Source: Halobacterium rubrum (GTDB lineage: Archaea; Halobacteriota; Halobacteria; Halobacteriales; Halobacteriaceae). Taken from it: a DNA stretch of 64,000 nucleotides. Below the pieces are notes generated by a model, which had not been told where the DNA came from, did no database searches, and saw nothing but the letters and a program-made list of their open reading frames with translations. Below, piece after piece: positions 1 to 64,000 of the stretch. Position 1 is the first letter of the stretch. The number at the start of each line of letters is the position of its first letter. Made by a program: the position numbers and the translations under genes. The stretch covers positions 186,001-250,000 of the forward strand of contig NZ_JAJQQZ010000001.1 of the NCBI RefSeq assembly GCF_021729015.1, in the 5' to 3' direction.

Positions 1-494
1 TCGAGGTCGCCCTCGGCCGCGAGTTCGACGGACTCGCCCGCGCCGGCCGGCCGCACGAGCTCGTACAGCACCGTCTCGTGGACGTAGGCGCCGGCGTCGT
101 CGAGGCCGTCGGTGAGCACCGCCGAGCCGTGGTCTGAGCGCGCCACCTCGACGCGCGCGCCGTCGACGTCGTCGTCGAGCGCCGCGACGAGGCCGGCGCT
201 CGTGTACTCGTCGGGAACCACGTCGACGTCGTAGCCCGCCTCCCGGCAGGCGTCGGCGGTCGCCGGACCGATGGCGACGAGCGTCGCGTCCCCGGGCGTC
301 CAGCCGTCGGCTGCGGCGAGTTCGACGCCGGTCTTGCTCGTGACGACGACGTACCCGGCGTCCTCTCGGGGGGTTTTTCCAGTGGGTTCGACGGCGAGCA
401 TCGGGTCCGGGACGGGCTCGACGCCGAGGTCCGCCAGCAGGGCGACGGCGTCCGCGAGGCGCTCGTCGTCCGGCCGGAACACGGCGACGTTCAC
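1..494 (-). CDS. hemD: Uroporphyrinogen-III synthase HemD, partial (C-terminus off the window)
   Basis: Cyclises and inverts ring D of hydroxymethylbilane to give uroporphyrinogen III in the cytoplasm. I translated the minus strand from a GTG at 494-492: it begins MNVAVFRPDDERLADAV, then has VVVTSKTGVELAAA and TLVAIGPATADACREAGYDV, which match the first halves of HemD Rossmann-like domains. About 164 codons are visible and the frame is open to base 1, so the end of the gene lies outside. The GTG overlaps the stop of cobA/sumT (GTGA, 4 bp), so translation is probably coupled in a hemC-cobA-hemD operon. HemD is poorly conserved; the call rests on these motifs and on position directly after hemC and cobA. 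Confidence 0.85.
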   Translation of the reverse strand, partial: MNVAVFRPDDERLADAVALLADLGVEPVPDPMLAVEPTGKTPREDAGYVVVTSKTGVELAAADGWTPGDATLVAIGPATADACREAGYDVDVVPDEYTSAGLVAALDDDVDGARVEVARSDHGSAVLTDGLDDAGAYVHETVLYELVRPAGAGESVELAAEGDL

Positions 495-1246
495 GACTGG
501 CCCTCCGGCTCGTCGCCTCTCTCGTCGGCCCACAGGCCGGCGACGCCGCCGACGACGGTGACGGCGGGCGGCGAGATGCCCACCTCGTCCCGGGCGTCCA
601 CGATGGTGTCGAGGGTGCCGGTGGCGACCTGCTGGCCGGGCCGCGTCCCCTTCTCGACGAGCGCGACCGGCGTCTCGGGGTCCATCCCGGCGTCGCGCAG
701 CACGTCGGTGTACTCCGGGAGCTTGCCGACGCCCATCAGCACGACGATGGTGCCACCGGTGTCGGCCAGCGCCGCCCAGTCGACGGCGGACTCGTCCTTC
801 TCGGGGTCCTCGTGGCCCGTGACGAACGAGACGCTGGAGGCGTGGTCGCGGTGCGTCACCGGGATGTCGGCCGCCGCGGGCGCCGCAACCGCCGACGTGA
901 TGCCGGGCACGACCTCGAAGTCCACGCCGTGCTCGGCGAGGTACAGCATCTCCTCGCCGCCCCGGCCGAACACGAACGGGTCGCCGCCCTTCAGCCGCAC
1001 CACGTCGTTCCCGGCTTCGGCGAGTTCGACCAGCCGGGCGTTCGTCTCGGACTGCGGCGTGCGCTCGCCGCCCGCGCGCTTCCCGACGTCCTCGCGCTTC
1101 TCGGCGGGAATCGACTCCAGAATCTCAGGCCCGGGGAGCTTGTCGTGGAGCACCACGTCGGCCGCCTCGAGCAGCCGCTTCGCCTTCACCGTCAACAGCT
1201 CGGGGTCCCCGGGGCCGCTCCCGACGAGGTAGACGGTTCCCGTCAT
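491..1246 (-). CDS. cobA: Uroporphyrinogen-III C-methyltransferase (SUMT/CobA)
   Basis: Uses two S-adenosylmethionines to methylate uroporphyrinogen III at C2 and C7, giving precorrin-2 for siroheme, cobalamin and the alternative archaeal heme route. 251 residues from ATG 1246. Motifs: VGSGPGDPELLT at residues 7-18 (SAM-binding glycine loop), RLKGGDPFVFGRGGEE near 85-100 and VPGITSAVAAPAAADIPVTH after it, all typical of SUMT. Length equals single-domain SUMT, without the HemD or CysG fusions seen elsewhere. It starts 1 bp after the hemC stop and its TGA overlaps the GTG of hemD. The frame stays open upstream, but that upstream part overlaps hemC and has no family similarity. Confidence 0.95.
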   Translation of the reverse strand: MTGTVYLVGSGPGDPELLTVKAKRLLEAADVVLHDKLPGPEILESIPAEKREDVGKRAGGERTPQSETNARLVELAEAGNDVVRLKGGDPFVFGRGGEEMLYLAEHGVDFEVVPGITSAVAAPAAADIPVTHRDHASSVSFVTGHEDPEKDESAVDWAALADTGGTIVVLMGVGKLPEYTDVLRDAGMDPETPVALVEKGTRPGQQVATGTLDTIVDARDEVGISPPAVTVVGGVAGLWADERGDEPEGQS

Positions 1247-1247
1247 C

Positions 1248-2420
1248 TCAGGCCTCCCTGCGCGCGTTCTCGATGAGGTCGGCAGCGCCACGGTCGCGGA
1301 GGTCGTCGGCGAGCTCGCGGGCCTCCTCGGCGTACCGCTCGGCGTCCAGCTCGCGGGTCTCCCCGACCTGCTCGCTGCCGTCCTGACTGAACACCTGGAC
1401 CGCCGTCCGGACGGTCTCGCCCTGCACGAGGGCGTGCACGCCGATTGGGGCGATGCAGCCGCCACCGAGCTCCTCGAGGACGACGCGCTCGGTCGTCACT
1501 TCCACGCGAGTGCGGACGTGTTCGAGCGCGTCGCGGAGCTCGTCGACCACGTCGCTGTCGCGGCGCGCCGTCACGCAGAGCGCGCCCTGTCCGGTCGCCG
1601 GCACGTGCGTCCCCGTCGACAGCTCTTCGATGCCGACGTGGTGCAGCAGGCCGGTGCGTTCGAGGCCGACGCGCGCCATCACGAGCGCGTCGTACTCGGT
1701 GTCGGGGTCGCGCTCCATCGCGGACTGCTGGAGCGGCGTCAGCGAGTCGAACCACTCCTCGACCGACTGGTCGAACTCGCTGTCCGACTCCTCCTCGTCG
1801 TCGTCATCGTCGTCCTCGCCGTCGAGGTTCTCGACGCCAGCCTCGACGTCGTCGCTGTAGTCGCCCCGGCGCTGCTCACGGGCCGCCTCGGACTGGGCAT
1901 CCTTCTCCGCCTCGGTGCGGCGCTCGTGCTCGCGGTGGAGCGCGGGCGCCAGCAGCTTCTCCACCCGAGTGTCGACGTTCCCCCGGATGGGTTCGACCTC
2001 GAGGTCGGGCCGGTGGGCCTGCACCTGCGCGCCCCGCCGCAGGCTCGACGTCCCGACGACGCTGCCCGACGGGAGGTCCTCCAGCCGGGTGCCGTCCTCG
2101 GTGACGAGCACGTCCGCGGGGTTCTCGCGGTGGGGCACGGCTGCCACCACGAGGTCCTCGGGGACGTCTGTCGGCACGTCCTTCATCGAGTGGATGGCGG
2201 CGTCGACGTTGCTCTCCAGGACCTCCTGGTCGAGTGCGCGCACGAACGCCCCGGTTTTGCCGAGGTCGCTGATGAGTGCGTCCGTCACCCGGTCGCCCTC
2301 GGTCTCCACCTCCACGAGTTCGACGTCGTGGCGGTGGTCCTCGAGGGCGTCGACGACCTCGCCCGCCTGCCGGAGCGCGAGGTCCGACCCCCGTGTCGCG
2401 AGCCGAATCTGACTGCTCAT
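1248..2420 (-). CDS. hemC: Hydroxymethylbilane synthase (porphobilinogen deaminase) with large acidic insertion
   Basis: Polymerises four porphobilinogens to hydroxymethylbilane on a covalent dipyrromethane cofactor. 390 residues; usual length is about 310. N-terminal IRLATRGSDLALRQA and HSMKDVPT, middle GTSSLRRGAQ and IRGNVDTRV, and GGGCIAPIG, whose cysteine (about residue 322) anchors the cofactor, are all present. The extra length is one block at about residues 157-240, between NVDTRVEKL and YDALVMARVGLERTG, very rich in Asp/Glu with a run of six Asp. It looks like a disordered, halophile-type surface insertion and leaves the catalytic motifs intact. First gene of the hemC-cobA-hemD set; start ATG 2420. 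Confidence 0.95.
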   Translation of the reverse strand: MSSQIRLATRGSDLALRQAGEVVDALEDHRHDVELVEVETEGDRVTDALISDLGKTGAFVRALDQEVLESNVDAAIHSMKDVPTDVPEDLVVAAVPHRENPADVLVTEDGTRLEDLPSGSVVGTSSLRRGAQVQAHRPDLEVEPIRGNVDTRVEKLLAPALHREHERRTEAEKDAQSEAAREQRRGDYSDDVEAGVENLDGEDDDDDDEEESDSEFDQSVEEWFDSLTPLQQSAMERDPDTEYDALVMARVGLERTGLLHHVGIEELSTGTHVPATGQGALCVTARRDSDVVDELRDALEHVRTRVEVTTERVVLEELGGGCIAPIGVHALVQGETVRTAVQVFSQDGSEQVGETRELDAERYAEEARELADDLRDRGAADLIENARREA

Positions 2421-2471
2421 GTCCCGAACTCCGCGCTCCCGCTTGAAACCCCCTGCGTTCCGCTCGCGGCG

Positions 2472-3206
2472 TCAGGTCGCCGTGGCGTCGCCGGCATCCG
2501 GTAGCCCGTCCTCGCGGAACACTTCGAGTGCCTGCCAGACGTTGTTCGCGCCGTGCAGGACGACCGCCGGCAGTAGACTCCCGGTGAGGACGACGACGCC
2601 AGTCATCACGAGCGCGAACGCGAGGTAGAACCCAAGCGCCATCGGGTTCAGCACGGCGAGGCCGTGGGTGGCAGCGAACGCCAGCGCCGCACCGCCTACC
2701 GCCACCGGCCACGGCAGGCCGACGCCGAGCAGCGCCGCGAGCACCACGCCACGGTAGACGAACTCCTCGCAGACGCTTGCCGTGACACAGCCCGAGACGT
2801 ACCAGAGAACTCGCTCTCGACCGTTCGCGGGGTACGTCGTGGTGAAGCTTGTCGGCGCGTCTGCCACCGGAACCGACGGCTCTCTGGCGGCGGCGTAGGC
2901 GTACCACGCCGTGAGGCCGACCGCTGCCGCGGCGCAAGCGACGGTGACCGGCAGCGACGGCAGCCGGACACCGACCGACGAGAGCGGGACATCCGCCACG
3001 GCGACGACCAGCCAGCCGGCGACGGCTGCCTGCACCCAGCGAATACCGGTCACGACGCTCCAGAACTGCGACCACGCCCGGTGGTCGAACGCCGTCCAGA
3101 GCCGGCGGGACCACGGTGTCAGGCTGTGCAGGAAGTCGAAGACTGGGAGCGCGAGCAAGACGACAACCGCCCACGTCGGGAACGCGACGGCACCGTCAGG
3201 GAACAC
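2472..3206 (-). CDS. CPBP-family intramembrane metalloprotease
   Basis: Multi-pass membrane protein of 244 residues (GTG start at 3206) with about seven hydrophobic segments. It has the CPBP/Rce1-like signatures: CEEFVYRG (paired glutamates plus arginine, about residue 146), a histidine in FAATHGLAVLNP, and LHGANNVWQ near the C-terminus (His and Asn). In this family these residues form the catalytic metal site in the membrane; archaeal substrates are mostly unknown. It lies between hemC and a pair of membrane proteins, all on the minus strand, but the gaps of about 50-85 bp do not prove an operon. A second member of the family lies at 6390-7040. Confidence 0.85.
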   Translation of the reverse strand: MFPDGAVAFPTWAVVVLLALPVFDFLHSLTPWSRRLWTAFDHRAWSQFWSVVTGIRWVQAAVAGWLVVAVADVPLSSVGVRLPSLPVTVACAAAAVGLTAWYAYAAAREPSVPVADAPTSFTTTYPANGRERVLWYVSGCVTASVCEEFVYRGVVLAALLGVGLPWPVAVGGAALAFAATHGLAVLNPMALGFYLAFALVMTGVVVLTGSLLPAVVLHGANNVWQALEVFREDGLPDAGDATAT

Positions 3207-3291
3207 GTGTCGTCACCTCTCCGAACCGGTTCCGGGGTTGCATCTACCGGACGCCCTCGGGCCGCCCACTTCAGTATTTTCGTGGCAGGCA

Positions 3292-3804
3292 CTAGACGCG
3301 TTCGCCCTCGCGCAGTTCGGCCCGCCACTCGCGGAGCCCCGACGGCATCACGACCACGTCGCGGCGGGCGCGAACGTACCGGACGCTCAGCCACGTCCCG
3401 GCGACGACGGCGGCCGCGACCAGCAGCGTCCCGACCGGGTCGGGTTCGCTGACGGCGTTGCCGCCCTCGAAGAACAGGTAGACGCCGACGACCAGCACGA
3501 GGTCGATTGCGGCGCCGAGCTTCGGCGTCTCGCCGGCGAGGCCGGGAATCTCGCCGCCGGCGTCGCGAATCGCGCGGCCGTCCATGTGGGCGGCCAGCGG
3601 CATCGCGAGGTAGGCCACGAGCGCCGGGACGCCCAGCGCGACCGCCGGGATGGAGACGACGGCGCTCGCTGCCGACGCTCCTGCCTGCGGGACGAGGGCG
3701 ACGACGCCCACTATCCAGAGTGCGGTGACCACCCAGAAGGCGGCCACGACCGGGACGGCGGCGACCCAGTACCACCAGCGGGACCGGACTCGGAGTTCGC
3801 TCAC
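3292..3804 (-). CDS. Membrane protein with N-terminal WWYWVAAVPV motif (pair member 2)
   Basis: 170 residues from a GTG at 3804 that overlaps the stop of the gene before it (GTGA), the only start that fits coupled translation. Residues 1-20 contain SRWWYWVAAVPVVAAFWVV; four to five hydrophobic segments follow, with a MDGRAIRDAGGEIPGL loop and a short charged C-terminus. The upstream neighbour carries NWWYWVASVPV at the matching place and a YLDAEAVADAR segment comparable to MDGRAIRDAG here, so the two are diverged paralogues translated as a unit. I do not recognise a named family; a two-subunit membrane assembly is inference. Confidence 0.75.
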   Translation of the reverse strand: MSELRVRSRWWYWVAAVPVVAAFWVVTALWIVGVVALVPQAGASAASAVVSIPAVALGVPALVAYLAMPLAAHMDGRAIRDAGGEIPGLAGETPKLGAAIDLVLVVGVYLFFEGGNAVSEPDPVGTLLVAAAVVAGTWLSVRYVRARRDVVVMPSGLREWRAELREGERV

Positions 3805-4433
3805 GGTCGCCCTACGGACTCGTGCCTCTTGTATAGGTAGTACACGGCGAGCGGCACCTGGAGCGGCTGCGCGACGACGCCCGCGAGCCCGAGCAGCCCG
3901 TAGAGCGCGGGGTCGGGCTGCCAGTCGCGGCGGGCGTCGGCGACGGCCTCGGCGTCGAGGTAGACCGCGACCGGGAACACCAGCGAGACGACCATCCCGG
4001 CGAACGCAAGCAGCACCGCGACGGCGGCGAAACCGAACGCGCCGAGGCCGAACCCGGCGCCCGGAATCCCGCCCATGTGCCCGAACCCGGCGGCGCCCGT
4101 GAGCGCGAACGCGAACGCGAGCAGCCCGATAGCGAACCCGGCGACAGTCGCCACCACCCAGTAGACTGGCACCGACGCCACCCAGTACCACCAGTTCGAG
4201 TCGACGCTGCCGTCGGCCGGCTCGCCGACTCCCCGGGCGTGGTCTGGCCCGCCGCCGCTGGGGGTGACCGGGTCGGTTCGACGACCACTGTCCGTCTCGT
4301 CGTCGGCTCGCGGCGTCTCGCCGCTCCGGGGTGCATCGCGGTCGTCCTCGTCGTCGGCGGTGTCGTCGACGCCGTCGCCTCCCGGCGGAGCGCCGTCGCG
4401 CTCGCTGTCGTCGTCGTCAGTGTCGGGGACCAT
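3801..4433 (-). CDS. Membrane protein with acidic N-terminal tail and WWYWVASVPV motif (pair member 1)
   Basis: 210 residues from ATG 4433. Residues 1-80 are a disordered, strongly acidic tail (Asp/Glu/Ser/Gly-rich), followed by NWWYWVASVPVYWVV and four hydrophobic segments, one Gly-rich with FGHMGGIPGAGFG. After YLDAEAVADARRDWQPDP comes a last amphipathic stretch ending in YYLYKRHESVGRP, which resembles small haloarchaeal membrane proteins predicted to sit with the C-terminus inside. It overlaps the following paralogue by 4 bp and begins 60 bp after hemL. Function not known; no catalytic motif is visible. Confidence 0.75.
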   Translation of the reverse strand: MVPDTDDDDSERDGAPPGGDGVDDTADDEDDRDAPRSGETPRADDETDSGRRTDPVTPSGGGPDHARGVGEPADGSVDSNWWYWVASVPVYWVVATVAGFAIGLLAFAFALTGAAGFGHMGGIPGAGFGLGAFGFAAVAVLLAFAGMVVSLVFPVAVYLDAEAVADARRDWQPDPALYGLLGLAGVVAQPLQVPLAVYYLYKRHESVGRP

Positions 4434-4493
4434 GGCCGAAGGTTCGACGTGCCGCGAGAAAAAGCCGCCGGCCTCGACCGTTCTCCGGCCGTC

Positions 4494-5831
4494 TCAGAGC
4501 GCGTCGCGGTAGGCTTCGACGGTCTGGTCGACGTCCTCCTCGGTGTGGGCGTACGAGACGAACTGGGACTCGAACTGGTTCTGGGAGAGCATGATGCCCT
4601 CGTCGAGCAGCTGCGGGCGGAACACGCGGTTCCAGCGGTCGACGGCCGCGTCGCCGACGTCGCTGGCGTCCGTCGGGCAGGCGTCGAAGCGCTCGCAGTC
4701 GGGGTCCTGCCGGCAGCCCGCCGCACACCGCCCGGACTGGGCGCTGCCGCCGCGCGTGAACACGACCTTGAACATGCTGTCGCGGCCGACGACGGTGTAC
4801 TCGGGCGCCTGCTCGGCGACGACCTCGGCCAGCCCCTCGCGGAGCCGGTCGCCCAGCCGGTTCACGTGCTCGTAGACGTCGTTCTCGGCGGCGTACTGCA
4901 GGGTCTCCAGCCCGGCGGCCATCGTGACCGGGTGGCCGGAGAACGTCCCCGCCTGGAAGACGTCGCCGGTCGGCGTGAACGCCTCCATCACGTCCGTGCG
5001 GCCGCCGATGGCGCCGACGGGGAAGCCGCCGCCGACGATCTTCCCGAACGTCGTGACGTCCGGCGTGACGCCGAACTCGGACTGCGCGCAGCCCAGTCCG
5101 CCGACCCGGAAGCCGGTGATGACCTCGTCCCAGACCAGCAGCGCGCCGTGGTCGTGCGTGAGGTCCCGCAGCGTCTCGTGGTACCCCTCGACGGGTTCGA
5201 CGATGCCCTTGTTCGCGAGAATCGGCTCCACGAGCACGGCGGCGATGTCGTCGCCGTGCGCCTCGAACACCTCGGTGACGGCCTCGGTGTCGTTGAACGG
5301 CACCGGAATCGTGTGCTCGGCGAACTCCGGCGGGATGCCCGCCGACGACGGCCCGCGGTGGTCGGCGTCGCCTTCGACGAGGGTGGACTCCTGGGCGCCG
5401 TGGTAGCCGCCCTGCATCACGACGATCTTGTTCCGGCCGGTGTAGCCGCGGGCCAGTCTGACCGCCGACACCGTCGCCTCGGTCCCCGAGTTCACGAAGC
5501 GCAGCATCTCCACGCTGGGGACGTGGCGCGCGACGAACTCGGCGTGCTCGACCTCCAGCTCTGTCGGCACGCCGTACATCGGCCCCTCGCTGGCGTGGCG
5601 CTGGATGGCGGACTCGACGGGCTGTGGGAGGTCGTGGCCCAGAAGCAGCGGCCCGAGCCCCATCACCCAGTCCACGTACCGGTTCCCGTCGGCGTCGACG
5701 ACGTGGCCGCCGTCCCCGGACTGCACGAACGTCGGGTACGGCTGCGGGGCGGCGCGCACGGTCGAGTTCACGCCGCCGACGAGCACGTCGAGCGACCGGT
5801 CGTAGAGCTCCCGGGACGTCTCGCGATTCAT
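4494..5831 (-). CDS. hemL: Glutamate-1-semialdehyde 2,1-aminomutase with Cys-rich insertion
   Basis: PLP enzyme converting glutamate-1-semialdehyde to 5-aminolevulinate, the first dedicated tetrapyrrole precursor in the C5 pathway. 445 residues. [17 protein letters not shown] (PLP phosphate site), [12 protein letters not shown] and [14 protein letters not shown] with the Schiff-base lysine at about residue 264 are all present. An extra segment at about residues 365-392 carries four cysteines, C369-x3-C373-x5-C379-x5-C385, between FKVVFTRGG and [13 protein letters not shown]; bacterial HemL lacks it as far as I know. Upstream CCTATTTT around 5858-5865 is a plausible TATA region. It is a separate transcription unit from hemC and hemB but in the same neighbourhood. 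Confidence 0.95.
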
Positions 5832-5969
5832 GCCCCGAAGTTGGGAGGGTCCCCGAAAATAGGTGTCGGGTCAGGTGTTCGGCGCCGCGGAGTCGCGGTT
5901 CTCGCAGGGTCCCCGGCCGTCGTTCTGTCTGTCAGAAAACACTTACGGGTGGTCTGCCACCAGAGACGT

Positions 5970-6350
5970 GTGCAGCGACGCCGACTCCTCGGTGGCATCG
6001 GCCTCGTAGCGACCGGACTCACCGCGGGCTGTTTCGGGTGGAGCGACACCTTCAGCAGCCCGGGCGGCAGCGTCCTCGTGTGGAACAACGACACCGTCGC
6101 GCACTCGCTTTCCGTCACGGTTAGCGACGGCGACTCCGAGGCGTTCTCGGCGGAGTTCTCGGTCGACGGAGGCGAGAACCGAGAGCACGAGGACGCGTTT
6201 GGCGGCGGCGAGTACGACGTCGAGGTGGTGCTGGACGGCGACACGACGAAGACTCACCACCTGACTGTGGGGCGTTGCAGCGGCATCCGACTCCTCGTCG
6301 ACATCGACGACGCCGGCGAGTGGGGGCTCTCGCAGGGGTACTGCGACTGA
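5970..6350 (+). CDS. Small Tat-exported lipoprotein, beta-sandwich type
   Basis: 126 residues from a GTG at 5970, chosen because it puts a twin-arginine lipoprotein signal at the N-terminus: MQRRRLLGGIGLVATGLTAGC, with the lipobox cysteine at about residue 21. The mature part is acidic and alternates short hydrophobic strands with turns (GSVLVWNNDTVAHSLSVTV, YDVEVVLDGDTTKTHHLTV), as expected for a small immunoglobulin- or cupredoxin-like domain, with two cysteines near the end (GRCSG, GYCD) that could form a disulfide. No copper-ligand set is obvious. Divergent from hemL; probably anchored on the outer face of the membrane. Function unknown. Confidence 0.75.
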   Translation: MQRRRLLGGIGLVATGLTAGCFGWSDTFSSPGGSVLVWNNDTVAHSLSVTVSDGDSEAFSAEFSVDGGENREHEDAFGGGEYDVEVVLDGDTTKTHHLTVGRCSGIRLLVDIDDAGEWGLSQGYCD

Positions 6351-6389
6351 CTACGGCACACCTCGGGGCCACGCCGGCGCCTCACCCGC

Positions 6390-7040
6390 CTAATCGGCCG
6401 TGCGTTCGGCTAGCAGCAGGCCGGCGACGTCGTTGAGCGCGTGGACGGCCATCACGACCGGGAGGCTGTGCGTCCAGAGGTACAGCGCGAGCAGGACGAC
6501 GGTCGGCTGGGCCATCTGGACGGCGGCGGCCCGCGACCACTGCTCGCCGACGTGCGCGGCGAGAAACGCCACGAGCGAGACGGCGGCCGCGAGCAGCGGG
6601 CTGCCGGTGAGTGCGGTCACGCGCTCGACGGCGTACCCCCGGTAGGGGACCTCTTCGGTGATTCCGGCCGTCCCGGCGACGAACAGCCGTTCGGCCACCG
6701 AGAAGTCCGCGAACGCCGCCATCCCGTCCTCCATCGCCTCTGCGGTGCCCAGCGCTTCCCAGAGCGGCGAGAGGAGGATGGCGCTGCCGAGCATCGCGGC
6801 GAAACCGACGGCGGTGTGGTACGCGAACGGCAGCGGGCCGGCGAACGTCCAGCCGATGGACGAGAGCGGCCGGCCCTCGACGGCGAGGACGTAGCCGGCG
6901 ACGGCGGCCGGCACCAGCCACTTCCAGGCGTGGGCTTCGAGGCTCTCGCTGGGCCGGCCGAGGCGGTCCTGCAGCCGGGACAGCGCCTCGAAGCCGCCGA
7001 AGGAGAGCGCGAGTCCGCCGAACGCGACCACCCAGCTCAT
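6390..7040 (-). CDS. CPBP-family intramembrane metalloprotease (second copy)
   Basis: 216 residues, about six hydrophobic segments. Signature motifs: TEEVPYRGYAVER (paired Glu and Arg), LAAHVGEQW and MAVHALNDVAGLL (His and Asn), in the order expected for CPBP proteases. It starts 7 bp after the hemB stop on the same strand, so it is very probably co-transcribed with hemB. Together with the copy beside hemC this puts a CPBP gene next to two separate heme genes; whether the link is functional is not shown. Sequence similarity to the 2472-3206 copy is limited to the motifs, so it is not a recent duplication. Confidence 0.85.
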   Translation of the reverse strand: MSWVVAFGGLALSFGGFEALSRLQDRLGRPSESLEAHAWKWLVPAAVAGYVLAVEGRPLSSIGWTFAGPLPFAYHTAVGFAAMLGSAILLSPLWEALGTAEAMEDGMAAFADFSVAERLFVAGTAGITEEVPYRGYAVERVTALTGSPLLAAAVSLVAFLAAHVGEQWSRAAAVQMAQPTVVLLALYLWTHSLPVVMAVHALNDVAGLLLAERTAD

Positions 7041-7047
7041 CCGTCGC

Positions 7048-8082
7048 TCAGAGCGACCGGGCGACGCCCTCGGCGAAGTACGTGACGATGAGGTCTGCGC
7101 CCGCCCGCTTGATGGACAGCAGGCTCTCGCGGGCGACCGCGTCGAGGTCGAGCCACCCCTGCTCGGCGGCGGCGTGCAGCATCGCGTACTCGCCGGAGAC
7201 GTTGTAGGCGGCGACCGGCCGGTCGAACTCGCGGCGCACGTCCGCCACCACGTCGAGGTACGGCAGCGCGGGCTTGACCATCAGGACGTCGGCGCCCTGT
7301 TCGACGTCCAGCGCCACCTCGCGGCCCGCCTCGCGGCGGTTCGCGGGGTCCATCTGGTAGTGCCGGCGGTCGCCGAACGCCGGTGCGCCGTCGGCGGCGT
7401 CCCGGAACGGCCCGTAGAACGCGGACTCGTACTTCGCGGCGTAGCTCATGATGGGGACGTCCGAGAAGCCCGCGTCGTCCAGCGCCACCCGGATGGCGCC
7501 GACCATCCCGTCGGTCATCGAGGACGGCGCGACCATTTCGGCTCCGGCCTCGGCCTGCGAGACGGCGGTCTTCGCGAGCAACTCGAGCGTCTCGTCGTTG
7601 TCCACCGTGAGGTCGGGGTCCTCGGCGGCGTCGTCTTCGAGCACGTTGGAAGAGCAACGCTCTTCCATGCGCTCACTCGCTTCGCTCGTGAGAACCCCGC
7701 AGTGGCCGTGGCTCGTGTACTCGCAGAGGCAGACGTCGGTAATCACGTAGGCGTCCGTCTCGCTCGTGATGCGTCGCGTGGCCTCCTGCACGACGCCGTC
7801 CTCGGCGTACGCCCGGCTGCCGACCTCGTCTTTGGCCTCGGGGATGCCGAAGAGCATGACGGCCTCCACGCCCGTCTCGAGGACTTCCTCGACCCGGGCG
7901 ACGGCGTCGTCCAGCGGGACGCGCTCGTGGCCGGGCATCGACTCGATGGGCTGGCGCTCCTCGGTCGTCGCGTCGACGAACACGGGCGCGACGAAGTCCG
8001 ATGGCGACAGGCTCGTCTCCGAGACGAGGTCGCGGACGCCGTCCCGGCGGAGCCGCCGGGGGCGGTGCGTGAGGTGGTCCAT
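7048..8082 (-). CDS. hemB: Delta-aminolevulinic acid dehydratase (porphobilinogen synthase) with in-frame stem-loop insertion
   Basis: Condenses two 5-aminolevulinates to porphobilinogen. 344 residues. The zinc loop DVCLCEYTSHGHCG (Cys at about 118, 120, 128) marks the Zn-dependent class; the two catalytic lysines are K217 in SYAAKYESAF and K270 in VLMVKPALPY. Between the zinc loop and the conserved EDPDLTVDNDETLELL there is an unusual stretch of about 17 residues (LTSEASERMEERCSSNV, residues 131-147) encoded by two consecutive DNA hairpins at 7647-7692; family members I recall pass from GHCG into the acidic segment almost directly. The insertion keeps the frame. A TATA-like CCCTTTTGCC lies at about 8109-8118. 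It heads the hemB-CPBP unit. Confidence 0.95.
   Translation of the reverse strand: MDHLTHRPRRLRRDGVRDLVSETSLSPSDFVAPVFVDATTEERQPIESMPGHERVPLDDAVARVEEVLETGVEAVMLFGIPEAKDEVGSRAYAEDGVVQEATRRITSETDAYVITDVCLCEYTSHGHCGVLTSEASERMEERCSSNVLEDDAAEDPDLTVDNDETLELLAKTAVSQAEAGAEMVAPSSMTDGMVGAIRVALDDAGFSDVPIMSYAAKYESAFYGPFRDAADGAPAFGDRRHYQMDPANRREAGREVALDVEQGADVLMVKPALPYLDVVADVRREFDRPVAAYNVSGEYAMLHAAAEQGWLDLDAVARESLLSIKRAGADLIVTYFAEGVARSL
7647..7692 (-). repeat. Two consecutive hairpins inside hemB
   Basis: 7647-7667 is a perfect 9-bp inverted repeat TGGAAGAGC / GCTCTTCCA with a 3-nt spacer. 7672-7692, read on the minus strand, has stem CTCAC/GTGAG around the 11-nt core GAGCGAAGCGA, the same core type found in the gaps at 42.9 kb and 51.1-51.4 kb. 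Both lie in the coding frame of hemB and account for its extra residues. Confidence 0.8.
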
Positions 8083-8138
8083 ACCGGCTCCTCCGGGCGG
8101 CGCGGCAAAAGGGTTCGCGGAACCGACGCCCGTGGCCG

Positions 8139-10679
8139 CTACTCGCCCTCGGGGGCGACTAGGCCCGACAGCAGGCCGCCCCGGAGCGGCCGGGCGGAGT
8201 TCCCGACGACGACCAGACTGGAGGCCGCCATCGCCACGGCCGCGAACAGCGGGTTCAGCAGCGCGCCCACGGCCAGCGGGACGGCGACGGCGTTGTACGT
8301 GAACGCCCAGCCGAGGTTCTGGCGGATGCGCGACCGGGTGGCGTCAGCGAGCCCGAACAGCTCGGGGACGGCGTCGAGGTCGCCGGTGACGACGGCGTCG
8401 GCGGCGTCGGCGGCGAGTTCGGTGCCGGACGCCATCGCGACGCCGAGGTCGGCGGCGGCGAGCGCGGGCGCGTCGTTGCTGCCGTCGCCGACCATCGCCA
8501 CCGTCGCGTCCTCGCTGTCGCCGACCGCGCGCACCGTCTGTGCCTTCCCCTCGGGCGGGACGCCGGCGAACACGTCCGCGACGGCGTCGTGGTCGCGGAA
8601 CGGCGCAGCGGCCTCGGGGTCGTCGCCCGTCAGCACGACCACGTCACGGCCTTCAGCCGCGAGCTGTTCGACGACCGGTAGCCACTCCTCGCGGGGCTGG
8701 TCGGCCACGGCGAGTACCCCCTTCGCCTCGCCGTCCCAGCCGACGACTGTGGGCACGCCCTCGCTCGCCGCCACGGCGTCCCGGACTGTCCCGGGCACGG
8801 CCCAGTCAGCGAACAACTCCGGGTGACCGACGAGCACGCGGTCGCCGTCGACAGTGCCGGCGACGCCCCGCGGTTTCCGGTCGAAGTCGGTCACCTCGGC
8901 GTCCGGCGGGTCGGCGCGGTCGGTGACGGCCTCGGCGACCGGGTGCGTGGAGAACTGTTCGACGGCCGCCGCTCGCGCGAGCACGGTCTCTGTCTCGGTG
9001 CCGTCGGCCGCCGTCACGTCCTCGACGGCCATCTCCCCCGTCGTGAGCGTCCCGGTCTTGTCGAGGACGACGGCGTCGACGTCCCGCACGCGCTCGAAGA
9101 CGCCGGCGTCGGTGACGACCACGCCCGCGTCGAGCGCTTCCCGGACGCCCGCCGACACGGCCAGCGGCGTGGCGAGCCCGAGCGCGCACGGGCAGGAGAC
9201 GACGAGGACCGCGACGCCCGTGAGCACGGCGGCCGCGACGCCGGCACCCGCCCAGAGGTAGTAGGCGGCCGTGGCGATGGCGACCACCACCACGAGCGGG
9301 ACGAAGACGGCGGCGAGCCGGTCGGCGACCTGCTGGACGCCCGGCCGCGAGCTCCGGATGTCCCACAGCAGGTCGACCAGCCGGGCGGCCGTCGACCCGG
9401 CGCCCTCGCCCGCCTCGACGACGAGCGCATCGTCGGTGACGACGGTGCCGCCGACAACCCCGTCGCCGGGCCGCTTCGTGTCCGGGACGGACTCGCCCGT
9501 GACGAGGGACTCGTCGACGGCCGCAGCGCCCTCGGCGACGGTGCCGTCGACGGGGACGCGCTCGCCGGCGCGCACCACGACCTCGTCGCCCGTCTCGAGG
9601 TCGTCGACGGCGACGGTCTCGGTGGCGCCGTCGCCGGTCCGCCTGCGGGTCTCGTCGACGCGCGCGGCGGCGAACGCCGACAGGCCGGAGACGGCGCGGG
9701 CCTTCACGCGCTCCTCGATGCGGTTGCCGAGCGTGACGACGAGCACCACCATCACGGCGACGTCGAAGTAGACGTGCGCGCTGCCGGCCGCCCACGCCAC
9801 CACCGAGTACCCCCACGCTGCGAGCACGGCGAGCGCGACGAGCAGGTCCATGTTCGGGCGGCCGGCGCGCAGGCTCACGTACGCGCCCCTGAGGAACGGC
9901 CGGCCGGTGTAGAAGACGACGACGGTGGCGAGCGCGGCGACGACCGGGACGACGCTCCCGACGGAGAGCGCGTCGGCGTTGAGGATGGCCGCGAACGACA
10001 CGCTCTGGAGCACGGCGAGCAGCGCCACCGCTTCGAGCAGCCCGAACACGAGCCCGAACGTCACCGCGCAGTAGACGGTGCCGAGCGCGAGCGTGGCGGC
10101 GAGCACCCCGAGTTCGGTCGTCGGCGCGAGGTCGAGGTAGGAGCCGTACAGCACGAGCCCGTAGCCGAGCATCACGACCATCCCGAGCAGACTCCCGACG
10201 ACCACCCGGAGGTCGTCGCCGAGCCACCCCTCGGACCCGCTGGCTCCCGCCGCCTCGCTCTCGTCGTCCGGGAGCGACGCGCCGTACCCCAGCCGGTCGA
10301 AGATGCCGGGCAGGTCGGCGGGGTCGGTGGTCTCCGGGTCGTAGGCCACGCGGGCGGCGTCCGTCGCGTAGCTCACGTCGGCGTCGTGGACGCCGTCCGT
10401 GCTCGCCGCCTCGTCCTCGAGGAACAGCTCGCAGGCCGAACAGTGGAGGCCGTCGACGTCGAGGTAAGCGGTCTCGGCGCTCTCGGGCACGTCGCGGCCG
10501 CTCGCGTCGTCGCTCACGTCGGTCCTGTCGAGGTCGTCGGGGTCGGCGGCCGAGACGTCGTCGAGCCGGCGGCCGACCTCCAGACAGCCACGGCAGCAGT
10601 ACTCGCCGTCGACGCCGCCGTCGGTGACCGGCGGGTCGGGCGTCGGGAGGTCGCAGAGCGCGCACTGGCTCACCGCCAC
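8139..10679 (-). CDS. Copper-type P1B ATPase (CopA/CcoI-like)
   Basis: ATP-driven heavy-metal exporter in the cytoplasmic membrane, most likely for Cu(I). 846 residues. N-terminal Cys-rich domain (CALC at 6-9 and CCRGC at 28-32), then a heavy-metal-associated domain with GLHCSAC (Cys 80 and 83), about eight membrane segments, the transport motif SCPCALG, TGES in the actuator domain, DKTGTLT phosphorylation loop, STHP and GDGSNDAPAL. The N-terminal CxxC...CCxxC domain ahead of the HMA is typical of the CcoI/FixI branch that loads copper into haem-copper oxidases, so a role in oxidase assembly rather than detoxification is possible. Start GTG 10679; a second GTG lies two codons later. Confidence 0.9.
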   Translation of the reverse strand: MAVSQCALCDLPTPDPPVTDGGVDGEYCCRGCLEVGRRLDDVSAADPDDLDRTDVSDDASGRDVPESAETAYLDVDGLHCSACELFLEDEAASTDGVHDADVSYATDAARVAYDPETTDPADLPGIFDRLGYGASLPDDESEAAGASGSEGWLGDDLRVVVGSLLGMVVMLGYGLVLYGSYLDLAPTTELGVLAATLALGTVYCAVTFGLVFGLLEAVALLAVLQSVSFAAILNADALSVGSVVPVVAALATVVVFYTGRPFLRGAYVSLRAGRPNMDLLVALAVLAAWGYSVVAWAAGSAHVYFDVAVMVVLVVTLGNRIEERVKARAVSGLSAFAAARVDETRRRTGDGATETVAVDDLETGDEVVVRAGERVPVDGTVAEGAAAVDESLVTGESVPDTKRPGDGVVGGTVVTDDALVVEAGEGAGSTAARLVDLLWDIRSSRPGVQQVADRLAAVFVPLVVVVAIATAAYYLWAGAGVAAAVLTGVAVLVVSCPCALGLATPLAVSAGVREALDAGVVVTDAGVFERVRDVDAVVLDKTGTLTTGEMAVEDVTAADGTETETVLARAAAVEQFSTHPVAEAVTDRADPPDAEVTDFDRKPRGVAGTVDGDRVLVGHPELFADWAVPGTVRDAVAASEGVPTVVGWDGEAKGVLAVADQPREEWLPVVEQLAAEGRDVVVLTGDDPEAAAPFRDHDAVADVFAGVPPEGKAQTVRAVGDSEDATVAMVGDGSNDAPALAAADLGVAMASGTELAADAADAVVTGDLDAVPELFGLADATRSRIRQNLGWAFTYNAVAVPLAVGALLNPLFAAVAMAASSLVVVGNSARPLRGGLLSGLVAPEGE

Positions 10680-10895
10680 TCACCCGTCCTGCTGGCGCCA
10701 CGCTCGGCTGGCCGACGGCCGGCGCGCTGGTGCATACCCGGAGGTAGGCAACACCGCCGCAAGCCCCTTCACCCGAACATCTTCCCGCGCGTTCCCGGCG
10801 GGTCGGAGTGCCGCCGCTGGCCCGGAACTGCCGGCAAACCCTGCCGGCTACGGGGAATCCGCAACGGCCTTGACGGGGCTGGCCCACCCGCGAGT

Positions 10896-12140
10896 GTGGA
10901 CCGGGACCAACTGCAGTTCTACTCGCTGTACGTCTCGCGGTTCGCCGGCGGCTTCGGGTTCAGCGCGCTCGCCCTGCTGCTCCCGAAGTACGCCAACGAA
11001 CTGGTCGCCTCCGACCTCATGATCGGGCTGTTCTACACGGGGTTCACGGCGACCCAGGCGCTCGTCGTCGTGCCGCTCGCGTGGGCCGGCGACCGCTACG
11101 ACAAACGCGCCATCTTCCTCGGCCTGCTCGGGTTCGGCGTCGTCGTCTCGCTGGCGTTCACGCTCGTCGGCACGTCCTGGCAGCTCGTCGCCGTGCGCGG
11201 CGGGCAGGGCATCCTCGCCACCGGCATGGGGCTGTTGAGTCTCTCGCTGGTCGGCGAACTCGCCTCGAAAGGCACCCGCGCGAACTACATCGGGAAGGCC
11301 AACGCCTGGCGGTTCGCCGCCTCCCTGTTCGGGTTCGGCGCCGCCGGCGTGCTCTACGACCTCTACGGCTTCGAGCCCGTCTTCTACGTGCTCGCGGTGC
11401 TGTTCGTCGTCGCCTTCGTCGCAGTCTGGTTCCTGCTCGACGCCGACGACACCCGCATCCGGGGGTTCCCGTTCAGCGACCTCGCCGTGAACCGTCGCAT
11501 CCTCACCCTCACCAGCTTCCGCGCGCAGTACGCCGTCGCCGTCACCCTCGTCCGGTCGTGGGTCGCCGTCTACGCCGGCCTCGAAGCCTCCCGGGGCGGG
11601 CTGGCGTACACCGGCGTCGTGCTCGCCGTCGTGCTCAGCGCGGAGAAGTTCACGAACATGCTCTGCCAGCCGCACACCGGCCGGCTCTCCGACCGCTTCG
11701 GTCGGTCGCTGTTCGTCGCCGCCGGCGGCGCGGGCTACGGCGTCGTCGCGATGCTCGTCCCGTTCACGCCCGCCGTCGGGAACGCGCTCGGGCTGGCCGC
11801 CTCCGCGCCCTTCCTCGGCGAACTCTCCCCGGCGTTCCTCCCGCTGCTGGCGGTCAACGGTCTGCTCGGCGTCGCCGACTCCTTCCGGGAGCCCGCGAGC
11901 ATGGCGCTGTTCGCCGACGAGGGCATCGACGGCGAGGGGGTCGCCTCCTCGTTCGGCATCCGCGAACTCGTCTGGCGGCCGGGCAGCGTGCTCGCGCCCG
12001 TGCTCGGCGGCTGGCTGATGGGCCAGTTCGGCATCGAGTGGGCGTTCTACGTCGGCGGCGCGTTCGCGCTCACCGGCGTCGCCACCTTCGTCGCGGTGCT
12101 CGTGCGCTCGCACGGCGCCGAAGCCCTCACCGAGTGGTAG
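10896..12140 (+). CDS. MFS transporter
   Basis: Twelve-segment major facilitator of 414 residues. Start GTG 10896 gives MDRDQLQFYSLYVSRFAGG; longer upstream reading has no membrane-protein character. The loop between segments 2 and 3 contains AWAGDRYDKRAIFLG, and the second half repeats it as HTGRLSDRFGRSLFVA, the classical MFS GxxxDRxGRR-type motifs. NSFREPAS-like DSFREPASMALFADE and SFGIRELVWRPGSV in segments 10-11 resemble drug/sugar exporters, but the substrate cannot be told. It stands alone, divergent from the copper ATPase, with TTGAC at about 10869-10873 as a weak promoter element. Confidence 0.9.
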   Translation: MDRDQLQFYSLYVSRFAGGFGFSALALLLPKYANELVASDLMIGLFYTGFTATQALVVVPLAWAGDRYDKRAIFLGLLGFGVVVSLAFTLVGTSWQLVAVRGGQGILATGMGLLSLSLVGELASKGTRANYIGKANAWRFAASLFGFGAAGVLYDLYGFEPVFYVLAVLFVVAFVAVWFLLDADDTRIRGFPFSDLAVNRRILTLTSFRAQYAVAVTLVRSWVAVYAGLEASRGGLAYTGVVLAVVLSAEKFTNMLCQPHTGRLSDRFGRSLFVAAGGAGYGVVAMLVPFTPAVGNALGLAASAPFLGELSPAFLPLLAVNGLLGVADSFREPASMALFADEGIDGEGVASSFGIRELVWRPGSVLAPVLGGWLMGQFGIEWAFYVGGAFALTGVATFVAVLVRSHGAEALTEW

Positions 12141-12212
12141 CAGACCTCTCGGGTTTCCGAGTGAAATCCCCTTCAGCGAACACCTAACTCTCCGTGGGTG
12201 CCTTGTCCGGGT

Positions 12213-12806
12213 ATGCCCGGCCCAGCGTTCGCGGAGGGCGACGCCGTCTCCCTCCACCCGATCGAGGACGAGGACCACGAGTTCATCCAGCGCTACCGCA
12301 ACCATCCCGACGTGCGGGTGCCGCTGACCGACACCCGCATCCGGACGCTCGGTGACGTCGCCGAGTCGGTCGAAGAGGACGACTACCGGTTCCTCATCTG
12401 CGTGGACGAACGAAGTGAGTCCACCGAAAACGCGAGCGGGGACGCAGGACCCGCGAGCAGCGTGGACGACGAGGACGGCGACGACCCGACGCCGGTCGGC
12501 GAGGTGGCATTCGCGTACGTCCACCAGGAGGGCGAGCGCGGCGCCCTGATGTACTGGGTGGCGCCCGAGCACCGGGGCAACGGCTACGTCACGGAGGCCA
12601 CCGAACTGTTCCTGGACTACGCGTTCCGGGAGTGCGGGTTCCACAAGGTGACCGCCCGGGTGCTCGCGTCGAACGAGGCGTCGGCCGGCGCGCTGGAGAA
12701 ACTCGGGTTCCAGCAGGAGGGCCGACGCCGCGAGAACGCGGTCGTCGACGGCGAGCGCGAGGACATGTTCACGTACGGCTTGCTCGCCCGCGAGTGGCTG
12801 AACTGA
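12213..12806 (+). CDS. GNAT N-acetyltransferase (RimJ/RimL-like), tandem copy 1
   Basis: Transfers acetyl from acetyl-CoA to an amine, probably a protein N-terminus or small molecule. 197 residues from ATG 12213, the start that matches its tandem paralogue (MPGPAF). Contains LHPIEDEDHEFIQRYRNHPDVR, ALMYWVAPEHRGNGYVTEATELFL (acetyl-CoA loop with R/Q-x-x-G-x-G/A-like PEHRGNGY) and HKVTARVLASNEASAGALEKLGF, as in RimJ/RimL relatives. Compared with copy 2 it has about 25 extra residues (ERSESTENASGDAGPASSVD) just before the central strand, encoded by two stem-loop elements at 12403-12454. CACCTAACT at about 12181-12189 is at TATA distance. Confidence 0.9.
   Translation: MPGPAFAEGDAVSLHPIEDEDHEFIQRYRNHPDVRVPLTDTRIRTLGDVAESVEEDDYRFLICVDERSESTENASGDAGPASSVDDEDGDDPTPVGEVAFAYVHQEGERGALMYWVAPEHRGNGYVTEATELFLDYAFRECGFHKVTARVLASNEASAGALEKLGFQQEGRRRENAVVDGEREDMFTYGLLAREWLN
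12403..12454 (+). repeat. Two stem-loop elements inserted in frame in GNAT copy 1
   Basis: 12403-12423: stem TGGAC/GTCCA around core GAACGAAGTGA. 12436-12454: stem GCGGG/CCCGC around the shorter core GACGCAGGA. The adjacent paralogue at 12870-13406 lacks this block, which directly shows it as an insertion (or loss in the other copy). Confidence 0.8.
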
Positions 12807-12869
12807 CGGCGCGCGAACAGGAATTCGGTTCAGCGAGGCTATAACTGGCCGTCCGTGCAAGTCTGGGGT

Positions 12870-13406
12870 ATGCCCGGTCCAGCGTTCACCACCGGCGAGC
12901 GGGTGTCCCTGCACCCCATCGAGGACGAGGACCACGAGTTCCTCCAGCGCGGCCGCAACCACCCCGAGGTGCGCGTGCCGCTGACCGACACCGACGTCCA
13001 CACCATCGACGACGTCGCGGAGCTGGTCGACGACGCCGACCAGCACTTCCTCGTCTGCGAGAAGCCAGACGGCGACGAGGCGCCGACCCGGGTCGGTGTC
13101 GTGGCGTTCACGTGGACGAGCGAGCCGCCGAAGTCCGGCGACATGATGTACTGGGTGCTGCCCGAACACCAGGGCAACGGCTACGTCACGGAGGCCACCG
13201 AACTGTTCCTGGACTACGCGTTCCGGGAGTGTGGCTACCACAAGGTGACGGCGCGGGCCCTCGAGACGAACGCGGCCTCCATCGCCGTTCTGGAGAAACT
13301 CGGATTCCAGCGGGAGGGCACGCTGCGCGACGACCACTTCGTCGACGGCGACCTCGTCGACGCCCACGCGTTCGGCCTGCTTGCCGACGAGTGGCTCGCG
13401 GAGTGA
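12870..13406 (+). CDS. GNAT N-acetyltransferase (RimJ/RimL-like), tandem copy 2
   Basis: 178 residues from ATG 12870, closely related to the gene just upstream: both start MPGPAF, share LHPIEDEDHEF, YWVxPEHxGNGYVTEATELFLDYAFREC and HKVTAR, and even keep near-identical codons, so this is a tandem duplication. It lacks the insertion found in copy 1 (FLVCEKPDGDEAPTRVGVVAF is continuous). CTATAACTG at 12838-12846 lies 27 bp before the ATG, so it has its own leaderless promoter. Acceptor substrate unknown. It ends 2 bp from the convergent gene at 13409. Confidence 0.9.
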   Translation: MPGPAFTTGERVSLHPIEDEDHEFLQRGRNHPEVRVPLTDTDVHTIDDVAELVDDADQHFLVCEKPDGDEAPTRVGVVAFTWTSEPPKSGDMMYWVLPEHQGNGYVTEATELFLDYAFRECGYHKVTARALETNAASIAVLEKLGFQREGTLRDDHFVDGDLVDAHAFGLLADEWLAE

Positions 13407-13408
13407 GC

Positions 13409-13801
13409 CTACGCCTCGCCGAAGGCGACCCGGCGGACTGACGCGACGAACTCCGTCAGCGACTGCGCCACGCGGGCATCCAGTTCGACGAGCATCCCGC
13501 GCTGGCCGGCGGCGTCGCCGGTCGGCCGGAGGTGCATCACGGCGGCCTCGTCCCGTATCTGGATGCTCGCGCGTTCGGGCCCCAGCGTCCCCCAGCGGTC
13601 GTCCTCGGGCGCCGTGGTCGTCGCGCGAATCGACTCGTGGACGGCGCCGAAGCGTTTTGCGACGTCGTCCTCGAGGTCGCTGCGAGCGTACCTGACGTCG
13701 AGGTCGTCGCCGTCGTAGACAGCGACCCCCCGCAGGCCGTCCTGAGCGCGGTCGTGGACGTACGCCTGCACTTCCCGGGGTCTGAGCGAACCGTCGGCCA
13801 T
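13409..13801 (-). CDS. Conserved haloarchaeal-type protein of unknown function
   Basis: 130 residues from ATG 13801. Soluble, acidic and mixed alpha/beta: SLRPREVQAYVHDRAQDGLRGVAVYDG, then DLDVRYARSDLEDDVAKRFGAVHESI, a strand ASIQIRDEAAVMHLRP, a Gly-containing turn and a C-terminal helix ELDARVAQSLTEFVASV. The pattern suggests a small two-layer sandwich, and I recall unnamed haloarchaeal proteins of this size and shape, but I cannot assign a family. It has no partner: a GNAT gene converges on it and an Fe-S oxidoreductase ends 56 bp downstream on the same strand. Confidence 0.7.
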   Translation of the reverse strand: MADGSLRPREVQAYVHDRAQDGLRGVAVYDGDDLDVRYARSDLEDDVAKRFGAVHESIRATTTAPEDDRWGTLGPERASIQIRDEAAVMHLRPTGDAAGQRGMLVELDARVAQSLTEFVASVRRVAFGEA

Positions 13802-13857
13802 ACGGTCCTGTTGGAGGGCTGACGGAAAACTGTTCGGTCGGCGGACAGGTCGGCCGG

Positions 13858-15993
13858 TCAGTCGGCGGCCGCCGACGTGGCGCTGGCGTCGCTCGCAGCG
13901 CCGCCGTCTTTCGCCTCGATGGCCTCCACGAGCAGCTCCGTGACGTCCGTGATCTCGATGTCGTCCTCGTAGCCGCCGGTCTTCCGACCGTCCTCGTACA
14001 TCGTCATGCACATCGGGCACGCGACGACGAACCGGTCGACGTCCGGCCCGGCGTCGGTGTCCTCCAGCGCCTCCCGGATGCGCTCCTCGCTGGGCTTGGG
14101 CTCCTCGTCGAAGTCCATCCAGAGGCCGCCGCCGCCGCCACCGCAGCAGAACGAATCGCTGCGGTTCCGCGGCATCTCGTCGAGGGTCACGCCCGTTGCG
14201 CGCACGACCTCCCGGGGCGCCTCGAACTCGCCGTTGTACCGGCCGAGGTGGCAGGGGTCGTGGTACGTGACGGTGTCGTCGAGTTCCGTGCCCGAGAGCC
14301 CGAGCGCGCCCCGGTTCACGAGGTCTTCGACGACCTGCGTGTAGTGGTAGACCGAATCGGCGTCCTCGAAGCCGAACTGGTCGTACTCGTTGCTGAACGT
14401 GTTGTACGAGTGCGGGTCCGTGCAGACGACCTTCTCGTAGTCGCACTCGCGGAACGCCTCGATGTTCTCCTCGGCGACCATCTCGAAGAGCCCCTCCTCG
14501 CCCACGCGGCGGATGTCGTTGCCGTCGTTTTGCTCGTCCTCGTAGAGGATGCCGTAGTCGACGCCGGCCGCCTCGAAGACCTTCGCCAGGGAGCGCGCGA
14601 CGTGCTGGTTGCGCTCGTCGTAGCTCGGGTAGTCGCCGACGTACCAGAGGTACTCGACGTCCTGCTCGCGGGCGTCGGGCACCTCGAAGTCGAGTTCCTC
14701 GGTCCAGTCCGGGCGCTTCCGGTCGGGTTCGCCGAACGTGTTGCCCTTCTGGAAGACGTTCATGACGGCCTCCTCGACGTTCTTGTTCATCTGGCCGGAC
14801 TCCGTGAGCCGGCGGTTCATCTCCGTGAACTGCGTGACGTGCTCGATGTCCACCGGGCAGGCGTCCATACACGCCATACAGGACATGCAGGACTCCATCG
14901 TCTCCGCGTCGATAACGGAGGTGCCGCCGTCGGCGACGATGTCGACCTCCTCGCGCTCGCCGGACTCCAGGCCCTCCCGGTAGGACTTCAGGTCGAGAAT
15001 CACGTCCCGGGGGTCCAGCGGGCGGCCGGCGGCCTTCGCCGGACACGCCGACGAACACCGGCCGCACTTCGTGCAGGCGTCGTGGTCGAGCAGCTGTTTC
15101 CACGAGAAGTCCTCGATCTCGGAGGGCCCGATCTCCTCGGGGCTGGCGTCCTCGGGGACGCGCGGCAGCCGGCGGCCGGCGTCCTCGTCGCGCGCCACGA
15201 GGTTCGCGTAACTGGAGATCATGTGGAACGGCTTCGCGTACGGAATCGCGGCGACGAACGCCAGCGCCAGAATCGAGTGGCTCCACCAGACGACGGGGTA
15301 GGCCGACGCCGCCATCGACGCGTCGACGCCGGCGACCGCCAGTACGTCGGCGACGAACCAGCCGACGAACGACACCGTCTCGAACTCCGGCCGGCCGGTG
15401 CCGAGGATGCGGACGCCCTCGGTGAGGTAGCCGCCGACGCCCAGCAGGAACAGCGTCCACACGAACGCGTCGTCCTCGAGGCTCGTGTGCTTCCCCCAGA
15501 GGCGCTCGTTGCGCACCCAGTACCGCCGGTAGATGGCGACGCCGACGCCGACGACGAACAGCAGCCCCATCGCGTCCATCACCAGCGAGTACGAGAGGTA
15601 GAAGTCACCGACGAAGAAGGAGGGCTGGCCGAGCGCCTTCGTCCAGATGTCCATGTCGATGGCGAGGATGGTGGTCCCAATGAGCAGCGTCAGGAAGCCC
15701 CAGAGGATGAACGTGTGCATCAGGCCCGCGACCAGGTCGCGGTCGAACTGCTTCTCGTTGGACGCGACGAGTTTCGCGGCCGCCACCACGCGACCGGGGA
15801 GGTTCGACAGCCGCTCGGTCGGGTCCTCGCTCCCCGTCGCGTACGTGGCGAACCGCTGGTAGATGCCGTACAGGAGGATGGCGATGGCCATCGCGGCGAG
15901 CCCGTAGAACATGGCCTCGCCGACGTGGCTGATGCGCCAGAACGTGGGGCGGGTGACCTCGCCCCCCGTCTGCGCCAGCACGGTCGAATACAT
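13858..15993 (-). CDS. Membrane-bound iron-sulfur oxidoreductase (HdrD/GlpC-like with NarI-like anchor)
   Basis: Electron-transfer protein of 711 residues. The N-terminal 260 residues have about six membrane segments resembling a nitrate-reductase gamma-type haem/quinone anchor. Next come a 4Fe-4S dicluster (CTKCGRCSSACPAKA and CMSCMACMDACPVD) and cysteine-rich CCG-type motifs (YHDPCHLGRYNGEF, CCGGGGGGLWMD, CPMCMTMYED) as in heterodisulfide reductase D and GlpC. Such fusions pass electrons from a soluble dehydrogenase or ETF to quinone. Start ATG 15993 rather than an earlier in-frame Met, because the TATA box CTTTATGC at 16017-16024 is 28 bp before it. No partner subunit is adjacent. Confidence 0.85.
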   Translation of the reverse strand: MYSTVLAQTGGEVTRPTFWRISHVGEAMFYGLAAMAIAILLYGIYQRFATYATGSEDPTERLSNLPGRVVAAAKLVASNEKQFDRDLVAGLMHTFILWGFLTLLIGTTILAIDMDIWTKALGQPSFFVGDFYLSYSLVMDAMGLLFVVGVGVAIYRRYWVRNERLWGKHTSLEDDAFVWTLFLLGVGGYLTEGVRILGTGRPEFETVSFVGWFVADVLAVAGVDASMAASAYPVVWWSHSILALAFVAAIPYAKPFHMISSYANLVARDEDAGRRLPRVPEDASPEEIGPSEIEDFSWKQLLDHDACTKCGRCSSACPAKAAGRPLDPRDVILDLKSYREGLESGEREEVDIVADGGTSVIDAETMESCMSCMACMDACPVDIEHVTQFTEMNRRLTESGQMNKNVEEAVMNVFQKGNTFGEPDRKRPDWTEELDFEVPDAREQDVEYLWYVGDYPSYDERNQHVARSLAKVFEAAGVDYGILYEDEQNDGNDIRRVGEEGLFEMVAEENIEAFRECDYEKVVCTDPHSYNTFSNEYDQFGFEDADSVYHYTQVVEDLVNRGALGLSGTELDDTVTYHDPCHLGRYNGEFEAPREVVRATGVTLDEMPRNRSDSFCCGGGGGGLWMDFDEEPKPSEERIREALEDTDAGPDVDRFVVACPMCMTMYEDGRKTGGYEDDIEITDVTELLVEAIEAKDGGAASDASATSAAAD

Positions 15994-16016
15994 ACCAGTA
16001 CGCGTGGGCAGGATTC

Positions 16017-16024
16017 GCATAAAG
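16017..16024 (-). promoter_or_regulatory. TATA box of the Fe-S oxidoreductase gene
   Basis: CTTTATGC on the minus strand, centred 28 bp upstream of ATG 15993. The spacing supports a leaderless transcript and decides the start codon. Confidence 0.65.
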
Positions 16025-16071
16025 GTTGTCAACCGGGAGACCACGGGCTCGGCGTTTGTTTCGGCTGTCTG

Positions 16072-16782
16072 TCACGCGAGCGCGGCGGCGGCGCCGAGTG
16101 CGGCGGCGACGCCGGTCGCCAGCCAGTCGCGGCGGCCGTACGACAGCGGCGGGCTGGTGGGGTTCCAGGCGAAACACCGGGCGCGCAGCGCGACCGCGAG
16201 CCGGTCGGCCCGCGAGAGGGCGCGGCCGAGCCCACCCACCCCCACGAGGCGGATGCGCTCCCGTAGCGAGCGTTCGCCGCCGAGCCGTGCGTTCACGGCG
16301 TCCCGGCGGGCCGCGAGGTCGCCCTGGAGCACCGGCAGGAACCGGAAGACGAGCGCGACGCCGACGCCCGTGGCCGCCCCGAGCTTCCCGGGGAGGAGCC
16401 AGCGGACGGCCGCCCGCGAGTCGCGGACCGGCGTGCTGTAGACGTAGGCGGCGGCCACGAGCAACAGCAGGAGGACGCGGTAGGACGCCAGCGCGGTGTG
16501 GACGGCGGGCGCGACCTCGAACCACGGCTCGCCGAGCCTGAGCCCCGCGACCAGCGGGCTGGCGAGCAGGAACGGCGCAATCACCCGGAACTCGCCGAGG
16601 GCGTCCCGCACGGACGCACCGGCCAGCCGGGGTGCGAACACGGCGAGCGGCGTGAGCACCGCCAGCCCGGGCGCCGTCGTGTGGACGAACGCGGCGGCGG
16701 CGAAGCCCGCCTGCAACGCCAGCTTCGACCGTGGGTCGAGGCGGTGGAGGACGCCGTCGCCCGGCCGGTACGCGAGCGTCAC
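16072..16782 (-). CDS. bioN: ECF transporter transmembrane component EcfT (BioN-like)
   Basis: Membrane coupling subunit of an energy-coupling-factor importer; joins the ATPase to the substrate-binding S component. 236 residues, five to six hydrophobic segments, with the family start YRPGDGVLHRLDPRSKLALQ and two cytoplasmic coupling-helix signatures: QGDLAARRDAVNARLGG and ADRLAVALRARCFAW (Ala-Arg-x type). Its ATG overlaps the ATPase stop by 4 bp and the order is bioY-ATPase-EcfT, so the three are one operon with biotin as the likely substrate. Confidence 0.9.
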   Translation of the reverse strand: MTLAYRPGDGVLHRLDPRSKLALQAGFAAAAFVHTTAPGLAVLTPLAVFAPRLAGASVRDALGEFRVIAPFLLASPLVAGLRLGEPWFEVAPAVHTALASYRVLLLLLVAAAYVYSTPVRDSRAAVRWLLPGKLGAATGVGVALVFRFLPVLQGDLAARRDAVNARLGGERSLRERIRLVGVGGLGRALSRADRLAVALRARCFAWNPTSPPLSYGRRDWLATGVAAALGAAAALA

Positions 16783-17477
16783 GGCGGCCGCACCCCGACG
16801 CCGGTGAGGTCGCCACGGACCTCGCCGGGGGTGCCGCGCAGCGCCACCTCGCCGTCCCGCATCGCGACGACGCGGTCGGCGAGCCCCCAGACGTCCCGGA
16901 GGTCGTGCGTGACCACGACGAGACTCGTGCCGGCCTCGTGGAGCGCCCGCAGGCGGTCGAGGACGGACTGGCGGGCCGGCCAGTCGAGGCCCGTGAACGG
17001 TTCGTCCAGCACGAGGTGGTCGGGGCGCATCGCGAGCGCCGCCGCGATGGCGACCCGTTCCTGCTCGCCGCCGGAGAGGTCGCCGATGCGCTCGTCGCGT
17101 CGGCCCGCCAGCTCCACCGCCTCCAGCGCTTCGGTCACGCGTTCGTCGACGGCCTCGCGGGGGAGACCGAGGTTCTCGGGGCCGAACGCCACGTCCGAAC
17201 CGACGGTCGCGCCGACGAAGCCGTCACGGGGGTCCTGGAAGACCATGCCGACGCTCGCCCGCGCGGCGACGACGTCTTCGTCGACGGGCGTGCCGTTCAC
17301 GAGCACCTCGCCCTCGTCGGGCTCCAGCAGGCCGTTGAGGTGGCGGACGAGCGTCGTCTTCCCGGAGCCGTTCGCACCGGCGACCAGCACGCACTCGCCG
17401 TCCGCGACGTCGAGGCTGACGCCGTCGACGGCGACGGTATCCCCGTAGCGGTGGGTGAGACGGCGGACCGACAGCAT
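16779..17477 (-). CDS. bioM: ECF transporter ATP-binding protein (BioM/EcfA-like)
   Basis: ATPase energising the biotin ECF importer at the inner face of the membrane. 232 residues: Walker A GANGSGKTT (about 34-42), Q-loop VFQDPRDGF, signature LSGGEQERVAIA, Walker B HLVLDEPFTGLD and switch His in VVTHDLRD. Only one ATPase gene is present, so it probably works as a homodimer, as in BioMNY systems. Its ATG shares one base with the bioY stop and its end overlaps ecfT by 4 bp. Confidence 0.9.
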   Translation of the reverse strand: MLSVRRLTHRYGDTVAVDGVSLDVADGECVLVAGANGSGKTTLVRHLNGLLEPDEGEVLVNGTPVDEDVVAARASVGMVFQDPRDGFVGATVGSDVAFGPENLGLPREAVDERVTEALEAVELAGRRDERIGDLSGGEQERVAIAAALAMRPDHLVLDEPFTGLDWPARQSVLDRLRALHEAGTSLVVVTHDLRDVWGLADRVVAMRDGEVALRGTPGEVRGDLTGVGVRPP

Positions 17478-18058
17478 CAGGCGGCGTTCAGCTGGTCGCT
17501 GCGCGTTATGCCGATTGCGGCCGCAATCTTGAACGCCTCGGCGGGGATGAACGCCGCGGCTGCGAGGCCGAACGCCTTCACGAGTCCGACGTTCTCGACG
17601 ACGGCGTACCCGACGGTGCCGCCGGCGTAGATGAGGACGGTGCCCGCGACCATCGCTGCGACCAGCCGCGGGACGCCGACCTGCCGGGGGTCGACGAGAC
17701 CGCTCGTGCCGTGCGCGACGAGGCCGGTGAGCGCGGCCGCCACCGGGTACGCCCAGAGGTAGCCGCCGAACGGTCCGAGCAGGCTCCCGAGGCCGGCGCC
17801 GCCGCCGGCGTAGATCGGTGCGCCGACGGCGCCCGCGGCGACGTACAGCGACATGGAGGCGCCGCCCCAGACCGGACCGAGGTAGAGGCCCGCGAGGAAC
17901 ACGCCCAGCACCTGCATCGTCACCGGGACGGGCGAGACGGGGTTCGGGAACGACACGTACGCCATCGCGCCCGTGAGCGCCGCGAACACGGCGGCACGGG
18001 CGATGTTCTCGACGGTCTCGTCGCCGACCAGTTCCACGCCGTCTGTCTCGACACTCAT
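17477..18058 (-). CDS. bioY: Biotin transporter BioY (ECF S component)
   Basis: Membrane protein that binds biotin and delivers it to the ECF module. 193 residues from ATG 18058. About six hydrophobic segments with the family stretches FPNPVSPVPVTMQVLGVFLAG, LGPVWGGASMSLYVAAGAVG and LLGPFGGYLWAYPVAA, and a C-terminal FIPAEAFKIAAA. An upstream in-frame Met (18088) is possible but adds residues with no BioY similarity. First gene of the operon; no BirA-type operator could be identified. With no biotin synthesis genes in the window, salvage is the visible role. Confidence 0.92.
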   Translation of the reverse strand: MSVETDGVELVGDETVENIARAAVFAALTGAMAYVSFPNPVSPVPVTMQVLGVFLAGLYLGPVWGGASMSLYVAAGAVGAPIYAGGGAGLGSLLGPFGGYLWAYPVAAALTGLVAHGTSGLVDPRQVGVPRLVAAMVAGTVLIYAGGTVGYAVVENVGLVKAFGLAAAAFIPAEAFKIAAAIGITRSDQLNAA

Positions 18059-18162
18059 GGCTCCTCCTCGCCCGTCAACCACTTTCAATTCCGCGGTTTA
18101 CGGACTGGTGGACCAGGCGTCAGACATTTGCACTCGGGAGCACAGACGTTCGCACTACCGCA

Positions 18163-18768
18163 ATGGACGAGAAGACCGAGGAACTCCGTGACATCTTCCA
18201 GAGCGTCGCCGACGACGACACCGTCACGGAGTCCCAGGCCGACAGCCACGGCTCCCTCGCCTCCGAGACCGACGTCGAGGACCGCCTCAACGACACCGTC
18301 GCCACCATGCGCGACCGCCTCGACTTCCGCACCGACCTCGACACGGACGCCCTCACCACCGTCGTCCGCCAGTTCTACGCTGGCGACAGCGACGCCGACA
18401 TCGCCGGCGAACTCGACGACGACGCCGCCGATCCGGAGACAATCCGCGCCGCGCGACTCGACCTCCACCTCGTCCGCGACGACGACGCGCCGGTCGCCCT
18501 CGACGACGTCCGTGCCGCCGCCGACGACCCCACCGACCCCGACCTCGCCACCGTCGTCGACGCCATCGACGCCGACCCCGAGGACGCCGAAACCGCGCTC
18601 GGCGTCCTCCGCGTCAGAAACGAGATCCAGCGCGTCAACGACCGCTACCGCGCCGAGTTCGAGAACGCGCTCCGCGACCGCGAACTCACCGAACGCCTCA
18701 CCGCCACCGTCCACGAGGACGGCCTCGACGACGCCACCGAGGGCCAGGAGACGGACGTCGACCTCTGA
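18163..18768 (+). CDS. cmi4: Conditioned medium-induced protein 4 (Cmi4)
   Basis: 201 residues, extremely acidic and mostly helical, with no membrane segment or signal peptide. Start MDEKTEELRDIFQSVADDDTVTESQ and the following SHGSLASE match haloarchaeal Cmi4, first described as a gene induced by conditioned medium. The middle has regularly spaced helices (LTTVVRQFYAGDSDADIAGEL, PETIRAARLDLHLVRDDDAP), where the DSDADIAGELDD segment resembles a helix-turn-helix recognition region; the C-terminal third is a charged helix (FENALRDRELTERL). DNA binding is an inference from this resemblance. Monocistronic, divergent from bioY. Assignment is from memory of the family. Confidence 0.8.
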   Translation: MDEKTEELRDIFQSVADDDTVTESQADSHGSLASETDVEDRLNDTVATMRDRLDFRTDLDTDALTTVVRQFYAGDSDADIAGELDDDAADPETIRAARLDLHLVRDDDAPVALDDVRAAADDPTDPDLATVVDAIDADPEDAETALGVLRVRNEIQRVNDRYRAEFENALRDRELTERLTATVHEDGLDDATEGQETDVDL

Positions 18769-18899
18769 CGCCCGGGAACGCAGCCGCCGACACACCTCCG
18801 CTCGTACTCCGCCCGCCCGAACCCGTCTGCCTGCGCCCGTCCGCCGCCGGCTGCCGACGCCACCGGGTTTAAGTCAGCCTCGCGCCACGTAGGCAACCA

Positions 18900-19568
18900 A
18901 TGAGCGATGGTGACGGCACAGACGGCGGCCCCGACGGCGTCGAGTCGGTCGAAGACCTGCTCGACGTCCGATCCGCCGAAGACGTCTTCGACCGTCTGTT
19001 CCGGGACAGCCTCGTGAACGCCGTCATCGCGTGGCTGCTGGTCGCCGTGCTCGCAGGCGTGTTCGTCGACAGCGTCCTCGACTTCGACCAGCAGTGGATG
19101 CTGTTCGTCGCCGCCGTCGGCGCCATCGTCCTCGTCCCGCCCGCCGCACTCCGGTCGTGGCGCGTGATGCTGCCGTGGGAGCTGCTGGTCGTCGCGCTGC
19201 TCCCGATACTCGTCCGCGGTCTGTTCGGCGGCACCGTCGGGACGTTCGCCGTCTACTTCTCGCTGGCCGCCGTCGCGCTCGTCGTCGTCGTCGAACTCCA
19301 CCTGTTCACGTCGATGGAGGTCACCCACTGGTTCGCGGTCGTGCTCGTCGTGATGACGACGCTCGCGTCCGGCGCCGCGTGGGCGGTCTTCCGGTGGAAC
19401 GCCGACCAGTATCTCGGCACCGACTTCCTCACCACGAACGAGGCGCTGATGACCGAGTTCCTCTGGATGACCCTCGCCGGCTTCGCCGCCGGCATCATGT
19501 TCGACGCGTACTTCCGGCGGCGCGACCGCTGGCTCCGCCGCGCCTTCGACCGGGTGATGCGCCGATGA
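18900..19568 (+). CDS. Multi-pass membrane protein, first gene of a pair
   Basis: 222 residues from ATG 18900; GGGTTTAAG at 18865-18873 is a TATA box about 30 bp ahead. An acidic cytoplasmic tail (residues 1-38) with DVFDRLFRDSLVNAV is followed by six hydrophobic segments, then a basic RRRDRWLRRAFDRVMRR end. No known motif. The stop overlaps the start of the next gene (ATGA), so both are translated from one message; the next gene is also a membrane protein, suggesting a complex. Confidence 0.8.
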   Translation: MSDGDGTDGGPDGVESVEDLLDVRSAEDVFDRLFRDSLVNAVIAWLLVAVLAGVFVDSVLDFDQQWMLFVAAVGAIVLVPPAALRSWRVMLPWELLVVALLPILVRGLFGGTVGTFAVYFSLAAVALVVVVELHLFTSMEVTHWFAVVLVVMTTLASGAAWAVFRWNADQYLGTDFLTTNEALMTEFLWMTLAGFAAGIMFDAYFRRRDRWLRRAFDRVMRR

Positions 19569-20200
19569 CGCTGCTCCCGCGGCCGTCGGTCGGGAACCAG
19601 CGGCGTCTCACGCGCGCCATGCAGACCGTGCTCGTCGGCATGGTCGCGTACGGCTTCCTGCAGGGGAACTCGAAAGCGGTCGTGAACGGCTCCATCACGC
19701 TGTTCGTCACGTTCCTCCCCGCCCTCCTCGAACGCAACTACGACCTCCCGATGGACCCCTGGCTCGTGCTCTGGATCTCGGCGGCCGCGTTCCTCCACTC
19801 GCTGGGCTCCTCGGGGCTGTACGCCCACATCTCGTGGTGGGACCACGTCACGCACTCGCTGTCGGCGTCGCTGATCGCGGGCGCCGGGTACACGGTCGCG
19901 CGCGCCATCGACCTCCACCACGACGACATCACGCTCCCCAGCGAGGTCGCGTTCGTCTACATCTTCGTCGTCGTGCTCTCGTTCGGCGTCGTTTGGGAGC
20001 TCTTCGAGTTCGGCCTCGACGTGCTCTCGACGGCGACCGGCCTCGAGATGCCGCTGGCCCAGCACGGCCTCGACGACACGGTCAAGGACTTCATGTACAA
20101 CTCGCTGGGCGCGCTCGTCGTCGCCGTGTTCGGGCAGGCCCACCTCGTCGGCGTCGCCGAGACCGTCGAGAACTGGTGGCTCACCCGCAGTCGCCAGTAG
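19565..20200 (+). CDS. Membrane protein resembling DUF2238/YjdF
   Basis: 211 residues from ATG 19565, overlapping the preceding gene by 4 bp. About six hydrophobic segments. HISWWDHVTHSLSASLIAG, VVWELFEFGLDVL and DDTVKDFMYNSLGALVVAVFG match the layout of YjdF/DUF2238 inner-membrane proteins, where WD-H, E-FE and D-D residues are conserved. Biochemical role is not established for that family. The two-gene membrane unit precedes a Cas4-like gene that has its own promoter. Confidence 0.7.
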   Translation: MTLLPRPSVGNQRRLTRAMQTVLVGMVAYGFLQGNSKAVVNGSITLFVTFLPALLERNYDLPMDPWLVLWISAAAFLHSLGSSGLYAHISWWDHVTHSLSASLIAGAGYTVARAIDLHHDDITLPSEVAFVYIFVVVLSFGVVWELFEFGLDVLSTATGLEMPLAQHGLDDTVKDFMYNSLGALVVAVFGQAHLVGVAETVENWWLTRSRQ

Positions 20201-20244
20201 GGGCCCGCGAACGTTCAAGTACGAGGCCGGGACCACGCCGTGCC

Positions 20245-20979
20245 GTGGCCGCACCCGAATCCGCGCCCGAGTCCGCCCGCGACGCCGACACCGACGACCG
20301 CCAGCTAGCGCCCGCCCCGGACTCCGTCCCGTTCAGCGACCTCGCGCTGGCGGCGTACTGCCCCCGGCAGCTCTACTACGCGCGCCGCGACGACACGGAC
20401 CGCAGTCCGCCGCCGGTCCACGAGACGGCCCGGGCGCTCGCGGGCCAGTACGACGCGCTCGCGGTCGCTTCCGACGCCGCACTCGCCACCTACGACCTCG
20501 CCGTCGAACCCCCCGAGTTCCGGTCGAACCTCGCCGTCAGCCGCGACCGACACGACGTCTCCTCGCCGGCCGAGACCGCCGTATTCCTGCGTGGGAAGGA
20601 CGCACACGGCCGCGCAGCGAAAGTCCACCACGACCCCCTCGCGCCCTCCCTGGTGACCCCCGGCAGCCCACCCGAAGCGGGGGTCTGGGAGCCACAGGCA
20701 GTGCGCGCGACCGCCGCCGCGAAGGCGCTGTCGTGGCGCGAGCAGACGCGCGTCGACCACGCGTTCGTGGAGTACGCCCGCCACGGCGTCGTCCGCCGCG
20801 TCGACCTCACGACCCGGAAGAAGGCAGCGTACCGCCGGGCGCTCCGGACCGCTCGCGGCATCGACGGGCCGCCGCCACGCATCCACGACGACGCGAAATG
20901 CGGGGCGTGCGAGTACCGCGAGGAGTGCGGGACGAAGACGCGCACGCTCGGCTCGCTTTTGTCGTTCGGCGACGGTTGA
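20245..20979 (+). CDS. Orphan Cas4/Dna2-like PD-(D/E)XK family protein
   Basis: 244 residues from GTG 20245; TTCAAGTA at about 20213-20220 is at TATA distance. It has the Cas4 frame: an N-terminal cysteine in LAAYCPRQLYYAR and a C-terminal cluster CGACEYREECG, which together would bind a 4Fe-4S cluster. The nuclease core is degenerate: where Cas4 has a Glu-x-Lys and a QLxxY helix, this protein reads HAFVEYARHGVVRRVDLTTRKKAAYRRALR. No cas genes or CRISPR repeats lie nearby. A non-CRISPR role in DNA repair, or a structural Fe-S protein, is more likely than spacer acquisition. Confidence 0.75.
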   Translation: MAAPESAPESARDADTDDRQLAPAPDSVPFSDLALAAYCPRQLYYARRDDTDRSPPPVHETARALAGQYDALAVASDAALATYDLAVEPPEFRSNLAVSRDRHDVSSPAETAVFLRGKDAHGRAAKVHHDPLAPSLVTPGSPPEAGVWEPQAVRATAAAKALSWREQTRVDHAFVEYARHGVVRRVDLTTRKKAAYRRALRTARGIDGPPPRIHDDAKCGACEYREECGTKTRTLGSLLSFGDG

Positions 20980-21005
20980 AGAAGAACCGGGACCGCGAAC
21001 GGGGT

Positions 21006-21602
21006 CTACGCGTGCTCGGCGAGCCACTCCCGGACGGCGTCGCCGACTGCGCCCTCCCGCAGAATCTCGCCGCGCTCCACGTCGACCACCGTGCTCCCGG
21101 TCCCACCCGGAGTCTCGCCGGCGTCCAAGACGGCGTCGACCCGGTCGACGAACTCGGGGTCGAGGTCGTCGGGGTGGGTGACGCTCGGTTCGCCGGAGAC
21201 GTTCGCGCTCGTCGCCGTCATCGGCGCGACCCGGTCGAGCAGCGCCAGCGCCACGTCGCTGTCGGGCACGCGCACGCCGACGCGGTCCCGGCCGCCAGTC
21301 AGCACGTCCGGGACCGAGTCACGCTTCTCGCAGACCACCGTGACCGGTCCGGGGAGGAACTCGGCCAGGAACACGCGCTCGGTCTCGTCGACGTCGACGT
21401 GCTCCAGTGCGGCCTCGGGGTCGGGGAACGCGAACGACAGCGGCTTCTCCCTGGGGCGCCGTTTCGCCTCGAACGCTGCCTCGACGGCGGCCGGGTCGAG
21501 GGCGTCCGCGGCGAGGCCGTACACCGTCTCCGTCGGGTAGACGACCAGCCTGCCGTCGCGGAGCGCCGCGGCGGCCTCGTCGAGTGCGTCCTCGGTGACC
21601 AT
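21006..21602 (-). CDS. L-threonylcarbamoyladenylate synthase (Sua5/YrdC/TsaC family)
   Basis: Makes threonylcarbamoyl-AMP from threonine, bicarbonate and ATP for the t6A37 modification of ANN-decoding tRNAs. 198 residues from ATG 21602 (an in-frame Met six codons earlier is also possible). Motifs: VVYPTETVYGLAADA, AKRRPREKPLSF (the KRxxxxPL nucleotide-binding loop), LPGPVTVVC and MTATSANVSGEPS. Length fits the single-domain YrdC/TsaC form without the C-terminal Sua5 domain. Convergent with the Cas4-like gene. Confidence 0.92.
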   Translation of the reverse strand: MVTEDALDEAAAALRDGRLVVYPTETVYGLAADALDPAAVEAAFEAKRRPREKPLSFAFPDPEAALEHVDVDETERVFLAEFLPGPVTVVCEKRDSVPDVLTGGRDRVGVRVPDSDVALALLDRVAPMTATSANVSGEPSVTHPDDLDPEFVDRVDAVLDAGETPGGTGSTVVDVERGEILREGAVGDAVREWLAEHA

Positions 21603-21650
21603 CGTACCAGTGGGAGGCACTGGCCGGGAAAAAGCGTTACAGGTCGACGG

Positions 21651-21821
21651 TCAGTCCTCGCCGCCCGCGTCGAGGTCGCTGACGGTCGTCGCGTACACCG
21701 CGAGACCGAGAACCGTGAGCACGACGGCGCCGAGGACGCCTGCGACGAACAGGCCGATGACGGCGCTGACCAGGGCGACGACGAGGAAGAACAGCGGGTG
21801 GACGGCGTCCGAGGCAGTCAC
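21651..21821 (-). CDS. Small two-segment membrane protein
   Basis: 56 residues from GTG 21821: MTASDAVHPLFFLVVALVSA, a Gly hinge and a second hydrophobic stretch GVLGAVVLTVLGLAVYATTV, ending in an acidic DLDAGGED tail. Two transmembrane helices with almost no loops. Function unknown; it lies between the peroxiredoxin-like gene and the Sua5 gene on the same strand, 44 bp from the former. Similar short membrane proteins are common in haloarchaea and easily missed by gene finders. Confidence 0.65.
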   Translation of the reverse strand: MTASDAVHPLFFLVVALVSAVIGLFVAGVLGAVVLTVLGLAVYATTVSDLDAGGED

Positions 21822-21865
21822 GCTTCCCGGTCCACTGCGAGCGGAAATAACTGTTTCGGCGCCGA

Positions 21866-22381
21866 TTACAGGGCTTCGAGCGCGGCTTCCAGCTCGTCGT
21901 AGTCCGGGAAGTCCGGCCACTGCTCGGCCGTCCAGGCGTACTCCACGGTGCCGTCCTCGGCGACGACGAACGTCGACGGGCGGTGTTCGACGACGCCAGC
22001 CATGCCGTCGAGGTCGTTGACGACGCCGTAGGCCTCGGCGACGCCCGCCTGCGGGTCGCTGAAGATGCCCTCGAACTGCTCGATGCCGCGCTCCTCGATG
22101 GTGGTCTTGTGCTCGTACGGCGACGAGACGGAGACGCCGACGACCTGCGCGTGCTCGTCGACGCCCCGGTCGCGGAGCTCGTTGTAGACGTACGTCGTCG
22201 GGAACGCGCCGTCCATCGGCGTGAACACCAGCAGGACCGGCCCCTCGGCGAGCAGGTCCGAGAGCGAGACGTCCTCCCAGTACTCGTCGTTCACCAGCGG
22301 GCGCGTGAAGTCCGGCGCCTGCTCGCCCTCGGGGACGTGGTCCGCCTCGGGGAGGTCGACGACGTCGAAGTCCAGTTCCAT
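21866..22381 (-). CDS. Peroxiredoxin-fold protein lacking cysteines
   Basis: 171 residues from ATG 22381. Thioredoxin-like AhpC/TSA layout: EGEQAPDFTRPLVNDEYWEDVSL, then LLVFTPMDGAFPTTYVYNEL where true peroxiredoxins have a TPVCTxE peroxidatic cysteine loop, then VVGVSVSSPYEHK, FSDPQAGVAEAYGV and PSTFVVAEDGTVEY. There is no cysteine anywhere in the protein, so it cannot run the usual peroxidase cycle. Its start shares one base with the stop of the glutaredoxin gene before it, so the two are translationally coupled. It may be a scaffold or a redox-inactive partner. Confidence 0.85.
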   Translation of the reverse strand: MELDFDVVDLPEADHVPEGEQAPDFTRPLVNDEYWEDVSLSDLLAEGPVLLVFTPMDGAFPTTYVYNELRDRGVDEHAQVVGVSVSSPYEHKTTIEERGIEQFEGIFSDPQAGVAEAYGVVNDLDGMAGVVEHRPSTFVVAEDGTVEYAWTAEQWPDFPDYDELEAALEAL

Positions 22382-22671
22382 CACTCCCCACCCCCGTAGG
22401 TGGCGTCGAGGTAGTCGACGATGTTCGCGCTCTCGGCCATCGCCACGCCCGTCTCGTCGTCGACGATGGCGGGCACGGTGCGCGCGCCGACGATGCGCTT
22501 GACTGCGTCCCGGTCGCCGTGCATCGGCTCCACGAACCGCGACTGGTACTCCAGCCCGAGTTCGTCGAGGCGGCGGACGACGCGCTCGCAGAACGGACAC
22601 GCCTGCAGCCGGTAGAGCGTGATGTGGGCGTCACTGTGCGGCGGCCGCGGCGGCGCTTCTGCTGCACTCAT
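22381..22671 (-). CDS. Glutaredoxin-like thiol oxidoreductase
   Basis: 96 residues. ITLYRLQACPFCERVVRRLDELG holds the CPFC active site at about residues 25-28; RTVPAIVDDETG (cis-proline) and MAESANIVDYLDATYG complete a glutaredoxin/GST-N-type fold. In haloarchaea the low-molecular-weight thiol is gamma-glutamylcysteine rather than glutathione, so that is the likely partner. Operon of two with the cysteine-free peroxiredoxin-like gene (TGATG overlap). Confidence 0.88.
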   Translation of the reverse strand: MSAAEAPPRPPHSDAHITLYRLQACPFCERVVRRLDELGLEYQSRFVEPMHGDRDAVKRIVGARTVPAIVDDETGVAMAESANIVDYLDATYGGGE

Positions 22672-22781
22672 GTGCGGGGTGTTCGCCGGAAACCCGGGTA
22701 AACGCTTCGCCCGCGGCGGTCACCGCGGCTTCGGTGAGCAAAGCATTAAACGGCCGGGAGGTAAGACCCTCTACTTGACTA

Positions 22782-24158
22782 ATGGGCTCTCCACTGCTGT
22801 CGCCGCTCTCAGTGTCGGTGCTCGGCGTTGACCTCGGACAGAACGTCATCGTCGCCGCCGGTGTGGCGACGCTGGCGGTGCTGATGGTGCTGTCGGCGTT
22901 CTTCTCCTCCTCGGAGATCGCGATGTTCTCGCTCGCGCGCCACCGCATCGACGCGCTCGTCGAGGACGACATGCCAGGCGCGAAGACGGTCGCGGACCTC
23001 AAGGAGGATCCACACCGGCTGCTGGTGACGATTCTCGTCGGCAACAACCTCGTGAACATCGCGATGTCCTCCATCGCGACCGGGTTGCTCGGTTACTACA
23101 TGTCTCAGGGCCAGGCGGTGGTCGCGGCGACGTTCGGCATCACCGCGCTCGTTCTCCTGTTCGGTGAGAGCGCGCCGAAGTCCTACGCCGTCGAGAACAC
23201 CGAGTCGTGGGCGCTGTCCATCGCGGGGCCGCTGAAGTGGAGCGAGCGCCTGCTGTACCCGCTGGTCGTCACGTTCGATTACCTCACGCGAGTCGTCAAT
23301 CAGGTCACTGGCGGCCGGGCGGCCATCGAGACGAGCTACGTCACGCGCTCCGAGATTCAGGACATGATCAAGACCGGGGAGCGCGAGGGCGTCATCGAGG
23401 AGGACGAGCGGGAGATGTTCCAGCGCATCTTCCGGTTCAACAACACCATCGCCAAGGAGGTGATGACGCCGCGGCTGGACATGGTCGCCGTCTCGAAGGA
23501 GGCGACCATCGAGGAGGCCATCCAGACGTGCACGCAGGCTGGCCACGAGCGCGTGCCCGTCTACGACGGCGAGCTCGACAACGTCATCGGCGTCGTCAGC
23601 CTCGAAGATCTCGTCCGCGAGTACCTCTACGGGGAGACCGAGGACGTCGAGCTGGACGACCTCATCGAGCCGACCCTGCACGTCCCCGAGTCGAAGAACG
23701 TCGACGACCTCCTCCAGGAGATGCAGGACGAGCGCGTGCAGCTGGTCGTCGTCATCGACGAGTTCGGGACGACGGAGGGCCTGCTCACCACCGAGGACAT
23801 CACCGAGGAGATCGTCGGCGAGATTCTGGAGGGCGAGGAGGAACTCCCGCTGGACTTCGTCGACGACGACACGGTCCGGGTGCGCGGTGAGGTGAACATC
23901 GAGGAGGTCAACGAGGCTCTCGAAATCGACCTGCCGGAGGGCGAGGAGTTCGAGACCATCGCGGGATTCATCTTCAACCGCGCCGGCCGGCTGGTCGAAG
24001 AGGGCGAGACGTTCCGCTTCGAGAACGTCGAGCTCACGGTCGAACACGTCGAGAACACACGCATCATGAAGGCGCGCGTGAAGCGGGTGCCCGCCGACGA
24101 CGCCGTCGACCCCGAGGCGGAGGCGCTGACGGCCGAGGGCGACGCCGAAGACGCGTAA
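22782..24158 (+). CDS. CNNM/CorC-type membrane protein with CBS domains (hemolysin family)
   Basis: 458 residues from ATG 22782. An N-terminal CNNM transmembrane domain of four segments (LSAFFSSSEIAMFSLARHRIDAL, ILVGNNLVNIAMSSIA, LLFGESAPKSYA) is followed by EEDEREMFQRIFRFNNTIAKEVMTPRLDM, two CBS domains (about 225-345) and a CorC_HlyC C-terminal domain (GFIFNRAGRLVEEGETF). The family is linked to Mg2+/Na+ transport and resistance to metal stress. GCATTAAAC at 22743-22751 is a TATA element giving a leader of only a few bases. It is a single-gene unit. Confidence 0.92.
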   Translation: MGSPLLSPLSVSVLGVDLGQNVIVAAGVATLAVLMVLSAFFSSSEIAMFSLARHRIDALVEDDMPGAKTVADLKEDPHRLLVTILVGNNLVNIAMSSIATGLLGYYMSQGQAVVAATFGITALVLLFGESAPKSYAVENTESWALSIAGPLKWSERLLYPLVVTFDYLTRVVNQVTGGRAAIETSYVTRSEIQDMIKTGEREGVIEEDEREMFQRIFRFNNTIAKEVMTPRLDMVAVSKEATIEEAIQTCTQAGHERVPVYDGELDNVIGVVSLEDLVREYLYGETEDVELDDLIEPTLHVPESKNVDDLLQEMQDERVQLVVVIDEFGTTEGLLTTEDITEEIVGEILEGEEELPLDFVDDDTVRVRGEVNIEEVNEALEIDLPEGEEFETIAGFIFNRAGRLVEEGETFRFENVELTVEHVENTRIMKARVKRVPADDAVDPEAEALTAEGDAEDA

Positions 24159-24260
24159 CCCGAAGCGAGCGGCGCCACCACCGGCGCCGACCGCGCCACG
24201 CTTCTCGTCCGGCGACAGCGCCCCGGGATTTAGGTGGCTCGTCGCTGTCGGCTCGCCTGC

Positions 24261-24851
24261 ATGTCCCTCCGTCCGCTCGACGTCATCCGGTCCCCGCTGT
24301 ACCTCCTCGGGTCGTTCCCGCTCGGCGTCGCGTACTTCACACTGCTCGCGGCCGCCGTGTCCGCCGGTGTCTCGCTGCTCGTGTTCGTCGTCGGCGCGTT
24401 CGTGCTCGCCGGCGGCGCCGCTGTCGCACGCCGGGTGGCGGTCGCCGACGCCGCGCTCACGGCCCGGGTGTACGACACACCGACCCCCGAGCTGGCGTCG
24501 CCGTCAGTCGACGGCGGCCTGCTTGCTACGGCTCGCGCCGAACTGTTCTGTCTGGACAGCTACCGCGCGACGGGCTACCTGCTCGTGCGGTTCGCCGTCG
24601 GCGTCGCCGGATTCACCGCCGTCGTGACGTGGCTGACGGTCTCGGTCGCGCTGCTCGCGACGCCGTTCCTGTACGACCACCCCGAGTTCTACGTCGGGGC
24701 GGCCGGCGTCTGGACGGTCGACACGCTGCAGGCCGCGCTCGGCGCCGCCGCACTCGGCGTCGTCGTCGCAGTCGCCGGCGCTGTCGCCGTCGCCGCAGCC
24801 GGCCGGGCCGCGGCCGCGGCGAGCGCGCGCCTGCTGGCTGGCCCCACCTAG
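24261..24851 (+). CDS. Membrane protein with putative sensor domain (PF13796-like)
   Basis: 196 residues from ATG 24261; GGATTTAGG at 24228-24236 is about 29 bp before, so leaderless. The N-terminal part SPLYLLGSFPLGVAYFTLLAAAVSAGVSLLVF with two hairpin-forming hydrophobic segments, a short RRVAVADAALTARVYD helix and then two more segments is the pattern of the putative-sensor membrane domain that often precedes histidine kinases or stands alone. No kinase domain follows. The last 4 bp overlap the end of the convergent PiT gene. Confidence 0.75.
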   Translation: MSLRPLDVIRSPLYLLGSFPLGVAYFTLLAAAVSAGVSLLVFVVGAFVLAGGAAVARRVAVADAALTARVYDTPTPELASPSVDGGLLATARAELFCLDSYRATGYLLVRFAVGVAGFTAVVTWLTVSVALLATPFLYDHPEFYVGAAGVWTVDTLQAALGAAALGVVVAVAGAVAVAAAGRAAAAASARLLAGPT

Positions 24852-26032
24852 ATGAGGGCGTCGACGCCCGCGAAGACGCCGTAGCTCACGGCCAGCGCGA
24901 GCACCAGCGACGCCACCCACGCAAGCACCGTGAACAGCATCTTCCGGCCGCTGACGCCGCCGCCGCTGCCGCCGGCCGCGGCGTACCCGGAGCCGACGAT
25001 AGCGGAGACGATAATCTCGTTGAACGACACCGGGATGCCGAAGAAGACCGCTGACTGCGCGATGGCGAAACTCGGGATGAGCGCGGCGATGGAGCGCCGC
25101 GGCCCCAGCGAGGAGTAGTCCTGCGCGAGCGCCTTGATCATCCGCGGAGCGCCGGTCCACGAGCCGACGAGCAGCCCGATACCGCCGCCGAGCAGCACGT
25201 ACACGAGCGGCACCTCGTCGCCGACCAGCGGCAGCAGCGGCCCGACGGCCAGCCCCACCTGGCTGCCGCCCGCGGAGAACGCGACGAGGCCGCCCAGCGC
25301 CAGCAGGAAGTGGCGCTGGCCGCGCTCGGGGTCGCCGGCGACGTCCCGGTAGAGGGCGGCCGCGACCAGCGCCGCGAACGCCAGCGTGACGCCGGCCTGC
25401 GCGGCCAGGCTCGTGCTCCCGAGCGCGCCCGCGGCGGCGGTCTGCGCGAGCGACTGGCCCTCCCCGGGGCCGCCGAGGAACGCGAACTGGATGTTCGCGA
25501 CGATGACGCCGACGACGCCCGCCAGCAGCGGGACGAGCACGCGGTCCCGGCCGATGTCCCGGAGGCCGCGCGCGGTGACGTACGCGGTGCCGCCGCCGAC
25601 GAACGGGACGAGAACCCACAGCGCCGCGATCTGTCGGTACTTCGGCCACGCGGCGCCGCCGCCCATCGCCAGCCCGGTGCCGACGACGGCGCCCGTGACG
25701 GTGAACGCGGTGGCTATCGGGTAGCCGGCGAACACGCCGATGGCGACGAGAATCGCGGCCGTCGACAGTGCCGTCGTCGCGGCCAGCGGGGAGAGGGTGA
25801 CGCCGACGACGAGCTCGCTGCCGACCGCCTCCGAGACGTTCGCGCCCTGGAAGACGGCGCCGGCGAGCCCGAGGATGCCGACGACGAACCCCGCCCGCAT
25901 GACGGTAATCGCGTTGGCGCCGACGGCGGGCGCGAACGGCGTCGACCCCGAGGACCCGGCGCCGATGGCCCACGCCATGAACAGGCTCGCCAGCGCGGCG
26001 ACGCCGAGCGTCGCCAGTCCAGCACCAACCAT
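24848..26032 (-). CDS. Inorganic phosphate transporter, PiT family
   Basis: 394 residues with about ten membrane segments. The two inverted family signatures are present: GANAITVMRAGFVVGILGLAGAVFQGANVSEAVG near the N-terminus and PVSFNEIIVSAIVGSGYAAAGGSGGG near the C-terminus, where PiT proteins have GANDxANxxG. The first half also contains YPIATAFTVTGAVVG, the P-site helix. Low-affinity H+- or Na+-coupled phosphate uptake. No PhoU-like partner directly adjoins; the gene upstream (26149-26835) is on the same strand and codes for a helical protein. Confidence 0.9.
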   Translation of the reverse strand: MVGAGLATLGVAALASLFMAWAIGAGSSGSTPFAPAVGANAITVMRAGFVVGILGLAGAVFQGANVSEAVGSELVVGVTLSPLAATTALSTAAILVAIGVFAGYPIATAFTVTGAVVGTGLAMGGGAAWPKYRQIAALWVLVPFVGGGTAYVTARGLRDIGRDRVLVPLLAGVVGVIVANIQFAFLGGPGEGQSLAQTAAAGALGSTSLAAQAGVTLAFAALVAAALYRDVAGDPERGQRHFLLALGGLVAFSAGGSQVGLAVGPLLPLVGDEVPLVYVLLGGGIGLLVGSWTGAPRMIKALAQDYSSLGPRRSIAALIPSFAIAQSAVFFGIPVSFNEIIVSAIVGSGYAAAGGSGGGVSGRKMLFTVLAWVASLVLALAVSYGVFAGVDALI

Positions 26033-26148
26033 CGTGTATTGTCCGTGATTCCGTGGGGACGAGCAAAGAGCCTACCGACACACCGCCAGCCCGCCGGTAC
26101 CATCGGCTGGCGACTGCGCGCGACTGCAAGCGGTGGGGTGGCCGGCGG

Positions 26149-26835
26149 TCAGTTCGTCGTGGACTTCGCGTCCTCGCGTTGTTCCGGGGGTTCGACGCCT
26201 TCGGCGGCCTCTGCGGCCTCCGTCTCGCGCTCGGTGTCGACGTGCCACCGGTCGATGTCCTCGTCGAAGGACTCGAGGTGCTCGCGGACGGCGTCCTTGA
26301 GGTCGTCGTCGTTGACGTTCACTTCGAAGGCGAACTCCTCCTGGCTGCGGACGCGCTGGACGTTCGCGGACACGAGGTCGTTGTCGAAGTAGTACGGCGC
26401 GACCTGCGTCATCACGTTCCGGTAGACGGCGTCCTCGACCTTCCGCAGGGCCTTCCGGCCGGCGGTGTCGGCCGCGCGCTTGACGTGCCCCAGGGAGTCC
26501 TGCCACTTCTCGACGGCGTCACCGTTCTCGCCCTCCTCGAGTTTCTCGTAGGACTCCGAGAGCTGCTCGCCCGCCGTCTGGAGGTCCTCGTCGGCGGACT
26601 TCCCCGCCTTCTCGCCCTCGCCCTCGGCGACGCTGGCCTGGTCGGCGGTCTTCTCGCTGACCTCCTCCTCGATTCGCTCGTGGGACTTCGGCCGCCAGTT
26701 GTCCCACGCTTCGAACGCGTCGGGATACTCGTCGTCGGCGTCAGCCTCCCGGAGCGCGATGGTGATTCGTTCCCCGTGCTCGACCACGTCGCCCCACGTG
26801 CCGCGCTGTTTGAACCCGGCGACGCTCTCCTCCAT
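26149..26835 (-). CDS. Haloarchaeal DUF5828-like acidic helical protein
   Basis: 228 residues from ATG 26835; GGTTTATG at 26861-26868 is a TATA box about 29 bp upstream. Begins MEESVAGFKQRGTWGDVVEHGERI, then a long charged region (RIEEEVSEKTADQASVAEGEGEKAGKS, predicted coiled or disordered), an ordered core (GRKALRKVEDAVYRNVMTQVAPYYFDNDLVSANV) and strands EEFAFEVNVNDDDLKDAVREHL. From memory it matches a haloarchaea-specific DUF (I believe DUF5828); no function is established. It lies upstream of the phosphate permease with a gap of about 116 bp. Confidence 0.75.
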   Translation of the reverse strand: MEESVAGFKQRGTWGDVVEHGERITIALREADADDEYPDAFEAWDNWRPKSHERIEEEVSEKTADQASVAEGEGEKAGKSADEDLQTAGEQLSESYEKLEEGENGDAVEKWQDSLGHVKRAADTAGRKALRKVEDAVYRNVMTQVAPYYFDNDLVSANVQRVRSQEEFAFEVNVNDDDLKDAVREHLESFDEDIDRWHVDTERETEAAEAAEGVEPPEQREDAKSTTN

Positions 26836-27063
26836 GATTGGACTGTCTAGGCCGCCATCGCATAAACCTCTTGTCGGGTGCGTGCTGGCGTCCACCGTGC
26901 TAGACGCTCCGAGCGTCCGGGACTCGGGGGTTGCGTGCCCGTAGCAACTGCCACGACCGTTGCTGTTGCCACTACTGCCCCGCCGTAGCCACTGGAACAC
27001 GGCGGCTGCCGCGGGCCGGTCGGCATAGCAGGTTTCAAGCCGACGCGCGGCGGCATACCAGAC

Positions 27064-27747
27064 ATGACCATCGAGGACCGCGGCGACGCGAACGTCATCA
27101 CGCACTCGCTGGCGAAACACACGCTGTCCCGGCTCCGGGACGTCGAGACCGAGCAGGTGGGCTTCCGGAAGGGGCTGGTGAAACTCGGCCGCATCTCGGG
27201 GTACGAGATCATCGACGGCGCGATGGAGACCGAGTTCACGGCCATCGAGACGCCGCTCACCGAGACCACCGGCGAGAGCGTGAAGGGCCTCGACGACGTC
27301 GTCATCATCAACGTCCTGCGCGCGGCGACGCCGTTCGTGGAGGGGCTGCTGAAGGCGTTCCCGCGCGCGAAGCAGGGCGTCATCAGCGCCGGCCGCGACG
27401 AGGAGGCCGGAATGGACGAGGCGGGCGAGTTCCCCATCACCATCGACTACGTGAAGCTGCCCGAGATCTCGGCGGACGACACTGTCATCGTCGCCGACCC
27501 GATGCTGGCGACGGGGTCGACGATGTGCACCGTCCTCGGCCACGTCACCGACGAGATGCCCGACTCGGGCGTCGAGGACCTGTTCGTGCTGTCGGCCGTC
27601 AGCGCGCCCGACGGGCTGCTGCGGGTCGGTGACCAGTTCCCGGAGGCCGACCTGCTGACGGTCGCTATCGACGACCACCTCAACGACGAGGGCTTCATCG
27701 TTCCCGGCCTCGGCGACGCCGGCGACCGCGCGTTCCGCACGACGTAG
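27064..27747 (+). CDS. upp: Uracil phosphoribosyltransferase
   Basis: Salvages uracil with PRPP to UMP. 227 residues. N-terminal [35 protein letters not shown], the PRPP loop [15 protein letters not shown] (about 138-152) and the C-terminal flexible uracil-binding segment [20 protein letters not shown] are typical of archaeal Upp. GGTTTCAAG at 27031-27039 is at TATA distance from ATG 27064. The 228-bp upstream gap contains the inverted repeat AGCAAC/GTTGCT near 26945-26966. The following gene is an unrelated membrane protein 82 bp downstream. Confidence 0.95.
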
Positions 27748-27829
27748 CGCCGCTCGCGCGCCAGCCGGCGGTTCCCGCCGGCACGGAATCCGCGCCGCTG
27801 TTTTCACCCCCGTAGTCGTAGGTTCTGCC

Positions 27830-28255
27830 GTGCTCGGACGCATCGTGCGTGGTCGGCCGCTGGCGCTGTGGGGGCTGTGTGTCGTACTGTCGTCGCTGTC
27901 AGTCCGTGGACTCGCCGGCGGCGCCGCGCTCGTCGCCGACCCCTCGGGAGGCCTCGTCGGCGCCTCGACGGCCCCGCTTGCTGCCACGCCGTTCGATACC
28001 TTCCTCGGTCCCGGCGTCGTGCTGTTCGTGGCGTTCGGCGTCGCGCCCCTCGCTACTGTCGCTCTCGTCTACCGCCGCCACCCTCGGGGCTGGCTCGTGG
28101 CCGCCGCTACCGGGGTCGCGCTCGCCGTCTGGGTGGCCGTCGAGGTGGCAATTGGCTTCTACCGCCCGACGGTCGCGCTCAACCTCGGAACGGCGGCGGC
28201 GCTGGTCGCGTTCGCCGGCCACCCAGCCGTCCGAGCGCCCGCGAGCGAGGCGTAA
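27830..28255 (+). CDS. Small four-segment membrane protein
   Basis: 141 residues from GTG 27830: four hydrophobic segments (ALWGLCVVLSSLSVRGLAGG, FLGPGVVLFVAFGVAPLATV, WLVAAATGVALAVWVAVEVA, LNLGTAAALVAFAGHPAV) with short loops and a YRRHPRGW positive loop. I do not recognise a family. It stands alone between upp and a convergent HAD hydrolase, whose end is 9 bp away. Confidence 0.7.
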   Translation: MLGRIVRGRPLALWGLCVVLSSLSVRGLAGGAALVADPSGGLVGASTAPLAATPFDTFLGPGVVLFVAFGVAPLATVALVYRRHPRGWLVAAATGVALAVWVAVEVAIGFYRPTVALNLGTAAALVAFAGHPAVRAPASEA

Positions 28256-28264
28256 CCTCGCCTG

Positions 28265-28954
28265 TCAGGCGTCGAGTTCGTCCGCAAGGCCGTTCAGCGT
28301 CTCGACGGTCAGGTCGGGGTCGACGCCGGCGAACGGCTCCCACGGGTCGCCCTTCCGGTCGACGCGGACGCCCTGCATGCCGGCGTGCTGGGCGCCGAGC
28401 ACGTCGAACCAGGCGGCGGTCGCGTGCGCTATCTCGTCGATTGGCGTGCCGGTCCGGGCCGCGGCGTGCCGGTACAGCTCGGCGGCCGGCTTGAACGTCT
28501 CCACCTCGTCGGCGCTGACGGTGTCCTCGACGAGGTCGCCGATGTCGGCGTGGGCGACCATCGACTCGAGCATCTCCGGGTCGCCGTTCGAGACGACGTA
28601 GCAGTCGTAGCCAGCCGCCCGCAGCCGCTGGACCGCGTCCCGGACGTCGTCGAAGACGTCGAGCTCGTGGTAGACGGCGAGAATCTCGTCGCGCTCCTCG
28701 GCCGAGACGTCGTCGAGGCCGTGGGCGTCCAGCGCGTACTGGAGCGCCGCCCGGTTCAGCTCGTAGAACGGCCGGTAGGCGTCCACGTGGTTGGCGACGA
28801 ACGTGTACGAAAGCGACCGCGAGCGCCACAGCCGGGAGACCGGCTCCGGGTCGGGGACGCGGTCGGCGAGCGCGCGCTCGGCGGCGTCGACGTCCACGAG
28901 TGTGCTGTACGAGTCGAACGTCACGGTGCTCACGCGCCCGGGGTCGAGTGCCAT
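28265..28954 (-). CDS. HAD-superfamily hydrolase, haloacid dehalogenase type II
   Basis: 229 residues. Motif I is VTFDSYSTLVDV with the nucleophile Asp at about residue 14, motif II YVVSNGDPEMLESM, a conserved Lys in EVETFKPAAELYRHA, and a late acidic region HATAAWFDVLGAQHAGMQGVRVDR, the arrangement of the type II (S)-2-haloacid dehalogenases. The cap helices (RSLSYTFVANHVDAYRPFYEL) also fit. Haloarchaeal members may act on other small phosphate or halo substrates; the true substrate is unknown. Monocistronic. Confidence 0.88.
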   Translation of the reverse strand: MALDPGRVSTVTFDSYSTLVDVDAAERALADRVPDPEPVSRLWRSRSLSYTFVANHVDAYRPFYELNRAALQYALDAHGLDDVSAEERDEILAVYHELDVFDDVRDAVQRLRAAGYDCYVVSNGDPEMLESMVAHADIGDLVEDTVSADEVETFKPAAELYRHAAARTGTPIDEIAHATAAWFDVLGAQHAGMQGVRVDRKGDPWEPFAGVDPDLTVETLNGLADELDA

Positions 28955-29059
28955 ACGTCACCGTCCGGCTGCCGGGGGCATAGGCTCCGGGCCCGGTGAA
29001 CCCGTGTGTGCCCGCCAGTGACCCCCACGTTCAAGACGCTCGCCCGCGAGTCGCCGGGT

Positions 29060-29305
29060 ATGAGCGAGGACGACGCCGACGCGGAGCCGTGTCACCACTG
29101 CGGGGAGGCGGTCGCCGACCCGCTGTCGCGGACCGTCCGGGTGACGGTCGACCGCTCCCAGATCGACAGCCAGCGGCTCTGCCCCGAGTGTTTCGCGGAC
29201 TGGATCGACCGCTACGAGACGGAGATGAAGCCCGACGACGCCGACGAGGAGCCCGACCCCGGGCCGACGCCGGTCGACGACGACACCGACATCATCGTCG
29301 ACTGA
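29060..29305 (+). CDS. Small zinc-ribbon protein
   Basis: 81 residues from ATG 29060, with CGTTCAAG at about 29028-29035 as a TATA element. Two CxxC knuckles, CHHCGE (about residues 10-15) and CPECFADW (about 40-47), would bind one zinc; the tail is acidic (PDDADEEPDPGPTPVDDDTD). An in-frame Met 18 codons upstream is less likely because it overlaps the promoter. Function unknown; such ribbons are typical of small haloarchaeal nucleic-acid or protein-binding factors. Confidence 0.8.
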   Translation: MSEDDADAEPCHHCGEAVADPLSRTVRVTVDRSQIDSQRLCPECFADWIDRYETEMKPDDADEEPDPGPTPVDDDTDIIVD

Positions 29306-29393
29306 CCAGACCCCTCTCTTTCACCTCCACGACGCGCCCCAGTCAGGCGATTACTGGGCCCCAGAAGGGGGTCGGAAACCGTCCCCCGGACGG

Positions 29394-31475
29394 CTATAGA
29401 GACGACCGGAGACCGGCGTCGCGCGATTCGTCGCCGTTCTCGTTCTCACCCTCGCCCTCGTCGCTGTTCTCGCCGGCGGTGAGGCCGTCGTCGCGCTCGC
29501 GGTCGAGCGCGCGGTCGGCGTCGTGGTGGTCGCTGTAGCCGTCGAACCAGCGCGTGATGCGCTCGATGCGGTCGACGACGTGGCCGGGTTCGCCCGACCG
29601 CGAGAGTTCGTGGCCCTCGCGGGGGTAGCGTACCATCCGCGTGTCGACACCCTGCTTCCGCAGCGAGAGGTAGAACAGTTCGGCCGTGTTCGCGGGCGTC
29701 CGGTAGTCGTTGTCCGAGTGGACGACGAGCGTCGGCGTGTCGACCTTGTCGGTGTGCGCGACCGGCGACTGCTCCCACAGGAACTCGGCGTCCGCCCAGG
29801 GGACGGCGTCGAAGTCGCCCTCCACGAGCTTGTAGGCGTCCGTGGAGCCGTAGAACCCCGTGAGGTCGTAGACGCCGCGCTGGGCGACGGCGCCGTCGAA
29901 GAAGTCCGTGTGGCCGACCGTCCACGCGGTCATGAACCCGCCGAAACTCCCCCCGGTGACGAACGCGCTGTCCTCGTCGACGTAGTCGCGGTCGGCGACC
30001 GCCCGGGTGCCGGCCATCACGTCCTCGAGGGTGACGTCGCCCCAGTCGCGTTCGATGCTGCGCATCCACGCCTCGCCGTACCCCGACGACCCGCGGGGGT
30101 TGCACCAGAAGACGACGTAGCCGCGGGCGGCCAGCGTCTGGAACTCGTGCCACATCGAGCCCGTGGTCGACCACATCCGGTGGGGGCCGCCGTGGACCTC
30201 CACGGCGAGGGGGTACTCCTCGTCGGGGTCGAAGTCCGGGGGCGTGAGCACCCAGCCCTGGACCGCCCCGCCGGGTGCGTCGAACCAGACCTCCTCGGGC
30301 TGGGCGATGGCGCGGTCGTCGAGGTAGTCGCGGTTCGCGCGCGTCAGAACGCGCTCCTCACCGCCGGCCGGGGTCGCCGCCACGACCTCGCCGGGGTGGT
30401 CCCACTCGGAGTGGACGGCGCCGACCGTGTCCGCGGACACGGAGAAGCCGTGGACGTGGCGGTCGCCGCCGAGCACGACCTGGTCGTCGCCGGTCTCGGC
30501 GTCCAGCCGGCGCACGACGTAGCTGCCCTCGTCGGGCGTGCAGACGTAGAGGTGGTCACCGTCTGGCCCCCACTCCGGGGCGTGGCTGTCGTTCCACAGT
30601 TCCAGCGTGCGGTCGAGCCCGGCAGTGAGGTGGTCGACGTCGCCGGTCTCGCGGTCGAACACCTCGATCTCGGTCTGGGCGAGCGTCGGGTCGTCGGCGG
30701 GCGTCGTCGTGTACGCCACCGTCGACCCGTGGACGGCCAGCGTCGGCCCCCAGCCCTCGACGGTCGTCACGACCTCGGTGTCTCCCGACTCGGGGTCGTG
30801 GGCCTCGAGCTCCCACTCCAGTCGGTCGTCGCCGTCCAGCCCGCGCCGGATGGGGTAGTAGAGGTCGTCGTCGCCCCACGCCGGGCCGAGGCACTCCGCG
30901 ACGCCCTCGGTGACGCGCTGGACGTCCCCGGACGAGACGTCGAGCACGTAGACGTGGCTGCGCGCGCCGTCCCGGTACTGCTCGTGGGCGCGGTAGACGT
31001 GCCGGTCGATTACCCGGGGGTCGGGGTCCTCGCGCTCGTAGTCCTCGTCGCGCGCGAGGTCCATGTCCGCCTCGCGCTCCTCGTCCCGGACCGACTGCAG
31101 GAAGGCGATTCGGTCGCCGTTGGGCCCCCACGCGATGGCGGAGACGCCGCCGACCACGTCGGTCACCTGCTCGGCCTCCCCGCCGTCGGTCGGCAGCACC
31201 CACAGCTGCGGGCGGTCGTCGTCCGCGCCCCTCGTGGAGACGAACGCCAGGCGGTCACCGGACGGGCTCCACGCCGGCTCCGAGTCCACGCCCTCCGCGA
31301 CGGTGAACCGCCGGCTCTCCTCGCCGCCGATGGAGGCCACGTGCACCGTCGCCTCGTGGTCCTCGTCGGTCTCCGGCGTCGTCCGGACGTACGCCACCCG
31401 GTCGCCGCCCGGCGCCACCACCGGATGGCCGAGTTTCGCGAACTCGTGGTAGTCGCTTGCCTCGACTGGCTGCAT
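29394..31475 (-). CDS. S9-family serine peptidase (prolyl oligopeptidase / acylaminoacyl peptidase)
   Basis: 693 residues from ATG 31475. The N-terminal about 420 residues form a beta-propeller of WD40-like repeats (EPAWSPSGDRLAFVSTRG, AIAWGPNGDRIAFLQS, APEWGPDGDHLYVCTP), and the C-terminal hydrolase domain has VEVHGGPHRMW (oxyanion), GGSFGGFMTAW (Ser), HSDNDYRTP (Asp) and YPREGHELSR (His). Cleaves short peptides in the cytoplasm; no signal peptide. A Glu/Asn/Asp-rich tail of about 40 residues follows the catalytic domain. Monocistronic. Confidence 0.93.
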   Translation of the reverse strand: MQPVEASDYHEFAKLGHPVVAPGGDRVAYVRTTPETDEDHEATVHVASIGGEESRRFTVAEGVDSEPAWSPSGDRLAFVSTRGADDDRPQLWVLPTDGGEAEQVTDVVGGVSAIAWGPNGDRIAFLQSVRDEEREADMDLARDEDYEREDPDPRVIDRHVYRAHEQYRDGARSHVYVLDVSSGDVQRVTEGVAECLGPAWGDDDLYYPIRRGLDGDDRLEWELEAHDPESGDTEVVTTVEGWGPTLAVHGSTVAYTTTPADDPTLAQTEIEVFDRETGDVDHLTAGLDRTLELWNDSHAPEWGPDGDHLYVCTPDEGSYVVRRLDAETGDDQVVLGGDRHVHGFSVSADTVGAVHSEWDHPGEVVAATPAGGEERVLTRANRDYLDDRAIAQPEEVWFDAPGGAVQGWVLTPPDFDPDEEYPLAVEVHGGPHRMWSTTGSMWHEFQTLAARGYVVFWCNPRGSSGYGEAWMRSIERDWGDVTLEDVMAGTRAVADRDYVDEDSAFVTGGSFGGFMTAWTVGHTDFFDGAVAQRGVYDLTGFYGSTDAYKLVEGDFDAVPWADAEFLWEQSPVAHTDKVDTPTLVVHSDNDYRTPANTAELFYLSLRKQGVDTRMVRYPREGHELSRSGEPGHVVDRIERITRWFDGYSDHHDADRALDRERDDGLTAGENSDEGEGENENGDESRDAGLRSSL

Positions 31476-31592
31476 ACCGGTGGGTGGCCCGGCGCTCGCA
31501 AAACGATTCGGGTACCCCACGCACACGCCCGCCGTCGCCGGTGTCGGAGTGCTCCCGGGACCGGACTGGCCGCCAGTCCGGGCAGTCGGCCG

Positions 31593-32510
31593 CTACTCGC
31601 GGCGGTCGTCGAGGTAGGACTCGATGTACTCGTCGTCGACGTGGTCGAGCAGCCTGTGGTAGCCCGCCTCCGTCTGTCGCGCTATCTCCTCGTCGGTGAG
31701 CTTCGTGTCGAACGCGCGGTCGATGTACGCCTCCCGGAGTTCGGCGAACCGGTCGTCGTCGAGCCCGTGGTCGTCGCCGGCCTCCGCCTCGAACCACTCC
31801 CGCCAGCGGTCGCGGTCGCCCCACTCGCCGCTGAACTCGGACTCGGGGCGCTTCCAGTCGTAGTGCGGGGCGACGCCCTCCGGGAACCCCCGTTCGCGTT
31901 TGTGGTCTTCGAGCAGGCTGCGAGCGACGTGCGCGCCGTTGCCCGCCGCGATGACGACCTGCGCGCTGCGCTCGCCGCCGGGCGACGCGACGTACAGCCC
32001 GTCGGCCGGGGTGCGGCCGTCCACGTCGGCGTACTCGTGGTCGAAGCGCTCGTGGGTCTCGCCGTGGTGGTCGTGGACCTCGAAGGCGTCGTCGCCGACG
32101 ACCGGCCGGAGGTAGGAGCCGTCGTACCAGGCGGCGGCGAGCACGTAGCTCGCGCGCACCCGGCGGCCGTCCTGCGTCTCGACGACGAATCCGGATTCGT
32201 CGTCGGCCGGCCGTTCGACGGACTCGACGGTGTCCTCGATTCGGTCGCAGCCCGCCGCCGCGGCGTGGTCGCGGAACAGGTCCAGCAGCGTCGGGACGTC
32301 GACGCCGCCCGGGAAGCCGGGGTAGTTCTCGACGAACGCGCACCGCTGGAGTGCGGCGTTCCCGCGGTCGAAGACGAGCGTGTCGAGGCCGTACCGGGCG
32401 GTGAACACGCCCGCCGAGCAGCCCGCCGGGCCGCCGCCGACGACGACGACGTCCCGGCGCTCGTCGTGGCCGCTGCCGTCGTCGTCGTCGTCGTCCGCCG
32501 TCTCGGACAC
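31593..32510 (-). CDS. FAD-dependent oxidoreductase, thioredoxin-reductase-like, next to iron-type binding protein
   Basis: 305 residues from GTG 32510, chosen because it starts 1 bp after the stop of the binding-protein gene. DVVVVGGGPAGCSAGVFTARYGLDTLVFD is the FAD dinucleotide fold; GLYVASPGGERSAQVVIAAGNGAHVARSLL matches the second FAD-contact motif of the thioredoxin reductase family. The redox CxxC of thioredoxin reductase is absent, and a long charged C-terminal part (about 210-305, with DWKRPESEFSGEWGDRDRWREWF) replaces the usual end. Being in one operon with an iron/siderophore lipoprotein, it may reduce ferric chelates; this is inference. Confidence 0.85.
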   Translation of the reverse strand: MSETADDDDDDGSGHDERRDVVVVGGGPAGCSAGVFTARYGLDTLVFDRGNAALQRCAFVENYPGFPGGVDVPTLLDLFRDHAAAAGCDRIEDTVESVERPADDESGFVVETQDGRRVRASYVLAAAWYDGSYLRPVVGDDAFEVHDHHGETHERFDHEYADVDGRTPADGLYVASPGGERSAQVVIAAGNGAHVARSLLEDHKRERGFPEGVAPHYDWKRPESEFSGEWGDRDRWREWFEAEAGDDHGLDDDRFAELREAYIDRAFDTKLTDEEIARQTEAGYHRLLDHVDDEYIESYLDDRRE

Positions 32511-32511
32511 G

Positions 32512-33639
32512 TCAGAACTCCCCCGCGACGATGTCGGCGACGCGCCCGCGGTCGAACAGTTCACCGTCGAACCCGTAGAGGTCGCCGGCCAGCCGCTCGG
32601 TGAGCACGAGGTTCGTGATGGGGCCCTGGTAGAGGCCGCCGGCGCGGTACACCTCGCCGTTCTCGACGGCGGCCACGCGGCTCGCCGTCTCGTGGTCCTC
32701 GAGGAAGGAGACGATGGTGTCCCGGAACTCCTGTTCGCTCATGTTCTCGTAGCCGCGCAGGAGCAACACCTCGGGGTCGACGTCGAGCAGGGTCTCCACG
32801 TCGATGGCCGCCCGGGTGCCGTGGAAGTCCTCGACGCCGGACTCGGCCAGGGCGTCCCGCACGCCGAGGTCGCGGAGGTGCTTGAAGCCCGTGCCGTCAC
32901 CGATGACGTACGGGTAGAACTTCGTCGGCTCCTTCCCGACGCCCCAGAGCACGGCCGCGGACGGGCGCTCTCCCTGGCCGGGGACGACCGGTGCGAGATT
33001 CGACTGGAAGTCGTCGTGGACGCCCTGGAAGGCCTCGTAGCGGTCGGTGCGCTGGAAGACCTCCGCCAGCTTCTCGAAGCACTCCATGAGCGAGTAGTAC
33101 CGGTAGTCCCCGTGCCAGGGGTAGTGCTGGGCGTAGCTGCAGTTCCCGAACAGCGGCGCGACGCGTTCCTCGAGCTCCGAGACGTCCTCCTCGTTCCATC
33201 CCTCGAAGCGGCTCTGGAGGAAGTTCGGATCCATCACGTGGACGTCGGCGTCGAGCTCCAGGAATCGCTCGAGGCTCACGCCGCCGTTCTGGTACAGCGA
33301 CACCATCTCGCTGTCGTCGACGCTGACGCCGTCGACGTCGTCGTAGTAGTGGGTGTGGTAGCGGCTCGTGAGCCAGACGCCCTCAGGCGGTTCGAGGCCG
33401 AGTGCGACGCCCATGTCGGCCCAGCTGCCGTTGTTCGCCACCCACGTCTCCGGCACCGAGTCGAACTCGACCTCGCCGACCGGTTCGATGGAGACGGTGT
33501 ACGACCCGCCGTCGCCGCCGTCGCTGCCCCCGGTGGGGCTGCTGGCACAGCCCGCGAGCAGGCCGGCGGCCGCGAGGCCGGCGCTCCCCCGGAGGAACTG
33601 TCTGCGCGTCCGTCGCTGGCTGTCGTCTGCTACGCCCAT
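32512..33639 (-). CDS. Tat lipoprotein, periplasmic-binding-protein type (iron/siderophore ABC family)
   Basis: 375 residues. Signal with twin arginines and lipobox: RRTRRQFLRGSAGLAAAGLLAGC (Cys about 31), then a Ser/Gly linker and a two-lobe binding domain with DADVHVMDPNFLQSRF, VLWGVGKEPTKFYPYV, GTRAAIDVETLLDVDPEVLLLRGYE and C-terminal AVENGEVYRAGGLYQGP, the usual order for class III metal-chelate binding proteins. No permease or ATPase gene is adjacent in this window. Two DtxR-like palindromes lie at 33644-33659 and 33679-33695 immediately upstream, so iron-dependent repression is likely. It is followed 1 bp later by the FAD oxidoreductase. Confidence 0.9.
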   Translation of the reverse strand: MGVADDSQRRTRRQFLRGSAGLAAAGLLAGCASSPTGGSDGGDGGSYTVSIEPVGEVEFDSVPETWVANNGSWADMGVALGLEPPEGVWLTSRYHTHYYDDVDGVSVDDSEMVSLYQNGGVSLERFLELDADVHVMDPNFLQSRFEGWNEEDVSELEERVAPLFGNCSYAQHYPWHGDYRYYSLMECFEKLAEVFQRTDRYEAFQGVHDDFQSNLAPVVPGQGERPSAAVLWGVGKEPTKFYPYVIGDGTGFKHLRDLGVRDALAESGVEDFHGTRAAIDVETLLDVDPEVLLLRGYENMSEQEFRDTIVSFLEDHETASRVAAVENGEVYRAGGLYQGPITNLVLTERLAGDLYGFDGELFDRGRVADIVAGEF

Positions 33640-33643
33640 GTGG

Positions 33644-33659
33644 TTTAGGCTCCCCTAAA
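33644..33659. promoter_or_regulatory. Iron-box-like palindrome (DtxR-family operator candidate), proximal
   Basis: TTTAGGCTCCCCTAAA: arms TTTAGG/CCTAAA around a 4-bp centre, starting 5 bp before the binding-protein start. The spacing and sequence resemble DtxR/Idr sites, and it covers the likely transcription start. Confidence 0.6.
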
Positions 33660-33678
33660 CACACTTGTGCGCTTCGAT

Positions 33679-33695
33679 TTTTAGGCGGCCCAAAA
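33679..33695. promoter_or_regulatory. Second, imperfect iron-box-like site overlapping the TATA/BRE
   Basis: TTTTAGGCGGCCCAAAA, an imperfect copy of the proximal palindrome. On the minus strand it contains CCTAAAA, the best TATA-like element for the binding-protein gene. Confidence 0.5.
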
Positions 33696-33717
33696 GTAAC
33701 GGGGCTGTCAGGTCGGG

Positions 33718-34338
33718 CTACGACACGTCCGCCCGCCCGCTCGTCGCGTCCGCCACGCGCTCCCGGAGGCCGTCGGCGTCGGCCACGGCCACGGTCACGT
33801 CGAACGCCACGTCCTCGCCGTAGTCGGCGTCGAACTCGCAGTCCGCGCTCTCCAGAATCCCCCGGACAGTGCCCGAGTCGTCGTACTCGACGGTCACCGT
33901 GAACCGCTCCTGTGGCCGTTGCTCGACCACGCCGGCGGCGTCCACGGCGTCCTTGACCGCTCGCGAGTACGCCCGCGCCAGCCCGCCGACCCCGAGGTTC
34001 GTGCCGCCGTAGTACCGCGTGACGACGACGACGGCGTTCTCCACGTCGCGCTGCTGGAGGACGTTCAGCGCCGGCTTCCCCGACGAACCGGTGGGTTCGC
34101 CGTCGTCGCTCTGGTACTCGCGCAGCATGTGTCCTCCCCCCGGTCCGCCGGACTCCACCCGCACCCGGTAGCAGGGGACGTTGTGCGTGGCGTCGCCGTG
34201 GCGGTCCCGCACCTCGTCGACGAACGCCTCCGCCTCGTCGACGGTACCGGCGGGGCTGGCGTACCCGATGAACTCCGAGCCCTGCACCTCGAAGCTGGCG
34301 TCCCCCCGGCCGGCGAGCGTGCGGTAGACGTCAGTCAC
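33718..34338 (-). CDS. IMPACT/YigZ-family protein (UPF0029)
   Basis: 206 residues from GTG 34338. The central YQSDDGEPTGSSGKPALNVLQQRDVENAVVVVTRYYGGTNLGVGGLARAYSRAV is the family hallmark, with ATHNVPCYRV before it and a C-terminal ferredoxin-like half (FTVTVEYDDSGTVRGILESADCEF). Bacterial YigZ and eukaryotic IMPACT act around translation control and stress; the archaeal function is not defined. Reading from an earlier Met (34413) would overlap the divergent promoter at 34392-34400, so the shorter form is preferred. Confidence 0.88.
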   Translation of the reverse strand: MTDVYRTLAGRGDASFEVQGSEFIGYASPAGTVDEAEAFVDEVRDRHGDATHNVPCYRVRVESGGPGGGHMLREYQSDDGEPTGSSGKPALNVLQQRDVENAVVVVTRYYGGTNLGVGGLARAYSRAVKDAVDAAGVVEQRPQERFTVTVEYDDSGTVRGILESADCEFDADYGEDVAFDVTVAVADADGLRERVADATSGRADVS

Positions 34339-34424
34339 GCCAGTAGCTCGGTCGGCGAGCGAGTTCCCGCTTGCGGTTCGTCGCCCCAAAAGGTTATGCG
34401 TACGTCGGCGCAATCCCGGGACAG

Positions 34425-34715
34425 ATGGCCGCGTTGACGACGCTCGAGTTGCTGTACGTCGCCGCCAGCGTCGCGCTCTCCCTGTCGGGGCTCGCGATGG
34501 TGGCGTTCGCAGCGAACGCGTTCCTCCAGACCGAGCGCCGCGAGATGCTGTACCTCGCGCTCGGGTTCAGCATCGTCGTCGCGGCCGCCATCGCCACCAC
34601 CGTCTCGGCGTTCGCCCAGGACTTCGAGAACGCCATCGTCCTGCTCACCGTGAACTACGCGCTGACGACCGTCGGCTACCTCTTCATCCTCGGCAGCGTC
34701 GTCTTCCGGAAGTAG
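34425..34715 (+). CDS. Small three-segment membrane protein
   Basis: 96 residues from ATG 34425; GGTTATGCG at 34392-34400 is a TATA box about 29 bp upstream. Three hydrophobic segments: LELLYVAASVALSLSGLAMVAFAANAF, MLYLALGFSIVVAAAIATTVSAFA and ALTTVGYLFILGSVVF, with QTERREM as a positive loop. It resembles small haloarchaeal membrane proteins of unknown function that often pair with HTH regulators, but no regulator is adjacent here. Convergent with the ACT gene. Confidence 0.72.
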   Translation: MAALTTLELLYVAASVALSLSGLAMVAFAANAFLQTERREMLYLALGFSIVVAAAIATTVSAFAQDFENAIVLLTVNYALTTVGYLFILGSVVFRK

Positions 34716-34738
34716 CGCTGCTCCTCCGGGCGCCCGGT

Positions 34739-35242
34739 TCACGACAGCTCGACGGAGCGCACGAACGGCATGTCGGCCAGCTCCGTGAACACCTCGCCCG
34801 GCAGCTCCTCGTCCGTCACCAGATAGAGCCGGGGTTCGTCGGTGAACTCGGGGTCCTCGCTGATGGTCTGGCGGATGGAGATGCCGCGGTCGGCCAGCAG
34901 CCCGGTCACCTGCGCGACGATGCCGGGCTCGTCGGCGTCCTGCACGGCGATGGTGACGACGTGGAGGTCCAGCACCGGCGCGAGGTCCATCAGGCTCGGA
35001 ATCTGGCTGATGTTCTGGAAGATGCGCGTGAGCTCGTCGTCCGCCAGGATGGCCTCGGTCGTGGAGTCGACCACGCGGCGGTCGACGCCCGCCTCCTGGG
35101 CGACCTGCGTGTAGGGAATCTCGATGTCCCCCGAGACCACGCGCCCCTCGTCGTTCACGGAGAAGCCGCGCTCGAGCAGGAGCCGGATCACGGCCTGCTG
35201 GCCGGGGCTCCCCTCGAACTTCTCCATAATCTCTGCGAACAT
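34739..35242 (-). CDS. HTH plus ACT-domain amino-acid-responsive regulator
   Basis: 167 residues from ATG 35242. Residues 1-75 form a winged-helix-like DNA-binding region (SPGQQAVIRLLLERGFSVNDEGRVV, PYTQVAQEAGVDRRVVDSTTEAIL), followed by an ACT domain of about 75 residues (LHVVTIAVQDADEPGIVAQVTGLLADRGISIRQTISEDPEF). The family is described as regulators of amino-acid metabolism; the DxPGxxxxV loop would bind the effector. No target gene is adjacent apart from histidine genes about 1 kb away. Other in-frame upstream codons give no recognisable sequence. Confidence 0.85.
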   Translation of the reverse strand: MFAEIMEKFEGSPGQQAVIRLLLERGFSVNDEGRVVSGDIEIPYTQVAQEAGVDRRVVDSTTEAILADDELTRIFQNISQIPSLMDLAPVLDLHVVTIAVQDADEPGIVAQVTGLLADRGISIRQTISEDPEFTDEPRLYLVTDEELPGEVFTELADMPFVRSVELS

Positions 35243-35412
35243 ACCCGGAGTCAGGTGGACGCGCCTGAAAACGGTTCGCGTCTGACCGGCGTTGCGGACG
35301 CGCCAGTCGGTGTCTCCCTGGGATCGACCAGCGTCGACACCGACCCGTCGGCGAGTCGCCGCTGCGGCCGTCGGCGAGCAGGCTTTTGGTGCCGCACCGC
35401 GACGCAAGCGGT

Positions 35413-36096
35413 ATGCGTCAGGTAGACACCTGTGACTTCTGTGGCGAGGCCCCGGACGGGGTCTTCGAGGTGGTTCCGGCGGCCGTCCCCGACGGCCCGG
35501 TCCGGCTCGCCCTCTGTGCGGACTGCCAGCGGACTCTCGAGACGGTCGTCGACCCGTTGCTCGACGCCGACGCCGGCGAGGCGGGCGACGGCGCTGTCGG
35601 CGACAGCCAGCGAGACGACACCGGAGCGGCCGGCGAGCCGGCGGACAGCACTACTACTGCTCCCGAATCCGCCCCCGAGCGAACCGCGACGACGGCAGCG
35701 CCGTCCGGTACTCGGAATGCGGCCGACGGCCCGGCCTCCAGCGCCGACGCGGACGCCAGCAGCGCCGAGACTGATGTCGTCCAGTCCGAGACTGACGCCA
35801 GTAGCGACGACACTGACGCCGCCCGAACCGAGACCGACGCTGGCAGCGCGGATGCCGCCGACGACGGCATCACCATCGAGGAGCCGTCCGGCGGGACGCC
35901 CGTCGAGCGGCCGGACGGCTACGCGCAAGTGCTTCGCCTGCTGGAGAACCGCGACGACGGCATGCCGCGCAGCGACCTCCGGTCGCTCGCGACGAACGCC
36001 TACGACCTCACCGACGCGTCCTTCGAGGCCGCCGTCGAAGCCGCCATCGAGAACGGCGACGTCGAGGACACCGCGGGCGGCCTGCGTCGCACCTAG
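35413..36096 (+). CDS. Zinc-ribbon protein with disordered acidic linker and C-terminal winged-helix-like region
   Basis: 227 residues from ATG 35413. N-terminus has two CxxC knuckles: [10 protein letters not shown] (about 7-16) and CADCQRTL (about 35-42). Residues 50-155 are a low-complexity linker of Asp, Ala, Ser and Thr, with repeated short units of the form SSAETD / ASSDDTD / TETDAGSAD. The last 70 residues are folded: [51 protein letters not shown], which looks like a winged-helix. A DNA- or RNA-binding regulator is likely. It overlaps the end of hisB by 4 bp (convergent). Confidence 0.75.
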
Positions 36097-36683
36097 AGGT
36101 CGCCCTTCGTCGACGGCGTCTCGCCCGCCCGCCGCTCGTCCACGCGAGTCGCGTCGTCCAGCGCCCGCGCGACGCCCTTGAACAGCGCCTCGACCTCGTG
36201 GTGGGCGTTCTCTCCGGTGACCTCGCAGTGCAGCGTGAGTTCGGCGTTCGTCGCGAACGACCGCCAGAAGTGCGCCGCCATCTGGCTGGTCAGCCCGCCG
36301 ACCTCGCGCTGGCTGAACTCGCCGTCGAACTCGTAGACTGCGCGGCCCGAGACGTCCACGACGACGGCCGCCACCGCCTCGTCTAGCGGCACCCGGCGGT
36401 CCGCGAACCGCTCGATGCCGCGCTTCTCGCCGACAGCCTCGTCGAACGCCGTCCCGAGCGCGATGCCGACGTCTTCGACCGTGTGGTGGTCGTCGACCTC
36501 GAGGTCGCCGTCGCAGCGCGCCGTCAGGTCGAACAGCCCGTGTTTCGCGAACGACGCCAGCATGTGGTCGAAGAAGGCGACGCCCGTGTCCACCGTGCTC
36601 TCGCCGTCCCCGTCGAGGTCGAGCGTGACCTCCACGTCGGTCTCGGCCGTCTCCCGCGTCACCGCGGCCGTGCGGTCTGTCAT
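36093..36683 (-). CDS. hisB: Imidazoleglycerol-phosphate dehydratase
   Basis: Sixth step of histidine synthesis: dehydrates imidazole-glycerol phosphate to imidazole-acetol phosphate. 196 residues. Metal-binding HisB motifs [13 protein letters not shown] and [14 protein letters not shown] in the first half and their repeats ([31 protein letters not shown]) in the second half are present. Stand-alone dehydratase without a phosphatase domain. CCTTGTAGCC at about 36705-36714 is at TATA distance, so hisB may have its own start 79 bp after hisA. Confidence 0.96.
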
Positions 36684-36762
36684 TGGTTGGGTCGTGGCAG
36701 GCCGGCTACAAGGCCGTTGCGCTCGTCGCAGTCCGCTGGCTACGGACGCCGCCGAGAACCAG

Positions 36763-37491
36763 CTACTCTTCGACCGCCCGCTTCGCCTCTTCGAGTGTGA
36801 AGCTCCCCTCGTAGAGGGCGGTGCCGACGACGACGCCCGCAGCCCCAGCCTCCTTCAGCGCGCGGACGTCGTCGACGGTGGCGACGCCGCCGCTGGCAAT
36901 CACGGGGATGTCGACGCTGTCGGCGAGCGCCCGGACGGGTTCGGTCCGGACGCCTTCCTGGCGCCCCTCGACGTCCACGTCCGTGAACAGGATGGCGGCG
37001 GCGCCGAGGTCGACGTAGCGCTGGGCGGCCTCCACGGGGTCCATGCCGGTGCCCTCGGTCCACCCCTCGACGACGACCTCGCCGTCTTTCGCGTCGAGGC
37101 TCACCATCACGCCGTCGCCGTACTCGGCCGCGATCTCTCCGACGATGTCCGGGTTCTCGACGGCCGCGGTGCCGAGGATGACGCGGTCGACGCCCCGGTC
37201 GAGCAGGTCGGTGGCGTCGTCGGCGGTCCGGATGCCGCCGCCGACCTGCACGGAGACGTCGGTCGCGTCGAGCACGCTACCGACGGCGTCGGCGTTCGCG
37301 CGAGCGCCCTCGAACGCGCCGTCGAGGTCCACGAGGTGGAGCGTGTCGGCGCCCTCGTCTACCCACCTCGTCGCGGCCTCCACGGGGTCGCCGTACTTCC
37401 GTTCTGTCCCGCGCTCCCCCTGGACGAGCTGGACGACCTCGCCGTCCTGCATGTCGACGGCGGGTACCACCGCGAACGACTCGAAAGCCAT
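36763..37491 (-). CDS. hisA: ProFAR isomerase (1-(5-phosphoribosyl)-5-aminoimidazole carboxamide isomerase)
   Basis: Fourth step of histidine synthesis, an internal Amadori rearrangement on a beta/alpha barrel. 242 residues. [19 protein letters not shown] (catalytic Asp 12 region), [40 protein letters not shown] and [16 protein letters not shown] / [11 protein letters not shown] are the standard HisA phosphate- and substrate-binding loops. A strong TATA box lies at 37513-37521. hisB follows on the same strand; hisI is separate at 39089, so histidine genes are dispersed as is usual in haloarchaea. Confidence 0.96.
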
Positions 37492-37512
37492 ACTGTCGCC
37501 ACGGCCCGGCGC

Positions 37513-37521
37513 GTATAAAAC
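37513..37521 (-). promoter_or_regulatory. TATA box of hisA
   Basis: Plus-strand GTATAAAAC, centred 26 bp upstream of the hisA ATG at 37491, one of the clearest TATA boxes in the window. Confidence 0.75.
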
Positions 37522-37636
37522 CCCTCGCTGGCGGTGGCCCTACTCGTCCTCGTCGCCCGTCACGAACCGGGTCGCGTGCCGGATTGCTGGAGTGAACAGC
37601 AACTACTATGACTCGGGGCGCCGAACTGCCGGGGTG

Positions 37637-38026
37637 ATGCCGACGGTAGAATACCTCAACTACGAGACGCTGGACGACCAGGGCTGGGACATGGACGACG
37701 ACGACCTCTTCGAGAAGGCTGCCGACGCGGGCCTCGACGACGAGGACTACGGTAGCCTCGAGGTCGCCGAAGGCGAGTACATCCTCGAAGCCGCCGAGGC
37801 GCAGGGCTACGACTGGCCGTTCTCGTGCCGCGCCGGCGCCTGTGCGAACTGCGCGTCCATCGTCAAGAAGGGCGAAATCGACATGGACATGCAGCAGATC
37901 CTCAGCGACGAGGAGGTCGAGGAGAAGAACGTTCGCCTGACCTGCATCGGCTCGCCGGCCGCCGACGAGGTCAAGATCGTCTACAACGCCAAGCACCTCG
38001 ACTACCTGCAGAACCGCGTCATCTAA
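37637..38026 (+). CDS. Haloarchaeal [2Fe-2S] ferredoxin
   Basis: Main soluble electron carrier for 2-oxoacid oxidoreductases in haloarchaea. 129 residues. Plant-type cluster ligands CRAGACANC (Cys about 64, 69, 72) and a fourth Cys in LTCIGSP. Residues 7-40 ([32 protein letters not shown]) are the acidic inserted domain characteristic of haloarchaeal ferredoxins and thought to be a salt adaptation. CTACTATGAC at about 37604-37613 is at TATA distance and a T6 tract follows the gene. Confidence 0.96.
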
Positions 38027-38040
38027 CGCGGCGACGACCC

Positions 38041-38055
38041 ACATCGTTTTTTCGC
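38041..38055 (+). terminator. T-tract terminator after the ferredoxin gene
   Basis: Six consecutive T at 38047-38052 on the coding strand, 20 bp after the stop, in otherwise GC-rich DNA. Archaeal terminators are T-rich tracts of this kind. Confidence 0.55.
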
Positions 38056-38102
38056 CGGACGCGTGCAAAAGGGCTAAGCAACCGCAGGTCCGTCACCCGG
38101 TA

Positions 38103-39044
38103 GTGGTGGACGCTTCGATACCGGACCTCCTGCGGCTCGTCGCGGTGCCCGCGCTCGGCTGGGCCGCGCTTCGCGACGTGAGCACGCGTCGCGTCACGAA
38201 CGACCTCTGGGGGCCGCTGGCGTTCCTCGGCGCGCTCCTCCTGCTCTGGGAGGGCTTCGCCGCGCTCGGGCAGCCGGGCGCGTTCACGCTGTTCGCGGTG
38301 CGGGCGGGGTTCAGCCTCCTGTTCGTGATTCCGCTCGCGTACGGCTTCTGGTACATTGGGGGGTTCGGCGGCGCCGACGCTCGCGCGTTCATGGTGCTTG
38401 CCGTCCTGTTCCCGACGTACCCCGCCTACGAGGTTGCCGGGTACGCGCTCCCCGAGGTGCAGACGACGCTGGGCGTGTTCTCCCTGACTATCCTCACGAA
38501 CACGGTGTTGCTCGGGCTGGCGTACCCGCTCGTGCTCGGCGTGCGGAACGCGCTCGACGGCGAGTACTCGGTCGTGATGTTCGTCGGGCGGCGGGTCGCC
38601 GTCGACGACCTGCCGTCGATTCACGGCAGTCTCCTCGAGGACGGCGACGGCTTCACGCGGGCCGGCCTCGACCTGGACGCGCTCCGGATGTACCTCCGGT
38701 GGCGCGGCCTCACGCTGGCGGACCTCCGCATGGACCCCGAACTCCGGGACCCGGCGACGCTCCCCGAGGACCCCAGCGACCCGACCGACGGCGCCGTCGC
38801 CACCGACGGCAGCGGCGACCCCTGGGGGGCGGCGGCGTTCCTCGACGCCATCGACCACTCGGCGTACGGCACGACGCCCGCCCAGCTCCGGGCGGGCCTC
38901 GACCTCGTCGCCGAGCGCGAGGACGTCTGGGTGACGCCCGGCGTCCCGTTCCTGCTGCCGCTGTTCGTCGGCCTCGTCGTCGCGCTCACGTTCGGCGACG
39001 TGCTGTTCTACGTGCTGGACGCGCTGGGGTTCGCGGCGGCCTGA
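38103..39044 (+). CDS. A24-family prepilin/preflagellin peptidase
   Basis: GxGD-type aspartic membrane protease that removes class III signal peptides from pilins and archaellins. 313 residues from GTG 38103 (an adjacent GTG at 38106 is equally good). First catalytic Asp in [18 protein letters not shown], second in [14 protein letters not shown], which is the GxxD-type loop. The N-terminal 160 residues and the last 30 are membrane segments; a soluble insertion of about 120 residues ([28 protein letters not shown] onward, with [10 protein letters not shown]) sits before the last segment. No pilin genes adjoin, as is common for PibD. Confidence 0.88.
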
Positions 39045-39088
39045 GCCGCACGCGCAACCACTAACCCCGCGGGCGCCCAGTCGCCGGT

Positions 39089-39457
39089 ATGGAGGAGTTC
39101 GACGTCGACCTCGACTTCGGCGACGACGGCCTCGTCACCGTGGTCGCACAGGACGCCGACAGCGGCGACGTACTGATGCTCGCGCACGCCACCCGGGAGG
39201 CGGTCGCGGAGACCGCCGAGACCGGGCGTGCGCACTATTACTCGCGCTCCCGCGACGAGCTCTGGGAGAAGGGCGCGACCAGCGGCAACACGCAGGCCGT
39301 CGAGGAGATTCGGGTCGACTGCGACGGCGACGCGCTGCTGTACCTCGTCGACCAGACCGGCGGCGCCTGCCACACCGGCTACGAGTCGTGTTTCCACCGC
39401 ACGCTGGACGGCGACGTCGTCGGCGAGAAAGTCTTCGACCCCGAGGAGACGTACTGA
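39089..39457 (+). CDS. hisI: Phosphoribosyl-AMP cyclohydrolase
   Basis: Third step of histidine synthesis: opens the purine ring of phosphoribosyl-AMP. 122 residues, the usual size of the stand-alone archaeal enzyme without the HisE pyrophosphohydrolase. Motifs: [43 protein letters not shown], the metal ligands [22 protein letters not shown] and ESCFHR. Start ATG 39089. It is followed directly by an AT-rich segment with a small hairpin. Confidence 0.95.
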
Positions 39458-39472
39458 ATCCTCTCAATACCT

Positions 39473-39507
39473 CCAAGAGTTTATAACTCCTAAATAGCAA
39501 ACTCTGG
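39473..39507. repeat. Hairpin at the hisI end of the AT-rich island
   Basis: AGAGTTT (39476-39482) pairs with AAACTCT (39499-39505), plus two CC/GG pairs outside a 1-nt bulge. It could be the hisI terminator or the border of the island. Confidence 0.5.
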
Positions 39508-39525
39508 TTTATCCGGGATTACGGA

Positions 39526-39954
39526 CTAGAGCCGCCTAACAACCGGAATAGAACTCATAATGGACGCTATTCGATTTACTTTCCTGTCTTTTGCGTCTTG
39601 GTACGCTTTATCGAAATTCCTGTGGATCTTCTCTGTCGTCGCTAAGATCTGCCGTTGCTGGGGTTCAGACAGTGGGGCAAATAGCTGCTCTTCGGAATCA
39701 GTAATTGCATTGTATGTCTCCAGGTCGTCAGCAAAAACGAAATCTTCGTGGGTGAATCTGGAATAAACGGAGTTCAGATAATCGTTGTACGACTTCCGCT
39801 GATTCTCTAATTCATCAATGGAGAGGCCAGTTAGCTCTTCATACGAAAAGTGCTCTTCGATGAAAGCAAGCCTTCTCTCCAGAAATTCGTCTGCAGTTTC
39901 GTCATTTGGGGTTCCTAGAAACTGCGAGTCATTCTGTTCCTCTTCTCGGTCCAT
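39526..39954 (-). CDS. Unknown protein encoded in the AT-rich island
   Basis: 142 residues from ATG 39954 (a TTG three codons earlier is possible). Predicted all-helical and acidic but with more Lys, Asn, Ile and Phe than neighbouring proteins: QFLGTPNDETADEFLERRLAF, YEELTGLSIDELENQRKSYNDY, QRQILATTEKIHRNFDKAYQDAKDRK, and an NRIASIMSSIPVVRRL end. Codon use is unlike the flanking genes (many A/T third positions). I do not recognise a family. It could be part of a defence or mobile-element remnant, but nothing in the sequence shows that. Confidence 0.7.
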   Translation of the reverse strand: MDREEEQNDSQFLGTPNDETADEFLERRLAFIEEHFSYEELTGLSIDELENQRKSYNDYLNSVYSRFTHEDFVFADDLETYNAITDSEEQLFAPLSEPQQRQILATTEKIHRNFDKAYQDAKDRKVNRIASIMSSIPVVRRL

Positions 39955-40037
39955 TGTGTACAATGTAGGAGCCTAGAACAAAAAGAACTACGGCGTCCTA
40001 ACTGTATTCGGCAGAATCCAACGCCTCTATCGCTGGA

Positions 40038-42821
40038 TTAGGCGCTTGCGATATCCTTCAGAATATCGGGCGCCTGCTCCAGTGCGTCGTCGAGGCTGTC
40101 GACGTCTGGGCCGCCGCCCTGCGCGAAGTCGGCGGGACCGCCGCCGCCGCCGCCCACCATTCGAGCGAGTTCGCCGACGACCTCGCCGGCGTTCACGGGA
40201 ACGTCGTCGGGGACGCCGACGACGAACTGCGCGCCGTCGGCGCCGGAGCCGACGACCGCGACCTTGCCGCCGTCGACGAGCGCGTTCGCGGTCGCGCGGA
40301 GCTCGTCCATGTCGCCGTCCACGCGCTGGACGACGGCCGTCGTGCCGGCGACGTCGATTTCCTCGCCGGCGCCGCCGCCGGACGCGCGCGCCTCGGCGAG
40401 CTGTTCTTTCAGGTCCTCGATGGTCTTCCCGCGCTCCTTCCACTCGGTGAAGAACCGCTCGGCGGTCTCCGGCACCTCCGACGGCGTCACGTCGAGAATC
40501 TCGGCGGTCGCCAGCAGGTCGTCCTCCAGCTCCTGGACGTGCTCGACGGCGGCTGCGCCGGCGGCGAACGTCAGCCGCTCGACGCCGTCCTGTACGCGCT
40601 CGGCGTTCAGAATCTTGATGGAGCCGATCTCGCCCGTGCGGTCGACGTGCGTCCCGCCACAGGCCTGCACGTCGTCGTCGACGTGCACCAGCCGGATCTG
40701 TTCGCCGGTCGGGATGCCGCCCTGGTAGAGGTCGAAGCCGTACTTCTCCTCGGCCTCGTGGCGGTCCGGCCACTCCCGCTGCACGCTCGTGTTGTCGGTG
40801 ACGACCTCGTTGGCGACGCGCTCGATCTCCTTGACCGTCTCGCGGTCGAGGCGCTCGTAGTGCGTCACGTCGATGCGCGAGGAGTCGACGCCCTTCTGGG
40901 CGCCTGCCTGCCGGACGTGCTCGCCGAGCACCTGCCGGGCGGCGTGAACGACGACGTGCGTCGCGGTGTGGTGGGCCATCAGGCGGCGGCGGCGCTCGGT
41001 GTCGATCTGGCCGCGCACGAACTCGCCTTTGCCCGGGCTCTCGGCGGTCCGGTGGAGGACGACGCCGTCGCGCTCCTGGACGTCCGTCACGTCGACGGTG
41101 CGGTCGTCGGTCGACAGCGTCCCGGTGTCGGCGGGCTGGCCGCCGCCCTCGGGGTAGAACATCGTCTGGTCGAGGACCACGTCGTAGGCGGCCTCGCCGT
41201 CCTCGTCCTCGCGCTCGAAGACGTCGAGGACGACGGCCTCGAACTCCGAGCGGTAGGCGTCGTCGTAGTACAGCGTCTCCGTCTCCGGCAGGTCGGCGAG
41301 GCGCTCGTCGCCGTCGTCGCCGGCCGCCTCCCCGGCGTCGGCCTCGTCGTGGCGGGCCGCCACGAGCGAGTAGAAGTCGTCGGGGGCGTCGACGTCGGCG
41401 CCGACGTCGGCGGCGATGTCCGCCACCATGTCCGGCTGGATGCCGTGGGAGTCGTAGAGCTCGATGAGCTCGCTGGTCGGAATCGGCTCGCCGCGCTCGG
41501 CGTACTCCTCGGCGAGTTGCTCGACGCGACGGCCGCCGCGTTCGAGCGTCTCGGCGTACTTCTCGACCTCCGAGCGCACGATGCTCCGGATGCTGTCGCG
41601 GTTCTCGTAGCCGAGGCGTTCGGCCTGCATGTCGACGAGCTCGTCCAGCGGGACGTCCGCGCCGACGTCGTCGACGAGGCGCTTGGTGCGGCGCAGCACC
41701 ATCCGCGCGAGGTAGCCGGTGCCGACGTTCGACGGCACGATGCCGTCACCGAACATGTACGCCAGCACGCGGGAGTGGTCGGCGATGGCGTAGATGTCCT
41801 CCAGCGGCTCGACGAGCCCGGTGAGGTAGTCGGCGTCGACGCCGAGTTCGCCGGCGACCTCGGCGCGCGCGGTCGCCATGTCGTCGATCTCGTCGATGTC
41901 GAGGTTGCCGGAGAGCTTCGACGCGCGGTGGACGAGCTCGGCCTCTTCGTCGGTGTGCTCGATGCCCGCCTGCTCTTTCAGGAAGTCGATGGTCTCGGGG
42001 TAGACGGCCTCGTAGACGGTCGGGGTGCCCTGGCTCATCCACGTCCAGCGCTCGACCCCGTAGCCGGTGTCGACGACGCGGCGGTCCATCTCCGCGTACG
42101 TGTTGCCGTCTTTCATCTCGTACTCGCCCTCGGGGTCCAGTTCGAGGCTCATGAAGACGAGCGTCGCCAGCTCGAGGCCCTTGTAGATGACCTCGAAGGC
42201 GGGCCCGGCGTTGCCGCCGCCGACCCAGGGGTCCTCGATGAACGTGACCTCGTCCAGCGGGACGCCGACCTCCTCCAGCAGGCCCTCGCAGTATTCGACG
42301 GTCTGGTCCTTCCAGTAGACCTCGCCGTCGTAGGCGTAGTCCGTGCCGTCGTCGGCGTTGAACGCGTGGTGGCCGAGCATCTCGAACGCCATCGTGTGCC
42401 GGCCGGTCTTCCCGACGTTGTCGATGTCCTGCATCCGGATGCAGGGCTGGCTCACTACCAGTGGGTTCGCGGGCGGCGGCGACTCGCCGCTCGTGACGTG
42501 GGGCTGGAAGTCGTAGATAGAGGCCTGCGTGAGCAGGACGTCGTCCCGCCAGCGGTTCGCCGCGACGGGGTAGGGGTCGATGCGCTCGTGGCCCTCGCGC
42601 TCGAAGTACGAGAGCATCTCCTCGCGCATCTCGGTCAGCGAGTACTCCTCCTCGAAGCCGGGGTCGTCGATGAACTGGTAGTCCTCGCAGGGCGGTTCGC
42701 CGCAGGTCTCGCGGTCGCCGTCACGGGTCCAGAAGTGCGCACCACACTCCACGCACTCCGTTCGGTGGAACCCTTCCTCCTCGAAGTACTCGAGGCGGTA
42801 GGCGGACTCGAGGTCGCTCAT
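40038..42821 (-). CDS. alaS: Alanyl-tRNA synthetase
   Basis: Charges tRNA-Ala and clears mischarged Ser/Gly. 927 residues from ATG 42821. Archaeal-type N-terminus with a CxxC...CGEPPC zinc-like region ([19 protein letters not shown]), class II catalytic core ([43 protein letters not shown]), editing domain with [17 protein letters not shown] and [13 protein letters not shown], and a C-terminal C-Ala domain ending in a Gly-rich [15 protein letters not shown] stretch. TATA AGTAAAAC at 42845-42852. It is followed downstream by the AT-rich island. Confidence 0.97.
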
Positions 42822-42844
42822 TGGGGGTAGGTGGCCGGCGAGCG

Positions 42845-42852
42845 AGTAAAAC
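42845..42852 (-). promoter_or_regulatory. TATA box of alaS
   Basis: GTTTTACT on the minus strand, about 27 bp from the alaS ATG. It lies at the edge of the repeat-bearing gap. Confidence 0.65.
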
Positions 42853-43033
42853 AGTTCCGGGACTGCGAGAGCCAAGCGAGCGCAGCGAGCGCGGGTCTCG
42901 GGCGTGCGAACGGCGAACGGAGTGAGCCGTGAGTTGCGAGCGCCGCGAGGCACCGTCAGGCGCCTCGGAAGGAGTGAGCGGTGACCGCAGGGAACCGCGA
43001 GACGCGAGCCGTCTCCGTACGGGCGACCAGTCG
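42853..43033. repeat. Gap with several GA-flanked stem-loop elements (alaS/dsbA-like)
   Basis: 42910-42930: stem ACGGC/GCCGT around core GAACGGAGTGA. 42978-42998: stem GCGGT/ACCGC around core GACCGCAGGGA. 42878-42888 is core GAGCGCAGCGA with only a 2-bp flank. 42999-43015 is a separate hairpin GAGACG/CGTCTC with a 5-nt loop. No gene fits here. Confidence 0.75.
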
Positions 43034-43714
43034 CTACTCCTCGAGCCCGATGGCGTCGACGAACGTCTGGTAGGACTGTGCGCCGACGACGGTCCCGGTG
43101 ACCTCGCCGTCGCGGGCGACGACGAACGACGGCGTGGAGTCGAGGCCGGCGTCGCGCATGGCGTCCTCGTCTTCGGTGACTTGCTCGGTCTCGGTCCTGT
43201 CGGTGGCGGCCGTGCGGACGGCGTCGGGGTCGGAGAGGGTGGTGTTGTCGGCGAGGAAGCTGGCTGCGGCCTCGCCGGGGTTCGACGCGACGGCGTCGGG
43301 GTTGCGGTACATCCAGCGGCGGAGCGCCCAGAACGCGGCTTCGTCGCGTGCCCAGGTGGCTTCGAGGGCGTGGATGGCGGCCGGCGCCCACTCGCGGGCG
43401 ACGGCGACGTTTCGGTAGACGAACGACAGCCGCTGGGACTGTACGAAGTTCTCGCGGAGCCGGGGGAACGTCTCGGTCTCGAACGTCTGGCAGTGCGGAC
43501 ACGACGGGTCCGAGAACGCGACGAGCGCGGCGTCGGCCTCCATCGGTGGCGGGCCGAGCGTCGGTTCGTCGTCGAGTCCGGCGGCCGCAGGGTGGTCGGC
43601 GAGCGCGTCACTGCTGCCGCCGTCTCCGCCGCCGATGCCCAGACAGCCCGAGAGCGCGACGCTCGTCGTCGTCGCTGCGGCGGTCGTCGCGAGGAACGTC
43701 CGTCGGCTGGTCAT
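43034..43714 (-). CDS. DsbA-like thioredoxin-domain lipoprotein
   Basis: 226 residues. Tat lipoprotein signal: [20 protein letters not shown] with lipobox cysteine in ALSGC, so anchored outside the membrane. Thioredoxin fold with active site [11 protein letters not shown] (CPHC, the DsbA/DsbC type), an all-alpha insertion ([30 protein letters not shown]) and cis-Pro in [16 protein letters not shown]. Likely oxidises or isomerises disulfides in exported proteins; this fits the cysteines in nearby lipoproteins. A repeat-bearing gap separates it from alaS. Confidence 0.88.
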
Positions 43715-43832
43715 GCTGCGGGCTTGACGCGGGACTGGCAAATAGTCCGGGGGCAGTTTCGCCGGGCCGGCGAAGCGCGGTGCCTGTGAACGTCCGACAC
43801 GCTTACGACGCCGGTGTGCTAACGGTGAGGCG

Positions 43833-45149
43833 ATGGGTTCCCGACGTCACCTCTCCCGGCGCGCCCTCCTCGCCAGCGTCGGTTCGGCCGCCGCCACCGC
43901 CGCTGCAGCGGGCTGCACGGCGCCAGCGAAGTCCCCGGATACGTCGACGACCGCGCCCCCGGACGCGGCCGACGGCTCGCAGTCCGAGCGCGGGGAGGCG
44001 CCCGACCCCCGGCTGTCGCTGTCCAGCGACGACGAGTGGACGACTTACGGCTACGACGGCGGCCACACGGGCTACAACCCTCGGGCGTCGGCGGTCGGTG
44101 ACACCGCCACGTCCGTCTGGGAGTCGGGGGTCGACGGCATCTACACGCTCCGCGAGCCGGCGGTCGCGGACGGCCGACTGTTCGTCGGGAGCAAGCAGAC
44201 GATGTGGGCGTTCGACGCGGCCACCGGCGAGGACGAGTGGAAGACGCACCTCGGCGGGATGGCCCACCACTTCGCGCCGACCTGCCGGGACGGCACGCTG
44301 TACACCGTCGCGAAGGAGGGGGCGGGCGTCGACACCGGTGCGCCGGGCTCCGTGCAGGCGCTCAGTGCCAGCTCCGGGGGGAAACTGTGGTCGACGGCGG
44401 TGCCGGCGACGTCGACGGTCGCCCACGACGGCAGCCGGCTGTACGTCGCCGGCAAGGAGGCCGGCGCGGGCTACGTTCGCGCTCTCGACCCCGAGTCCGG
44501 CGACCGAGGCTGGCGGTTCGAGGTCCCCGACGCCGACCGGAGCTCCGTCACCGGCGCCCCCGCGCACGCCGACGGCACCGTCTACGTCGCCGCGACCCTG
44601 CTGGCCGACGACGGGTCGACGAGCGGCCGACTGTACGCTCTCGACCCCGACGACGGCGGGCGCGTCGAGTGGTCCGTCGGGACGGCCGGCGCGCTGGACG
44701 TGGCACCCGTCGTGACCGGTGACCGCGCGTTCGTCGCGGCGCGCGACGGCACCGTCCACGCGTTCACGCTCGCCGGCGACACCGCGTGGACCGCCGACAC
44801 GGGCGCGACCATCTACTCGCGGCCGACGCACGCCGACGACCGGCTGTTCGTCGTGACGACGGGAGACGTGGTCGCGCTGGACCCGGGCGGCGAGGAGGCG
44901 TGGCGCGCCGGCAGCGAGCGCACCCAGATGACGGGCGCGACCGTCGCCGGCGACACGCTGTACGTCGGCGGCGAACCGCTGTTCGCGCTGGACACCGCGA
45001 CCGGCGACGTCCGGTTCGACCTCCCGGTCGACCAGTACCACGGCGCGTACGGCGCGCCGGTCGCCGCCGGCGACGCCATGTTCGTCGGCGTCTGCATCAA
45101 GGACACGGCGGGCGCGCGGTACGACAACTACGTCCGCGCCTACACGTAG
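43833..45149 (+). CDS. Beta-propeller lipoprotein (PQQ-binding-like / BamB-type repeats)
   Basis: 438 residues. Tat lipoprotein signal SRRHLSRRALLASVGSAA... with lipobox cysteine in AAAGC (about residue 28). The mature protein contains about seven PQQ-like repeats, each with a hydrophobic strand then a turn ending in DxxTGxxxW-like signals: ALSASSGGKLW, ALDPESGDRGWRF, ALDPDDGGRVEW, AFTLAGDTAW, ALDPGGEEAW, ALDTATGDVRF. No PQQ ligand set or dehydrogenase catalytic Asp is clear, so it is probably a structural or protein-binding propeller on the cell surface. Divergent from the DsbA-like gene. Confidence 0.85.
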   Translation: MGSRRHLSRRALLASVGSAAATAAAAGCTAPAKSPDTSTTAPPDAADGSQSERGEAPDPRLSLSSDDEWTTYGYDGGHTGYNPRASAVGDTATSVWESGVDGIYTLREPAVADGRLFVGSKQTMWAFDAATGEDEWKTHLGGMAHHFAPTCRDGTLYTVAKEGAGVDTGAPGSVQALSASSGGKLWSTAVPATSTVAHDGSRLYVAGKEAGAGYVRALDPESGDRGWRFEVPDADRSSVTGAPAHADGTVYVAATLLADDGSTSGRLYALDPDDGGRVEWSVGTAGALDVAPVVTGDRAFVAARDGTVHAFTLAGDTAWTADTGATIYSRPTHADDRLFVVTTGDVVALDPGGEEAWRAGSERTQMTGATVAGDTLYVGGEPLFALDTATGDVRFDLPVDQYHGAYGAPVAAGDAMFVGVCIKDTAGARYDNYVRAYT

Positions 45150-45241
45150 TCCGCTGGCGACTCGCCGGCCCCGCCCCGCCACGTAGGGGCGAGGTCGGCC
45201 GTCGCCCGCACCGCTAAACCGTCGGCTCCCCAACAGGGGGT

Positions 45242-46225
45242 ATGGGCAGAATGGTCGACGGCGAGTGGCGGACCGAGGAAGAGATGATCGACCACGGCGA
45301 CGACGGCGAGTTCGAGCGCGAGGAGACGAGCTTCCGGGACTGGGTCGGCGAGGACGTCCCCGCCGAGTCGGGGCGCTACCACCTCTACGTCTGCTACGCG
45401 TGCCCGTGGGCGCACCGGACGCTTCTGGTGCGGGCGCTGAAAGGCCTCGAGGACGCCATCTCGGTGAGCGTCGTGGACCCGGTGCGGTACGACCAGGGCT
45501 GGGAGTTCGACCCGGAGAAGCCCGGGTCGACGCCGGACCACCTGTTCGGCCACGACTACCTCCGGGACGTGTACGCCGAAGCCGACCCCGAGTACTCCGG
45601 GCGCGTGACGGTGCCCGTGCTGTTCGACACCGAAGCCGGCACCATCGTGAACAACGAAAGCGAGGAGATCATGCGGATGTTCGACGGCGCGTTCGACGCG
45701 TTCGCCACCCGCGACGTCGACCTCTACCCCGAGGGCTACCGGGACGAGATCGACCACCGTATCGAGGACATCTACGACCCCATCAACAACGGCGTCTACC
45801 GCGCCGGGTTCGCTGACACTCAGCGCGCCTACGAGAACGCCATCGCCGACCTCTTCGACGCGCTCGCGCGCTACGACGACCTGCTCGCCGACCAGCGGTA
45901 CCTCGCGGGCGACCGGCTGACGCTGGCGGACGTTGCGATGTTCACCACCCTCTACCGGTTCGACGAGGTCTACCACACGCACTTCAAGTGCAACCGCCGC
46001 CAGATCGCCGAGTACGACAACCTCTGGCCGTACCTCCGGGAGCTCTACCAGCTGCCGGGCGTCGCCGCCACCTGCGAGATGGACCACGTGAAGAACCACT
46101 ACTACCGCAGCCACGGCCAGCTCAACCCGAAGCGGCTCGTCGGCGCCGGCCCGAACCCCGAGTTCTCGGCGCCCCACGACCGCGACGAACTGCCGGGCGG
46201 CCCGCCCGGGGCGCTGCTGGACTGA
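45242..46225 (+). CDS. Glutathione S-transferase family protein (glutathionyl-hydroquinone reductase type)
   Basis: 327 residues. HLYVCYACPWAHRTLLVRALKGLE carries the CPWAHR active site of Xi-class/GS-hydroquinone reductases; VPVLFDTEAGTIVNNESEEIMRMF is the thiol-binding segment, and the C-terminal helical domain has RYLAGDRLTLADVAMFTTLYRFDEVYHTHFKC. Such enzymes reduce glutathionyl-hydroquinones; in haloarchaea the thiol would be gamma-glutamylcysteine. CCGCTAAACC at about 45212-45221 is a TATA candidate. Monocistronic. Confidence 0.9.
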   Translation: MGRMVDGEWRTEEEMIDHGDDGEFEREETSFRDWVGEDVPAESGRYHLYVCYACPWAHRTLLVRALKGLEDAISVSVVDPVRYDQGWEFDPEKPGSTPDHLFGHDYLRDVYAEADPEYSGRVTVPVLFDTEAGTIVNNESEEIMRMFDGAFDAFATRDVDLYPEGYRDEIDHRIEDIYDPINNGVYRAGFADTQRAYENAIADLFDALARYDDLLADQRYLAGDRLTLADVAMFTTLYRFDEVYHTHFKCNRRQIAEYDNLWPYLRELYQLPGVAATCEMDHVKNHYYRSHGQLNPKRLVGAGPNPEFSAPHDRDELPGGPPGALLD

Positions 46226-46342
46226 ACAGGGCTCCCGCAGCCCGCCGCCCCCGAGACGGTGGACGACACCCTCGCCAGCCCCGCGCTCGGCGCCGCCGCC
46301 TCCCCAACCGGCGCGTTCTGGACGCCGAACCGGCTCGGCGGG

Positions 46343-47590
46343 TCACGACGGCGGGGACACGGTGACGTTCCCGCTCGACCCCGAGACGGTTGCACTCGAG
46401 ACGAAGCCCTCGTCGCCGGCGACCACCACGACCGTCCCGGACCCGGCGCGCTCGCGCCGCACGAACGGGTACTCGTCGTTGCCGCTGGCGGCCGCGTCGA
46501 ACGCCGCCGCGAACTCGTCGGCGTCCGCGGCGGTGTCGAACCGCAGTACCCAGGCGGCCGCCTGCGCGCTCTCGGTGCCCTCGCCGAACAGCACCGCGAC
46601 GTCCTCGCCCCAGCCGGCTGCCGCGCGACTCGCGCGGTCGTCGGGCAGCTGGTTCGCCAGCAGGGCGCGCACGAACAGCTCGCCGCGGTGCCCGCGCTCG
46701 ACCACGCGCCAGTCGCCGCTGTCGGCGACGGTCACGTTCAGTGCTGCCGGCGGTTCGCTGCCGCGTTCGAGGCCGTGAATGAGCTCCTCGGCGGTCCGCG
46801 GCGGCTGCTGGTAGACCGCCGAGAGGTTCGCCGGCGTGTCGAGTCGCGCCGCGAAGTGCTCGCCACCGAAGTAGTACTGGGCGTAGATCTCGCCGACGCC
46901 CCGGGGCGCGTGCTCGTAGAGGCACCGCCGCATCTCCATCGGGGTGCCGTGCGTCCACCCGAGGTCGTGCTCGCGAGCGTACGCCTCGGACGCGTAGACG
47001 GCCGCTCCCTCGACGATGGCGCGCGAGGTGGTGCGGCCGCCGATGGTCTTGGTGAGGGTATCGCGCATCGGGGCCTGCACCTCGAGCTGGGCTGACTGGT
47101 ACTGGATGGCGTGGACGTACTCGTGGACGAGCAGCAACTCGAGTTCGGCGGCAGTGAGGCCGTCCGTGGACACGACGACCGTCGAGGCGTTCGCGAGCCC
47201 GACGGTCTCCGGCATGCACGTGCGCGGGTCGCCGCCGTCCTTGGCCGCGCCGACCAGCGACACGAGGTCCGCCACCGGCTCGATGGGCAGGTCGTCTTCG
47301 GGCTGCCGCACGCGCACCGTCGGCTGCGTCGCGTCGACGCCGAGCAGCGTTTCGACGCGCTGGAACACGGCCTCCGGGTCCACGGGGAGCGACTGGTCGG
47401 TCGTCGTCTGGGCCGGCGTCCCGGTGGCGGTGGTGGCCGTCGTCGGGTCCACTGTCCCGGTCGTGGCGGGTCCGTCGTCGGTTGCCGGCGCCGGCGTCGT
47501 TGCGTCGGCACCGGGGTTCAGTCCGGCACAGCCGGCCTGTGCGACGAGCAGGGCTACCGCGGCTAGGGAGAGGAGGGCGCGGGGACGCAT
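46343..47590 (-). CDS. Surface lipoprotein with HExxH zinc-protease motif (Hvo_1808-like family)
   Basis: 415 residues. Sec-type lipoprotein signal ALLSLAAVALLVAQAGC (Cys about 21), a Thr/Pro-rich linker (residues 25-70) typical of glycosylated haloarchaeal surface proteins, then a folded domain with LLLVHEYVHAIQYQ (HExxH, about residue 155) and a downstream glutamate region RAIVEGAAVYASEAYA that could supply the third ligand. The C-terminal half repeats a small domain (GWGEDVAVLFGEG, AWVLRFDTAADADEFAAAF). I recall this as the Hvo_1808 surface-protein family. Protease activity is suggested by the motif but not known. Confidence 0.75.
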   Translation of the reverse strand: MRPRALLSLAAVALLVAQAGCAGLNPGADATTPAPATDDGPATTGTVDPTTATTATGTPAQTTTDQSLPVDPEAVFQRVETLLGVDATQPTVRVRQPEDDLPIEPVADLVSLVGAAKDGGDPRTCMPETVGLANASTVVVSTDGLTAAELELLLVHEYVHAIQYQSAQLEVQAPMRDTLTKTIGGRTTSRAIVEGAAVYASEAYAREHDLGWTHGTPMEMRRCLYEHAPRGVGEIYAQYYFGGEHFAARLDTPANLSAVYQQPPRTAEELIHGLERGSEPPAALNVTVADSGDWRVVERGHRGELFVRALLANQLPDDRASRAAAGWGEDVAVLFGEGTESAQAAAWVLRFDTAADADEFAAAFDAAASGNDEYPFVRRERAGSGTVVVVAGDEGFVSSATVSGSSGNVTVSPPS

Positions 47591-47642
47591 ACCCGCGAGT
47601 GGAACACGTCAGGTGAAAAATGTTCGCGCTGGAACAGTCGGC

Positions 47643-47936
47643 CTACCGTTTCTCCTGCCCGATCTGGATGCCGCCCGATTCGCTCCAGAGTTCGAGCCGT
47701 TCGTCGATTGCGTCGAAGACCTCCGGGACGGTGATGTCGTTCTCGTTGGCGAGGTGCAGCGCGTACGCCGCGAGGAGGTCGAACTGCGGGTTCGGGCCGC
47801 GCGCGGCGAACTTCCCGTCGTTGAGCAGCATGTTCGCACCGCCGTCCTCGCCCATCTGGACGACTGCGGTCGGGGCTTCGGCGTCGGAACTAATCATCTC
47901 GACGGCGTCCTCCTGGAAGTCGGTGAGGTCTGCCAT
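47643..47936 (-). CDS. Small haloarchaeal protein of unknown function
   Basis: 97 residues from ATG 47936. Compact mixed fold: LTDFQEDAVEMISSDAEAPTAVVQMGEDGGANMLLNDGKFAARGPNPQFDLLAAYALHLANENDITVPEVFDAIDERLELW. The TAVVQMGEDGGANMLLNDG strand-turn-strand followed by a helix pair suggests a small alpha/beta domain. No cysteines or metal motif. Between the surface protease and rfcS on the same strand, 52 bp from the former. I do not recognise a named family. Confidence 0.72.
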   Translation of the reverse strand: MADLTDFQEDAVEMISSDAEAPTAVVQMGEDGGANMLLNDGKFAARGPNPQFDLLAAYALHLANENDITVPEVFDAIDERLELWSESGGIQIGQEKR

Positions 47937-48007
47937 GCGCGAGCGTTCGTCCCCGCGCGGAAGAAGGTGCTGTTACTGGCTGGCGGCCCGCGGTGCGTTT
48001 GTCGGAG

Positions 48008-51000
48008 CTACGCCGATTCGTCGGCGTTCAACGCGACCGAGGCCAGCAGCGCCTCGAGCTGGACGCGCTCGTTGGCGCCCTCGGCGATGCGGTAGTCGGC
48101 CTCGCCGAGCCGGTCGAGCAGCCTGACGGCGGCGGCCTCCTCGACGTCGAAGCTCCAGACGGAGCGGTGGATCTGGTCGATGATGTCGCCGCCAGCGAGC
48201 CCGCGGTTCGTCAGGAGGTCGTCCAGCGTCGCTCGCGCGGCCGTGAAGTCGCCGCCGAGCGCCTCCGTCACCATCGCCTCGATCTCCTCGGGTCGCGCCG
48301 TCGCCGTGATGGCGTAGACGGTCTCCTCGTCGACGACCTCGCCGGTCGCGGAGGCGGCTTGCAGGGCGTTGATGGCGCGCCGCATGTCGCCGTCCGAGGC
48401 GTACACGAGTGCGTCGATGCCGTCCGACGTGTACTCCAGGTCCTCCTTCTCGGCGATGGTGCGGAGGTGGTCGGCGACGGCGTCGTCGCCGAGCTGCGCG
48501 AACCGGAAGACTGCACAGCGGGACTGGATGGGGTCGATGATCTTCGAGGAGTAGTTACAGGAGAGGATGAACCGCGTGTTGTTCGAGAACTGCTCCATCG
48601 TCCGGCGGAGCGCTGATTGCGCGTCGTCTGTGAGGGCGTCTGCCTCATCGAGGAAGATCACCCGGTAGTCGTGGCCGCCGAACGACGACCGCGCGAAGTC
48701 CTTGATGCGGTCCCGGACGACGTCGATGCCGCGCTCGTCGCTGGCGTTCAGTTCGAGGAAGTTGTCCTGCCAGTCGTCCTCGTAGATCTCCTTCGCGATG
48801 GACACCGCTGAGGCAGTATTGTGCATCGTTGTCGGGACGTTGCCGGCGACGAAATTGTGCGTCTCGGGGACGGTGAGGTCGTACACTCTCGTCGGCTCGC
48901 CGTTGCGTTCGACCGCCTGAACTGCATCGTAGTAGAGGTCGGCAGACGCCAGCAGTTCCAGCGACCGCATCTGCGCCGCCACGTCGAGCGAGAGCATCCG
49001 TTCTGCCGCACGCTCCAGTTCTGCTGCGACGGTCTCGAACCGCGTGAGGGACCGCAGACTGTGGTCGTCGTTTGTCAGGAGGTTGTTCACCGCCACACCA
49101 CGGTACGGGGTGCCGTCGGCGAGTTCCTCGTAGGAAACACCGAGTGACTCGCGAACGCCTTCGAGGGTCTCCTGGACTGCCCCGACGTTCGGCTCGCTCT
49201 CATCGAGCTCGGCGAGCAGCCGTCCGACTCGCCGACCGGTCGGCGTTCGTCGGCCGTCGGCGTACTCCAGCAGTCGGTCAGTTCGCGCATCGACCGTCTC
49301 CGCGATCGCTTTCCGCTCGTCGAGCGGCTCCAGCTGGGGCCTGTTCTCCACCCACGCCGTCGCGGCTCCAGTCACTGCAGCGAGTTCGGACTGGGTAGCT
49401 TCGAGGGAGTCCAGTGCAGTCTGTGCCGCGTCGAGTTTGTCGTCGGCCGCGTCCAGCACGTCGTCGAGTGCCGTCAGGTACTGCTCTCGCGCTCGCGCGT
49501 CGCTGCACAATTCGCCGACGAGGCCCTCCTTCTGGAGGTTGAGACGGCGACACAGTCGGTCGACCGACGCTTGAACTGGCATCGTGTCGTGGTTCGGGTT
49601 CGAGTCACGCGCCGCCGCGTCGGCGAGCCGCGAGGCCTTCTCCCCGATTGTGAACCCGACCGCCGACTCGAATCTGGCGAGGTCGCGCGCTCCCGAAACG
49701 TAGAGCGTGTGGTACTCGCGCTCGATTCCCGTCCCGTTCGTCGCGGCCTTCTGCTCGCGCTTTCGGCGCGCCGGGATGCCGAACCCCGCGAGCAGGTACG
49801 TGAGCGCCGAGACGAACTCGCCGTCTTTCTGCGAGAGTTCGATGGCGCCTTTCTTCGTCACGTAGCCTTCGGCGTCGAAGACCGCCCGCAGGAACGCGCT
49901 CCGGGTCTCGTCGCTCGCCTCGAGCAGCGTCGAAACGATGCCGTCACCGGTCACGTCGAAGCACGCCTCGAGGTACGCCGACAGCGTAGCGCTGATCGCG
50001 TGAACGAACGGGACGCCCTTGCGTTCTCGTCGCTCGCAGGACAGCCCGAACTCGTCTTCGAGCGTCGTCTCGACGTGTTCGAGCAGCCGCTCGTCCTCGT
50101 TGTAGAACCGGAGACGACCACCGTCGACCCGGGCTTCGCTCACCACCAGCCCGAGGAACCGCGCGAGGGACGCGTCGACTCGTTCTGGTGGCGTGATCGG
50201 CGCCGAGCGCAGATTGTTCGCATTCACGTACTGGATGCTCTCGATGTGGTTCGCAACGTCGTCGTAGTCGAACCTGTCTCGGAGGTAGGCGAGCGAGCAG
50301 ACGGTAGAGGACGCAGCGAGGTCACGATCGGCGACATCGTTGGCGTACGCCTCGACCGTGTCTCTCGGGACGTCGAGCACGTCGCTGGCGGTGTCGACGT
50401 TTCCGTGTCGCCGGAGCTCCCGTACGACTCGCTTCTTCGCTCCGACGTAGTTCTCCTCGGCAGGAATTCCGGCCGTGGCAGCGAACCCGTCGTCGAGGTG
50501 GACGAGCGTCCGGTCACCGTCCATCGCCTCGTACCAGTCAATTCGACCGTCACCGCCGGGGGCCGGCGCGTGGAGTGGACGGGCAACCCGATCGCCAGCC
50601 GTCAACTCCTCGGCAGGCGTCCAGGAGAGCCCCTCACCGTCGACGGTCAGGAGGGGATGTTCAGGTGTGACCGTGAACTCGCCGCCGTCGCGCGTCGAGA
50701 CCGTCACTGTCTCGTCGGCCTGCCGGCTGAACACGTCCGATGGTGGCGCGTACTCGAAGTCGCCGTCCTCGGTGAACGTCGCCACTTCGAGATCGGGGCG
50801 GGGAGACTCGAAGCCGTCGACGTCACCGACCACGTCCTCGACCCGCTCGACGCCGTCGTTCGTCAGCACGGGGGTTTCGCCAGTGAGACACTTCCCGGTA
50901 CCCGCTGGACCTGCGAAGAGCAGGTGGGGGAGGTCGTCGCGGTCGACGTAGCTCTGCAGGCGCTCCGTGATGTCGGGGTGTCCGACGACGTCCTCGAGGC

Positions 51001-51058
51001 GCTCCGGTCGATACTTCTCGACCCAGATTTCCTGCCGGCCGCCAGCGGCGTCTGCCAT
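48008..51058 (-). CDS. rfcS: Replication factor C small subunit containing an intein in the P-loop
   Basis: Clamp-loader ATPase that opens the PCNA ring. 1016 codons from ATG 51058; spliced length would be 325, normal for RfcS. N-extein (1-56) ends [11 protein letters not shown], and the C-extein resumes at residue 748 with [10 protein letters not shown], so splicing restores the Walker A GTGKT. The C-extein has [43 protein letters not shown] (Walker B), [20 protein letters not shown] (sensor 1 and arginine finger region) and the C-terminal collar. TATA TGTTTAAGTC at 51081-51090. An alternative start at 51091 would place the TATA inside the ORF. Confidence 0.96.
48818..50890 (-). mobile_element. 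Intein (691 residues) in RfcS with LAGLIDADG endonuclease and extra helical region
   Basis: Self-splicing element. Starts with Cys (TGT at 50890-50888), block [16 protein letters not shown]; block B has the TxxH as [10 protein letters not shown]; block [17 protein letters not shown]; ends TTMHN with Thr as +1 residue. LAGLIDADG motifs at intein residues 245-253 (FLGLVVSEA) and 334-343 ([10 protein letters not shown]) keep an acidic catalytic residue each, so both splicing and homing look intact. Residues 434-655 are an additional mainly helical, coiled-coil-like segment not needed for either function. Confidence 0.95.
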
Positions 51059-51080
51059 GCACGGACGGTGGGGCGTGTGG

Positions 51081-51090
51081 GACTTAAACA
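51081..51090 (-). promoter_or_regulatory. TATA box of rfcS
   Basis: TGTTTAAGTC on the minus strand, centred 28 bp upstream of ATG 51058; supports that start. Confidence 0.7.
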
Positions 51091-51517
51091 CCGCGAGACA
51101 TGCGAGACCCGAGCGAGCGAAGCGAGTGCGTGGCTCGGAGGGAGTGCGCGGTTCGGAACGAGCGACGCGAGTGAGAACCGCGTCACGCGAACGGGACTTG
51201 TCCCGTGAGCGCGCGAACGGAGTGAACGACTGAGAGCCACGGATTACGTGAGCGGCGAACGGGGTGAGCCGCGAACTGCGAGGGTCTCGGGATAGCGAAC
51301 GGGGAGCGCGTGGCCGACCGGCGGGAGGCCACGGTGCGGACGAGCGGGGAGCGGAGCGACCCGCGAGGAGCGGAGCGACCCGTGAGCCGCGCGGTGGCGG
51401 TGCGGTGGGTGAACGAGCGAAGCGGGGGAGGGTCTCGAGGATGCGGGCGCCTCGAAATCTCGTGTCGTCCCGCAGCCGGTCGTCCGACGCTGTGTCGCCG
51501 TCTGCGACGGCGCAGCT
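51091..51517. repeat. Dense tract of GA-flanked stem-loops (rfcS to bactofilin-like gene)
   Basis: This is the only gene-free stretch above 300 bp. 51109-51138: CCGAGC/GCTCGG enclosing GAGCGAAGCGA. 51147-51182: 8-bp CGCGGTTC/GAACCGCG enclosing a nested GA-AC-GA-GC-GAC-GC-GA-GT-GA series. 51191-51206: ACGGGAC/GTCCCGT hairpin. 51252-51272: GCGGC/GCCGC around GAACGGGGTGA. 51309-51333: CGTGGCC/GGCCACG around GACCGGCGGGA. 51344-51364: GCGGG/CCCGC around GAGCGGAGCGA, with a second core copy at 51368-51378. No protein with halophile-like composition fits any frame. Confidence 0.8.
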
Positions 51518-51550
51518 ACGTTTATCAGGAGCGACGTTGAGTGTCGACGT

Positions 51551-52669
51551 ATGAACAGGAAACAGGTGCGAGCCGTCGCGCTCGCCGTCGTGCTCGTCGT
51601 CTCGATGCCGGCACTGGTCGGCGTGGCGGCGGCCGAGGAGCGGTTCGGCGGCACCGTCGTGGTGGAGGAGGGTGAGACTGTCAGCGACGACCTGCAGGCG
51701 GTCGGCGGGACCGTGGTCGTTCGCGGGACCGTGGACGGGAATCTGGAGGCGTTCGCGGGGTCAGTCGTGCTCGCGGAGGGCGGGACGGTCACCGGGACCG
51801 TGCAGGGTGCTGCCGGCAGCGTCACGATCGCCGGGTCGGTCGGCGAGGACGTGGAGATCGCCGGCGGGAGCATCGACGTCGCCGAGACCGCGACCATCGC
51901 CGGGGATGTGGACACCGGCGCCGGGTCGTTCACGCTGGACGGGCGCGTCGACGGCACCGTCCGGGTCGGCGCCGGGTCGATTCTGCTCGGGTCGACGGCG
52001 TCGGTCGGCGGCGACTTCCTCTACGACGGCGACCTCTCGCAGAGCGGCGGTGCGACCGTCGACGGTGAACTCCGGCAGGACGACAGCATCGCCAGCGGCG
52101 GCGGCTTCCAGAGCAGCGGGATGCAGGTGGCGAGCTGGCTGTTCACGGCGTACGGCGTCGCCGTGACGCTGGTGTTCGGCGTCATCGTCCTCGCCCTGCT
52201 GCCGGGCGTGGCGGCGGCGACCGTCTCCGACACGCGCGAGCAGCCGGCGCGGACGGCCGGCATCGGGTTCCTCGCGCTGTTCGCCGGGCCCGCGCTGTTC
52301 GCTGCACTCCTGTTGACAATCGTCGGCATCCCGCTGGCGTTCCTGTGGCTGCTCGTGTACGGGCTGCTGGTGCTGGTCGGGTTCGTGCTCGGCGAGTACG
52401 CGGTCGGCGCGTGGCTGCTGTCGCTGGCGGACTACGAGAACCGGTGGGTGGCGCTGCTGGTCGGCGTGCTGGCCGTGTTCGCTCTCGGTGAAGTCCCCAT
52501 CCTCGGTGGGCTCGTGGAATTCGTCGTGCTCCTGCTGGGGCTCGGCGCGCTCGCCGCCGTGCTCTGGCGGCGAATCCGGGGCCGGCGCCGGACGGAGACG
52601 GCCGCCGACGCAGCCGCCAGCACCGGCGACCAGGCCGGGGCGGCCGACGACGGCGAGCCGACGGCCTGA
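51551..52669 (+). CDS. Bactofilin-like polymer-forming membrane protein
   Basis: 372 residues from ATG 51551; ACGTTTATC at 51519-51527 is the TATA element. Sec signal peptide ([21 protein letters not shown]), then about 150 residues of short strand-turn units with strong right-handed beta-helix periodicity ([69 protein letters not shown]), as in bactofilins. Then four to five membrane segments (residues 195-345) and a charged tail. The beta-helix would face outside, unlike cytoplasmic bacterial bactofilins, so a surface or envelope scaffold role is likely. Confidence 0.82.
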
Positions 52670-52726
52670 CGAACGGCGGTCCGACGACCGGGGGGCTGAA
52701 GGCCCTCGGCCGGCTACCGCCGATGT

Positions 52727-52954
52727 ATGCGCGTGACCGTGGAGGTGGTCGGCGGGGAGACCCGCGAGTTCGACGTCGACGCCCCAGCCGACGGCGACGA
52801 CGGTGAGCGGGCGACGACGTACGCCGACATCCTCGCGGACCTCGAGTTGAGCCCGCACGAGGTGTCGGTGATGGTCGACGGCACGCCGGTGCCCGAGGAC
52901 CAGCCCGTCGACGCCGACTACGTGCGGGTGCTGCGGCTGATTCAGGGAGGGTAG
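52727..52954 (+). CDS. samp2: SAMP2 ubiquitin-like small archaeal modifier protein
   Basis: 75 residues: MRVTVEVVGGETREFDVDAP, a beta-grasp core with TTYADILADLELSPHEVSVMVDGTPVPEDQPV, and the C-terminal diglycine of VLRLIQGG that is activated by the E1-like UbaA. SAMP2 is both a protein modifier (isopeptide tags) and the sulfur carrier for tRNA thiolation (2-thiouridine). It lies 4 bp before a GNAT gene, so the two are co-translated; the meaning of that pairing is unknown. Start ATG 52727. Confidence 0.92.
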   Translation: MRVTVEVVGGETREFDVDAPADGDDGERATTYADILADLELSPHEVSVMVDGTPVPEDQPVDADYVRVLRLIQGG

Positions 52955-52958
52955 CGCC

Positions 52959-53351
52959 GTGGCCGCTGGCGGCGACCTCACCGTCCGGGACGCCGGGCCG
53001 CGTGACCACCTCGGCGTGATGCGGGTGCTGGACGGTGCAAACCTCGAAGTGGACGCGACGGCCGTCGAGGACCGCATCGAGGCGGGGACTGTGGTCGTCG
53101 CCGACGACGCGAACCGCATCGTCGGCGCGCTCGTCGCCGTCCCCCGGGGCGAGACGGGGGCGCACGTCGAGGCCGTTGCGGTCCGGCGGCGTCGCCGCGG
53201 CCAGGGCATCGGCTCCCGGCTCGTCCGGGCTGCCGCCGAGCGCTGGCGGCCGCTGACGGCGAACTTCGACCCCGGCGTGAAGCCGTTCTACGACGACCTG
53301 GGCTTCGACTGCGAGCGCCGCGGCGAGCGCTACCGGGGCGTCCTCGAATAG
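52959..53351 (+). CDS. GNAT N-acetyltransferase downstream of samp2
   Basis: 130 residues from GTG 52959, 4 bp after the samp2 stop. Conserved GNAT core: AGPRDHLGVMRVLDGANLEVDATAVEDRIEAG, HVEAVAVRRRRRGQGIGSRLVRAA (acetyl-CoA loop RRRGQGIG) and C-terminal FYDDLGFDCERRGERYRGVLE. Substrate unknown; the operon position suggests acetylation of SAMP2, its targets or the thiolation machinery, which is inference. Convergent with the phosphohexomutase gene. Confidence 0.88.
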   Translation: MAAGGDLTVRDAGPRDHLGVMRVLDGANLEVDATAVEDRIEAGTVVVADDANRIVGALVAVPRGETGAHVEAVAVRRRRRGQGIGSRLVRAAAERWRPLTANFDPGVKPFYDDLGFDCERRGERYRGVLE

Positions 53352-53379
53352 CCGGAGGGACGACGGTGAAGCCAGCCGG

Positions 53380-54753
53380 TCAGACGAGCGGTTCGACGAG
53401 GTCGCGACCGGCGTCGAGGAGGGCGGCGACGCGGTCGCCGCTGCCGGCCTCGGCGTACACCCGCATCTTCGGTTCGGTGCCCGACGGGCGGACGAGCAGC
53501 CACGAGCCGTCCGCGAGCAGAATCTTGAAGCCGTCCGTGTCGTTGACGTCGTCGACGCCGACGCCGGCGACGCTGTCGGGGAGTTCGTCGGCGAGGTCGT
53601 CGAGGACTGCCTGTTTGCGGTCGTCCGGGCAGTCCACGCTGACCTTGTCCTGGTGGATCTCGCCGTGGGCGGCCTCGATGGCGTCGATGCGCTCGTCGAG
53701 GCCGGCCTCGCTGGCGGCGGCCGCGGCGAGCAGCGCCATCAGCACGCCGTCCTTCTGGCGGACGTGGCCGCGCATCGTGTAGCCGCCGGACTCCTCGCCG
53801 CCGAAGAGGCCGTCGTGCTCGCCGACGGCCTCCGCGACCCACTTGAAGCCGACGGGGACCTCGACGACCTCGCAGTCCCGGGAGTCGGCGAGCTTGTCCA
53901 CGTGGAACGTCGTGGAGACGGTCCTGACTGCGGGGCCGGCGTCGGACTCCAGCAGGTAGTCGTAGGCGAGCACGTAGAACCAGTTCCCGTCTAGCACGCC
54001 GCGCTCGGGCGTGACGGCGGCGACCCGGTCGGCGTCGCCGTCGTTGGCGATGCCGAGGTCGGCGTCGTGTTCGCGGACGGCGTCGGCGAGGCCGGCGAGG
54101 TGTTCGGGCGTCGGCTCCGGGGGCGTGCCGCCGAAGTCCTCGTCCCGCGTGCAGCGCCGCCGAATCACGTCGGCGCCCGCCGCTTCGAGGGCGTCGTCGG
54201 TGACGCCGCGGCCGCTGCCGTGCATCGCGTCGTAGACCACTGTCAGCCCCGAGAGGTCGGCGTCCACGAGGTCCCGGCAGTGCTGGACGTGTGGGCCGGC
54301 GAAGTCGACTTCCCGGATTTCGCCGGTCTGCTCGCCGTCGACGGGCTCGCCGAGATTCGCGACGATGCCCTCCGTGACCTCGGGGAGGGCGCTGGCGCCG
54401 TCTTCCGGAATGAACTTCACGCCGTTGTACTCCGGCGGATTGTGGGAGGCGGTGATGACGAGCGCGCCAGCGAGGCCGCGCTCGACGATGGCGTGGGAGA
54501 CGGCGGGCGTCGGGCAGTCGCGCTCGGGCACCAGCACGTCGAAGCCGCTGGTAGCGAGCACGTCGGCGACGTCCTCGGCGAACCCGCGGGACGTGGCGCG
54601 GGCGTCGTACCCGACGGCGACGGTCTCGCCGGCGTGGCCCGCCGCGGCGAGGTAGTCGGCGGTCCCCTGAGCGACCACGCGGACGCGCTCGCTGGTGAAC
54701 TCGTCGAGCGTCGCCCGCCAGCCGTCCGTCCCGAAGCTGATGGCGTCGTCCAT
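53380..54753 (-). CDS. Phosphohexomutase (phosphoglucomutase/phosphomannomutase family)
   Basis: Interconverts sugar 1- and 6-phosphates, feeding nucleotide-sugar and glycan synthesis. 457 residues from ATG 54753. Four domains with ALVITASHNPPEYNGVK (phosphoserine loop), IANDGDADRVAAV (metal loop), FGGEESGGYTMRGH (sugar loop) and VRPSGTEPKMRVYAEA (phosphate loop). Substrate preference (glucose, mannose or glucosamine) is not decidable from sequence. An upstream Met (54780) adds nine residues outside the family start. Confidence 0.93.
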   Translation of the reverse strand: MDDAISFGTDGWRATLDEFTSERVRVVAQGTADYLAAAGHAGETVAVGYDARATSRGFAEDVADVLATSGFDVLVPERDCPTPAVSHAIVERGLAGALVITASHNPPEYNGVKFIPEDGASALPEVTEGIVANLGEPVDGEQTGEIREVDFAGPHVQHCRDLVDADLSGLTVVYDAMHGSGRGVTDDALEAAGADVIRRRCTRDEDFGGTPPEPTPEHLAGLADAVREHDADLGIANDGDADRVAAVTPERGVLDGNWFYVLAYDYLLESDAGPAVRTVSTTFHVDKLADSRDCEVVEVPVGFKWVAEAVGEHDGLFGGEESGGYTMRGHVRQKDGVLMALLAAAAASEAGLDERIDAIEAAHGEIHQDKVSVDCPDDRKQAVLDDLADELPDSVAGVGVDDVNDTDGFKILLADGSWLLVRPSGTEPKMRVYAEAGSGDRVAALLDAGRDLVEPLV

Positions 54754-54895
54754 GCGCGAGTCGTCGCTTCGACTCCTCAAAGGCGCTGCGGTCGGCGGGG
54801 TAGTCGGACGTACCAGTTCGCGTACTGAAACGAACTGCCGGAAACGCGCTCGGAGACCGCGCGGAACTTAGGCGGGGGCGGTCTACGGACACGCA

Positions 54896-55459
54896 ATGAC
54901 TGGCACACCGCTCGTCGTCGGCGTCGCCGGCAGCCGCCGCGACGGCAGCTACACCCTGAAAGGCGTTCGGCGGGCGCTGGCGGCGGCCGAACGGGCGGGC
55001 GCCGAGACGGACCTCGTCGACCTCGGGAGCGTCGACCTCCCGCTGTACGACCCCGACCGCCCCGCTGCAGAGTCCGGGGACGCCGAGGCGCTGCTCGCCC
55101 GGATGCGGGCCGCAGACGGCGTCGTCGTCGGGTCACCGGTCTACCACGGCAGCTACTCGTCGACGTTCCGGAACTTCCACGACTACTGCTCGTTCGACGA
55201 GTACGAGGACACCGTCGCCGGCATCCTCGTGGTCGCGGGCGGCGGCACCATCGCGTCCACGATGGACCACCTGCGGGTCACGATGCGGGGCGTCCACGCC
55301 GACGTGGTGCCGGCGCAGGTCGGCGTCCGGAACGCCAGCGACAAGTTCGGTGCCGACGGCACCGTGCTGGACGACGACATCGCCGACCGCATCGACGGCG
55401 TCGCCGAGGACGTGGTCGCCACTGCTCGCCGGCGGATGGCGTCGCGGGCCGGGCCCTGA
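54896..55459 (+). CDS. NADPH-dependent FMN reductase
   Basis: 187 residues from ATG 54896; GAACTTAGG at 54863-54871 is a TATA element. Flavodoxin-like fold: VVGVAGSRRDGSYTLKGVRRAL (FMN phosphate loop), VVVGSPVYHGSYSSTFRNFHDYC and GILVVAGGGTIASTMDHLRVTMRGVHADVVPAQVGVRNAS, typical of the NADPH-FMN reductase family. Likely supplies reduced flavin or acts as quinone/azo reductase. Monocistronic, divergent from the phosphohexomutase. Confidence 0.9.
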   Translation: MTGTPLVVGVAGSRRDGSYTLKGVRRALAAAERAGAETDLVDLGSVDLPLYDPDRPAAESGDAEALLARMRAADGVVVGSPVYHGSYSSTFRNFHDYCSFDEYEDTVAGILVVAGGGTIASTMDHLRVTMRGVHADVVPAQVGVRNASDKFGADGTVLDDDIADRIDGVAEDVVATARRRMASRAGP

Positions 55460-55489
55460 GTCGACGGCTCGCCGTGGCTCGGCGCGCGC

Positions 55490-55723
55490 TCAGAACAGGG
55501 CTTCCTTCTCGGCGCGGGAGAGTTGCTTGAGTTCGTACTCGCGGCTCATTGCGGCGGACTTCGACTCGAAGGACTCGGTGTGCCTGAGCTCGACCGGGGT
55601 GCGGCCGCGCGTGTACTTCGCGCCCTCGCCGGCGTCGTGTTCGGCGACCCGTCGCTGGACGTCGGTCGTGTAGCCCGTGTAGTAGGTGCCGTCGCTGCAC
55701 TCGAGGACGTACACGTAGTGCAC
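55490..55723 (-). CDS. GIY-YIG domain protein (UPF0213/YhbQ-like)
   Basis: 77 residues from GTG 55723, which places the family signature [18 protein letters not shown] right at the N-terminus; upstream reading has no start codon giving a better fit. [39 protein letters not shown] completes the compact GIY-YIG nuclease module with the conserved R and E residues. Probable structure-specific DNA endonuclease or DNA-binding protein. On the same strand downstream of a tiny zinc-finger gene. Confidence 0.85.
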
Positions 55724-55761
55724 AACAGAACGGAGCGGCCGGTCCGATACCGGTGTTTCGG

Positions 55762-55911
55762 TCAGGCGTGGCGTCCCCGCTCGCGGGATACCTCGGCGAT
55801 GCCCGCGTTCGCGGAGCAGTTCGGGCACGCGCGAACCTGTCCGTCCTCGTCCGCGAACACGCGGACGAAGTCGTCGGAGACGTGGCCGTCGCAGTGGGTA
55901 CAGCGGGGCAT
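55762..55911 (-). CDS. DUF7563-like tiny zinc-finger protein
   Basis: 49 residues, found by translating the minus strand from ATG 55911 to TGA 55762. Starts [20 protein letters not shown] and has CPNCSANAG further on: two CxxC pairs (C4, C7 and C31, C34) binding one zinc. I recall it as a haloarchaeal DUF7563 protein. Small size and the metal site suggest a nucleic-acid-binding or regulatory factor. Upstream gap holds several T-rich stretches and the parS-like site. Confidence 0.82.
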
Positions 55912-56047
55912 GGGGAGTTGCGCCGACTGGTCGTCGGCACTACGTTACTACTCCGCACACCAATAAAGCAGTTTTCCCAATTTGGAACATAATTTCCCCC
56001 AGTGCGAACCTGAGTTGGTTCACTCCCGCCGTCACACACCCCACCTT

Positions 56048-56063
56048 CGTTTCACGTGGAACG
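56048..56063. other. parS-like 16-bp palindrome
   Basis: CGTTTCACGTGGAACG: 14 of 16 positions are palindromic and its 14-bp core GTTTCACGTGGAAC fits the bacterial parS consensus TGTTNCACGTGAAACA. It lies in the 254-bp gap between two tiny divergent genes. Confidence 0.5.
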
Positions 56064-56132
56064 ACCCTTGGTCACGCGCAGTTCGCCGTGCACACGGCGT
56101 AACCGGGCCGTTACGCGGCCGATTATGGGAAG

Positions 56133-56142
56133 CCTTATAAGG
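56133..56142 (+). promoter_or_regulatory. Palindromic TATA box of the DUF1931-like gene
   Basis: CCTTATAAGG, a perfect 10-bp palindrome centred 28 bp before ATG 56166. An unusually strong TATA; expected for an abundant protein. Confidence 0.75.
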
Positions 56143-56165
56143 AGGGGAGAGAAAAGCCAGCGTGT

Positions 56166-56333
56166 ATGGCAGACCTCATCGTCAAGGCCGCTGTGAAGGA
56201 AGCACTCGACGACAAGAACGTTGCCTCCGACTTCTACGAGGCGCTCGACGAGGAAGTCGACGAGCTCCTCGCCGACGCTGCCGAGCGCGCCGAAGCCAAC
56301 GGTCGAAAGACCGTCCAGCCGCGCGACCTGTAA
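56166..56333 (+). CDS. DUF1931-like single histone-fold protein
   Basis: 55 residues, MADLIVKAAVKEALDDKNVASDFYEALDEEVDELLADAAERAEANGRKTVQPRDL (given in parts: KAAVKEALDDKNVA helix 1, SDFYEALDEEVDELLADAAERAEANG helix 2, RKTVQPRDL end). The pattern of a short helix, a long helix and the RKTVxPxDL segment is that of archaeal/eukaryotic histone folds, as in DUF1931 and NFYB/HAP3-type proteins. It has no partner gene; a homodimer would give one histone-fold pair. Strong TATA and a T-rich tract after the gene suggest high expression. Not a classical archaeal histone, which haloarchaea carry as a fused dimer. Confidence 0.85.
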   Translation: MADLIVKAAVKEALDDKNVASDFYEALDEEVDELLADAAERAEANGRKTVQPRDL

Positions 56334-56340
56334 ACTCGGC

Positions 56341-56360
56341 AGTCCTTTTCCGTTCTTTCC
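56341..56360 (+). terminator. T-rich terminator after the histone-fold gene
   Basis: Pyrimidine tract CCTTTTCCGTTCTTTCCC starting 11 bp after the stop, in a GC-rich context; resembles archaeal T-rich terminators. Confidence 0.45.
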
Positions 56361-56409
56361 CGGGTCGTAGCGGCGCGTCTCCGCCGACCCGCGACCGTTC
56401 GCCCGCCAG

Positions 56410-57084
56410 CTACGGCGTCACCGTTCTGACGCCGTCGCCGGTCCCGACGTAGACGACGTCCGCCAAATCGACGAACAGCCCGTGTTCGACGACGCCCGGA
56501 ATCCCCGACAGCGACGCCGCCAGCGACCCCGGGGCCTCGATGTCGCCGAAGTCGCAGTCCAGCACGAGGCTGCCGTCGTCGGTGACGACCGGGCCGTCCT
56601 TCCGCTCGGCGTCCCGCAGCACGGGCTCGCCGCCGAGGGCCACCACTCGCTCGGCGACCACCGTCCGGGCGTCCGGCAGCACCGCCACCGGCACCGGCAC
56701 GTCCAGCACGTCGGCCTCCTTCGACGGGTCGGCGACGACGACGAACCGGTCGGCGCTCGCGTCCACGTACTTCTCGCGAGCGTGCGCCGCCCCGCCACCC
56801 TTCACGAGCGCTCCGCCGGCGACCTGGTCGGCGCCGTCGATGGCGACGTCCACCGACGCCTCTTCGAGGGTCGTCAGCGGAATCCCCGCCTCGACGGCGC
56901 GCTGCCGGGACTCGAAGGACGTCGGCACGCCCTCGACGTCGACCGGCCGCTCGCCGAGCGCCCGAATCGCGTGCGCCGCCGTACTCCCGGTCCCCAGCCC
57001 CACGACGTCGCCGTCCTCGACCTCGTCGGCGGCGGCCTCGCCCGCCCGCCGCTTCTGTGCGTCGCTCCCGCCGGACTGTTTCAT
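56410..57084 (-). CDS. rpiA: Ribose-5-phosphate isomerase A
   Basis: Interconverts ribose-5-phosphate and ribulose-5-phosphate in the pentose pathway. 224 residues from ATG 57084. VGLGTGSTAAHAIRAL (phosphate loop), VDVAIDGADQVAGGALVKGGGAAHAREK (catalytic Asp, Glu/Lys region), RFVVVADPSK and LVLDCDFGDIEAPGSLAASLSGIPGVVEHGLFVDLADVVYVG are all standard RpiA segments. Convergent with the histone-fold gene and divergent from the SDR-like gene. Confidence 0.95.
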   Translation of the reverse strand: MKQSGGSDAQKRRAGEAAADEVEDGDVVGLGTGSTAAHAIRALGERPVDVEGVPTSFESRQRAVEAGIPLTTLEEASVDVAIDGADQVAGGALVKGGGAAHAREKYVDASADRFVVVADPSKEADVLDVPVPVAVLPDARTVVAERVVALGGEPVLRDAERKDGPVVTDDGSLVLDCDFGDIEAPGSLAASLSGIPGVVEHGLFVDLADVVYVGTGDGVRTVTP

Positions 57085-57168
57085 GCCACACGCTCGGGCG
57101 GCCCCCGGCAAAAAGCCACCTCCGCCACCCGCCCGGGCTTTTTCTCGCTGCCGTCCGTGCCGTCGGAC

Positions 57169-57894
57169 GTGTCCCGAACTGTCCTCGTGGTCGGCGTCGG
57201 CTCCGGCCTCGGCGCGTCGGTCGCCCGCCGGTTCGCCGAGGCGGGGGCCAGCGTCGGCCTCGTCGCCCGCTCCGCGTCGTTCCTCGACGACCTCGCCGCC
57301 GACATCACGGCCGAGACACCGGGCTCGGCCGTCGCGGCACCGGCGGACATCACCGACCCCGACGACCTCTCGGCCGCCGTCGACGCGGTCAGAGACGCCG
57401 TCGGCCCCATCGACGCCCTCGTCTCCACGCTGTACAGCGACGACGCGACCAGTGGCGACAGCGCCGTCCCCAGCGTCGCCGACCTCCGAGCGACGACGAG
57501 TGTCGAACTCGACGGCGTGCTCCGGTGTCTGAACGAGGTCCTCGCGGACCTCCGTGCGGCCGACCGCGCCGACGTGCTGGTCACCGGGTCCGCCAGCGCG
57601 GTCCGCGACCGCGGCAGCGACCCGGCACGTACGGCCGCCCGGTCCGCCCGGCGTGCGCTTCTCCGGTCGGTCGCCGACGACCTCGCCGACGACGGCGTCC
57701 ACGTCGCTCACGTAGTCGTCGACGGCTGGCTCGACACGCCCGAACTCAGGGATGCACACCCGGACCGTCCCGACGACGCCTGGATCGACACCGACGCCGT
57801 CGCCGACTGTTTCTGGCGGCTCGCCACACAACCCCGGACCGCGTGGACCTTCGAACTCGACGTCCGGACCAGCAGGGACGCCCAGACCTTCTAG
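57169..57894 (+). CDS. Short-chain dehydrogenase/reductase-like protein lacking the YxxxK motif
   Basis: 241 residues from GTG 57169, with GCTTTTTCTC at about 57137-57146 as a TATA candidate. Rossmann start VLVVGVGSGLGASVARRFAEAGASVGLVAR (GxxxGxG) and a PADITDPDD cofactor segment are present, but the catalytic part reads SASAVRDRGSDPARTAARSARRALLRSVADDL, with no Tyr-x-x-x-Lys. WLDTPELRDAHPDRPDDAWIDTDAVADCFW near the end matches the SDR C-terminal region. It may bind NAD(P) without dehydrogenase activity, or use a different mechanism. Confidence 0.8.
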   Translation: MSRTVLVVGVGSGLGASVARRFAEAGASVGLVARSASFLDDLAADITAETPGSAVAAPADITDPDDLSAAVDAVRDAVGPIDALVSTLYSDDATSGDSAVPSVADLRATTSVELDGVLRCLNEVLADLRAADRADVLVTGSASAVRDRGSDPARTAARSARRALLRSVADDLADDGVHVAHVVVDGWLDTPELRDAHPDRPDDAWIDTDAVADCFWRLATQPRTAWTFELDVRTSRDAQTF

Positions 57895-57953
57895 CTGTGG
57901 CGCTCTCTCGGAAGAAACCGGTTAAGCACCAATTACCGAAAGGGGGGCGGTCC

Positions 57954-58436
57954 GTGTCTGACGAGCGGATGACGTCAACGAGGGGGCCGCCGGGGGGAAA
58001 TAGCGGGAGCGGCCCGCTCGCGCTGGTCGCCGACACCGACACCGACTCCTGTCGCCGCTGGCTCTCGCAGGCCGACGACGCGCTCGTCGTCACGCTCGAC
58101 CAGCGACCCCGCGAGTGGCTCGCCGCCCACGACCACGCCGTCCACCCGGCGTTCGTCGCAGCCTACCCGCACCCGGACTGCGTCCGAACGGTCGCCGACC
58201 CCGGTGCACTCGACGCCATCGCCGTCGCCGTCGACGAATTCCTCGCCGACGTTCCGGCCGACGACACGCCCGCCGTCTGCGTCGCCACCCTCGACACCCT
58301 CTGCGAGTACGCCGGCCGCCGCCGCACGGAGCGCTGGCTCGCCGCCGTCGCCGGCCGCGTGCGCGCCGCTGGCGGCACACTGCACTGTCACGACTGCGAC
58401 GCCGACCTCCCCCACGCCGACGTCATCTTCGACTAG
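57954..58436 (+). CDS. Haloarchaeal protein of unknown function (possible RecA-like signalling fold)
   Basis: 160 residues from GTG 57954 (ATG five codons in is also possible); GGTTAAGCA at 57920-57928 sits at TATA distance from the GTG. Alternating strands and helices: PLALVADTDTDSCRRWLSQADDALVVTLDQRPREW, VRTVADPGALDAIAVAVDEFLADVP, PAVCVATLDTLCEYAGRRRTERWLAAVAGRVRAAGGTLHCHDCDADL. The ATLDTLCEYAGRRRTERWL segment resembles haloarchaeal DUF7504-type proteins near histidine kinases, but the match is weak. Its 3' end overlaps the orc1/cdc6 stop by 4 bp (convergent). Confidence 0.7.
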   Translation: MSDERMTSTRGPPGGNSGSGPLALVADTDTDSCRRWLSQADDALVVTLDQRPREWLAAHDHAVHPAFVAAYPHPDCVRTVADPGALDAIAVAVDEFLADVPADDTPAVCVATLDTLCEYAGRRRTERWLAAVAGRVRAAGGTLHCHDCDADLPHADVIFD

Positions 58437-59557
58437 AGCCGCTCTTTGACCGCCTCGGGGTCGTGCGTGAGCCGGAGGGTTCGCGAGCGCCCGCGCCCCT
58501 CCAGTTGCTCGTACTCGGCGTCGATGAGCCCGAGCTTGTCCAGCTTGTTCACGATCTCCGTGTACCGCGTGTACCCCAGGCCAGTGCGGTCGTTGAACGT
58601 GTCGTAGACCTCGCCGGCCTGGTCGCCGTCGCGGTCCGCCACCGTCTCCACGAGCGCTCGCTCGTTGTCCGACAGCGCGCGGAGGTTCCGGGACAGGTGG
58701 ACGTGCTTGGCCTCCTCGTAGACCGCCTCCACGTCCTCCACTTCGACGGTCCTGCTCGCGCGGGACTCGGCGTGCAGGCCCGCCCGCCGCAGCAGGTCGA
58801 TGCCGACCCGGAGGTCACCCGCCTCGTCGGTGAGCTCGCTCACCTCGTCCAGCACCGGCGTCGGCACGGCGTCCTCCCGGAACCCCACGTCGATGCGGTC
58901 CCGGAGGATGTCCGTGATCTCCGAGCGGTCGTACGCCGAGAAGTACGCCTCCTCCGGCCGGAACACCGACTGCACGCGGCCGTCGAGGTCCTCGATGACG
59001 TCGAGGTCGAGGTCCGAGGACACCACGATGACGCCGACCTTCGCGCCGGCGTGGGTCTCGTGTGCGCGCAGCAGCGAGTACAGCGTGTCGCTTGCTTCGT
59101 CCTCGTAGAACAGGTAGTTCACGTCGTCCAGCGCCACCACCAGCACCTCGTCGTCCTCGGCGATGCGCTCGGCCACCTGCCCGAACAGCTTCTTGAAGGA
59201 GATGCCCGACGACGGCGGCTCGTAGTCGAATATCTCCTGGAACACCCGGGAGAAGACGGCGTACCGCGTGGAGTCGACCTGGCAGTTCACGCGCACCGTC
59301 CGCACCCCGGGCTGGCCACCCAGCTCGCCGAACAGCTTCTGGACGGCGGTCGTCTTCCCGGTGCCGGGCGGCCCCCGCACCATCACGTTCAGCGGTCGGG
59401 ACCCCCTGACGGCGGGGCGGAGCGCGTACTGCAGGGTCTGGAGCTGGGCCTCCCGGTGGCGGAAGACCTCCGGGACGTAGTCGATCTCGAAGACGTGCTC
59501 GTCCCGGAACACGGTCTCGTCCCAGCCCAGCATCCCCTCCCCGGGGTCCTCGTCCAT
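58433..59557 (-). CDS. Orc1/Cdc6 replication initiator
   Basis: Recognises origins and loads the MCM helicase. 374 residues from ATG 59557; an earlier GTG (59569) is in frame, but the TTAAGTGG TATA at about 59582-59589 favours the ATG. AAA+ core: MVRGPPGTGKTTAVQKLF (Walker A), VLVVALDDVNYLFYE (Walker B), VIVVSSDLDLDVIEDLDGRVQSVFRPEE (sensor and arginine region), then a C-terminal winged helix (SDNERALVETVADRDGDQAGEVYDTFNDRTGLGYTRYTEIVNKLDKLGLID). No origin recognition boxes are visible around it. Haloarchaea carry many copies, only some next to active origins. Confidence 0.93.
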   Translation of the reverse strand: MDEDPGEGMLGWDETVFRDEHVFEIDYVPEVFRHREAQLQTLQYALRPAVRGSRPLNVMVRGPPGTGKTTAVQKLFGELGGQPGVRTVRVNCQVDSTRYAVFSRVFQEIFDYEPPSSGISFKKLFGQVAERIAEDDEVLVVALDDVNYLFYEDEASDTLYSLLRAHETHAGAKVGVIVVSSDLDLDVIEDLDGRVQSVFRPEEAYFSAYDRSEITDILRDRIDVGFREDAVPTPVLDEVSELTDEAGDLRVGIDLLRRAGLHAESRASRTVEVEDVEAVYEEAKHVHLSRNLRALSDNERALVETVADRDGDQAGEVYDTFNDRTGLGYTRYTEIVNKLDKLGLIDAEYEQLEGRGRSRTLRLTHDPEAVKERL

Positions 59558-59586
59558 CACTTTCACCACGCCCGGGCAGCCACTTA

Positions 59587-59606
59587 ACGGTTCGCCACGG
59601 TTCGCC
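59587..59606. repeat. Tandem 10-bp direct repeat upstream of orc1/cdc6
   Basis: Two consecutive copies of ACGGTTCGCC (minus strand GGCGAACCGT), overlapping the 5' side of the putative TATA. A candidate site for autoregulation or initiator binding. Confidence 0.55.
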
Positions 59607-59613
59607 GAACGCG

Positions 59614-59651
59614 GGAGTAGCGCCGTCGAGCGGACGAATCGCGGCTACTCC
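59614..59651. repeat. Inverted repeat GGAGTAGC / GCTACTCC between the MutS-family gene and orc1/cdc6
   Basis: 8-bp arms at 59614-59621 and 59644-59651, spacer 22 bp, located 16 bp after the MutS-family stop on the same strand. It could terminate that transcript. Confidence 0.5.
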
Positions 59652-59666
59652 GCGGTGTCGGCGACG

Positions 59667-61727
59667 TCAGAACTTCTCCAGCAGCCGGCCGTAGAACCCG
59701 CCACGCTGCTCGCCGCTCCCGCCGTCGGCAGCGCCGGCCGCCGACCCGCCGTCGCCGCCGCTCCCGCCACCGCCGCCGGGCGCCCCGCTCTCGGCGGACT
59801 CGTCGGCGAGCTTCTCCACGATGAGCTCGGGCGTCGACCGCGCGAGGTGGTCTTTGACGGGCGAGCGCTCCACCACGAGTTCGCCGCCCTCCAGCCCCTC
59901 GGCGCGGATGCCGTCGACGGTCACGGCGAACCCGCACTGGTCCCGTATCTCGCCCGCGAGGTGGGAGACGAACACGCCCGAGGCACCGGCCTCGTGGAGC
60001 TCCTCGAGGATGCCGGCGATGATTTTGGCGGACGCACCGGGCTCCGTGATGGACTCCAGCTCGTCGACGAGTACCAGCCGGCTGCTCGCGCCCTCGGTCA
60101 GGCCGGCGAAGTCCCGGAGCGTCGCCTCGAAGGCGCCCGCGTCCAGCGTCCCCTGCGATTTGGCGTAGTAGTGCAGTTCCTCGATCTCGGGGACTCTGGC
60201 GAACTCGGCCGGCACTGGCAGCCCCATGTGCGCGAGCACGACGACGACCGCCACGAGGTCCAGCGTGCTCGTCTTCCCGCCGGAGTTCACGCCCGAGAGC
60301 AGCGCCACGCCGTCGACGCCGTAGTCCACCGGCTCGACGTCCGCGAAGGCCACGTCCAGCAGGGGGCTGCGGCCGGCCTCGATGGCGAAGCCGCGGCCGC
60401 CGCGCTCGGCGAGCACGCAGTCGAAGTCGTCGGCGAACCGGGAGACAGCGAGCTCCACGTCGAGGTCGAGGGCGTCGTTGACGAGCTCTCTGGTGGGCTC
60501 CCGGAGGTCCGCGAGCGTCGCGGCGAGCTCGCGCTTGCGCTCGGCCGCCCGCCGGTCCCGGGCCGCCGTCAGCTCCTCGCGCAGCCGCGAGACGGCCTCC
60601 TCGTCGTGGTCGACGGGGAACGTCGGCTCGTCGCCGAACGCCCGCCGCGCCAGGTCGACCTCGCCGCCCTGCAGGTCCAGCGACTCCACGAGGCTGTCGC
60701 GGGCCGCCGCCACCGCTTCGGCGTACTCGTCGGCGAGTTCCCGGCTGAGCAGGCTGTCGACGCCCGCGCCGCGCTCCACGAGGCTCAGGAGGTCGGCGCC
60801 CTCGATGGTGACGTCCTGCTCCTGGATGACCTCGCGGAGCCGGTCGTTGGCGACCGACTCGGCCGTACCGACGGCGGCGTCGAGGTCGTTCACGGCGACC
60901 GTCAGCCGGTCCAGTTCGTCGTCGCCGGCGACCGAGCCGTCGCTCTCCAGCTGGGCGAGCGCGTCGTCGAGCTCCGCGAGGTCGACGTCCGTCTCCAGCC
61001 CCGCGGTCTCGTGGACGTCGACGGCCGCCCGGATGCGGTCGCGGTTCGTCGCGAAGAAGGAGAGCACGCGCTCCGGGACGACGTCCTCGGGCCGCTCGAG
61101 GGCGTCCGGCTCCACGCGCACGTCGCCCTCGACTTCGACGCCGACGAACGCCTCGTCGAGCGCGACGACCGTCGAGTACCCCCGGGCGAGGTCCGCCAGC
61201 CCCCGCGCGTCCTCGACGACCTCCACCGAGAGTTCGGGGAACACGTCCTTCGCCTCGCTGTACGTCTCGGCGTCGGTCGTCGCCAGACACCGGTCCCGGA
61301 CCGACAGCCCCGACGGCCGCGACAGCGGCGCCACGCCGTCCAGCGCCTCGACGACGGCCTCGTCGGGGTCGCGCACCATCGCGCGCTCGGCGAACTCGTT
61401 GACCTCCTCGATCCGGGAGTCCGCCGCACTGGGGTAGAACGTCCGCAGTCGCTGGCGCGCGTACCCGGTCACGGCGCGCTCCTGCAGCAGCGACAGGACG
61501 CGCTCGTGTATCTCGCTCGCGCGGTCGGTCGCCAGGAAGCCGCCGGGGTCGTCGTGGCGCGCGCGAATCGCGTTCCGAACGATGCGGGCCGCCCGTCCCT
61601 CGCTGACGCCGGGTGCGCCCGCGACGGCCGCCACGTCCCCGCGTTCCAGCGCGCTCTCGGGGTCGTCCAGGCTCCGGAGCGCGTCGGCGGTCTTCGCGCC
61701 GACGCCCGGAATCGCCTCCAGGTCCAT
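59667..61727 (-). CDS. MutS-family ATPase (archaeal MutS5-like) with N-terminal helix-hairpin-helix
   Basis: 686 residues. Residues 1-55 are a helix-hairpin-helix DNA-binding repeat (AIPGVGAKTADALRSL, VAGAPGVSEGRAARIV). The middle is a long helical clamp region. The C-terminal MutS ATPase has GVNSGGKTSTLDLVAV (Walker A), LHYYAKSQGTLDAGAFEATLRDF (signature helix), SSRLVLVDELESITEP (Walker B) and GVFVSHLAGEI (His switch). There is no MutS mismatch-recognition domain I, so a recombination or repair role is more likely than mismatch repair. A Gly/Ser-rich tail ends in GFYGRLLEKF. Upstream neighbour is tatC, a separate unit. Confidence 0.9.
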   Translation of the reverse strand: MDLEAIPGVGAKTADALRSLDDPESALERGDVAAVAGAPGVSEGRAARIVRNAIRARHDDPGGFLATDRASEIHERVLSLLQERAVTGYARQRLRTFYPSAADSRIEEVNEFAERAMVRDPDEAVVEALDGVAPLSRPSGLSVRDRCLATTDAETYSEAKDVFPELSVEVVEDARGLADLARGYSTVVALDEAFVGVEVEGDVRVEPDALERPEDVVPERVLSFFATNRDRIRAAVDVHETAGLETDVDLAELDDALAQLESDGSVAGDDELDRLTVAVNDLDAAVGTAESVANDRLREVIQEQDVTIEGADLLSLVERGAGVDSLLSRELADEYAEAVAAARDSLVESLDLQGGEVDLARRAFGDEPTFPVDHDEEAVSRLREELTAARDRRAAERKRELAATLADLREPTRELVNDALDLDVELAVSRFADDFDCVLAERGGRGFAIEAGRSPLLDVAFADVEPVDYGVDGVALLSGVNSGGKTSTLDLVAVVVVLAHMGLPVPAEFARVPEIEELHYYAKSQGTLDAGAFEATLRDFAGLTEGASSRLVLVDELESITEPGASAKIIAGILEELHEAGASGVFVSHLAGEIRDQCGFAVTVDGIRAEGLEGGELVVERSPVKDHLARSTPELIVEKLADESAESGAPGGGGGSGGDGGSAAGAADGGSGEQRGGFYGRLLEKF

Positions 61728-61789
61728 CGAGCGAGGTGTACGCGCCCTGCCTGAAAGTGTTTTCGCGGTTCGGCGTGCCGGCCGCCGGC

Positions 61790-63109
61790 TCAGTTACCCG
61801 TCCACCGGAGCAGCGCGAGCGTCCCCTCGAACAGCGCGATCATCGTGATGGCGACGATGATGGGGACGACGCCGGTCGGGTCGATGGCGCCGAACGTGAA
61901 CGAGATGCCGGCGAACGCCGCCCAGAACAGGAGCCGCCGGCTCTCCAGCCAGCGTCGGGTGACGACGCCGAGCATGATGGCGAGCATGATGAACAGCGGA
62001 ATCTGGAAGACGACCGCGAGGTAGCCCATCACCATCAGGATGAGGTTGAACGTGGTGCCGAGCGCGAACGCGATGTCGGCACTGGGCTTGGTGTACCCCA
62101 CGAAGTAGTCCATCGTGTACGGGAGCACGATGAAGAACGCGAACAGCACGCCGAGCACGGCGAGCACCAGACTCGTCGGAACCGAGGCGAGGTAGTAGCG
62201 GCGCTCGTTCTCGTAGAGCCCCGGCCGCATGAAGGCGTACGACTCGTAGACGAACGCCGGCAGCGCGACGACGAGGCCCGCGAGGCTGGCGACCTTCAGC
62301 TGCGTGATGAGCAGCTCCAGCGGGTGGTAGACCCGTGGGTCGATGGCTTCCCCGCTGGGCAACACCTGGTTCCAGATGGTGGTGATGAGGCCCTCGGTGA
62401 GCGGGAAGACGATGACGCTGACCAGCCCCGCGATGGCGATGACGATGGCGAGGCGCTTGACCATCTCCTCGACGTGTTCGCCGAGCGGCGCCTCCTCGTC
62501 GGTCTCGGGGGCGTCCATGTCGAGGCCGCCGGTGCCCGCGGGTTCGGGCGCCGAGTCGGCCGTGATGACGCTGTCCTCGCTGTCGTCTCCCGTCGGTGTC
62601 TCGTAGCTGGCGGGGGTCGGCCCCTCGACGTCGTCGTGGGCGTCGGGGCCGTCGGACTGGTGGTCCTCGTCCGCGAGCAACTGGGGGTCGGTGGCGGGCG
62701 ACTCGCCTTCGGCGAGGTCCGGCGGCACTCGGCCCTTGGTGCCCCACTCCCACTCGTCGACGTCGCCGTCCCCGCTGTCTGCGTCCTCTGCCGGTTCGAC
62801 GGCGGACTGGAGGCCGACCCAGTCGACGCGGCCGTCGCTGGCGGCATCGCCACCGTCGGCGTCGCTGGCGGTGTCGTCGTTCGCTCCGGCGTCGTCGTTG
62901 TCGCTGTCGGCGTCGGCGACGTGACGCACCGCCTGCGTCGGGCTGGTGGCGTCCTCGCTGTCGTCAGTGCCGTCAGCACTGCCGCCAGCGCTGTCGTCGC
63001 TGATGTCGTCGCCCTCGACTCGACGGACGGCGGACTGGAGGTCGTCCCAGTCGTCGCGAGACGGACGTCCCTCGGCGAGGTCGCGTCCGCCGTCCGGTTC
63101 TTCGGCCAT
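61790..63109 (-). CDS. tatC: TatC translocase subunit with long acidic N-terminal extension
   Basis: Receptor and core of the twin-arginine export machine, which carries most secreted haloarchaeal proteins. 439 residues. About 210 N-terminal residues are disordered and acidic, with duplicated short motifs (see findings), followed by a six-segment TatC domain: EHVEEMVKRLAIVIAIAGLVSVIVFPL, LLITQLKVASLAGLVVALPAFVYESYAFMRPGLYENERRY (conserved FxPGLxxxE stretch), and GVLFAFFIVLPYTMDYFV. Divergent from a second TatC at 63200; a shared regulatory region is likely. Single-domain type with an extension. Confidence 0.93.
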   Translation of the reverse strand: MAEEPDGGRDLAEGRPSRDDWDDLQSAVRRVEGDDISDDSAGGSADGTDDSEDATSPTQAVRHVADADSDNDDAGANDDTASDADGGDAASDGRVDWVGLQSAVEPAEDADSGDGDVDEWEWGTKGRVPPDLAEGESPATDPQLLADEDHQSDGPDAHDDVEGPTPASYETPTGDDSEDSVITADSAPEPAGTGGLDMDAPETDEEAPLGEHVEEMVKRLAIVIAIAGLVSVIVFPLTEGLITTIWNQVLPSGEAIDPRVYHPLELLITQLKVASLAGLVVALPAFVYESYAFMRPGLYENERRYYLASVPTSLVLAVLGVLFAFFIVLPYTMDYFVGYTKPSADIAFALGTTFNLILMVMGYLAVVFQIPLFIMLAIMLGVVTRRWLESRRLLFWAAFAGISFTFGAIDPTGVVPIIVAITMIALFEGTLALLRWTGN

Positions 63110-63122
63110 TCGTGTGGCCCTT

Positions 63123-63161
63123 GTCGACCGGGGCGTTATAGGCTTTCTTTTGACGGTCGAC
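63123..63161. promoter_or_regulatory. Inverted repeat between the divergent tatC genes
   Basis: GTCGACCG (63123-63130) and CGGTCGAC (63154-63161), arms of 8 bp with a 23-bp spacer. The spacer holds the minus-strand TATA CTATAACG (about 63134-63141). A candidate operator for both genes; plus-strand TATA TGATAACC lies at about 63171-63178. Confidence 0.5.
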
Positions 63162-63199
63162 GGGAAGATTGATAACCGCGAGCGGGTTACGCCGTCACA

Positions 63200-64000
63200 A
63201 TGAGTAGCTCCGGCTCGGACATCGTCGACCCGGGAACGGCCCGCGCAATCGACTCCGGCCGGGAGACGCTGGGGGTACTGCTTTCGGCCGCTCAGGACCG
63301 CCTCCAGCACGTGTTCATCGCGTTCGTCGTCGGCCTGCTCGGCGGCATCTTCCTGATGCGGCTGTTCATCTGGCCGGCGCTCGAGGCCGACCTCCTCGAG
63401 GCCGAAGCGCGGGTCATCGCCCAGACGCCGTTCGACGTCATCCTGATGCAGGTGAAGATCGGGCTGTTCGCGGGTGTCGGCGCCGCGATTCCCGTCCTCC
63501 TCTACCACGCCCGGAAACCACTCCGCGACCGGGGGATCATCCCGGACGTGACGGTCAAGCGCTGGCACGTCGGCGTCGTCGGCCTGCTGTGTGCCGGTCT
63601 GGCCTCCATCGGCGTCGTGTACGCGTACTTCCTGTTCTTCCCGCTGATGTTCGACTTCCTCGCCGGGAACGCCGTCGGCGCGGGGCTCGCACCGAAGTAC
63701 TCTATCGTGAAGTGGACGGAGTTCATCTTCTTCCTCGCACTGTCCTTTGCGCTCGCCGCCCAGCTCCCCATGTTGATGTCGGCGCTCTCGTACTCCGGTG
63801 TCGTCCCCTACGAGACCTTCCGCGACAAGTGGAAGTACGCCGTCATGGGCATCTTCGCGTTCGGCGCGTTCTTCTCGCCGCCGGACCCGTTCACGCAGAT
63901 TCTCTGGGCGAGCCCGCTGATTCTGCTGTACGGCCTGAGTCTCTACCTCTCGAAGGTCGTCGTGACGTTCAAGCGGGGCCGCGAGCACGTCGATATCGCG
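63200..64000 (+). CDS. Second TatC, partial at the window end (probably the tandem TatCt type)
   Basis: Frame open from ATG 63200 to the end (267 codons seen). MSSSGSDIVDPGTARAIDSGRETLGVLLSAAQDRLQHVFIAFVVGLLGGIFLM, VILMQVKIGLFAGVGAAIPVLLYHARKPL, GVVYAYFLFFPLMFDFLAGNAVG and YSIVKWTEFIFFLALSFALAAQLPMLMSALSY match a TatC domain with six segments in about 260 residues. Haloarchaea usually have a second TatC made of two fused domains (14 segments), and the visible part is consistent with its first half; the rest lies outside. Confidence 0.9.
   Translation, partial: MSSSGSDIVDPGTARAIDSGRETLGVLLSAAQDRLQHVFIAFVVGLLGGIFLMRLFIWPALEADLLEAEARVIAQTPFDVILMQVKIGLFAGVGAAIPVLLYHARKPLRDRGIIPDVTVKRWHVGVVGLLCAGLASIGVVYAYFLFFPLMFDFLAGNAVGAGLAPKYSIVKWTEFIFFLALSFALAAQLPMLMSALSYSGVVPYETFRDKWKYAVMGIFAFGAFFSPPDPFTQILWASPLILLYGLSLYLSKVVVTFKRGREHVDIA

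Follow-up and report, generated by a model that had tools for sequence, protein, structure and literature searches.

REP/BIME elements and REPINs, which are associated with RAYT transposases in bacteria, are short, clustered and strand-coherent extragenic palindromes that are defined by their hairpins. RAYT itself is a member of the Y1_Tnp family (PF01797). At the level of a single hairpin, the d(GCGAAGC)-type C(GNA)G minihairpins and the promoter hairpins of phage N4 have a C-GNA-G tip that forms an extraordinarily stable single-stranded DNA fold. These are synthetic oligonucleotides or single sites, whereas the repeat reported here is dispersed through genomes and is likened to them by sequence. 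In haloarchaea, the PATEs of Haloquadratum walsbyi carry palindromes related to the ends of IS605-type transposons (PMC3119063). They are transposase-free, lack terminal inverted repeats, have near-terminal palindromes and occur in many copies; terminal-only forms go down to 52 bp and insertions strike their palindromes, in all of which they resemble the present repeat (PMC3119063). SMR-A of Haloquadratum is likewise haloarchaeal, short and transposase-free and inserts into the palindromes of mobile elements (PMC3119063). The Rickettsia palindromic elements are, like the repeat, palindromic and mobile, and lie in frame in conserved protein genes, where they add a short tolerated peptide (PMC10969869). 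Both differ from the 59-61 bp unit of the repeat in size, at about 110 bp and about 150 bp, respectively, and in that the repeat nests in its own kind. In addition, SMR-A has prominent terminal inverted repeats (PMC3119063), whereas the unit has none, and the Rickettsia elements are bacterial (PMC10969869), whereas the repeat is mostly intergenic.

The sequence analysed, called the window, is a stretch of 64,000 nucleotides (G000:C1:186001-250000) from a haloarchaeal genome of 3.07 Mb and 70.6% GC. The rfcS gene starts at 51058 on the minus strand and the next ORF at 51551 on the plus strand. The array-bearing gap between them, given as 430 bp in the initial annotation, was confirmed but has a full size of 492 bp. 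It had also been called the only gap above 300 bp, which was not confirmed: gene calling with a simple codon model gave five others in the window, 442-1437 bp long, although missed genes may lie in some of them. The intein ascribed to rfcS was borne out by Pfam, and several congeners have an intein-free rfcS. The plus-strand gene is read as a bactofilin-like, polymer-forming membrane protein, to which Pfam gives no match. The array begins past a conserved rfcS promoter block that most relatives share (Table 1).

Table 1. Features of the rfcS gap and of other loci in the window (window coordinates)
Feature	Position	Strand	Evidence
Divergent intergenic gap, array-filled	51059..51550		Gene calls and ORFs; relatives' gaps mostly 113-243 bp
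rfcS with large LAGLIDADG intein	48008-51058	-	Pfam Intein_splicing and LAGLIDADG
Conserved rfcS promoter block, TTAA box and CGCGAGAC	51080..51099	-	Block visible in most relatives' gaps
Outermost hairpin GAGACCC...GGGTCTC	51104..51288	+	Comparison with close relative G004
Nested hairpin-1 type stem GTGGCTC...GAGCCAC, broken by further hairpins	51130..51240	+	
Nested hairpin CGCGGTTC-(GA/AC/GA/GC-GAC-GC/GA/GT/GA)-GAACCGCG, 2-bp/GA alternation	51147..51182	+	
Variant hairpin 2, CGC-GA-ACGGGAC-TT-GTCCCGT-GA-GCG	51186..51213	+	
Second covariance-model match in gap	51209..51275	+	35.6 bits, E 4.8e-5
Hairpin 2 GA-GCGGC-GA-AC-GGG-GT-GA-GCCGC-GA, within match 51209..51275	51250-51274	+	
Outer hairpin 2, halves 51296-51307 and 51375-51386	51296..51386	+	10-bp pairing between the two halves, tandem GA included
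Intact two-hairpin unit, hairpin 1 51309-51333, hairpin 2 51341-51367	51308..51367	+	Model R1, 70.8 bits, E 2.4e-12
Degenerate 3' element GTGAACGAGCGAAGCGGGGGAGGGTCTCG	51408..51437	+	Repeat families D1 and D6
Two more units, gap between alanyl-tRNA synthetase gene (40038-42821, -) and 43034-43714 gene (-)	42865..43001	+	E 2.3e-6 and 1.1e-6
Unit within GNAT acetyltransferase ORF (12213-12806, +), in-frame reading CVDERSESTENASGDAGPAS	12400..12457	+	

The many stem-loops described in the gap are present, as are the nested hairpin in which 2-bp stems alternate with opposed GA steps and the two near-identical cores, found at about 51339-51376. All tandem-GA/GNA hairpins of the gap are on the plus strand, and most of the hairpins share one plan: an outer stem, GA, 2 bp, a loop of three bases (GNA in most cases), 2 bp, GA and the stem again. 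The outer hairpin 2 is split at its apical loop by an inserted unit (51308-51374). A copy inside the apical loop of a host hairpin explains the two near-identical cores, the second core being the 3' half of the host hairpin. The outermost hairpin is likewise broken in its inner part, by about 155 nt of extra units; its counterpart in G004 is a short closed hairpin. Elsewhere in the window, an isolated hairpin, CACGAGCGAAGCGAGTG, was seen on the minus strand at 7674-7690.

The folding energy of the 427-nt gap sequence did not surpass that of shuffles (z -0.90 and -0.19), an uninformative result because any sequence of 70% GC folds well. The core motif itself was surveyed in 464 kb of the source genome, 60.9 kb of it intergenic by the simple codon-model caller. 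The most enriched class of intergenic internal mismatches in this survey was GA/GA next to an inner stem of 2 bp that closes a 3-nt loop; the loops were mainly GAA, GCA and GGA and the inner stems GC, CC and AC. The core GA-NC-GNA-GN'-GA, with N and N' paired, occurred 53 times in the intergenic portion (about 61 kb) and 13 times in coding sequence, while mirror and scrambled cores had 0-9 intergenic occurrences. Pairing extended beyond the core, with outer-stem positions 1-6 paired far above shuffles (z 3.7-7.2).

Alignment of copies defined a unit of 59-61 nt in which about 6 nt of linker separate hairpin 1 from hairpin 2. The consensus of hairpin 1 is GCGTGNNC-GA-CC-GNA-GG-GA-GNNCACG and that of hairpin 2 is C-GA-GCGGG-GA-GC-GNA-GC-GA-CCCGC-GA-G. 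In a 28-copy alignment all 12 tandem-GA bases were invariant, 11 of the 17 pairs showed double changes and 96.8% of the cells were paired. Compensatory changes were found in 61 cells against 20.1 in shuffles, a value reached by none of 500 shuffles, and the signal was lost when the pairing partners were slid. Judged by this covariation, the structure of the repeat is strongly conserved. Minimum free energy folding of the tested copies gave hairpin 2 and the stem of hairpin 1; in both the DNA and the RNA folds, the GA strand was more stable than the complementary strand.

A covariance model of the unit, R1, found 57 copies in the source genome. In a phylum-wide sample, copies were present in 19 of 24 Halobacteriales genomes and in none of 124 genomes outside the order; the R1 search of one congener, G006, yielded no match. 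The best-preserved part of the array (51295-51400) found copies by blastn in 25 of 40 relatives, and an independent pattern, CGAACGRAGTGAGCG, was present in 33 of the 40 and its mirror image in none. A viral vector was rejected, since viral contigs gave only 4 matches. So was a bacterium-wide origin; the 17-mer occurs in many bacteria, yet its stems there mostly do not extend.

Together with the nesting and the comparisons of loci given below, these data suggest that the rfcS gap holds nested copies of a two-hairpin DNA repeat that is mobile but non-autonomous; the repeat would be Halobacteriales-wide and the array lineage-specific. We give this reading a probability of about 0.75.

Comparison of the gap among relatives, the check proposed in the initial annotation, showed conservation of the genes and not of the elements. 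The rfcS/bactofilin-like gene pair is syntenic in 17 relatives, and the gap is filled in only 4 of 18 genomes, the source genome (492 bp) and G004, G010 and G001, all of one genus. The gaps of the other relatives are mostly 113-232 bp and contain no elements. The link to rfcS drawn in that annotation is thus not supported: despite the synteny the array is confined to the source genome and three congeners, and the same repeat type occupies dozens of unrelated gaps and also lies within genes. The promoter of rfcL is filled in eight congeners and empty in five. Its units start after TTGCGGA in all eight filled congeners and vary in number, with five in the source genome, and their presence or absence distinguishes G001 from G010 despite nearly identical flanks. 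The sharing of the rfcL site could reflect one old insertion plus losses.

Arrays thus lie upstream of both rfcS (4 genomes) and rfcL (8 congeners), with the GA strand opposite the rfc gene at each, and a further copy lies within the gene of the DNA polymerase D large subunit. Such placement would be accounted for if selection kept a DNA structure at rfcS and rfcL that acts in cis on regulation or is linked to replication. We consider this highly improbable because the rfcL array is absent in five congeners and the rfcS array in most relatives, unrelated housekeeping genes are flanked by other arrays, and G006 of the same genus has no R1 match. A general association with replication genes (rfcS, rfcL, DP2) was also rejected, since the remaining neighbours that were inspected are housekeeping genes of various kinds (alanyl-tRNA synthetase, Hsp20, NFACT, iPGM, RNase J-like).

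Seven copies lie inside genes and add 18-21 residues each. The host genes encode the GNAT acetyltransferase in the window, TruA, iPGM, the DNA polymerase D large subunit, an RNA methyltransferase, a Hel308-like helicase and CobN. The TruA insert, of 18 residues, is present in 3 genomes and absent in at least 10. Like the Rickettsia elements, the repeat thus occurs in frame within genes whose orthologues, as with truA in 10 or more relatives, are empty. Short palindromes would in this way become inserted loops of conserved archaeal proteins such as TruA, iPGM and DNA polymerase D.

All seven in-gene copies are on the sense strand and six are in the same phase. A sense bias is what would be seen if the GA strand were transcribed into a structured RNA or served as an RNA-level element (small RNA, terminator or UTR stabiliser). 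Single units folded as RNA from the GA strand are better than shuffles (z -2.5 to -4.4), and tandem sheared GA is stable in RNA too. The bias can however come from the acidic peptide encoded in that frame, and the extraordinarily stable C(GNA)G loops are a class of DNA minihairpin. At the 5' ends of flanking genes the ratio of same to opposite orientation of the GA strand is 10:11, and at their 3' ends it is 8:9. This random orientation argues against an RNA, such as a leader or a dedicated small RNA, and against a terminator; these counts led to the rejection of a strand-dependent function with respect to genes, as terminator or UTR. A search of 4227 Rfam models gave one match, at chance level and outside the array. 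The RNA explanation is therefore very unlikely. The initial annotation had left the choice between a structured RNA and a DNA structural element; the latter stands in kind, by the covariation, and the former is disfavoured by the lack of an Rfam match and of strand preference.

Self-nesting extends beyond the rfcS gap. Of 69 copies, 7 had stems of 8 or more between their two flanks, where shuffled partners gave an expectation of 0.43; the strict nested cases number seven only and some may share one lineage. Nested copies and their host copy differ in stem sequence. Units also recur in tandem, every 61, 63 or 77 bp; in some of these arrays the stems vary in sequence, and in others the copies are identical. 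At G000:C1:912453-912756, five units follow one another at spacings of 61-64 bp, and their hairpin-1 stems differ in part; this array lies between a gene for an RFC-large-subunit-like AAA+ protein and a pyridoxamine oxidase-like gene. Arrays in G011, one of about seven identical 77-bp units and one of about six 63-bp units, represent recent amplification. At the rfcL promoter of G001, about 20 bp from the upstream flank (CGTTTRGTGGTTGCGGAGCG) recur after the array, as though a long direct duplication enclosed the insert.

Replication template switching typically acts on quasi-palindromes that are GC-rich, and such quasi-palindrome correction at GC-rich spots could make and keep palindromes with no transposition, spreading them only by tandem duplication and recombination. 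The existence of tandem arrays and the duplications that flank the rfcL array in G001 and are also seen at tRNA genes would fit this process. Template switching mends mismatches, yet the tandem-GA bases are invariant; the same two-hairpin unit recurs at unrelated sites and within genes; and the stem sequences of nested copies are unlike those of the host copy. We regard this explanation as unlikely.

For the mobile repeat, we propose that the unit is mobilised in the form of a folded single strand and that a trans-acting recombinase reads the tandem-GA stem and the C(GNA)G tip. Insertion may occur 3' of a GAGC-like sequence, such as is present at the tip of hairpin 2, the 3' end of the unit and the rfcL promoter; this would explain the 61-bp head-to-tail arrays, the tip nesting and the strand coherence together. 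GAGC, a possible 4-bp target duplication, is found at both ends of nested copies, where it may equally be element-borne; at isolated copies any preference for it is weak at best. Selection for mobility, perhaps joined by selection for DNA folding that is tolerated, would then keep the hairpins. The rfcS-gap array would be a lineage-specific result of such insertions between two divergent promoters. A bolder version, put forward tentatively and in our judgement somewhat doubtful, is that of an order-wide archaeal family defined not by sequence but by a non-Watson-Crick single-stranded fold, in which stems that covary freely carry C(GNA)G tips and tandem G-A pairs that do not vary. A non-Y1 enzyme would read this fold and insert into hairpin tips, building self-nested arrays and in-frame peptides in essential proteins. 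If tip nesting is structure-guided, it points to a recombinase that acts on folded single-stranded DNA.

A search for the Y1 (IS200/IS605/RAYT) transposase PF01797 gave no match in G000, G004, G005, G007, G008, G012 and other carriers. RAYT/Y1 was therefore rejected as the mover, and the repeat differs from REP/RAYT systems in this respect and in having its stems built around tandem GA mismatches. Like PATEs, the unit is too short for a transposase and has two hairpins and no matching inverted ends; the terminal inverted repeats of MITEs are also absent. PATEs also have a fixed short 5' target sequence and no target duplication; in the repeat, GAGC that may be its own lies beside nested copies. 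A defining trait of PATEs is IS605-related palindromes; the elements compared here gave the repeat no such relation, and its source genome shows no Y1 transposase match. Ten haloarchaeal IS605/TnpB elements gave no R1 match (best E 0.43) and had no GA-NC-GNA-GN-GA core near either end; their hairpins were different, or none were recognised. IS605 ends were thus ruled out as parent for the ten elements sampled, and the repeat was not filed as a PATE because none of these has its hairpin type at the ends.

A description of the repeat was not found in the open literature, to which the search was confined. It is probably a palindromic mobile repeat that is non-autonomous, folds unusually and nests in itself, and as far as could be found it is undescribed in Rfam or the open literature. 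Haloarchaeal intergenic DNA thereby gains a defined and searchable mobile repeat family, the conserved feature of which is a fold with tandem G-A pairs. Gaps filled in this way are not to be taken for gene-specific regulatory RNAs.

Some related sequences were seen in passing. In Halobacterium salinarum, a laboratory haloarchaeon that has been studied well, pNRC200 has an unannotated copy (315286-315349). It sits in the tip of a CCTGCC-GA-GC hairpin, and a TnpB gene lies about 440 bp away. Outside the order, the archaea G267 and G260 have the tip GA-CC-GNA-GG-GA on unrelated stems that are partly AT-rich, one locus being 42% GC. In Acidobacteria, Bacteroidetes, Micromonospora and Rubrobacter the same tip, with a loop base that varies, is found in multi-copy sequences, possibly convergent repeat families. 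Units or related GA hairpins also lie directly 3' of tRNA genes (Gly, Leu, Tyr) at several loci, including G022:C1 at about 1878107-1878781. Some of these units alternate with copies of the tRNA 3' end, as in a 111-bp repeat of G022, and the tRNA-adjacent sequences possibly form a second, tRNA-linked repeat family.
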